Source: an uncultured beta proteobacterium (lineage in GTDB: Bacteria; Pseudomonadota; Gammaproteobacteria; Burkholderiales; Burkholderiaceae_C). Taken from it: a stretch of DNA of 38,630 bases. A model generated the notes under the pieces. It searched no databases, was not told the origin of the DNA, and saw only the letters and a list, made by a program, of their open reading frames with translations. The stretch spans positions 1 to 38,630 of the forward strand of contig CAIYMN010000085.1 in assembly GCA_903927295.1 (NCBI GenBank), given 5' to 3'. Position 1 is the stretch's first letter, and each line of letters starts with the position of its first letter. Positions 1 through 38,630 of this stretch are shown here, piece after piece. The translations under genes and the position numbers were made by a program.

Positions 1-1336
1 CTCCCATCGGATTGACCTTTTCTTCGCGATAAATTCGCATCATCTCCTGCTGCATCTGCTGCGGGTTGTCCTTCATGCGCTCGCGCATTTCGGTCACTTT
101 GGGGTTGATGGCCTTCATCTTCGCCATGCTGGCGTAGGCTTTGGCGTTGAGCCAGTAAAACGCCGCCTTCAGCAGCAGGACCAGCGCCATGATCGACCAA
201 CCCCAGTTGCCGATAAGACTTTCGATCTTGTCAAGCAACCAGTAAAGCGGTTTGGCCAGAATCGTGAGCCAGCCGTAATCCTTCACCAGTTCAAGCCCCG
301 GCGCCAGCGATTCCAGCATCTTTTCTTCTTGCGGGCCAGCAAAAAACTTGGCTTCCAGGGCTTTGCTGGCACCCGGCGCAATATCATTCAAGGCCGTGAT
401 CATGCCCACGGCATACAGATTGGTATCGACCTTGCGCATGAACAAATCACGCTTGATACCATCGCCGAGCAACCACGCGCTGGCGAAATAGTGCTGCACC
501 ATCGCGACATAGCCATTTTCCGCCGTCTTTTCGATGTCAACCTTGTTCTTTTCGATATCAGCAAACTCAACCTTCTGATACTTCTTGGCTTCGGTATAGA
601 CCGCCGGTCCAGTGAACGTGGAGTAGAAAGAGGACTCGCCGACAGGCTTGTTGCCGTCGCGGACCAACTGCAGATAAAGTTGCGGCGACACAGGGACGAC
701 ACCGAGATTGGTCACCTCGTGCTTGACCGCAATCGAGTACGAACCACGACTCAGCGTGAAAGTCTTTATTAACTTCACTCCACCCACTTCCGGCGACTCA
801 AAACGAACCACGAGTTCTTTGTCGTCCCCCCGGAGATTGCGTTCGCCAGCCACGGCATTCATGATTGTTTTGTGAGTTGGAAAAGCGCCCCCAGCAGATC
901 CAGCGATCAGTCCCGATTGCGCAACATAAGTGCGCTCCTTGTTTTCATCAAGCAAGACTGTTTTCCTGGTCTTGTCGGACATGTCAGCGTGTTTGAGGAA
1001 CTCCGTCTGCACCAGCGATCCGCCTTCGGTGTCAAAGGTCAGCTTCAGTACGTCGCTCGTCACAACCAAGCGCTCGCGCGGTATCGACGCGTTCGCCACC
1101 GGCGTTGCTCCGGCTGTGACTCCGGGCACCAGCACAGCGGGCGGCACTAAGCCATTGGTGGACGCTGACGTCGGGACGCTTGACGCCGGCACTGCTGGAG
1201 CAAGCGTTGTCGCAGACTTGTTAGCACCGGGGAAGAAGGTTGCCTTGTGACCGGTGTAAACCTGCCATTGGTCCCACAGCAAGACCATGGAAAAACCAAA
1301 AATCACCCACAAAATGGTGCGGCGAATATCGTTCAT
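1..1336 (-). CDS. yidC: Membrane protein insertase YidC (partial, C-terminus beyond left edge)
   Basis: Minus-strand reading frame starts MNDIRRTILWVIFGFSMVLLWDQWQVYTGHKAT, typical YidC N-terminus; conserved order yidC-yidD-rnpA-rpmH; no stop before the window edge so absent from the ORF track. Confidence 0.93.
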   Translation of the reverse strand, partial: MNDIRRTILWVIFGFSMVLLWDQWQVYTGHKATFFPGANKSATTLAPAVPASSVPTSASTNGLVPPAVLVPGVTAGATPVANASIPRERLVVTSDVLKLTFDTEGGSLVQTEFLKHADMSDKTRKTVLLDENKERTYVAQSGLIAGSAGGAFPTHKTIMNAVAGERNLRGDDKELVVRFESPEVGGVKLIKTFTLSRGSYSIAVKHEVTNLGVVPVSPQLYLQLVRDGNKPVGESSFYSTFTGPAVYTEAKKYQKVEFADIEKNKVDIEKTAENGYVAMVQHYFASAWLLGDGIKRDLFMRKVDTNLYAVGMITALNDIAPGASKALEAKFFAGPQEEKMLESLAPGLELVKDYGWLTILAKPLYWLLDKIESLIGNWGWSIMALVLLLKAAFYWLNAKAYASMAKMKAINPKVTEMRERMKDNPQQMQQEMMRIYREEKVNPMG

Positions 1337-1605
1337 GAAGATTTCTTTTGAGTGGGGGAGAGAAGGAACTGGGTAAAGAGCCGGGGTTTCTCGGTTGGAA
1401 CCGGGTCAGACCCGCCCACACACCAAGGATGGCAACGACCAAGTCGCGCCAAAGTCAGATAAGCGCCCGCCGTCGCACCGTGCAACTGCAAGACCTGCAG
1501 GGAGTACAGCGAACAAGTCGGCTCAAATCGACAGGATGATCCCAGCCAAGGGCTAAACAACAGGCGGTAGGTCTTGACCAAACCAAGCAACATGTCCCTG
1601 ATCAT
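1333..1605 (-). CDS. yidD: Membrane protein insertion efficiency factor YidD
   Basis: 90 aa; YRLLFSPWLGSSCRFEPTCSLYS and CHPWCVGGSDPVP motifs; between rnpA and yidC. Confidence 0.95.
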   Translation of the reverse strand: MIRDMLLGLVKTYRLLFSPWLGSSCRFEPTCSLYSLQVLQLHGATAGAYLTLARLGRCHPWCVGGSDPVPTEKPRLFTQFLLSPTQKKSS

Positions 1606-2045
1606 CGTGAGGCTCCTTGAACTCTGCTGCTGGTTCGCTCAGCAGAATTTGTGAACAGTTGCTGCAGTTCGCAGCGCACAGTAGTCTTGAGCATATCGGA
1701 AGTCGCGCTTGGAAATTGTGCTTTGTCGAAACTTGCGCGCAGCCGCACTACATGGGAGCCAGCGCGAAGCATCGACTCGAATTCCGCACCAACGCTGTAG
1801 ATTTGCCGCTTTATCGCATTCCGCGTAACTGCGCGTTTGGCCCAGCGCTTCGGTACCATCGCCCCCATGGCCACATCAGATAACCCTGTTTGCGCTGGGT
1901 AGCTCTGCGTGGCAATAGCAGCAACGTCAGACTCTGCGCCAGCCTGAGTCAAACCGACTCGGTGCAAGGCAAAATGCGCCGTACGAGCCACGGTGACGCC
2001 CGTCATTGCAGCCTGAAACTGGCTTCTCGTCTTCAGTCGCTGCAC
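1602..2045 (-). CDS. rnpA: Ribonuclease P protein component
   Basis: 147 aa basic protein with KRWAKRAVTRNAIKRQIY signature; next to rpmH. Confidence 0.95.
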   Translation of the reverse strand: MQRLKTRSQFQAAMTGVTVARTAHFALHRVGLTQAGAESDVAAIATQSYPAQTGLSDVAMGAMVPKRWAKRAVTRNAIKRQIYSVGAEFESMLRAGSHVVRLRASFDKAQFPSATSDMLKTTVRCELQQLFTNSAERTSSRVQGASR

Positions 2046-2100
2046 GTTGCAAGTGGCGCCACAACAGCTGTTCAGCTACGCGCTACGCCGATCGTGAAAA

Positions 2101-2235
2101 TCAGACTGCCAGACGTTTGCGGCCCTTGGCACGACGGGCGTTGATTACAGCCCGGCCCCCTCGGGTCTTCATGCGCACCAGAAAACCGTGAGTACGGGCG
2201 CGGCGAATTTTGGAAGGTTGGTACGTGCGTTTCAT
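2101..2235 (-). CDS. rpmH: 50S ribosomal protein L34
   Basis: [44 protein letters not shown], 44 aa; start is internal to the longer ORF in the track. Confidence 0.98.
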
Positions 2236-2412
2236 AGTGAAAATCCTAAAGTGATCAAGGACAGCCCGCCACCAATCTTGCAGCAAGTCACCGTCTTGTC
2301 GAGCCTAACGAAGGCAGGGTAACCCTAGATTATCGCAAACTTTCCCAATTCCGGCAATACCTTACATTGCATACAGCGTGTACCGCTGGAACTTTGCATG
2401 GTTTTGACGAGC

Positions 2413-2441
2413 TTGTGGATAAAACTTTAATAATCTACAAT
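2413..2441 (+). promoter_or_regulatory. Predicted dnaA promoter (TTGTGG-17 bp-TACAAT) with DnaA box TGTGGATAA (2414-2422) over the -35
   Basis: Direct sequence match; TGTGGATAA is the complement of TTATCCACA. Confidence 0.65.
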
Positions 2442-2462
2442 TCCTGTCGCCACAATTGAGAA

Positions 2463-2471
2463 CTATCCACA
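2463..2471 (+). promoter_or_regulatory. DnaA box, near consensus (CTATCCACA)
   Basis: One mismatch to TTATCCACA; just upstream of the dnaA AGAGG Shine-Dalgarno. Confidence 0.65.
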
Positions 2472-2486
2472 GAGGTTGTACACGCA

Positions 2487-3899
2487 ATGACAGAGGGACA
2501 ATACGCCGGCGAGTCCGGCTTGCGGGGGCGTGGCGCCGGCCAAGACCTCTGGCAGAGTTGCGTCGATCTGCTGGCACAGGAACTCCCTGAACAGCAGTTC
2601 AACACCTGGATAAAACCTCTCTCGGCCGAGGTAGCGATCGACCTGGCCAAAGTCACCATCTTTGTTGCCAACCGGTTCAAACTGGATTGGATCAGGGCAC
2701 AGTACAGCAGTCGGATTGCCAGTCTACTGGGCAAGCTTTCTGGTCAACCAGTTCAACTGGAGTTAGCGCTTGCTCTTCGTGAAAGTGTTGTAAACAAGCA
2801 TTCTATTCAGCGCTTGGTCGAACCTATTGCGATGGAAGAGTCGAACGAGATTGAGGAAGGCCGAAACCCTGGCGGTCTCAAGAACAGGCTCAATACATCG
2901 CTAACCTTCGACACGCTGGTCGAAGGAGCAGCAAACCGAATGGCTCGCGCGGCGGCGATGCACGTGGCTGGAATGCCGGGTCATTTGTACAACCCTCTGT
3001 TTATCTACGGTGGCGTCGGGTTGGGTAAAACCCACTTGATGCATGCCGTGGGCAACCGCCTCTTGGGCGACAGGCCCACAGCCAAGGTTCTCTACATCCA
3101 TGCAGAGCAGTTTGTCTCAGATGTGGTCAAGGCTTATCAGCGCAAGACTTTTGACGAATTCAAGGAACGCTACCATTCGCTTGATCTGCTGCTGATTGAT
3201 GACGTTCAGTTCCTCGCGAACAAGGAGCGCACCCAGGAAGAATTTTTCAACGCATTCGAGGCGCTGCTTGCCAAGAAGTCGCACATTGTCATGACCAGCG
3301 ACACCTATCCCAAGGGTCTCGCGGACATTCATGAGCGGCTGGTGTCGCGATTTGACTCCGGACTGACTGTTGCCATAGAGCCGCCGGAGTTGGAGATGCG
3401 GGTGGCGATCCTGATCAACAAGGCGCGAGTTGAAGGCATTGAGATGCCGGAAGAGGTGGCTTTTTTTGTAGCAAAGAACGTTCGCTCCAACGTGCGCGAA
3501 CTCGAAGGGGCCTTGCGCAAGATTTTGGCCTATTCCCGATTCAACCAAAAGGAGATTTCGATCCTTCTGGCGCGTGAGGCGTTGCGTGATCTGTTGTCCA
3601 TTCAAAATCGACAGATTTCTGTGGAAAACATCCAGAAGACCGTAGCCGACTACTACAAGATCAAGATAGCCGACATGTATTCCAAGAAGCGGCCTGCAAG
3701 CATTGCACGACCACGACAAATTGCAATGTACTTGGCTAAAGAGTTGACACAAAAGAGTCTGCCTGAAATTGGGGAACTATTTGGCGGACGCGATCACACG
3801 ACCGTTTTGCATGCAGTACGCAAGATCGGCGGCGAGCGCCAACAGATGACTGAACTGAACCAGCAACTTCATGTACTGGAACAAACACTTAAGGGATAA
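2487..3899 (+). CDS. dnaA: Chromosomal replication initiator protein DnaA
   Basis: 470 aa; Walker [11 protein letters not shown], Walker [11 protein letters not shown]-terminal [14 protein letters not shown]. Confidence 0.99.
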
Positions 3900-3927
3900 G
3901 TGAAAGAATAAAAATGGGAAAATAGCA

Positions 3928-3942
3928 GTATTTGGCAAATAC
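3928..3942. repeat. 15-bp perfect inverted repeat GTATTTG-G-CAAATAC in the dnaA-dnaN gap
   Basis: 7-1-7 palindrome read directly. Confidence 0.6.
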
Positions 3943-3995
3943 ACCCTATTCATACCACGCCAATTGAATTACCGGCATCCAATACAGAGGTTGAC

Positions 3996-5102
3996 ATGAT
4001 CGTTCTGAAAGCCACTCAAGACAAAGTCCTGGCAGTTTTGCAATCCGTCGCAGGCATTGTGGAGCGCAGGCATACTTTGCCGATTCTTGCCAATGTGCTG
4101 ATTCGAAAAACCGGCCCCTCTCTGCAACTTACCACCAGCGATCTTGAGATTCAAATCCGCACCAGCGCTGAAATTGCTGGCGACCCTGGAGACTTCGCTA
4201 CGACCGTTGGCGCTCGAAAGCTGATCGATATTCTTCGCACGATGCCCGCTGATCAGACGGTGTCGCTGGAATCGAACGCCGCCAAACTCATTCTGCGCGG
4301 CGGCAAGAGCAAGTTCACGCTGCAGACTATGGCGGCGGAAGACTTTCCATTGGTTCAGGAAGCGTCCAGCTTTGGGCCGGTCTTCAGTGTGCCTCAAAAA
4401 ACACTGAAGGATCTGCTCGGTCAGGTGTCTTTCGCAATGGCAGTACACGACATTCGCTACTACCTCAACGGTATTCTGTTCGTAGCAGAAGGCAAGCAAC
4501 TGAGCTTGGTGGCGACAGATGGGCACCGCTTGGCCTATGCCTCGGCCACACTGGATGTGGATGTCCCCAAGCAGGAAGTGATATTGCCACGCAAGACGGT
4601 GATTGAACTGCAGCGTCTGCTCTCTAATGCGCAGGGCGCCATTGAAATGCAGTTTGCCAACAATCAAGCCAAATTCAGCTTCGACGGTATGGAGTTTGTA
4701 ACCAAACTGGTCGAGGGCAAGTTCCCCGACTACAACCGCGTTATTCCAAAGAACCACAAGAACAGCATCACACTGGGCCGCCTGCCTTTACTGGCAACCT
4801 TGCAACGAACGGCCATTCTGACTAGCGAGAAGTTCAAAGGCGTGCGTCTGAATATTGACCCCGGAAGTTTGCGAGTTGCGTCCAATAATGCAGAACAGGA
4901 AGAGGCGGTGGACGAACTAGACATTGATTACCACGGTGACAGCATTGAAATTGGTTTCAACGTGACCTACCTGATTGACGCGCTGGCCAACATGACGCAG
5001 GAGATGGTCAAGTTGGAACTCTCTGACAGCAACAGTTCGGCTCTTTTCACCATTCCGGACAACAACACCTTCAAATACGTTGTCATGCCAATGAGAATTT
5101 GA
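3996..5102 (+). CDS. dnaN: DNA polymerase III subunit beta (sliding clamp)
   Basis: 368 aa; MIVLKATQDKVLAVLQSVAGIVERRHTLPILANVLI; C-terminal YVVMPMRI. Confidence 0.99.
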   Translation: MIVLKATQDKVLAVLQSVAGIVERRHTLPILANVLIRKTGPSLQLTTSDLEIQIRTSAEIAGDPGDFATTVGARKLIDILRTMPADQTVSLESNAAKLILRGGKSKFTLQTMAAEDFPLVQEASSFGPVFSVPQKTLKDLLGQVSFAMAVHDIRYYLNGILFVAEGKQLSLVATDGHRLAYASATLDVDVPKQEVILPRKTVIELQRLLSNAQGAIEMQFANNQAKFSFDGMEFVTKLVEGKFPDYNRVIPKNHKNSITLGRLPLLATLQRTAILTSEKFKGVRLNIDPGSLRVASNNAEQEEAVDELDIDYHGDSIEIGFNVTYLIDALANMTQEMVKLELSDSNSSALFTIPDNNTFKYVVMPMRI

Positions 5103-5169
5103 AGATCGTTGCAACCTCCGTGGGATAAACGCTTGCCGTTCAGAGCGAGCGTTGCCCTCAACCGACTAA

Positions 5170-8207
<3,038 letters not shown>

Positions 8208-8343
8208 GTTGGCTCCAGTTTGTGGGTTGATATCAAACGTCCAGTGTAAACAAAATGTACTGCATTGCAATAGGCGTCCGCCCGAGCGTCGCTTGCCGGT
8301 CCGGACTATAGTCGGGCAATCATGATTTTGTTTGAGGACTCCA

Positions 8344-8922
8344 ATGACCTATCTTATTCTCGGACTGCTTGTTTTCCTTGGCGTGCATTCCGTTCGCATT
8401 GTGGCCGATGACTGGCGCACACGAACCATTGGGAAAAGCGGCGAGTTGCCGTGGAAGGCGGTTTATTCAGTAGTATCGGTGCTCGGTTTGGGTTTGCTGG
8501 TGTGGGGCTTTGGTCTGGCGCGGCAGCAGCCTGTTCAGCTGTGGAGCCCTCCAACAGGCATGCGTCACCTGGCTGCGCTGCTGACTCTGGTTTCATTTGT
8601 CCTGCTCGCTGCTGCCTACGTTCCGCGCAATAGTATCAAGGCACGTCTTCACCATCCAACGGTGCTGGCAGTCAAGGTGTGGGCAATGGCGCACTTGGTC
8701 GCCAATGGCAATCTGGCACACGTGTTGATGTTCGGCCTGTTTTTGCTGTGGTCCATTTTCGACTTCGCGGCGGCCCGCCGGCGTGACCGTTCTGGTGTCA
8801 TCCAGTACCCGCAGGGCAGCGTCGGCGCCACCGTCATCACAATGATTGTCGGGTTCGGCGCATGGCTCGCCTTTGCACTGTGGCTGCATGGCCTGCTGAT
8901 CGGGGTTCGGCCGTTCGGTTGA
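8344..8922 (+). CDS. NnrU-family integral membrane protein
   Basis: MTYLILGLLVFLGVHSVRI, multi-TM; PRNSIKARLHHPTVLAVKVWAMAHLVANG resembles NnrU family. Confidence 0.85.
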   Translation: MTYLILGLLVFLGVHSVRIVADDWRTRTIGKSGELPWKAVYSVVSVLGLGLLVWGFGLARQQPVQLWSPPTGMRHLAALLTLVSFVLLAAAYVPRNSIKARLHHPTVLAVKVWAMAHLVANGNLAHVLMFGLFLLWSIFDFAAARRRDRSGVIQYPQGSVGATVITMIVGFGAWLAFALWLHGLLIGVRPFG

Positions 8923-8995
8923 TGAGTTGCCATTTCGGTTCTGGCAATTACCGCAATTCAGGTACTCGCGTGCGCACGAAACGATCTTCTTGCGT

Positions 8996-9208
8996 TTATT
9001 TGATACCCAGCGCCCATTGAATGAGGTATTTCGCCACGAAGCCCGTCATTCCGAAAGCCAGTCCCAGAAAAATCACAAAAGTTCCGAATTTTCCGGCTTT
9101 CGATGACCATGCCAAGTGGCCGATGATGAACAACATGTAGAGCATAAAGCCGCCTACGCCGAAGGTCAGACCGAATGCGGCAATCTGCTCCTCCGAATAA
9201 CCAAACAT
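8996..9208 (-). CDS. DUF2788-type small membrane protein
   Basis: 70 aa MFGYSEEQIAAFGLTFGVGGFMLYMLFIIGHLAW, resembles DUF2788 proteins. Confidence 0.75.
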   Translation of the reverse strand: MFGYSEEQIAAFGLTFGVGGFMLYMLFIIGHLAWSSKAGKFGTFVIFLGLAFGMTGFVAKYLIQWALGIK

Positions 9209-10050
9209 CAGGGCGACTCCCGCTCCGCCAAGGTTGAGACATCAACCAAATCGCGATACGCATGCCAACTGGCGTGTCCCAGTACAGGAATAACCACTAT
9301 GAGCCCCAACAGGAGCGAAGCCATGCCAAGAGCGGTCAAGCCCATGATCAGAAATGCCCAGAACGCCATTGCTACCGGATTGGACAGAACCACCTGCCAA
9401 CTTGTAAGGACCGCTCGCATCAAAGTGACCCGGCGGTCAAGCAACAAGGGAATGGCAATCACTGTAGACGCAAAAATTGGCGCCGCCAGGACACCACCCA
9501 GGACCAGCCAAAGTTCAAACAGCACCCCGTCTTTAGCCAAGACCACATGTTGGACAAAATCTCCTGGGTTCTGAACCGGCAACGGAGCCAACAGTGTGAT
9601 AAGGGCTGCCGATGTGAGAACCCAACCGGTTGTAGCCAGGGCCAGCAGAGCGCCGAATTGGAAGAGGCACCAGTAGTCGTTACCCCATTTGTTGAAGTGG
9701 CTGTCTTGCCAGTTCAGCCAGGTTTTCAGGACCACGCTAAGGTCGGGTCTTTCTCCGCGCTCCCGTGCCCGACTCAATGCGTACAGACTGGTCGCCAGCA
9801 CCGGTGCCACCAACAGAAAACCGGAGAGCGCTCCTGCCAGCCACCAGAATTGCTGGTACGCCACCATCACGACGGCTGCACCTATAAAAAAGAGTGCCAA
9901 ACCGTGTACAACGCTGATCCACCCGCAAAATGCCATATCCTGCCACCCGAGCATGAGCCAGCGCAAGGGCCGAGTCAGGGAGACACTACGGATGCTTGGA
10001 TATTCGCCTATGGAGCTTGTGCCAGCGTTTGGGAGTGACGGTGTAGGCAT
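9208..10050 (-). CDS. DUF2189-type multi-pass membrane protein
   Basis: Start MPTPSLPNAGTSSIGEYPSIRSVSLTRPLRWLMLGWQDM; hydrophobic segments; abuts the previous gene. Confidence 0.75.
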   Translation of the reverse strand: MPTPSLPNAGTSSIGEYPSIRSVSLTRPLRWLMLGWQDMAFCGWISVVHGLALFFIGAAVVMVAYQQFWWLAGALSGFLLVAPVLATSLYALSRARERGERPDLSVVLKTWLNWQDSHFNKWGNDYWCLFQFGALLALATTGWVLTSAALITLLAPLPVQNPGDFVQHVVLAKDGVLFELWLVLGGVLAAPIFASTVIAIPLLLDRRVTLMRAVLTSWQVVLSNPVAMAFWAFLIMGLTALGMASLLLGLIVVIPVLGHASWHAYRDLVDVSTLAERESP

Positions 10051-10121
10051 GAGTGTTGCAAGTGTAGGCTTTGGGCGCGAGGAACGGATAATGCACTTTT
10101 CTAATTCCATAGGATATTGCC

Positions 10122-10487
10122 ATGCCCCGCGCCATTCTTGACGAGTCAAACATCCACCCGGCCGTCCGCGACAAGATTGCCAACCACGAACAGGCCATTG
10201 TCCGTGAAGTGCAAGCCGCTGTCGCACAACACCCGGTGGTGGTGGTCGGAATGGGTATGAACCCCTTTCCGAAGAAGGCTCGCAAAGCGCTTGACGCCGC
10301 CGGCGTAACGCACAAGTATCTGGAATACGGCAACTACTTTAATACGTGGCGCCAGCGCAATGCACTAAAGCTGTGGACCGGTTGGCCCACCTTGCCGATG
10401 GTGTTTGTGAAGGGAACGCTCGTCGGTGGCGCCGACGATCTGGTCGGCCTTATCGACAGCGGCGCGCTGAAGAAAATGCTGACCTGA
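10122..10487 (+). CDS. grxD: Grx4-family monothiol glutaredoxin
   Basis: 121 aa; VVVVGMGMNPFPKKARKALDAAGV, WPTLPMVFVKGTLVGGADDL. The usual CGFS-type region reads PFPK with no Cys, so redox activity is uncertain. Confidence 0.75.
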   Translation: MPRAILDESNIHPAVRDKIANHEQAIVREVQAAVAQHPVVVVGMGMNPFPKKARKALDAAGVTHKYLEYGNYFNTWRQRNALKLWTGWPTLPMVFVKGTLVGGADDLVGLIDSGALKKMLT

Positions 10488-10524
10488 CCACGAGCTGCTC
10501 TGTCCGCCCGGCTCGTTACAGGAG

Positions 10525-11073
10525 TCAGGGTTTTGGTTGGACCGGGCCTTTGCCATCGCGCGGAGCGCCCATACGGCCAGCTGGGCCGAAATGACGCGCG
10601 GTGGCCGAATCAAACACCTTTTGCTGCTCAGGCGTCAACGCCGCATAAAGCAACTTGGTCGCTTCACCTCGTTTGTCCATGGTGGCCGTCATGTCGGCCG
10701 CGTGCTGCGCATGCAGAGCCTTCATCCGGTCGATTCGCTCTGGTGTTGGAAGTTTTGCCAGTTCGGCGAAATCCGGTCGCTTGGCCTTCAAGTCGGCAGG
10801 TGGCTTCATGGCTGCCGTGAAAGTGGTCCAGGCACCTTCTTGCGCCGGGGTCAATTTGAGGGCCGCCTTCAGTGCAGCTTGGCGCCGTTCCGCGCGGGCC
10901 TGCATCCGTGCCGGATTCACCGGCCCCATACCCGGATGAGCCATCCCTTCATGCATCGGGCCACCAGAACCCATCATTCCAGCAGGCCCCGCACCGGGCG
11001 TTTGTGAGTAGGCGCCAAGTCCGACGGTAGCCAATATACCGGCAAGCAACAAGGGCTTGAAAACTGATTTCAT
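10525..11073 (-). CDS. Spy/CpxP-like (LTXXQ) periplasmic protein
   Basis: Signal peptide MKSVFKPLLLAGILATVGLGAYSQ; LKLTPAQEGAWTTF and ALTPEQQKVFD motifs. Confidence 0.75.
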   Translation of the reverse strand: MKSVFKPLLLAGILATVGLGAYSQTPGAGPAGMMGSGGPMHEGMAHPGMGPVNPARMQARAERRQAALKAALKLTPAQEGAWTTFTAAMKPPADLKAKRPDFAELAKLPTPERIDRMKALHAQHAADMTATMDKRGEATKLLYAALTPEQQKVFDSATARHFGPAGRMGAPRDGKGPVQPKP

Positions 11074-11183
11074 TTGAGCTTCCTTTTAGGTATGTCTGAC
11101 GCTTCAAACGTGGCATCAGCCGGCTAGCAGTTTGCTCCGCACTTGTATCTGCTGCGTGATGCTTGATCGAAGCTTTGTAAAGT

Positions 11184-11381
11184 TCAGCTCTTGGTTTTCG
11201 TAGAGCAGGTATTCCAGCCAAAGATGGCGTAGGGCGGGCACCAGCCGATGGCTCCCGTGGCCAACGGCACAACCCCCAACCAGCCCCAGGCGCCAACGAC
11301 ACCGGTGACGGTCAGTCCAATCAGCACCAGGCCGACCACAATACGCAAAATACGGTCCATTCCACCAACATTCAATTCCAT
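11184..11381 (-). CDS. DUF2892-family inner membrane protein
   Basis: 65 aa; GGMDRILRIVVGLVLIGLTV...ATGAIGWCPPYAIFGWNTC. Confidence 0.85.
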   Translation of the reverse strand: MELNVGGMDRILRIVVGLVLIGLTVTGVVGAWGWLGVVPLATGAIGWCPPYAIFGWNTCSTKTKS

Positions 11382-11426
11382 TGCGCACTCCTCAAAAAGT
11401 TGTCGAGGTTTGAATTGGATACGCCA

Positions 11427-12089
11427 TCAGGCGCCGAGTCTGTGACAGAAGTCACTTAACGCCGTGGCATCGGTGATAAATATTTGTTCTCGCCCCAAAC
11501 TTACCCAGCCCTCCCGCTCAAAACGGCGTAGCAGGCGTGTAATGATCTCCCGCACGGTCCCGAGTTCATCGGCCAGCGCCTGGTGTGTAACCGGCAGGTG
11601 CTGTCCTCGCCCCAAGAGCGCGGCCGCCAAACGACGGTCAAGTTTTTGAAAGGCTACTGCATCGATGAGGCTGGTGAGGTCCGCCATGCGCGCCGCAAAC
11701 AAGCCAAGCACCTCGTCGCGAAAGGCGGGTGTTTCCAGCCAGCGCAGAAAGATGTCGGGAGGAATCAGTATCAGGGAGCTGGCTTTCGTGGTCACACCAC
11801 GGGCGGACAGCGGTTGTTTTCTAAACAGGCAGGCCGATGAAACCAGACACAACTCCCCTGGTGCAACACGGTACAACTCCAAAGAGCGCCCATCCATCGA
11901 ACTGCGCGAAACCTTGATCTCACCCTGAAGCACAAGCGGAAAGCCCTGACACGGCGCATTTTCGCTAAACAGTACGGCTCCGCCCGGCGCCTGCATCTGG
12001 GCCAGCGCCGGATTCAACTCGGCGAGCGACGGCCGCACCTGTTTCAACGTCGGGTAAAGGGCGAAAGGAAGTTGCACCAAGTCCATCAT
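11427..12089 (-). CDS. Crp/Fnr-family transcriptional regulator
   Basis: cNMP-binding-like N-terminus, HTH THQALADELGTVREIITRLLRRFEREGWV. Confidence 0.85.
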   Translation of the reverse strand: MMDLVQLPFALYPTLKQVRPSLAELNPALAQMQAPGGAVLFSENAPCQGFPLVLQGEIKVSRSSMDGRSLELYRVAPGELCLVSSACLFRKQPLSARGVTTKASSLILIPPDIFLRWLETPAFRDEVLGLFAARMADLTSLIDAVAFQKLDRRLAAALLGRGQHLPVTHQALADELGTVREIITRLLRRFEREGWVSLGREQIFITDATALSDFCHRLGA

Positions 12090-12550
12090 GCCGGCCGGCA
12101 GCAGCTACCTGCCAAGTCTTCCAATATCGGGCAATCCGGTCGTTCATCCCCCGAGCAGTGTTCGAGCAGGACGACCAGTGTGTGTTGCATGGCCTGCATG
12201 GCCTCAATCCGCTGCGTCAAGTCATCCACATGGCGCTGAGCGATGCGCTTGACGCTGGCACTCGCGCGCTTACGATCATTCCAAAGGCCAACCAGTTCCG
12301 CAATTTCCGCCATGGAAAACCCAAGTTGCCGAGCTCGCTTGATGAACTGCAACGAGCGCACGTCAGACTGGGCGTACTGGCGATAGCCACTGTCGGTGCG
12401 CGCCACCGGTGGCAACAATCCGAGAGACTCGTAGTGGCGAACCATTTTCGCCGACACGCCCGACAAAAGCGCCGCACCGCCAATGGTGACCGGCCAGGAC
12501 CTGTCGTCAAGCGCCCCTGTTGGCGTCGCAATTTTGTCGCAACCGCTCAT
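12086..12550 (-). CDS. cueR: MerR-family copper-responsive regulator, CueR-like
   Basis: TIGGAALLSGVSAKMVRHYESLGLLPPVARTDSGYRQY; C-terminal CSGDERPDCPIL..CC; next to copZ and copA. Confidence 0.85.
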   Translation of the reverse strand: MSGCDKIATPTGALDDRSWPVTIGGAALLSGVSAKMVRHYESLGLLPPVARTDSGYRQYAQSDVRSLQFIKRARQLGFSMAEIAELVGLWNDRKRASASVKRIAQRHVDDLTQRIEAMQAMQHTLVVLLEHCSGDERPDCPILEDLAGSCCRPA

Positions 12551-12744
12551 ACAACAACTGCGTAGCCTTCTTCGGCAATCGCTTTGGCCAGTCTGTCGCG
12601 AGCGAGTTCTGACTGCACTTCCACCGTGTTGGCGGCGCGGTCGATGGTGACTTCGGCCTTCGGGTCGGTTTGTTTCACTGCGCGCGTGACTGCTTTCTCG
12701 CAATGACCACAAGTCATGCCGCTGACAGTAAATATCTGTTTCAT
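12547..12744 (-). CDS. copZ: Heavy-metal (copper) chaperone
   Basis: 65 aa HMA domain, GMTCGHCEKAVTRAV; overlaps the cueR start by 4 bp. Confidence 0.85.
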   Translation of the reverse strand: MKQIFTVSGMTCGHCEKAVTRAVKQTDPKAEVTIDRAANTVEVQSELARDRLAKAIAEEGYAVVV

Positions 12745-12781
12745 GGGTGATCTCCATTGGGTGTTGAGGAGCGTATGTTGA

Positions 12782-12802
12782 ACCTTACTATGATGGGAAG
12801 GT
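12782..12802 (-). promoter_or_regulatory. CueR-type operator/promoter facing copZ-cueR
   Basis: Minus strand TTGACCTTCCCATCATAGTAAGGT; ACCTTCC...AAGGT dyad next to a TTGACC -35. Confidence 0.7.
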
Positions 12803-12823
12803 CAAGTTAAAATTTCGGCCTTG

Positions 12824-12844
12824 ACCTTCCCATGATAGGAGGGT
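12824..12844 (+). promoter_or_regulatory. CueR-type operator/promoter facing copA
   Basis: TTGACCTTCCCATGATAGGAGGGTTTAGGCT; ACCTTCC...GGAGGGT dyad in a 19-bp -35/-10 spacer. Confidence 0.7.
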
Positions 12845-12858
12845 TTAGGCTTAGCCTC

Positions 12859-15117
12859 ATGAACAACCCCACTTCTGCCCCGATTGAGCCGGCTTCGGTC
12901 GATCTTGGAATTGACGGTATGACCTGCGCCTCGTGCGTTGCGCGTGTGGAAAGAGCCTTGAGGAGGGTTCCTGGCGTTCAGGAAGCCACCGTCAACCTGG
13001 CTACCGAATCAGCGCGCATTGTGATCGCTCCCGGCGAAGATATGCCAACCCGGCTACGTCGAGCTGTGCGTGACGCCGGCTACGAGCCGCGAGCCGTCAA
13101 TACTTCGCTATTGGCAGAGCCGAACACACCATGGGCGGGTTTTGCACCGGTCGCAATGGGCCTGGCTTTGTCTTTGCCATTGATGTTGCCCATGGTCGCG
13201 GAACTATTTGGGTGGCATTGGATGCTGCCTGCTTGGCTTCAATTTGCACTGGCCACTCCGGTTCAGTTTATTTTGGGTCGTCATTTTTACCGGGCCGGTT
13301 GGCACTCAGTCAGGGCTCTTTCCGGGAATATGGACTTGCTGGTCTCTATTGGAACGACCGCTGGCTGGGCGCTGTCTGTTTGGTTGTGGATGACAGCCGC
13401 TCGCGGTGCCGTAGTTCATCTGTACTTTGAGGGTTCGGCTTGGGTCATCACTCTGGTGATGTTGGGTAAATGGCTTGAGTTGCGCGCGAAACGACAAACC
13501 ACCTCCGCCATTCGGGCCCTGTATGCGCTGCGCCCGATCGAGGCTCATCTTATCGGACCCGACGGCGAAATTGATGTTCCCGTGGCCGATCTGCTGCTAG
13601 GCGATCGATTGGTGATCAGGCCTGGTGAGAGGATTCCGGTTGATGGAGTGTTGGTAGAAGGGTACACGCAAGTCGATGAGTCGATGCTGACGGGCGAGCC
13701 GCTGCCGGTGGACAAATATCCTTCAGCAGAACCGGCCTCCGCTGCGCATGCAATGCTCACTGGTGGTTCCATCAACGGTGATGGCCGTGTGGTGATGCTG
13801 GTGCGAGCGGTCGGTAGTGAGACCGTGCTCGCTCGCATTATTCGCCTGGTGGAAGACGCGCAGGCAGCCAAGGCGCCGATTCAGCGTTTGGTGGATAAGG
13901 TCAGCGCAATATTTGTTCCGATTGTTTTATTGATTGGTTTGTTGACGCTCTTTGGTTGGTGGTTGTCCGGTCACTCTTTTGAACAAGCCCTGTTAAATAC
14001 CGTTGCGGTACTGGTCATTGCCTGCCCCTGCGCCTTAGGGTTAGCAACTCCCGTAGCCATCATGGCAGGCACGGGCGTTGCTGCACAGCATGGCATTCTG
14101 ATCAAGAATGCTCAGGCGCTGGAACTGGCTCACAAGGTAGACATCATTGCGTTTGACAAGACCGGTACCTTAACATTGGGCCATCCACGGCTGACCTCAA
14201 TATTGCCTGCACAGGGCATCACTGAAAGCGCAATTCTGAAGATTGCAGCCGGTCTGCAAAGTGGCAGTGAACACCCTCTTTCACGCGCTGTTGTGAGACT
14301 TGCGCAGGAGCGTGGTCTGACTTACCAAAATCCCAACAATGTGCGCGCTGTACCAGGTCGCGGCAGTGAAGGTGAACTTGGATCTCGTCATTTTCTGATC
14401 GGAAGTCTGCGTTGGATGAATGAGTTAGGGCTTGATACCAGCGCAATGGAAGGCAAAGCAGTCCATCTTCAGGCGCAAGGCGCCACGGTATCGGTATTAG
14501 CAGAACGAGCCTCACAGGGGTTGTTCCTGTGCGCCCTGCTCACATTCTTTGATGAACCAAAACCTGGTGCGACGGAGGCTTTAGCCGCGTTGCGGGCTCA
14601 GGGCATCAAGACTGTGATGATCTCCGGCGATAACCGGGGTTCTGCCGAAACCATGGCACGCCGACTTGGACTGCGGCCCGAAGATGGTGAAGTTATGTCT
14701 GAAGTATTACCTGGCGAAAAAGCGAAAAGAGTGGCTGCGTTGAAGATCGGTGGTCACGTGGTAGCAATGGTTGGTGACGGCGTCAATGATGCACCTGCGC
14801 TCGCTCTCGCCGATGTTGGTATGGCGATGGGAAACGGTACTGACGTTGCGATGCATGCCGCTGACATCACTCTCATGCGTGGAGATCCTTTGTTGGTAGC
14901 AGCAGCGCTCGACATCTCAAATCGAACCGTCGCCAAGATCAGGCAAAACCTTTTTTGGGCGTTTGCCTACAACATTGCCGGAATTCCGCTAGCGGCCTTT
15001 GGATTCTTGAATCCCGTGATTGCTGGCGCAGCAATGGCAATGAGTTCCATTAGCGTGATGAGCAATGCCTTACTTCTGAAACGCTGGATTCCAAACAAGG
15101 CTGTTTCTTTGAAGTAG
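12859..15117 (+). CDS. copA: Copper-translocating P1B-type ATPase CopA
   Basis: HMA GMTCASC, CPC ([12 protein letters not shown]), [18 protein letters not shown]-terminal [13 protein letters not shown]. Confidence 0.95.
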
Positions 15118-15330
15118 GTATTTAAAGATAGTAGTAGTAGATAGAGGCTTTTGCCTTCTGTGGAAAATAAGAAAATATTTATAAAATTCAATTAGTTAGA
15201 TAACATCAACAGGTGTGGGTGACACTGCTTTCAGGTTGCTACGCTAATCTGAATAACTTCAAGAGTTAAGGATTTGTGTGGATAAGTGGTAACTTATGCG
15301 GGATCTATTCACAGCCTTATTCGCACCCTC
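15118..15330. other. oriC: Candidate oriC: AT-rich gap with DnaA-trio-like run and DnaA boxes
   Basis: TAG x4 (15129-15140), AGGC-TTTT-GCCT hairpin (15145-15156), TGTGGAAAA box (15159-15167), AT-rich tract about 15164-15204, perfect TGTGGATAA box (15277-15285), near-boxes at 15248, 15305 and 15317. Confidence 0.6.
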
Positions 15331-15939
15331 TCATTTGATCAAACCCTCTGCCTTCATCGCTTCAATCACTTTGGGTCTGGCACTGACTCGGCTACGAAAA
15401 GCAAGCAGGTTTGGATAGGCAGATAGGTCAAGACCAACATATTGAGGCCAATTTGTCACCGTAAAAAGGTATCCGTCAGCCACTGTAAAGATGTCGCCCA
15501 TTAGGTAGTGCGTGTTGGCAAGCTCACCTTCCAGCCACTGCAAACGAGAGGCCAGACGTGTCTTGGCCATGTCTCTGGCCTCTTCAGGCATGCCGGGGGT
15601 GAACAAGGGTGAGAAACCCTTGTGCAGTTCTGTCCCGATGAAGGTAAGCCACTCCTGAAGTTTGTAGCGAGCAAAGGTTCCATTACTTGGTGCCAAATTT
15701 TTGGACGGGACTTGATCGGCGATGTATTGAACGATCGCTGGACCTTCACGTAACTGATTGCCATCATCGAGCACGAGAAGGGGTACATAGCCCAGAGGAT
15801 TGATTGCGTAGTAGTCAGTCCCATCGGCTAATTTGTGGGTCTTTGTGGGGGCTGCAATAGCCACAAAGTCCAACCCAGACTCCTTGAGAGCAATGTGTAC
15901 TGACAGTGAGCAAGCACCTGGCGAATAATAGAGTTTCAT
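15331..15939 (-). CDS. Glutathione S-transferase
   Basis: MKLYYSPGACSLSVHIALKESGLDF, GYVPLLVLDDGNQLREGPAIVQYIAD. Confidence 0.92.
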   Translation of the reverse strand: MKLYYSPGACSLSVHIALKESGLDFVAIAAPTKTHKLADGTDYYAINPLGYVPLLVLDDGNQLREGPAIVQYIADQVPSKNLAPSNGTFARYKLQEWLTFIGTELHKGFSPLFTPGMPEEARDMAKTRLASRLQWLEGELANTHYLMGDIFTVADGYLFTVTNWPQYVGLDLSAYPNLLAFRSRVSARPKVIEAMKAEGLIK

Positions 15940-15993
15940 GAACTGTCCTTGATATGAATAAGGTTGGCGTGAATGGTTGCTGCAAGGGCCCAT

Positions 15994-17604
15994 TTACGCA
16001 GATTGAGTGCGAATCATATCGACAGCCTTCTCGGCAATCATGATCGTAGGGGCATTGGTGTTGCCCGTGACCAGTTGAGGCATGATGGATGCATCCACCA
16101 CGCGCAGCCCTTGCATACCGTGGACCCTTAGGCTGGAGTCAACTACGGCCGTGGAATCGCTGGAAGGGCCCATTTTGCAGGTGCTGCAGGGGTGATATTC
16201 GGTATCTGCATGATCTCGCAGAAACTGCTCGATTTGGGTCGGATTGTTGCGCTCAAGTGGATAAAGCATATTTCCGCGATAAGGAGCAAAAGCCTGCTCT
16301 TGCATGATGTCATATCCGATTTGTGTTCCTTTGATCAGGCTGGCCATGTCACGGGGATCAGACAGGAACTGCGGATCTATCAATGGCGCGTCTTTCGCGT
16401 TCGCACTTTGCAGTTTGACGCTGCCACGGCTCTTGGGGCGCATCAGCGTAACGTGTAGCGTATAGCCATGGCCCAAGTGGTTCTTTCGGGTGTGATCGTC
16501 AACAATGCCGGTGCACAACGCCAACTGGATGTCGGGGGCATTCTCGGTCTTGTCGGCAAACATGAAGGCCTGTGATTCGGCGACGTTGCTGGTAATGATC
16601 CCGCTGCGCTTCTTGCGCCACTCAAAAATGCTGCGCACAATTTGAATCAACCCGGACAGCGAAAGTCCAAATGTGGATTCTTTGCGTTGCGTGCGGTAGA
16701 TCAGAACGGCCGTAACGTGGTCGTGCAGGTTTTGACCAACGCCTGGTAAGTCGTGAACAACAGGGATGCCATGCTCCTGCAGGTGCGTCGCAGGACCAAT
16801 GCCCGAGAGCATAAGCAACTGCGGCGACCCATAGGCGCCACCAGACAAGATGACTTCGCGCCGAGCCCTAACTCGAGCGGATTGCCCATCGTGCAGGAAT
16901 TCAGCACCGACGGCACGTTTTCCGTCCAGCAAAATGCGTTGTGTATGCGCCTGCGTGATGACGGTAAGGTTGGGGCGCCCCAGATGGGGGGTGATATAGG
17001 CCTTGGCGGCGCTGCAGCGCTCGCCATTCTTTTGCGTCACCTGCGCTGGCGCGCAGCCAAACTGGGTCGCGCCGTTGTAGTCCTTGGTCTTGGGCAATCC
17101 CTGTTTGTCGCAGGCTTCAAGAAAAGCTTGATTGATTGGGCTTGGACTGCGCAAATAGCTTACGTTAAGCGGGCCACCAATGCCATGATAGTCGTCGGCA
17201 CCAAAACATTCGCTGTTCTCGGCCCGCTTAAAGAGAGGAAGCACATCTTCATATGACCACCCGGGATTTCCCATTGTGGCCCAATTGTCGTAGTCCAGCC
17301 GATTGCCACGCGTATAGACCATGGCGTTAACCGAACTGCTGCCACCCATAACTTTGCCGCGTGGCTGAAAACCACAACGGCCATTCAAACCCGGTTGGGG
17401 GGTGGTGTTGAAATTCCAATTGTGAATGCCCAGCGCGGCGGTTGCCGCGAAGCCGAGCGGGGCCTGAATGAAGGCCGACGCGTCGGAACCACCGGCTTCA
17501 AGAAGGCAAACCGAAACATCAGGGTCCTCGGACAGACGGCTGGCCACGACACATCCGCCAGCGCCGCCGCCGACAACAACGTAATCAAATTCGCGATCTT
17601 GCAT
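15994..17604 (-). CDS. GMC-family FAD oxidoreductase (choline/alcohol dehydrogenase-like)
   Basis: DYVVVGGGAGGCVVASRLSEDP, GGSSSVNAMVYTRGN, HPCSTCKMG, C-terminal NTNAPTIMIAEKA. Confidence 0.92.
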   Translation of the reverse strand: MQDREFDYVVVGGGAGGCVVASRLSEDPDVSVCLLEAGGSDASAFIQAPLGFAATAALGIHNWNFNTTPQPGLNGRCGFQPRGKVMGGSSSVNAMVYTRGNRLDYDNWATMGNPGWSYEDVLPLFKRAENSECFGADDYHGIGGPLNVSYLRSPSPINQAFLEACDKQGLPKTKDYNGATQFGCAPAQVTQKNGERCSAAKAYITPHLGRPNLTVITQAHTQRILLDGKRAVGAEFLHDGQSARVRARREVILSGGAYGSPQLLMLSGIGPATHLQEHGIPVVHDLPGVGQNLHDHVTAVLIYRTQRKESTFGLSLSGLIQIVRSIFEWRKKRSGIITSNVAESQAFMFADKTENAPDIQLALCTGIVDDHTRKNHLGHGYTLHVTLMRPKSRGSVKLQSANAKDAPLIDPQFLSDPRDMASLIKGTQIGYDIMQEQAFAPYRGNMLYPLERNNPTQIEQFLRDHADTEYHPCSTCKMGPSSDSTAVVDSSLRVHGMQGLRVVDASIMPQLVTGNTNAPTIMIAEKAVDMIRTQSA

Positions 17605-17670
17605 AGAGAGCCTTTTAAAAAGAGAGGATGATTTGGTAAGAAAACCAAGTTGACTGGCCGCGAACTTCCC

Positions 17671-17832
17671 CTATAGCGGCCAAATCAGCAATTTCGGAAA
17701 ATCGGCGCGAGGAACGCGATAACTGTGGACTGGGTGTGTGAAGTTGGCGTCGCACTGTGCGGTAAGCGTCGTGTTGAGCTCTTCGCTGATCGTGCTGGCA
17801 GCGCGAGGGTGGTGTGACTGGATATCATTCAT
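17671..17832 (-). CDS. Possible 53-aa ORF of unknown function
   Basis: Minus-strand frame MNDIQSHHPRAASTISEELNTTLTAQCDANFTHPVHSYRVPRADFPKLLIWPL*; below the ORF-track length; weak RBS. Confidence 0.25.
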   Translation of the reverse strand: MNDIQSHHPRAASTISEELNTTLTAQCDANFTHPVHSYRVPRADFPKLLIWPL

Positions 17833-18262
17833 GATTGTGTTTTCTTAAGTTTGCAGTGGGTGGCTGCGACGCTTGTTGCCGCCTTTCCCCTTTGCCGCAA
17901 GACGGAGTCGTGAGCGCAATCCCTAGTGTGATCTCGATCTTGGCCATATTTGACAATTTAGGGTAATCACCGTGGGGAAATAGGGAGCCTTGTCAAACAA
18001 AGAAGCGGTCCCCACAACGATCGAAGGTTGATGAGTTCACTGGCAAACACCAGAACTATAAAAACAATAGCAGCAAAGCCATTATTCGTGGGGTGTTTGG
18101 GTTGTCTGTCACTATTGTCAGCGGCTGGCAGACCGTTCTATTGGACGGCTCAATGTGGCTGCTGGGTGAAATTCGGTGTGCCCGGTAAAATCAGCGAACC
18201 ATCCGCTGGTGTATAGAGCGTTTGACCGGATTTCCGCCGACCACCCAATCCACTAATTAACC

Positions 18263-20284
18263 ATGCTTTATCCACAGAAGTTTGATGTGCTTGTGATTGG
18301 CGGCGGGCATGCTGGCACTGAGGCTGCGCTGGCATCAGCACGCATGGGCTGCAAGACCCTGCTGTTGACCCACAATATTGAGACCCTGGGGCAGATGAGT
18401 TGTAACCCCTCCATTGGCGGCATTGGAAAAGGGCATTTAGTGAAAGAAGTGGATGCCATGGGTGGGGCCATGGCCGCTGCGGCGGACGAAGCCGGTATTC
18501 AATTCCGCATACTCAATTCCAGCAAGGGGCCCGCTGTTCGCGCCACCCGCGCACAGGCAGATCGAGTCTTGTATAAGGCGTCGATCCGTCATCGTCTGGA
18601 GAATCAGCCCAATTTAAGTTTGTTTCAGCAAGCGGCGGATGATTTGATGGTGCAGGGGGGTCGGGTCGTTGGCGCCATCACCCAGTCTGGCATCAAATTC
18701 TTTGCCAGGACGGTCGTGTTGACGGCGGGGACCTTCTTGAATGGGAAGATCCACGTTGGCATGAGCAGTTATGCGGCAGGAAGGGCCGGAGATCCCCCGG
18801 CGCTGCGTCTATCGGACCGGCTCAAAGAGTTGAAATTGCCGCAGGGGCGGTTGAAGACCGGAACGCCACCGCGTCTTGACGGGCGCACGATTGATTTTGG
18901 CAAGTGCGTCGAACAACCTGGCGATGGTATGCCGGGCGGTATGCGAGCGGACACGCCAGTGTTCAGCTTCATGGGGCGCGTTGAACAACACCCTGGGCAG
19001 AGGTCTTGCTGGATTACACATACCAATGAGAACACGCACGAAATTATCCGCAGTGGCTTCGATCGCAGCCCGATGTTCACCGGCAAGATTGAAGGTGTTG
19101 GTCCGCGCTACTGTCCGAGCGTGGAAGACAAGATAGGACGCTTTGCCGACAAGGACAGTCACCAGATTTTCCTCGAGCCAGAGGGGCTGACAACCCACGA
19201 GTATTACCCCAACGGTATTTCGACGAGCCTGCCTTTTGATGTCCAGTACGCGCTGGTACGATCAATGAAGGGACTCGAAGATGCGCATATCTTGCGACCG
19301 GGCTATGCCATCGAATACGACTACTTCGATCCTCAGCAGCTCCTGAGCAATTTCGAGACCAAGGCTTTTGCGGGCTTGTTCTTTGCCGGCCAGATCAATG
19401 GGACTACCGGGTACGAAGAGGCGGCAGCACAAGGACTGTTTGCCGGCGTCAATGCTGCACTACAAGCAGGCGCCAAGACCAACTGGCAAGCTGACCGCTG
19501 GTTGCCTGGGCGGGATGAGGCTTATTTGGGTGTGCTGGTAGACGATCTGATCACCAAAGGGGTGTCTGAACCTTACCGCATGTTCACCAGCCGCGCCGAA
19601 TACAGATTGCAGTTGCGCGAAGACAATGCTGACGCTCGATTGACTGAAGTGGGCCGCCAACTTTGTTTGGTGGATGACCAACGTTGGGATGCATTTTGCC
19701 GCAAGCGGGACGCTGTTTCACGTGAAACAGAGCGGCTCAAGTCGATTTGGGTTGGCCCAGGGAAACTGGCCGACACCGACTCGGAGCGTCTGTTCGGTAA
19801 AGTACTTGAGCACGAGTACAGTTTTGGCGAACTGTTGCGTCGCCCCAATGTGCGTTATCCCGATCTTATGTCTTTGGGTGGCGGGGCTTACGTGAGCCCG
19901 GAGTTGGCTGCGCGCCCGACCAATTCGACGGGACTTGAGCAGTCAGACGATCATGCTTTTGTTGCGACGGTAGTCGACCAAGTGGAAATCGCCGCCAAGT
20001 ACTCGGGCTACATCAATCGCCAGAAGGACGAAGTAGCTCGCTCGGCACACTACGAAAACTTGCGATTGCCACGAGAACTGGACTACATGCAGGTATCTGC
20101 TTTAAGCATTGAAGCTCGCCAAAAACTAAACAAAAACAAGCCGGAAACCCTTGGACAGGCTTCGCGGATTTCCGGTATTACTCCGGCGGCCATCTCTCTT
20201 TTGTTGATCCACTTGAAGAAGAACAATTTTCTGGGGCGTGCAGCAAGCGGCGATTTGCTTGCGCCTGGAGGGGTGTCAGGATGA
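18263..20284 (+). CDS. mnmG: tRNA U34 5-carboxymethylaminomethyl modifying enzyme MnmG (GidA)
   Basis: [46 protein letters not shown]; followed by rsmG. Confidence 0.98.
18268..18276 (+). promoter_or_regulatory. Perfect DnaA box TTATCCACA in mnmG codons 2-5
   Basis: atgctTTATCCACAgaag. Confidence 0.5.
19714..19729. promoter_or_regulatory. parS centromere site (TGTTTCACGTGAAACA, perfect)
   Basis: Exact 16-bp parS palindrome inside mnmG. Confidence 0.97.
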
Positions 20285-20961
20285 TGTTGTCCTTAGAACA
20301 TGAGTTGCGGCGTGGTCTGGCGGAACTCGAGCTGAGCCTTGTGGATGATCAAGTCGGCAAGCTGTTGGAATATCTGAACATGATCCACAAGTGGGCCAAG
20401 ACGTATAACCTGACTTCGGTTCGGGAACCGGCTGGCATGATGACGCATCATTTGCTGGACAGCTTGGCCGTGATTGCGCCGCTGCGCCGCAGGTTGGCAG
20501 ACTTGCCTAGGGCCCAGACAGTGGAGGACCAGGCCGCCGACTGTCCAACACGGGTGCTTGATGTTGGCTCTGGTGCCGGATTGCCGGGAGTTGTAATTGC
20601 AATTTGTTGCCCGGATGTTGTGGTCGATTGCGTCGATGCCGTGGCAAAAAAAGTGGCGTTTATCCGACAGGTGGCGGGCGTTTTGAAACTCACGAACCTG
20701 GGTGGCTTGCACCAACGGGTGCAGGATTTGTCAGGTACTTACCGGGTCGTGAGTTCACGGGCCTTTGCTTCGTTGACCGAATTTGCTCGTTTATCGAGTG
20801 GTCTATTGGCGTCGGACGGGATTTGGTTGGCAATGAAAGGGAGGGTTCCTGATGATGAAATGGCTGCTTTGCCGGGAAACACCCGCGTGTTTCACGTGGA
20901 ACAACTAAAAGTGCCCGGTTTGAGCGCAGATCGGTGTATTGTTTGGATGCACAAGACCTAA
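20281..20961 (+). CDS. rsmG: 16S rRNA m7G methyltransferase RsmG (GidB)
   Basis: [39 protein letters not shown]; overlaps the mnmG stop. Confidence 0.97.
20888..20903. promoter_or_regulatory. Second parS-like site (TGTTTCACGTGGAACA, one change)
   Basis: 15/16 match to parS, near the 3' end of rsmG. Confidence 0.85.
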
Positions 20962-20997
20962 CGTAAACTCTGTGACTTACTAAGGGGAACATACTTA

Positions 20998-21612
20998 ATG
21001 TTTGGCATTGCCGACTACGGCGCATTTGTTGTTGCAATCATTGTTTTCCTGCTGATCCCCGGGCCGGGCAATCTGGCCTTGATTACATCGACCGGAAAAG
21101 GTGGCATGAAAGGGGGGCTGGCCGCCACTTTAGGAGTGATCTTGGGCGATCAGGTTTTGATGTGGCTCGCGGTGGCTGGCGTTGCGGCGCTGTTGGGCGC
21201 TTATCCGACCGCGTTCAGTGCCGTGCAATGGTTGGGCGCGGCCTACCTGGCTTGGCTTGGCGGAAAAATGCTTTTGGCAAAGCCTGGATCGGCCCCGGTT
21301 TTGCACATAAAGCCGCATCACTACATGAAGCAGGCATTGATGATCACCTTGTTGAATCCAAAGGCGATTGTCTTCTATATGGCGTTCTTTCCGCTGTTTG
21401 TCGATCCGACGCGGCATCAAGGGCTGAGTACTTTTGGATTCATGGCTATCACTATCGCCGCACTCACCTTTGCCTATGGTTTAACCGTGGTCCTATTGAC
21501 CCACTTTTTGGCCGAGCGTTTGAAGGCCAATCCATTGATATCTGCCGGATTGGAAAAAGTGGCCGGTGTGTTTCTGATTGGTTTTGGTGTCAAGCTGGCA
21601 ATGTCGCGGTGA
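20998..21612 (+). CDS. LysE/RhtB-family translocator
   Basis: FLLIPGPGNLALITSTGKGGMKGGLAATLGVILGD; NPKAIVFYMAFFPLFVD. Confidence 0.92.
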   Translation: MFGIADYGAFVVAIIVFLLIPGPGNLALITSTGKGGMKGGLAATLGVILGDQVLMWLAVAGVAALLGAYPTAFSAVQWLGAAYLAWLGGKMLLAKPGSAPVLHIKPHHYMKQALMITLLNPKAIVFYMAFFPLFVDPTRHQGLSTFGFMAITIAALTFAYGLTVVLLTHFLAERLKANPLISAGLEKVAGVFLIGFGVKLAMSR

Positions 21613-21656
21613 GTTTGACAGAACGAACTGTTTGCCCTTACCTAACGAAGTAACTC

Positions 21657-22442
21657 ATGGCCCAAATCTTCTGCATCGCCAATCAAAAGGGGGGGGTTGG
21701 AAAAACCACCACCACTGTCAATCTGGCGGCTGGTCTGGCCAAGATCGGGCAACGAGTTCTGATGGTTGATCTTGACCCGCAAGGCAACGCAACCATGGGC
21801 TCGGGCGTTGACAAGCGTCAACTGAAAATGACGGTTTACGATGTTCTGCTTGAAACGGTCTCCATTGCTGAAGCGAAGGTCACAAGTGACAAGTTGATTG
21901 CTGGCGGATGCGGCTACGATATTCTTGGAGCGAACCGCGAACTGTCGGGCGCCGAGGTTGAGTTGGTCGATGTAGAGCGCAGAGAAAAACGCCTCAAACT
22001 GGCGTTGACTGAGGTTCAAGACAACTACGACTTCATTTTGATTGATTGTCCGCCGTCGCTGTCCATGTTGACACTCAATGGCTTGTGTTGCGCACAGGGC
22101 GTCATTGTTCCTATGCAGTGCGAATATTTTGCGCTTGAGGGTTTGACGGATCTGGTGAATACCATAAAGCAGGTGCATGCAAATCTGAACCGGGAACTCT
22201 CCATCATCGGGCTGTTGCGAGTCATGTTTGATGCGCGCATCACTTTGCAGCAACAGGTCAGCGAACAGCTCAAGGGCCATTTTGGCAACAAGGTCTTCAA
22301 CACTGTTATACCGCGCAATGTGCGTTTGGCAGAGGCGCCAAGTTATGGTGTCCCGGGCGTACTTTTTGACCCCCCAAGCAAAGGCGCACAGGCGTTTGTG
22401 GCGTTTGCTCAAGAAATAGTAGAACGCGCCAACAAACTCTAA
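21657..22442 (+). CDS. parA: Chromosome partitioning ATPase ParA/Soj
   Basis: FCIANQKGGVGKTTTTVNLAAGLA deviant Walker A; VDLDPQGNATMGSGV. Confidence 0.98.
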   Translation: MAQIFCIANQKGGVGKTTTTVNLAAGLAKIGQRVLMVDLDPQGNATMGSGVDKRQLKMTVYDVLLETVSIAEAKVTSDKLIAGGCGYDILGANRELSGAEVELVDVERREKRLKLALTEVQDNYDFILIDCPPSLSMLTLNGLCCAQGVIVPMQCEYFALEGLTDLVNTIKQVHANLNRELSIIGLLRVMFDARITLQQQVSEQLKGHFGNKVFNTVIPRNVRLAEAPSYGVPGVLFDPPSKGAQAFVAFAQEIVERANKL

Positions 22443-22447
22443 CGAAA

Positions 22448-22996
22448 TTGAAGCCTGCAGATGTATTGATCTTGCCCGGATGGCAAAACTCCGGCCCTGC
22501 TCACTGGCAGAGCCGATGGGAGTCGTTGTATGGTTACGCGCGCGTCGAACAGCATGACTGGATGCGCCCGTTGCGGGGAGACTGGATCGCCCGATTGGAA
22601 GAGGCGCTGTTGCTGCGTAGTGAGCCAGCACTACTGGTGGCACATAGTCTGGGGTGCCTCTTGGTTGCGGCATGGGCCGGATGTTCGCGCAACAGCCACC
22701 TGGTTAAAGCGGCTCTCTTGGTCGCGCCGGGAGATGCGGAACGAGACGAGTTGCGCCCGACGCTGGCCACATGGTCACCCATTCCCCTGAAGCGGCTACC
22801 TTTCAAGACGATTTTGATCGGGAGTCAGAATGATCCATTTTGCACCGACCTGCGGGCACGTCAGCTGGCCCGCGCATGGGGATCCGATCACATCGACTAT
22901 GGTCACAAAGGGCACATCAATGCCGAGTCTGACCTGGGTGACTGGCCTGAGGGGCACCAATTGTTAATAAAGTGCAATCAGTTGCCACAAACTTGA
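22448..22996 (+). CDS. RBBP9/YdeN-family alpha/beta serine hydrolase (TTG start)
   Basis: VLILPGWQNSGPAHWQSRWE, LLVAHSLGCLL, GHINAESDLGDWPEG. Confidence 0.85.
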   Translation: MKPADVLILPGWQNSGPAHWQSRWESLYGYARVEQHDWMRPLRGDWIARLEEALLLRSEPALLVAHSLGCLLVAAWAGCSRNSHLVKAALLVAPGDAERDELRPTLATWSPIPLKRLPFKTILIGSQNDPFCTDLRARQLARAWGSDHIDYGHKGHINAESDLGDWPEGHQLLIKCNQLPQT

Positions 22997-23027
22997 AAAC
23001 GCCTGCCGAAAAGAACTGACAAGGAAA

Positions 23028-23972
23028 ATGATGGTTACCAAAAAACCCAAAGGCTTAGGCCGCGGCCTAGAGGCATTGCTTGGACCTAATGTGAGCGATA
23101 GGGCGGCATTTGATGCCTCTGCCGGTAATCCGGTCAGCCCGGGCCAACCGGCGTCATTGATGCTTACCAACATGCTCCCAGGTACCTACCAGCCGCGCAC
23201 CCGGATGGATGAGGGCGCCCTGTATGAGCTCGCTGAATCCATCAAGGCCCAGGGGATTTTGCAACCGATACTGGTTCGCCAATTAACGGACGGGCCGAAT
23301 CAGGGTAAATACGAAATTATTGCCGGTGAACGCCGCTTTCGCGCTGCCAAACTTGCCGGACTGGACAGTGTGCCCGTGCTGGTGCGAGATGTTCCCAATG
23401 AAGTCGCGGCAGCGATGGCGTTGATCGAGAATATTCAACGAGAAGACCTCAACCCCCTGGAGGAGGCCCAAGGTTTACAACGCCTGGTGAAGGAGTTTGG
23501 GCTCACTCACGAACAGGCTGCGCAGGCCGTAGGCCGTTCGCGCAGCGCTGCCAGCAATTTGCTGCGCCTGCTCAACCTGGCCGAACCGGTACAAGTTATG
23601 TTGATGGCCGGTGACCTCGACATGGGCCACGCACGAGCCCTGCTTGCCCTGGACCGTGCAACACAGATCACGGCGGCGAGCCAGATCAGTGCGCGCAAGA
23701 TGTCGGTTCGGGAGGCCGAAAGCCTGGTAAAGAAGTTCGGCGCCGAGTTCACATTGACTTCGGTCAAGCAAAAGAAAGAGAAGTCTCGTGACATCAAGCG
23801 AGTCGAAGAAGAATTGTCAGACTTGCTCACCGCCGAGGTCGAGGTTCGCGTTAAGAAGCGAGTCAAGCGTGCCGGGCGCATGGAGGAAATTGGAGAAATT
23901 GGCATCCGGTTTTCTTCCCTTGATGAACTCAATGGGTTGATTGAGAAATTGGGACGCACCGCTGCTCATTGA
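23028..23972 (+). CDS. parB: Chromosome partitioning protein ParB/Spo0J
   Basis: KPKGLGRGLEALLG, GTYQPRTRMDEGALYELAESIKAQGILQPILVR, GERRFRAAKLAG, HTH THEQAAQAVGRSRSAASNLLRL. Confidence 0.98.
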   Translation: MMVTKKPKGLGRGLEALLGPNVSDRAAFDASAGNPVSPGQPASLMLTNMLPGTYQPRTRMDEGALYELAESIKAQGILQPILVRQLTDGPNQGKYEIIAGERRFRAAKLAGLDSVPVLVRDVPNEVAAAMALIENIQREDLNPLEEAQGLQRLVKEFGLTHEQAAQAVGRSRSAASNLLRLLNLAEPVQVMLMAGDLDMGHARALLALDRATQITAASQISARKMSVREAESLVKKFGAEFTLTSVKQKKEKSRDIKRVEEELSDLLTAEVEVRVKKRVKRAGRMEEIGEIGIRFSSLDELNGLIEKLGRTAAH

Positions 23973-24085
23973 GCGCGAACTAATTTGATGAACGAACCAA
24001 CCCTGGTCATGCCGAGTCTTTGCAGCAAACTTCAGGGTGACCTAAACTGGCGGTCTATGAAACTTCTACTTACTGGGGCGAAGCC

Positions 24086-24841
24086 TTGAACTTAACTGAC
24101 GGCAAGCGCGAAAACGTTCCCGATGCAGTGCTCGAAGGAATGTCGGTCGTCGCTTTCGCCTTGGCCAAGTTGGCAGGCGCCCGCAGTTCAGATACCGCCA
24201 ATCATATTTGGCGCATCCAGCAATATCTCAAGTGCCTGGCACAACACCTTAAAGGACACCCAAGGTTTGCACCGATATTGACCGAGTCGTACATTGACCT
24301 GCTGTTTTTCTCGGCACCTTTGCACAACCTCGGCACGATTGGAATTCCTGACTGGATTCTGCTGAAGCCAAGCCGATTGTCGCCAGCTGAGCTTGCGGTG
24401 ATGAAGACTCACACGACGCTCGCGCGAGATGTCATTGAGCAGATTGAGAAGACCTATGGCTACAAGGGAGAACCCTTCAAAACACTCAAGGACATGGCAC
24501 ATTCGCACCACGAAAGGTGGGATGGTAGTGGTTATCCGCAAGGACTGACCGAAGAGCAGATCCCGCTGGCAGCACGCTTGCTGGCCATAGCGGACGTATA
24601 TGAGGGGCTGATTTCAAACCGGGTCTACAAGGTTGGAGTGCCTCATGATCAGGCGGTCGCCATCATTTTTCAGGGCCGAGGCAGTCATTTTGATCCTGAT
24701 ATCGTCGACGCTTTCATTGAAATCCAGGATGATTTTCGGGCGATCGCACTTCGCTATGCCGATACCGATCAGGATATGCAGCGGATGATCGAATACATGG
24801 CCAATGCCATCGCGGAAGAAGCCCAGCTGCCAGTCAATTAG
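24086..24841 (+). CDS. HD-GYP-like protein with degenerate HD motif
   Basis: HHERWDGSGYPQGLTEEQIPLAARLLAIADVYEGLISNRVYK conserved; HDxGK replaced by HNLGT. Confidence 0.85.
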   Translation: MNLTDGKRENVPDAVLEGMSVVAFALAKLAGARSSDTANHIWRIQQYLKCLAQHLKGHPRFAPILTESYIDLLFFSAPLHNLGTIGIPDWILLKPSRLSPAELAVMKTHTTLARDVIEQIEKTYGYKGEPFKTLKDMAHSHHERWDGSGYPQGLTEEQIPLAARLLAIADVYEGLISNRVYKVGVPHDQAVAIIFQGRGSHFDPDIVDAFIEIQDDFRAIALRYADTDQDMQRMIEYMANAIAEEAQLPVN

Positions 24842-26262
24842 AGTGTAAAGATCTTGCCTGGATTCATGATGTTTTTCGGGTCCAGTGCGCGTTTGATGGT
24901 TCGCATCATGTCCATCGCTGCCGCGCCCGCCTCAGACACCAGAAAATCCATTTTGTGCAGGCCAACCCCGTGTTCGCCGGTGCATGTCCCTTCCAGTTTC
25001 AGAGCCCGGGTGACAAGAGCATGATTTAGTCTTTCTGCTATCGCGCGCTCTTCCGGAATGTTGGGGTCAATCAGATAGCCGAAATGAAAGTTGCCGTCTC
25101 CAACATGGCCAACCAGGAAGTACGGAATGCCACTGGCATCGGCTTCTGCCACCGAATCGAGTAGGCAATCTGCAAGGCGGGAAATGGGGACGCAGGTATC
25201 TGTCGAAATGGCTCGACAGCCAGGCCTGGACTGAATTGCGCCAAAGTAGGCGTTGTGCCGAGCGGCCCACAAGCGTGTACGCTCTTCCGGCGTGGTGGCC
25301 CACTCAAAGGCAGTCCCACCAAAACCGGTTGCAATTTCCTGCACGGATTCAGCTTGTTCCTTGACACCAGTCGGGGAACCATGGAACTCCATCAGCAGCA
25401 GTGGTTCCTCGCGCAAACTCAGCTTGGAGTGAGCGTTGACCATGCGTACCGTATTTCCATCGATCAACTCCACCCGAGCAATTGGAATACCGAGTTGAAT
25501 GATTTGAATCGTGCTGCGCACTGCTGCTTCGATGCTGGGGAAGGAACAGATCGCTGCCGAGATCGCTTCAGGCAGTGGGTAGAGTTTGACCGTCACTTCG
25601 GTGATGATGCCCAGTGTGCCTTCCGAACCCACCATCAGGCGAGTCAGGTCGTAACCGGCGCTGCTCTTTTTGGCGCGCGTGCCCGTGCGCAGAACGTCGC
25701 CGCCGGCGCTCACTACTTTCAAGGCCAGGACGTTTTCGCGCATCGTGCCATAACGCACGGCGTTGGTACCACTGGCGCGGGTCGCGCTCATGCCGCCCAA
25801 GGTGGCGTCGGCACCAGGATCTATTGGAAAGAACAGCCCGGTACTCTTGACCGCCTCATTGAGCTGCTTGCGGGTCACGCCGGCCTCTGCTGTCACTGTC
25901 AGGTCTTCGGCGTTGATGGCCAGTACCCGGTTCATGCGACTTACATCAATACTGATGCCACCCTGCACGGCCAGCAAATGACCCTCGAGCGAGGTTCCAA
26001 CGCCAAATGGAATGATCGGAACACAAAATTCACTCGCCAGTTTGACGGCATCAACAACGTCTTGTGTTGACTGCGCAAACAACACTCCAGCCGGCGGTGG
26101 CGCGGCAAAAGAGGATTCGTCTCGACCATGATGCTCGCGCACCGCCAGTGCGATCGAGAACTGGTCTGCAAAGCGCGACCTCAATTTGTCAATCAAGGCT
26201 GGGGGTACGTCGCGTTGACAGATTTCAGGAGTCATGGTGGGCATTTCAGTCAGTGTGTTCAC
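24838..26262 (-). CDS. FAD-binding oxidoreductase, D-lactate dehydrogenase/glycolate oxidase GlcD-like
   Basis: PFGVGTSLEGHLLAVQGGISIDVSRMN, DPGADATLGGMSATRASGTNAVRYGTMRENVL, C-terminal GEHGVGLHKMDFL, DPKNIMNPGKIF. Confidence 0.9.
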   Translation of the reverse strand: MNTLTEMPTMTPEICQRDVPPALIDKLRSRFADQFSIALAVREHHGRDESSFAAPPPAGVLFAQSTQDVVDAVKLASEFCVPIIPFGVGTSLEGHLLAVQGGISIDVSRMNRVLAINAEDLTVTAEAGVTRKQLNEAVKSTGLFFPIDPGADATLGGMSATRASGTNAVRYGTMRENVLALKVVSAGGDVLRTGTRAKKSSAGYDLTRLMVGSEGTLGIITEVTVKLYPLPEAISAAICSFPSIEAAVRSTIQIIQLGIPIARVELIDGNTVRMVNAHSKLSLREEPLLLMEFHGSPTGVKEQAESVQEIATGFGGTAFEWATTPEERTRLWAARHNAYFGAIQSRPGCRAISTDTCVPISRLADCLLDSVAEADASGIPYFLVGHVGDGNFHFGYLIDPNIPEERAIAERLNHALVTRALKLEGTCTGEHGVGLHKMDFLVSEAGAAAMDMMRTIKRALDPKNIMNPGKIFTL

Positions 26263-26381
26263 GGGGGTATCCTAAGCCATTCGACTCAATTCAGGTTCAA
26301 ACCGGGCTTTGCCATTGGCTGTTGGGCTGGGGAACTCCGTCCATTTTGCTGCAACAATGGCACCAATCAAGGAGACGCTTT

Positions 26382-26960
26382 ATGGGACAACGACTGACAC
26401 AAATTGCCACGCGCACGGGTGACATGGGCAGCACCGGCCTTGGTGACAACACGCGTGTCTCCAAGAACAGTCTGCGAGTTCATGCCATGGGCGATGTGGA
26501 TGAGCTCAACTCCAATCTGGGCGTGCTGCTGTGTGAGGATATGCCGCTAGCAGTGCGTCAACTGCTAGTGCAGATTCAGCACCAGTTGTTCAATCTGGGT
26601 GGTGAATTGTCAATTCCAGGTTTTGAACTTCTCAAGCCAGAAGCCGTATTGGCGCTGGATCAAGCCCTGGCGCAATATAACGCGACACTGCCTGCATTGC
26701 AGGAGTTCATCCTGCCTGCGGGGTCGCGAGCAGCTGCTTTGGCCCATGTCTGTCGCACCGTGACGCGACGCGCTGAGCGCTCCGTGGTCGCTCTGGAGGA
26801 CAAGGAGTCTTTAAATGACTCGCCGCGCCAGTACTTGAACCGTTTGAGCGACCTCCTGTTTGTGTTAGCCCGAGTTCTCAACCGGTACCGCACCGACGGC
26901 ACTGAGGGCGACGATGTGTACTGGAAGAGTGAACGTCTCTTGCAAGCCGGCCTGAAGTAG
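26382..26960 (+). CDS. Cob(I)alamin adenosyltransferase, PduO-type
   Basis: IATRTGDMGSTGLGDNTRVSKNSLRVHAMGDVDELNSNLGVLL; RAERSVVAL...YLNRLSDLLFVLAR. Confidence 0.93.
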   Translation: MGQRLTQIATRTGDMGSTGLGDNTRVSKNSLRVHAMGDVDELNSNLGVLLCEDMPLAVRQLLVQIQHQLFNLGGELSIPGFELLKPEAVLALDQALAQYNATLPALQEFILPAGSRAAALAHVCRTVTRRAERSVVALEDKESLNDSPRQYLNRLSDLLFVLARVLNRYRTDGTEGDDVYWKSERLLQAGLK

Positions 26961-26966
26961 CGGCAG

Positions 26967-27389
26967 CTAGCGAGGTGCCAGAATCGTCATGGTGATGCGT
27001 GAAACGCAGGTCAGCTCACCGGCATCGTTGTGCATGTCGATTTGCCAGACCTGAGTAGTGCGACCCAGATGCACTGGTCTGGCAACACCGGTGACCCAGC
27101 CGCTGCTCGTGCTGCGGATGTGGTTGGCGTTGATGTCGAGTCCGACGGCGCGGTGATCCGGCGGGCTGGAGAATGCTGCGCCACAGGAACCCAGGGTTTC
27201 TGCCAAGACAACGCTCACGCCACCATGAAGTAAACCATAGGGTTGGCGCGTTCGGTGGTCTACTGGTACCCGTGCCCGGATGAAGTCATCGCCGACTTGC
27301 AGAAACTCTATGCCGAGCCGGGCCACCGTTGTATCGACATGAGCCGCCTGCAGCGTTTCTATTGAGAAGGATTGTTTCCAGATACGCAT
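26967..27389 (-). CDS. PaaI-type hotdog-fold thioesterase
   Basis: 140 aa; RTRQPYGLLHGGVSVVLAETLGSCGA, GLDINANHIRSTSSGWVTGVARPVHLGRTTQVW. Confidence 0.9.
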   Translation of the reverse strand: MRIWKQSFSIETLQAAHVDTTVARLGIEFLQVGDDFIRARVPVDHRTRQPYGLLHGGVSVVLAETLGSCGAAFSSPPDHRAVGLDINANHIRSTSSGWVTGVARPVHLGRTTQVWQIDMHNDAGELTCVSRITMTILAPR

Positions 27390-27461
27390 TCAGGCCTTAA
27401 TTGGAGAGGTTGCTTTTTTCTTTTCAGAAGGGCAAGCTTGGCATTGTATTAACCTAGTCAC

Positions 27462-29576
27462 ATGATTCAAGCCGCCATGCCGCCTCACGTGCCTCAGATT
27501 CGTCTCTATCAAAACTGGCTTCAGGTGCAGCGCGGGCTGTCCTTTGAGTCTTATGATGAGTTTTGGCACTGGTCCATAACTGACCTGAACGCTTTCTGGC
27601 AAAGCATCTGGGATTACTTTGAGTTGCGCTCGCCCTCGCCTTGCAGCATGGTCTGTGATGGGGCACCGATGCCCGGCACCCGGTGGTTTGTCGGGGCCAA
27701 AATCAATTACGCCGCAGAAGTGTTGCGCCACGCCCAGGCGGCGCAGGCTGCTGGATTTCCCGCCATTCTTAGCCACAACGAAAAGAGTTTGGGTCACTCT
27801 GCAGCCCGGGAAACAAGTTGGTCTGAGCTGCGCCGCCAGGTCGCCTCGCTTGCCCTGCATTTGCTCGACCACGGCGTTCAACCGGGTGATCGGGTTGCGG
27901 CCTATTTGCCAAACGCACCAGAGGCCATCGTCGCCTTCCTGGCTACCGTAAGTATTGGTGCTGTCTGGAGCATTTGCGCGCCGGACATGGGAACCAATGC
28001 CGTGCTCGATCGCTTCAAGCAAATCGAACCCAAGGTACTGTTTGCGTGCGATGGAGTGACGTATGGCGGGCGCGATATCGATCGCGTCCCTGTGCTTGCC
28101 GAACTCTGTGCTGCTCTGCCCTCAGTGCAGCATCTGGTGCTGCAGAGCAACCTCGGTTCCGTGACGGATTGCGACAAGATTCTTCCAGGCAGCGTCAATT
28201 TCGGGCAAGCCATCAGCCGGGACGATGCCCAGACGCAAACATTTGAGCCGCTCAGGCTGGCCTTTGACCACCCGCTGTGGATCGTCTATTCCAGCGGCAC
28301 GACCGGATTACCCAAAGCCATTGTGCATGGTCATGGTGGAACGGTGCTGGTCGGGCGCACGCTGCTGTGCCTGCACAACGACGTTGGGTGCAGCTATGCG
28401 CCCAACTCCTTGGGGGAGCGTTATCACTGGTACAGCTCGACCGGCTGGGTGATGTGGAATGCGCAGGTCAGCGGCTTGCTCGGCGGCGTGACCTGTTGCA
28501 TCTTTGACGGAAATCCGGCTGGTCGCACGATCGATGTCGGCGGAAACAGGATCGAGCCCGACTGGACGACCCTGTGGCGCTTCGCTGCCGAGCTCGGCGT
28601 AACGTTTTTTGGGGCTGGTGCCGCGTTTTACGCCAATTGCCAGAAGGCGGGTGTGGATCTGAGCCGCTGCGGTGATCTTTCCCAAGTGAGGGCCCTTGGC
28701 ACGACCGGCTCGCCTTTGAGTGCCGATGCCCAGGCTTGGGGCACCGAACAATTTCGCCGCTTGAAGAGCCCGCATCAACACGAAGGCGAGGAATTTCCCG
28801 CCGGGCCGCCCCAAGGAATATTTGCCCCGTCGGGGGGCGACATCTGGTGGTGCAACATCTCCGGCGGCACCGATTTTTGCGGCGCCTTCATTGGCGGCAA
28901 CCGCGAACTGGCGCAAGTGCCGGGTGAAATGCAATGCCGCTTGCTAGGTTGCGCCGTGCAGGCCTGGAACGAGCAGGGCCAGCCAGTGATCGATGATGTG
29001 GGCGAACTGGTTTGTACTCAGCCGATACCGAGCATGCCGCTTTATTTCTGGGGTGACAAAGGCAATCAGCGTTATCTGTCAAGTTACTTCGACATGTACC
29101 CGGGCGTCTGGCGACACGGCGACTGGCTCAAGATCGGAAGCCATGGGGCCTGCATCATCTATGGCCGCAGTGACGCCACCATCAATCGTCACGGGTTGCG
29201 CATGGGAACCAGCGAGATCTATAGCGCGGTTGAAGCGTTGCCCGAGGTGCTCGACTCAATGGTGGTGGACCTGGAATACCTGGGTCGCGAAAGTTATATG
29301 CCTTTGTTTGTCGTCTTGCGATCCGACTTGACGTTGACCCCGGCTTTGCGCGTCAAAATCGTGGAAGCCATCAAGAATGCCCTGTCGCCACGCTTTGTCC
29401 CCAACGAGATCTTTCAGGTAGCCCAGATACCGCGCACGTTGTCAGGAAAGAAACAAGAGCTGCCAATCAAAAAATTGCTGTTGGGCCAATCGCTTGAGAA
29501 GGTGGTGAACCGCGAGGCGATGGCGAACCCCGCTTGTCTGGACTGGTACGTGGAGTTGGCTCGATCGCGCCAGTGA
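27462..29576 (+). CDS. Acetoacetate-CoA ligase
   Basis: 704 aa; WIVYSSGTTGLPKAIVHGHGG, ISGGTDFCGAFIGGN, GVWRHGDWLKIGSHGACIIYGRSDATINRHGLRMGTSEIYSAVEALPEVLDSMVVDLEYLG. Confidence 0.93.
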   Translation: MIQAAMPPHVPQIRLYQNWLQVQRGLSFESYDEFWHWSITDLNAFWQSIWDYFELRSPSPCSMVCDGAPMPGTRWFVGAKINYAAEVLRHAQAAQAAGFPAILSHNEKSLGHSAARETSWSELRRQVASLALHLLDHGVQPGDRVAAYLPNAPEAIVAFLATVSIGAVWSICAPDMGTNAVLDRFKQIEPKVLFACDGVTYGGRDIDRVPVLAELCAALPSVQHLVLQSNLGSVTDCDKILPGSVNFGQAISRDDAQTQTFEPLRLAFDHPLWIVYSSGTTGLPKAIVHGHGGTVLVGRTLLCLHNDVGCSYAPNSLGERYHWYSSTGWVMWNAQVSGLLGGVTCCIFDGNPAGRTIDVGGNRIEPDWTTLWRFAAELGVTFFGAGAAFYANCQKAGVDLSRCGDLSQVRALGTTGSPLSADAQAWGTEQFRRLKSPHQHEGEEFPAGPPQGIFAPSGGDIWWCNISGGTDFCGAFIGGNRELAQVPGEMQCRLLGCAVQAWNEQGQPVIDDVGELVCTQPIPSMPLYFWGDKGNQRYLSSYFDMYPGVWRHGDWLKIGSHGACIIYGRSDATINRHGLRMGTSEIYSAVEALPEVLDSMVVDLEYLGRESYMPLFVVLRSDLTLTPALRVKIVEAIKNALSPRFVPNEIFQVAQIPRTLSGKKQELPIKKLLLGQSLEKVVNREAMANPACLDWYVELARSRQ
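28824..28838. repeat. GC palindrome GCCCC-gtcgg-GGGGC in an apparent in-frame insertion in the acetoacetate-CoA ligase gene
   Basis: Direct reading; encoded stretch SPHQHEGEEFPAGPPQGIFAPSGG looks inserted between conserved blocks. Confidence 0.5.
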
Positions 29577-29670
29577 TCTTCAGCAAAAGAGCACTTCCTC
29601 ACGGGCAGACACCCGTACAAACCCCGATGAAGTTTGTGGCACGGAAATGGCTTGACTCATTAGAATAACC

Positions 29671-29684
29671 TGACCAATTGGTTG
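29671..29684. promoter_or_regulatory. RutR-like operator (TGACCA-AT-TGGTTG)
   Basis: Resembles RutR consensus TTGACCAnnTGGTCAA; upstream of the NCS1 permease and near a RutR-like gene. Confidence 0.5.
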
Positions 29685-29847
29685 GTTTTCGGCTGTTTCG
29701 TATCGATCTGGTGCGCGGCATCTCGTTTTTGGCGCATCAGTTTGCTGCGCATGTTTCGTCGGCGAACAGTGTTCGTCCAAAGGTGTGGTTGGGTGTATGA
29801 GTTCGCGCCTGATCAAGGAAGTTTCTAACAACTAACCGGAGATAGGA

Positions 29848-31266
29848 ATGAGTTCACTGGCAAGCGACAACCCGCTCATCAACGACGACCTGAAACCGAC
29901 CACCGAAGCGCAACGTCACTGGCGAGCCAGTGACTTCGCCGCACTCTGGGTGGGCATGGTGGTTTGCGTCCCAACCTACACCATGGCCAGCAGCATGTTG
30001 GATCAGGGCTTCACCTGGCAGATGGCAATCTGGCTGGTCTTCCTGGCCAACTGCATTGTGCTGATTCCGATGCTGTTACTAGGCCGATCCGGCACCCGCT
30101 ATGGCATTCCCTTTCCCGTTTTGGCGCGCGCTTCTTTTGGTGTCAAGGGAGCGAATCTGCCGGCCGTTCTTCGCGGATTGGTGGCCTGTGGCTGGTTTTC
30201 GATCAACTGCTATTTCGGCGCCTTGGCCTTGCACGGGTTTTTCAACGTCGTCGGCATGGGTTTGGCTGGTCCGGCCCAGGGAGAGTTCATCAGCACCTCA
30301 CAACTGGTTTGTTTCTACCTGTTTTGGGCGGTGCATATCTATTACATCTGGAACGGTGTGGAGTCGATCCGCAAGTTGGAGGTGGTGGCCGCGCCCCTCA
30401 TGATCCTGGCCTCCGTTGCGTTGGTGGTGTGGGCGTTCATGTCGGTTCCGTCCGGCAAATTGCTTGACCTGCCAGCCAAGGTGGTTGCAGGCGGGCCCAA
30501 GACCTGGGCTGCATTGACCGGCCTGGTAGGCTTCTGGGCCACGCTGGCGCTCAACATCCCTGACTTCACGCGTTTTGCCAAGAGCAACCGTGAACAGGTG
30601 CTGGGACAGGCGGTCGGATTGCCGATTCCAATGGCGCTGTTTTCAATGGTTGGCATCATCGGTTTCTCGGTTTCCCAAATTTTGTACGGAAAAGCCCAAC
30701 TGTTTCCCGATGGCTTGTTGTCACAAATGGGAACCTTTGCGTCAGCGCTGGGCTTGATCGTCATCTTGCTGGCCAATCTAACCACCAACGTTGCCGCCAA
30801 TCTGGTTTCTCCGTCCTACGACTTCTCCAATCTGGCTCCCGACAAGATCAGCTTCCGCTCCGGTGGCTTGATCGCTGCCGTCATCGGGCTGCTGTTTATG
30901 CCGTGGAAATTGCTGGCCACATCTGGCGGTTACCTCTTCACCTGGCTTGGCGGCTACGGCACCCTGCTGGGCGCCATTGCTGGCATCCTGATGGTTGACT
31001 ATTACCTTGTACGCAAGGGCGAACTCAAGGTGGACGATCTCTACCGGCGGGGCGGCGCGTATGAGTACAGCGGTGGCTGGAACATGCAGGCCTTGATCGC
31101 CTTTGCATTGGGTGTATTGCCGTGTTTGCCTGGATACCTCGTCGTGTCCGGTGTACTGGACAAGGCGTCGATCAACCCAAGCCTCGTCAGCCTGTTCGAT
31201 TTTGGCTGGTTCTTCAGTCTGGCGGTGTCGGGGGCCTACTATTTCATCACCGCGAAAAAGTCCTGA
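29848..31266 (+). CDS. NCS1-family (cytosine/uracil/allantoin-type) permease
   Basis: 472 aa; RHWRASDFAALWVGMVVCVPTYTMASSMLDQG, NIPDFTRFAKSNREQVLGQ, TTNVAANLVSPSYDFSNLAP. Confidence 0.92.
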   Translation: MSSLASDNPLINDDLKPTTEAQRHWRASDFAALWVGMVVCVPTYTMASSMLDQGFTWQMAIWLVFLANCIVLIPMLLLGRSGTRYGIPFPVLARASFGVKGANLPAVLRGLVACGWFSINCYFGALALHGFFNVVGMGLAGPAQGEFISTSQLVCFYLFWAVHIYYIWNGVESIRKLEVVAAPLMILASVALVVWAFMSVPSGKLLDLPAKVVAGGPKTWAALTGLVGFWATLALNIPDFTRFAKSNREQVLGQAVGLPIPMALFSMVGIIGFSVSQILYGKAQLFPDGLLSQMGTFASALGLIVILLANLTTNVAANLVSPSYDFSNLAPDKISFRSGGLIAAVIGLLFMPWKLLATSGGYLFTWLGGYGTLLGAIAGILMVDYYLVRKGELKVDDLYRRGGAYEYSGGWNMQALIAFALGVLPCLPGYLVVSGVLDKASINPSLVSLFDFGWFFSLAVSGAYYFITAKKS

Positions 31267-31297
31267 CCCGTACCCAACGCACGCTTGGTTTTGATCT

Positions 31298-31332
31298 GGG
31301 GCCTGTCTTTGCGGTTGGGGCCCCTTTTTTTT
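31298..31332 (+). terminator. Rho-independent terminator after the NCS1 permease
   Basis: GGGGCC-15 nt-GGCCCC followed by T8. Confidence 0.65.
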
Positions 31333-31339
31333 GCGTCCT

Positions 31340-31993
31340 ATGATTCCTTTTTCGATCAGCCCATCGGCACCCTCAAGCGACGAGGTAGCCAAAGGCCAGA
31401 TACGTCAGACCAACGAGGCACTTATTCTGGCTGCGGCCGAGCGTGTTTTTGCCGGTGCTGGCTTTGCCGGCGCCACGATGGCGGCCATCTCCGAGGCGGC
31501 GCGCCTGCCCAAAGCCAATCTGCACTACTACTTTGGCAGCAAGAAGGCTTTGTACCACGCAGTGCTTGCGCGCACATTGGAAGACTGGTTGGTGCCGACC
31601 CATGGCATCACACCGATGGCCGATCCCCGAGTCGCGATCGAAACCTATATCCGCGCAAAGATGGCTTTGTCGGCGCAGCGCCCACACGCCTCCAGGGTCT
31701 TTGCCAATGAGCTCCTGCACGGCGCGCCGGTTGTAAAAGCGCTGCTCGGTACGGAACTGCGTGAACTGGTTCTGGTCAAAGCAGCGGTGATCCAAGGGTG
31801 GATCAGCGCAGGTCGCATGGCGCCAGTGGACCCGGTGCACCTATTCTTCACGATCTGGGCTGCAACCCAGACCTACGCCGATTTTGGCGTGCAAGTCAGC
31901 GCTGTGTTGGGCCGTGCAGAGTTGGAGGCGCCGGACTACGCACGCGCCACAGAGCATGTCGTGGCATTGATTCTTCGTGGTTGCGGCTTGTAG
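31340..31993 (+). CDS. TetR-family regulator, RutR-like
   Basis: N-terminal TetR HTH AAISEAARLPKANLHYYFGSKKALYHAVL; C-terminal ASRVFANELLHGAP, IQGWISAGRMAPVDPVHLFFTIWAATQTYADF resembles RutR. Confidence 0.88.
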   Translation: MIPFSISPSAPSSDEVAKGQIRQTNEALILAAAERVFAGAGFAGATMAAISEAARLPKANLHYYFGSKKALYHAVLARTLEDWLVPTHGITPMADPRVAIETYIRAKMALSAQRPHASRVFANELLHGAPVVKALLGTELRELVLVKAAVIQGWISAGRMAPVDPVHLFFTIWAATQTYADFGVQVSAVLGRAELEAPDYARATEHVVALILRGCGL

Positions 31994-32134
31994 CGTGATG
32001 TTTGGCAGCAAACAAAGACGCAGTAAACACTAACTTCTGGATTAGAGGGGCGACAGCGTCCGTGCCTCGACATGCCGCATTTTGCAGCTAAGAGCTTGGT
32101 GGTGACATATCGGGATCTTCTTGCCAATCCCGCC

Positions 32135-32155
32135 AAATGCGATAGAATCGCATTT
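32135..32155. promoter_or_regulatory. Putative Fur box upstream of feoA
   Basis: AAATGCGAT-aga-ATCGCATTT, perfect 9-bp arms, about 30 bp upstream of the feoA start. Confidence 0.5.
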
Positions 32156-32183
32156 GCATTTGCGACTTAGTGAGGTTCATTTG

Positions 32184-32441
32184 ATGTTGTTATCTGATCT
32201 GCCCAAGGGCACCCATGCGTTGGTCGAGCGCGTGGTGTCGGGTTCTGCCGAGGTCGGTGCGGCAACTTTGCGGCGTCTTGAGGAACTGGGCTTCATCTCC
32301 GGTGAACCGGTTCGCCTGCTGCGCAGGGGGCCTGGCGGACGCGAGCCACTGGCGGTGCAGGTCGGGGAAACCCTGTTTGCCTTGCGCCTGCTCGAAGCGC
32401 AGTGCATTCAAGTGCGCCACCTTGAGGTCAGCGCCGCCTGA
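32184..32441 (+). CDS. feoA: Ferrous iron transport protein A
   Basis: MLLSDLPKGTHALVERVVSG...LRRLEELGFISGEPVRLLRRGPGGREPLAVQVGETLFALRLLEA. Confidence 0.92.
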   Translation: MLLSDLPKGTHALVERVVSGSAEVGAATLRRLEELGFISGEPVRLLRRGPGGREPLAVQVGETLFALRLLEAQCIQVRHLEVSAA

Positions 32442-32448
32442 TCGGTCC

Positions 32449-34344
32449 ATGTCACACGCCAGCGCCCTCGGTCCTGACCTTGCCATCAAGAGCATCGCGC
32501 TGGTTGGTAACCCCAACTGCGGCAAAACAGCGCTTTTCAATCTCCTTACTGGTGCCCGTCAGAAAGTCGCGAACTACGCCGGTGTCACGGTGGAGCGCAA
32601 GGTCGGATCGGCCCGGCTACCCAATGGGCAGACCGTATCAGTGGTCGATCTGCCTGGTTCCTACAGTTTGACGCCAGCGACGGCTGATGAGCAGGTGATG
32701 CTCGACGTGGTCGAAGGTCGGCGAGCCGGCGAAGACGCCCCCGACCTCATCGTGGCGGTTGTCGACGCCACCAATCTGCGCATGAATCTGCGTCTGGTGC
32801 TGGAGCTCAAACGCCTTGGAAGGCCCTTGCTGGTGGCAGTCAACATGGCGGATGTGGCCCGCTCGCAGGGGCTGAAAGTGGACGTGCACCGGCTGGCTCA
32901 TGAACTGAGCTGCCCGGTCGTCGAAACCGTCGCGGTGAAGCACGACGGGCATACCAGACTGCTGGCGACGCTAGAACAGCACTTTGCCAAGCCCACCGCA
33001 GCACCCACCGTCTCTCCGGCTTATGCGAGTGCCATCAGTTCCACCGACCTGCAACGCGAGGTGCGTCGCATCCTGGCGCTAGTCGCCCCCATGGCGCCGC
33101 CTTTGGGTCGTTTTCAGCACCGGCTCGACGGCGTGGTCATGCACCCGTTCTGGGGTCTGGTGGTGCTGGCGGCAGTCCTGTTCCTGATTTTTCAGGCGGT
33201 CTTTTCCTGGGCCAATTGGCCCATGGATGCCATCAAGGCAGTAGTGCTGGCCGTCAGCGACTCGACCTTGGCCGTGATGCCTGCGGGGCCCCTGCGCAGC
33301 CTACTGGTGGACGGTGTCTATGCCGGTGTCGGTGGCGTCCTGGTATTTTTGCCGCAAATCCTGATTCTGTTCTTTTTCATTTTGCTGCTCGAAGATTCGG
33401 GTTACCTGCCGCGCGCCGCGTTCCTGCTGGATAACCTGATGGGCAAAGTGGGCCTGTCAGGTCGTGCCTTTATTCCCTTGCTGTCAAGTTTTGCCTGCGC
33501 CATTCCGGGCATCATGGCCACCCGCACCATCGTCAACTGGCGAGATCGCCTTGTCACCATCATGGTGGCACCTTTGATGACGTGCTCGGCGCGCCTTCCG
33601 GTCTACGCTTTGCTGATAGGCGCCTTTGTGCCGGCGCGCGATGTCGGCTGGTTCAGCCTGCGCGGCCTCACGCTGTTCGGCCTGTACGTCGCTGGCGTGG
33701 TTTCGGCCATGGGCGTCGCCTGGGTCTACAAGCGGGTCTGGATGAAGAGCGCCTATCAGCCGCTGATGTTGGAGCTGCCACCCTACCGTGTCCCCAACCT
33801 GCGCAATATTGGCTTGGGCCTGTGGGAGCGGGCCCGAATTTTTTTGCGTCGCGTGGGTGGGATCATCTTTGCGCTGATGGTCGTGTTGTGGTTCCTGTCC
33901 ACCTATCCCGGGCCGCCGCCCACGTGGGATGCCAGTCAGGGACCGGCCATCAGCTACAGCGTGGCCGGCATGCTTGGTCACGCACTGCAATGGCTGTTTG
34001 CACCGCTCGGCTTCAACTGGCAAATTTCCGTGGCACTAGTTCCGGGCATGGCAGCACGCGAGGTCGTGGTCGGGGCCTTGGGCACGGTTTATTCTTTGTC
34101 AGCGGCTGACAGGTCGGTCACCGATGCTCTGGCCCCAGTGCTTGTACAGGGCTGGTCGCTGGCAACTGCCTACTCGCTCCTGGCCTGGTTTGTCTTTGCA
34201 CCGCAATGCCTGTCAACGCTGGCGGTCGTGCGGCGCGAAACCAATTCCTGGCGTTACCCGCTCCTGATGGCGTCGTATCTCTTTGCGCTCGCTTATGCAG
34301 CGGCCTTTGCCACCTACCGTATCACCTTGTGGCTGGGGTCCTGA
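32449..34344 (+). CDS. feoB: Ferrous iron transporter B
   Basis: ALVGNPNCGKTALFNLLTGARQKVANYAGVTVERKVG, VDLPGSYSL, EDSGYLPRAAFLLDNLMGKVGLSGRAFIPLLSSFACAIPGIMATRTI. Confidence 0.97.
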   Translation: MSHASALGPDLAIKSIALVGNPNCGKTALFNLLTGARQKVANYAGVTVERKVGSARLPNGQTVSVVDLPGSYSLTPATADEQVMLDVVEGRRAGEDAPDLIVAVVDATNLRMNLRLVLELKRLGRPLLVAVNMADVARSQGLKVDVHRLAHELSCPVVETVAVKHDGHTRLLATLEQHFAKPTAAPTVSPAYASAISSTDLQREVRRILALVAPMAPPLGRFQHRLDGVVMHPFWGLVVLAAVLFLIFQAVFSWANWPMDAIKAVVLAVSDSTLAVMPAGPLRSLLVDGVYAGVGGVLVFLPQILILFFFILLLEDSGYLPRAAFLLDNLMGKVGLSGRAFIPLLSSFACAIPGIMATRTIVNWRDRLVTIMVAPLMTCSARLPVYALLIGAFVPARDVGWFSLRGLTLFGLYVAGVVSAMGVAWVYKRVWMKSAYQPLMLELPPYRVPNLRNIGLGLWERARIFLRRVGGIIFALMVVLWFLSTYPGPPPTWDASQGPAISYSVAGMLGHALQWLFAPLGFNWQISVALVPGMAAREVVVGALGTVYSLSAADRSVTDALAPVLVQGWSLATAYSLLAWFVFAPQCLSTLAVVRRETNSWRYPLLMASYLFALAYAAAFATYRITLWLGS

Positions 34345-34347
34345 GCC

Positions 34348-34626
34348 ATGACCTTGCAGGCCCTGATCGTTTTACTTGTGGTCACCGGCTGCTTTGGCTA
34401 CGCCGCCTGGACGCTGTCGCCGCAAGTTGCCCGCCGAATCGTGGCAAAAAGCTTGTTGCGTCTACCGTTGCATGCATTATTGCGGCAAAATCTGGAAAGG
34501 GTGGTCCGCGCTTGCGGTGGTTGCCATTGCAGCGGTTGCGATCAAGGCTTGATCAAGCGTGACTTGCAGCAGAAGGCAGTCGCCAGCTCCGCCCAGCCAC
34601 TGCCGTTTTACCCGCGCAAGAGGTAG
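34348..34626 (+). CDS. Small FeoB-associated membrane protein with Cys-rich tail (DUF6587-like)
   Basis: 92 aa; one N-terminal TM then CGGCHCSGCD; directly after feoB. Confidence 0.65.
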   Translation: MTLQALIVLLVVTGCFGYAAWTLSPQVARRIVAKSLLRLPLHALLRQNLERVVRACGGCHCSGCDQGLIKRDLQQKAVASSAQPLPFYPRKR

Positions 34627-34690
34627 CCACTTCAATACGCCGCATACGCTTACCGTCGCAAAATCTGCCCACAAAATTGACAAAGCTGTA

Positions 34691-36283
34691 ATGAAACGTC
34701 GAGATCTACTTCAAATGGCTATTACGAGCGCTCTTCTTGCCGCCAACACCAGTGATGCCACGGCGTCACCGGCAAAGTCGTTGGAAGTGGCAGAAGCATC
34801 CATCGCTGATTTGCAAGGCGCGATGCTAAGAGGAACCCTCACTTCGCTGCAACTGGTCAATGCCTATCTGGCGCGCATCAAGGCCATCGACAAGTCGGGG
34901 CCCAAGATCAATTCCATTATCGAATTGAATCCCGATGCCAAGGCGATTGCGACGGATCTGGACCGGGAGCGCAAGGCGAAGGGACCGCGCGGACCCCTGC
35001 ACGGTATTCCCGTGCTTGTCAAGGACAACATCGCCACGGCCGACCGCATGCAGACTACCGCCGGCTCCCTGGCGCTGCTCGGAGCGATAGCTGCAGAAGA
35101 TGCGTTCATTGTGAAGAAATTGCGCGATGCCGGCGCAATCATCCTCGGCAAGACCAATTTGTCCGAATGGGCCAATATTCGCTCCACCCGCGCCACCAGC
35201 GGCTGGAGCGCACGTGGCGGTTTGACCAAGAGTCCTTATGCGCTGGACCGCAATACCAGCGGATCAAGTTCGGGCTCCGCCTCCAGCATTGCAGCCAGTC
35301 TTGCCGCCATTGCCGTTGGCACCGAAACCGATGGCTCCATTACTTCACCGGCGTCACTTGCAAGTCTGGTGGGCATCAAACCCACCTTGGGCCTCGTCAG
35401 CCGGGCCGGCATCATCCCGATTGCGCCTTCGCAAGACACAGCTGGCCCCATGACCCGCACGGTGGCCGAGGCGGCCGTGCTGCTCACGGCATTGGCCGGC
35501 ACGGATGTGCAAGACCCGGCCACCCGAGAAGCCGACCAACATCGGCAGGATTACAGCCGCTTCCTCGATCTCAATGGCCTCAGAGGCAAACGCATTGGCG
35601 TCGTACGCAGTCAGTTCAGCGGGCAAAGCGATCTGGTGGCCAAGGTCGTGGAAGCCGAGCTGGCGGTGCTGAAAGCGCAGGGGGCCGTGCTGGTAGAGCT
35701 GGCCGAAATCCCCAATACAGCCAAATACGCAGATTCGGAACTGACGGTGCTGTTGTTTGAGTTGAAGGCAAGTCTGCCGACGTATCTCGCCACCTATGCA
35801 CCCGCCTCGCCCATCAAATCGCTGGCGGACGTGATCGCCTACAACGAGAAGAACAGCGCCAAAGAACTGCAACACTTTGGGCAGGAGCTTTTTATCAATG
35901 CCCAGGCAAAAGGCGACCTCGACAGCGCGGAGTACAAGGACGCGCTGGCCAACAACCAGAAGTTCTCTCGGGAGCAAGGCATCGACAAGGTGATGTCGGA
36001 GAATCAGCTCGACGCCCTGGTTGCGCCAACAGGCGAGTTGGCCTGGCTGACCGATTTCATCCACGGCGATTCGTCAGGCAACAGCTTTACCACACCCGCT
36101 GCAGTTGCCGGCTATCCGCATATCACCGTGCCGGCAGGATTTGCCAAAGGCCTTCCGTGTGGCATGTCCTTTGTCGGCAAGGCGTGGAGTGAGCCGACCC
36201 TGATTGCCATGGCCTATGCCTACGAGCAAGCCTCCAGAAGGCGCCGGCCTCCCAGTTATGTTCGCACCGTCAATCGGCTTTGA
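34691..36283 (+). CDS. Exported amidase (amidase signature family)
   Basis: Twin-Arg-like MKRRDLLQMAITSALLAAN; VLVKDNIAT, GSSSGSASSIAASLAAIAVGTETDGSITSPASLASLVGIKPT. Confidence 0.93.
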   Translation: MKRRDLLQMAITSALLAANTSDATASPAKSLEVAEASIADLQGAMLRGTLTSLQLVNAYLARIKAIDKSGPKINSIIELNPDAKAIATDLDRERKAKGPRGPLHGIPVLVKDNIATADRMQTTAGSLALLGAIAAEDAFIVKKLRDAGAIILGKTNLSEWANIRSTRATSGWSARGGLTKSPYALDRNTSGSSSGSASSIAASLAAIAVGTETDGSITSPASLASLVGIKPTLGLVSRAGIIPIAPSQDTAGPMTRTVAEAAVLLTALAGTDVQDPATREADQHRQDYSRFLDLNGLRGKRIGVVRSQFSGQSDLVAKVVEAELAVLKAQGAVLVELAEIPNTAKYADSELTVLLFELKASLPTYLATYAPASPIKSLADVIAYNEKNSAKELQHFGQELFINAQAKGDLDSAEYKDALANNQKFSREQGIDKVMSENQLDALVAPTGELAWLTDFIHGDSSGNSFTTPAAVAGYPHITVPAGFAKGLPCGMSFVGKAWSEPTLIAMAYAYEQASRRRRPPSYVRTVNRL

Positions 36284-37488
36284 TCCACAGATTACTTCCT
36301 GAGGGTGCCAACCGCAGCGTCATCCCGATCTTTGCCGCGCGGGCCTGTCGCGGTTTTGCCGACGGTTTTGTCGCCGTTCTGCTGCCGGTCTATCTGCTTG
36401 CGCTGGGGCTTGGAGGGCTGGAAGTAGGAGCCATCGCCACGGCCACCCTGCTCGGGTCCGCGCTGGCGACGCTCGCCATTGGAGCTTGGGGGCATCGTTG
36501 GACCACAAGGGGACTCCTGCTCGGCGCGGCGATTGTCATGGCTGCGACGGGTCTGGGTTTTTCGCTTGTTTCGTCCTTTTGGCTCTTGCTGCTGCTTGCA
36601 TTCGTCGGGACGCTCAATCCGAGTTCAGGGGATGTCAGCGTGTTCCTGCCCCTGGAACATGCCAGATTGGCGGCAGCATCTGATGTGACGACCAGGACCG
36701 AGCTGTTTGCCCGGTACGCGCTGACCGGTGCCCTGTGCGCAGCGCTCGGGGCGCTGGCCTCCGGCTTGCCGGACCACGTCGTCACGCTGACAGGGCTGGC
36801 GCGACTGGATGCGCTGCGTGCCATGTTCATCCTTTACGGACTGACTGGCGTCAGCGTATGGATGCTGTATCGAAAGCTGCCCGAAAACGAGGCGTCCAGC
36901 AACACCAAACCTGCACCATTGGGGCCATCGAAGGCGGTGGTTGTCAAGCTCGCGGCACTGTTCGCGGTGGACTCCTTCGCGGGTGGTTTGGTAGTTAATT
37001 CGCTGTTGGCGCTGTGGTTGTTCGAGCGATTTGGTTTGTCACTTTGGGCCGCCGGTGTGTTCTTTTTCGTCTCCGGGCTGCTGGGCGCTGCATCACAGCT
37101 TGCCGCTCCGCTGTTGGCCAAGCGCATCGGACTGGTCAATACGATGGTGTTTACGCATATTCCGGCGAGCCTGTGCCTGATCGCGGCCGCGTTTTCGACC
37201 GACGTCCGGTGGGTGCTCGGTCTTCTGCTGGTTCGCGCTTTGATTTCATCGATGGATGTGCCAGCCCGAAGCGCGTTTGTCATGTCGGTGGTACAGCCCC
37301 ATGAGCGCGCAGCTGCGGCAAGTTTTACGGCCGTGCCACGAAGCCTGGCGTCGGCCGCGAGCCCCTTGCTGGCAGGGTGGCTCTTTCAGTCTGGCTGGGC
37401 AGCGGCGCCGCTGGTGGCATGTGGCGTGCTCAAGATCGCCTACGACCTGGCTTTGTGGGTTGCGTTCAGGAGGGCTGAGGTTTCGTAA
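36280..37488 (+). CDS. MFS transporter
   Basis: About 12 hydrophobic segments; starts TTG overlapping the amidase stop. Confidence 0.85.
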   Translation: MIHRLLPEGANRSVIPIFAARACRGFADGFVAVLLPVYLLALGLGGLEVGAIATATLLGSALATLAIGAWGHRWTTRGLLLGAAIVMAATGLGFSLVSSFWLLLLLAFVGTLNPSSGDVSVFLPLEHARLAAASDVTTRTELFARYALTGALCAALGALASGLPDHVVTLTGLARLDALRAMFILYGLTGVSVWMLYRKLPENEASSNTKPAPLGPSKAVVVKLAALFAVDSFAGGLVVNSLLALWLFERFGLSLWAAGVFFFVSGLLGAASQLAAPLLAKRIGLVNTMVFTHIPASLCLIAAAFSTDVRWVLGLLLVRALISSMDVPARSAFVMSVVQPHERAAAASFTAVPRSLASAASPLLAGWLFQSGWAAAPLVACGVLKIAYDLALWVAFRRAEVS

Positions 37489-38630
37489 ATGCCGCCAACT
37501 GTCGCAGCTCGGGCTTGTAGATCTTGCCCACCAGGGTCATCGGCATGGTTTGCAGCACGGTCACAGACTTGGGGCGGGCTGGCGGTTCGTCGACCCGGTC
37601 ACGCACGAATTCGAGCAGTTCCGCTTCCGAGGCCGTGGCGCCAGGGATCAGCGTGACAAAGACCACGGGCAATTCACCTGCATAGGCATCAGGCGCACCC
37701 ACGGCAGCGCAATGTTGCACAGCGGGGTGGGCCGACATGGCGTCTTCAATAACTTTTGGGTCGATGTTGTGGCCACCCCGAATGATCAGATCCTTGGAGC
37801 GCCCGCTTAAGTGGAGGCGACCTTGATCATCGAGCCAACCCAGGTCGCCGGTGGCCAGCCAGCCATTCGCTGTGAATGCGTGGGCATTGTCCTTCGCGTC
37901 AACAAAACCCGAAAACAGATTCGGGGACTTGAAGGTCACCATACCCTGCTCACCGCGCGGCATCTCGCGCTCGCTCGGGTTGCCCTGTTCATCCAAGGCC
38001 ACGATGCACAGCTGCGTATGAGGTAGCCTGAAACCGACGCAGCCCGCCGGGGCATTGACGCCAGGCGGCGTGATGGTGGAGATACCGGCCATCTCCGTCA
38101 TGCCCAAGCTCTCATGCACATGCAAGCCAAACAAAGTCTCAAAGCGCGCTGCCATCTCCGGCGAAATTGGCGCTGCGCCCGTGCGGCAATAACGCAAGGA
38201 CGAGATGTCCGCCGCTGCCACGGGGATATCGACCAGAGTTGCCAATACCGTGGGCACCGCGGAGACCACCGTCGCCCGATGCCACTCGACCAAGCGCCAG
38301 TAATTGCGCAGCACCTCCCGGTTGCGAAACAGGGCGGTCGTTGGAATCACTACTTCGGAGCCGGCTGCAAAGGATGTCAGCGAGCCTGGCAGCACGCCGG
38401 CCACGTGGAACAGCGGATAGCCGTTGATCACGACATCGGAGGCCAGCGTGCCCTGCAGCTGCACGCAGACCCACGCCGTGAAGACCTGAGCGGCATGACT
38501 GTGGCGAGCCAGCTTGGGTGCGCCCGTGGTGCCCCCAGTATGGAAGTAGGCGGCGATGTCGCCGGCTGAAATGCGGCGTTCACTGACCAGGCGATCATCG
38601 ACCTCGTGGCGGCGCAACTCGCCAAAGTCC
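37466..38630 (-). CDS. AMP-dependent acyl-CoA synthetase/ligase (partial, N-terminus beyond right edge)
   Basis: YFHTGGTTGAPKLARHSHA, GYPLFHVAGVLPG, GWLATGDLGWLDDQGRLHLSGRSKDLIIRGGHNIDPKVIED, VGKIYKPELR. Confidence 0.93.
   Translation of the reverse strand, partial: DFGELRRHEVDDRLVSERRISAGDIAAYFHTGGTTGAPKLARHSHAAQVFTAWVCVQLQGTLASDVVINGYPLFHVAGVLPGSLTSFAAGSEVVIPTTALFRNREVLRNYWRLVEWHRATVVSAVPTVLATLVDIPVAAADISSLRYCRTGAAPISPEMAARFETLFGLHVHESLGMTEMAGISTITPPGVNAPAGCVGFRLPHTQLCIVALDEQGNPSEREMPRGEQGMVTFKSPNLFSGFVDAKDNAHAFTANGWLATGDLGWLDDQGRLHLSGRSKDLIIRGGHNIDPKVIEDAMSAHPAVQHCAAVGAPDAYAGELPVVFVTLIPGATASEAELLEFVRDRVDEPPARPKSVTVLQTMPMTLVGKIYKPELRQLAAFTKPQPS

Follow-up and report, generated by a model that had tools for sequence, protein, structure and literature searches.

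A predicted chromosomal oriC between copA and a glutathione transferase gene pairs E. coli-type DnaA-box geometry with a putative DnaA-trio array in a betaproteobacterium

Introduction

Genome annotation often assumes that the chromosomal origin lies at dnaA, and mnmG (gidA) is a classic oriC-linked gene. In Escherichia coli, the unwinding element lies to the left of DnaA box R1 and holds three AT-rich 13-mers (L, M, and R) with TT[A/G]T(T), the motif at which DnaA captures one strand; the array continues through an IHF site (IBS1) and the R5M box to R4, an inverted box at the far end. The Bacillus subtilis basal unwinding system (BUS) consists of DnaA boxes 6/7, a GC spacer, and DnaA-trios. 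A published search for BUS elements capped the spacer between box and trios at 16 nt, and the DnaA homologues tested in the same work included none from alpha-, beta-, or gammaproteobacteria (PMC8287927). Bipartite or double origins, as in Helicobacter pylori, offer a third comparison; putative double oriC are listed in PMC4403523. In the open-access literature searched, we found nothing on oriC in Rhodoferax or Comamonadaceae or on natural oriC duplication, which leaves absence elsewhere unproven.

Here we analyze a 38,630-nt stretch of DNA from an uncultured betaproteobacterium (the window), in which an original prediction had placed the chromosomal origin within the gap between copA and a glutathione transferase gene. 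On sequence grounds, we predict with high confidence that 15116-15325 is the chromosomal oriC. Such a location would separate the origin from dnaA in an environmental family of betaproteobacteria.

Results

A conserved element occupies the copA-gst gap

Nowhere in the window are DnaA boxes clustered more densely than in the gap at 15118-15330. The gap had been called strikingly AT-rich, and it bears this out: its GC content is 36%, and no 200-bp windows of the contig are lower in GC than those inside it (34%). The motifs named in the original prediction were all found where it had placed them; to these we add two further elements, resembling an IHF site (15186) and an R5M box (15214; Table 1). 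The IHF-like site departs from WATCAANNNNTTR at one position, and many relatives carry a perfect site. Box 1 likewise has one mismatch, and a 12-bp GC hairpin sequence, AGGCTTTTGCCT (15145-15156), sits inside the spacer between this box and the TAG repeats. These repeats, TAGTAGTAGTAG or (TAG)4, are present in a single copy, at 15129, in the whole 4.1-Mb, 400-contig genome. With this uniqueness, and with its retention across the family, the element is not a chance pattern.

Table 1. Coordinates of the predicted origin, its elements, and neighboring genes in the window
Feature	Coordinates	Strand	Basis or remark
Predicted oriC, whole conserved element	15116-15325	+	R1-model match 15116-15315, plus last box
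AT-rich distal part of unwinding element, TATTTAAAGA at 15119-15128	15118-15128	+	sequence; AT-rich across all relatives
Putative DnaA-trio array 5'-TAGTAGTAGTAG-3' (3'-GAT-5' x4, reading away from DnaA box)	15129-15140	+	
18-nt spacer, starts ATAGAGG (ATAAGG in relatives)	15141-15158	+	conserved length
DnaA box 1, TTTTCCACA, counterpart of E. coli R1	15159-15167	-	alignment to E. coli R1
IHF-site-like ATTCAATTAGTTA, counterpart of E. coli IBS1	15186-15198	+	27 bp from R1 start
R5M-like weak DnaA box TCACCCACA	15214-15222	-	55 bp from R1 start
Partial DnaA box (near-box TCTGAATAA, 15248) within conserved TGAATAACTT	15248-15259	-	TGRAYAACTT nearly invariant
DnaA box 2, perfect TTATCCACA	15277-15285	-	near-invariant among relatives; 118 bp from box 1
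DnaA box 3, CTATTCACA, inverted, counterpart of E. coli R4	15305-15313	+	
Weak box TTATTCGCA	15317-15325	+	partly conserved
dnaA, initiator gene	2487-3899	+	Pfam
copA-type P-type ATPase, left neighbor of gap	12832-15117	+	stop at 15117
gstA-type glutathione transferase, right neighbor of gap	15331-15993	-	
mnmG (gidA)	18263-20284	+	2.9 kb from gap
parS, perfect, TGTTTCACGTGAAACA	19714-19729		
parS, perfect, TGTTTCACGTGGAACA	20888-20903		
parB partition gene	23028-23972	+	TIGR00180

A DNA search with the gap returned 22 same-genus relatives beyond the genome of origin and one more match, in another family. The genus was taken as Rhodoferax, to which most of the named relatives belong. In many of the same-genus matches, similarity begins exactly after the copA stop and spans the gap alone; one relative (G039, locus L004) carries 2.6 kb of other DNA between the end of copA and the element. 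Alignment of 28 copies gives a fixed order: an AT-rich tract, TAGTAGTAGTAG(A)TAAGG, approximately 12 nt, a DnaA box, the IHF consensus, TGTGGGTGAC, TGRAYAACTT, TGTGGATAA, and an inverted TWTNCACAG. The first aligned set was picked for containing TAGTAGTAGTA, so trio invariance within it is circular; less biased checks came from mnmG-anchored loci and from family matches, neither of which was selected for the motif. In these sets the two box-proximal TAGs are kept and distal ones drift (TAGTCGTAGTAG, TAGCAGTAGTAG, and TAGTGGTAGTAG). Conservation peaks at the TAG units adjoining the box, also in sets unselected for TAG. In the alignment of relatives that had been proposed as a check, boxes and box-proximal TAGs are conserved.

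A sequence-only model of the element (the R1 model, distinct from the E. coli box R1) scored 122 bits (cmsearch, E 4.4e-37) at 15116-15315, the next best score in the window being 9 bits. Within the genus Rhodoferax, 85 of 90 genomes have a match (50 of 51 among those of good quality), as do 294 of 301 genomes and 115 of 115 genera of the family; in the class, matches were found in 99/284 and are mostly weak. The element is retained where its neighbors are dnaA/dnaN, LTXXQ, or other genes. In G038, a complete genome carrying the same genus label, the R1 model finds no more than a weak match, at C1:2005727-2005900, 2 Mb from its dnaA (position 526).

Other gaps considered as the origin were set aside. 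The one upstream of mnmG (17605-18262) offers a single exact box, which lies inside mnmG, and best R1-model scores of 2-3 bits; the dnaA-dnaN gap has no R1-model match in the window, though in some genera the origin sits there.

The element combines E. coli geometry with TAG repeats

The annotated E. coli K-12 oriC (NC_000913 3925744-3925975) itself matches the R1 model in register (27.2 bits, E 2.3e-9 for 1 kb). The distances from R1 to the IHF site and from R1 to R5M are identical in the window element and in E. coli, where the IHF position was taken directly from the sequence and is off the simple consensus at two positions. Common to both are also the unwinding element left of R1, the orientation of R1, an inverted R4-type box at the far end, and a nearby mnmG. 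The two differ in location, the window element lying between copA and gst, and on the unwinding side: none of the three AT-rich 13-mers with TT[A/G]T(T) was found in the window's AT-rich side, and in place of the E. coli GATCTNTTNTTTT 13-mers there is (TAG)4, which occupies the position of the R 13-mer. With the E. coli orientation, the trios lie on the same strand that is captured by DnaA in E. coli. No perfect R2 equivalent was identified in the window element, and the gap has two GATC sites, against 1.2 expected and 11 in the compared E. coli stretch, so the dense GATC of SeqA/Dam control was not found.

As in the BUS, the box is followed by 3'-GAT-5' repeats on the same side and strand. 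Where BUS criteria ask for three or more 3'-NAN-5' trios, on the correct strand and beside a box with at most two mismatches, the element has four TAG units beside a box with one; the box-trio spacer, limited there to 16 bp, is 18 nt here. The element is unlike the BUS in having a single box before a spacer of variable sequence, an IHF-type site, and other boxes arranged as in E. coli. The spacer measures 18 nt in most relatives and 17 in a few. The GC hairpin had been proposed as part of the architecture, but among 29 relatives in which a folding spacer was sought, any fold was found in only five, and we rejected the hairpin as a functional spacer because it is not conserved. Of the DnaA-trio architecture originally suggested, then, the TAG reading is backed by conservation, whereas the GC-spacer details borrowed from B. 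subtilis did not survive, and the geometry is that of E. coli. We conclude that the predicted origin is best described as an E. coli-type DnaA-oligomerization region with a putative four-unit DnaA-trio unwinding element.

GC skew in relatives switches at the element

The window's own assembly is in 400 contigs, and the skew data are samples from the genomes of relatives. In a complete Rhodoferax genome (G036; 40 samples of 20 kb), skew passes from negative to positive between 3.17-3.19 and 3.20-3.22 Mb; the two elements map to 3.171 and 3.176 Mb and dnaA to 3.325 Mb, and the opposite switch, at the terminus, is close to 1.1 Mb. The skew check called for by the original prediction, run across complete relatives whose dnaA is 54-154 kb off, found the sign change at the element, not at dnaA, and in two of the genomes (G310 and G377) the sample falling between these two loci has the sign that an origin at the element would produce. 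In four other genera, the expected sign was obtained in 30 of 40 samples (p=0.001) and the wrong sign in 10. These noisy samples support the element as the origin location, without base-pair precision. The cumulative-skew minimum of the window, at 12,625, is closer to the gap (2.5 kb) than to dnaA.

Alternative readings and a possible mode of opening

We place oriC in this gap and not at rpmH-dnaA, in agreement with the original prediction, because conservation across the family is independent of neighboring genes, similarity to E. coli oriC is in register, and skew switches at the element in complete relatives. A DnaA-titrating or reloading site (datA- or DARS-like), with the origin elsewhere, such as at rpmH-dnaA, would also account for boxes accompanied by an IHF site, a pairing that datA and DARS2 share (PMC10380432), and rpmH-dnaA does contain two good boxes. 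Yet that gap receives only 9 bits from the R1 model, and the element has an AT-rich, trio-bearing unwinding side, the E. coli oriC match, a coincident skew switch, and a presence in nearly all family genomes, so that we consider this reading very improbable. Somewhat less remote, though still improbable, is a bipartite origin in which the element and the rpmH-dnaA boxes share initiation. Module duplication is frequent in the family, and in one complete Rhodoferax genome (G010) two full elements, separated by 15 kb, lie immediately upstream of dnaA and near copA, respectively; the window's rpmH-dnaA gap, however, has two boxes only and no trio, and dnaA lies 54-212 kb off in other relatives.

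It is also conceivable, if unlikely, that the element is a true origin whose TAG repeats do not function as trios, with opening proceeding through E. coli ssDUE recruitment only and the repeat otherwise used (for flexibility or by another protein). The spacer exceeds the limit of the BUS search, the DnaA homologues examined in that study leave out the relevant proteobacterial classes (PMC8287927), and the remaining elements are E. coli-like, all of which suits this possibility. Against it, the box-adjacent TAGs are the most conserved even in sets unselected for them, and TT[A/G]T is not enriched in the AT-rich part of relatives, occurring in 23/29 versus 25/29 in shuffles. On the favored trio reading, DnaA would occupy R1 and, on DNA bent by IHF, the internal boxes; a filament anchored at R1 would extend into the TAG repeats and capture the strand as single-stranded 3'-GAT-5' trios, after which the AT-rich side would open and helicase would be loaded. 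We base these steps on work in B. subtilis and E. coli (PMC10380432 and PMC8287927). Since E. coli box/IHF geometry and canonical DnaA-trios on the strand captured in E. coli would meet here, a trio filament and ssDUE recruitment become testable against each other in one origin.

Predicted origin modules are duplicated and may relocate in relatives

About a third of the family genomes (~104/301, by hand count) have at least two R1-model matches. There are two to three modules per chromosome, within ~50 kb; in complete single-contig genomes, copies are 0.3-47 kb apart and occur nowhere else. This resembles bipartite or double origins of the H. pylori kind in that relatives have more than one oriC module per chromosome; unlike those, the modules are complete paralogues, and the window has one. 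Multi-module loci include L109/L110 (G032 C3:283036 and 305517), L157 (G036), L233-L245, and L303-L325. In KJN.1 (G032), two complete modules lie 22.5 kb apart, and box 1 to box 2 is 119 bp in both.

Paralogous modules are 48-79% identical. In tandem pairs of g91, same-position copies from different species score 0.88-0.94, versus 0.63 for the two copies within a genome; for three of the four Rhodoferax pairs, the corresponding values are 0.90-0.98 and 0.76-0.79. The same-position excess is moderate in g116, g112 (one of whose pairs includes a partial copy, L323), and g145, and is not clear in g42 and g57. Because same-position copies across species are more alike than paralogues within a genome, the comparison points to duplications that are old and maintained in most genera compared.

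Another genome (G360) carries one module between dnaA and dnaN and a second upstream of mnmG (loci L230 and L232), which suggests relocation through duplication and loss. The paired modules of G010 (L201/L182) are at C1:4936259 and 14547, and in several other genera a module lies between dnaA and dnaN (L073, L243, L246, L248, L249, and L232). A tentative synthesis, to which we give slightly less than even credence, is that the family origin is a relocatable module of ~200 bp (an E. coli-type box/IHF array plus TAG-trio) that has been repeatedly duplicated, with many species keeping two to three complete modules per chromosome, both initiating, and with the window representing a single-copy state after relocation to copA-gst.

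Neighboring genes and partition sites

Also in favor of an origin here, parB and two perfect parS sites are found 4.4-8 kb from the element. The same holds for the trans-acting factors: the DnaA encoded on the contig keeps residues equivalent to E. coli V211 and R245 (ssDNA binding), R285 (arginine finger), and R399 and D433-H434-T435 (box reading), and an ihfA homologue is present. A short SeqA-like match in the same assembly (G000 C78:3729-3890; 43.8 bits, C-terminal part, one internal stop) could be a fragment or contamination. A perfect DnaA box at 18268-18276 overlaps the start of mnmG (codons for M-L-Y-P-Q) and probably reflects coding constraint; if bound, it would be tied to oriC proximity. 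Many genera have an LTXXQ (CpxP/Spy-like) gene close to the oriC module, frequently accompanied by copA or merR.
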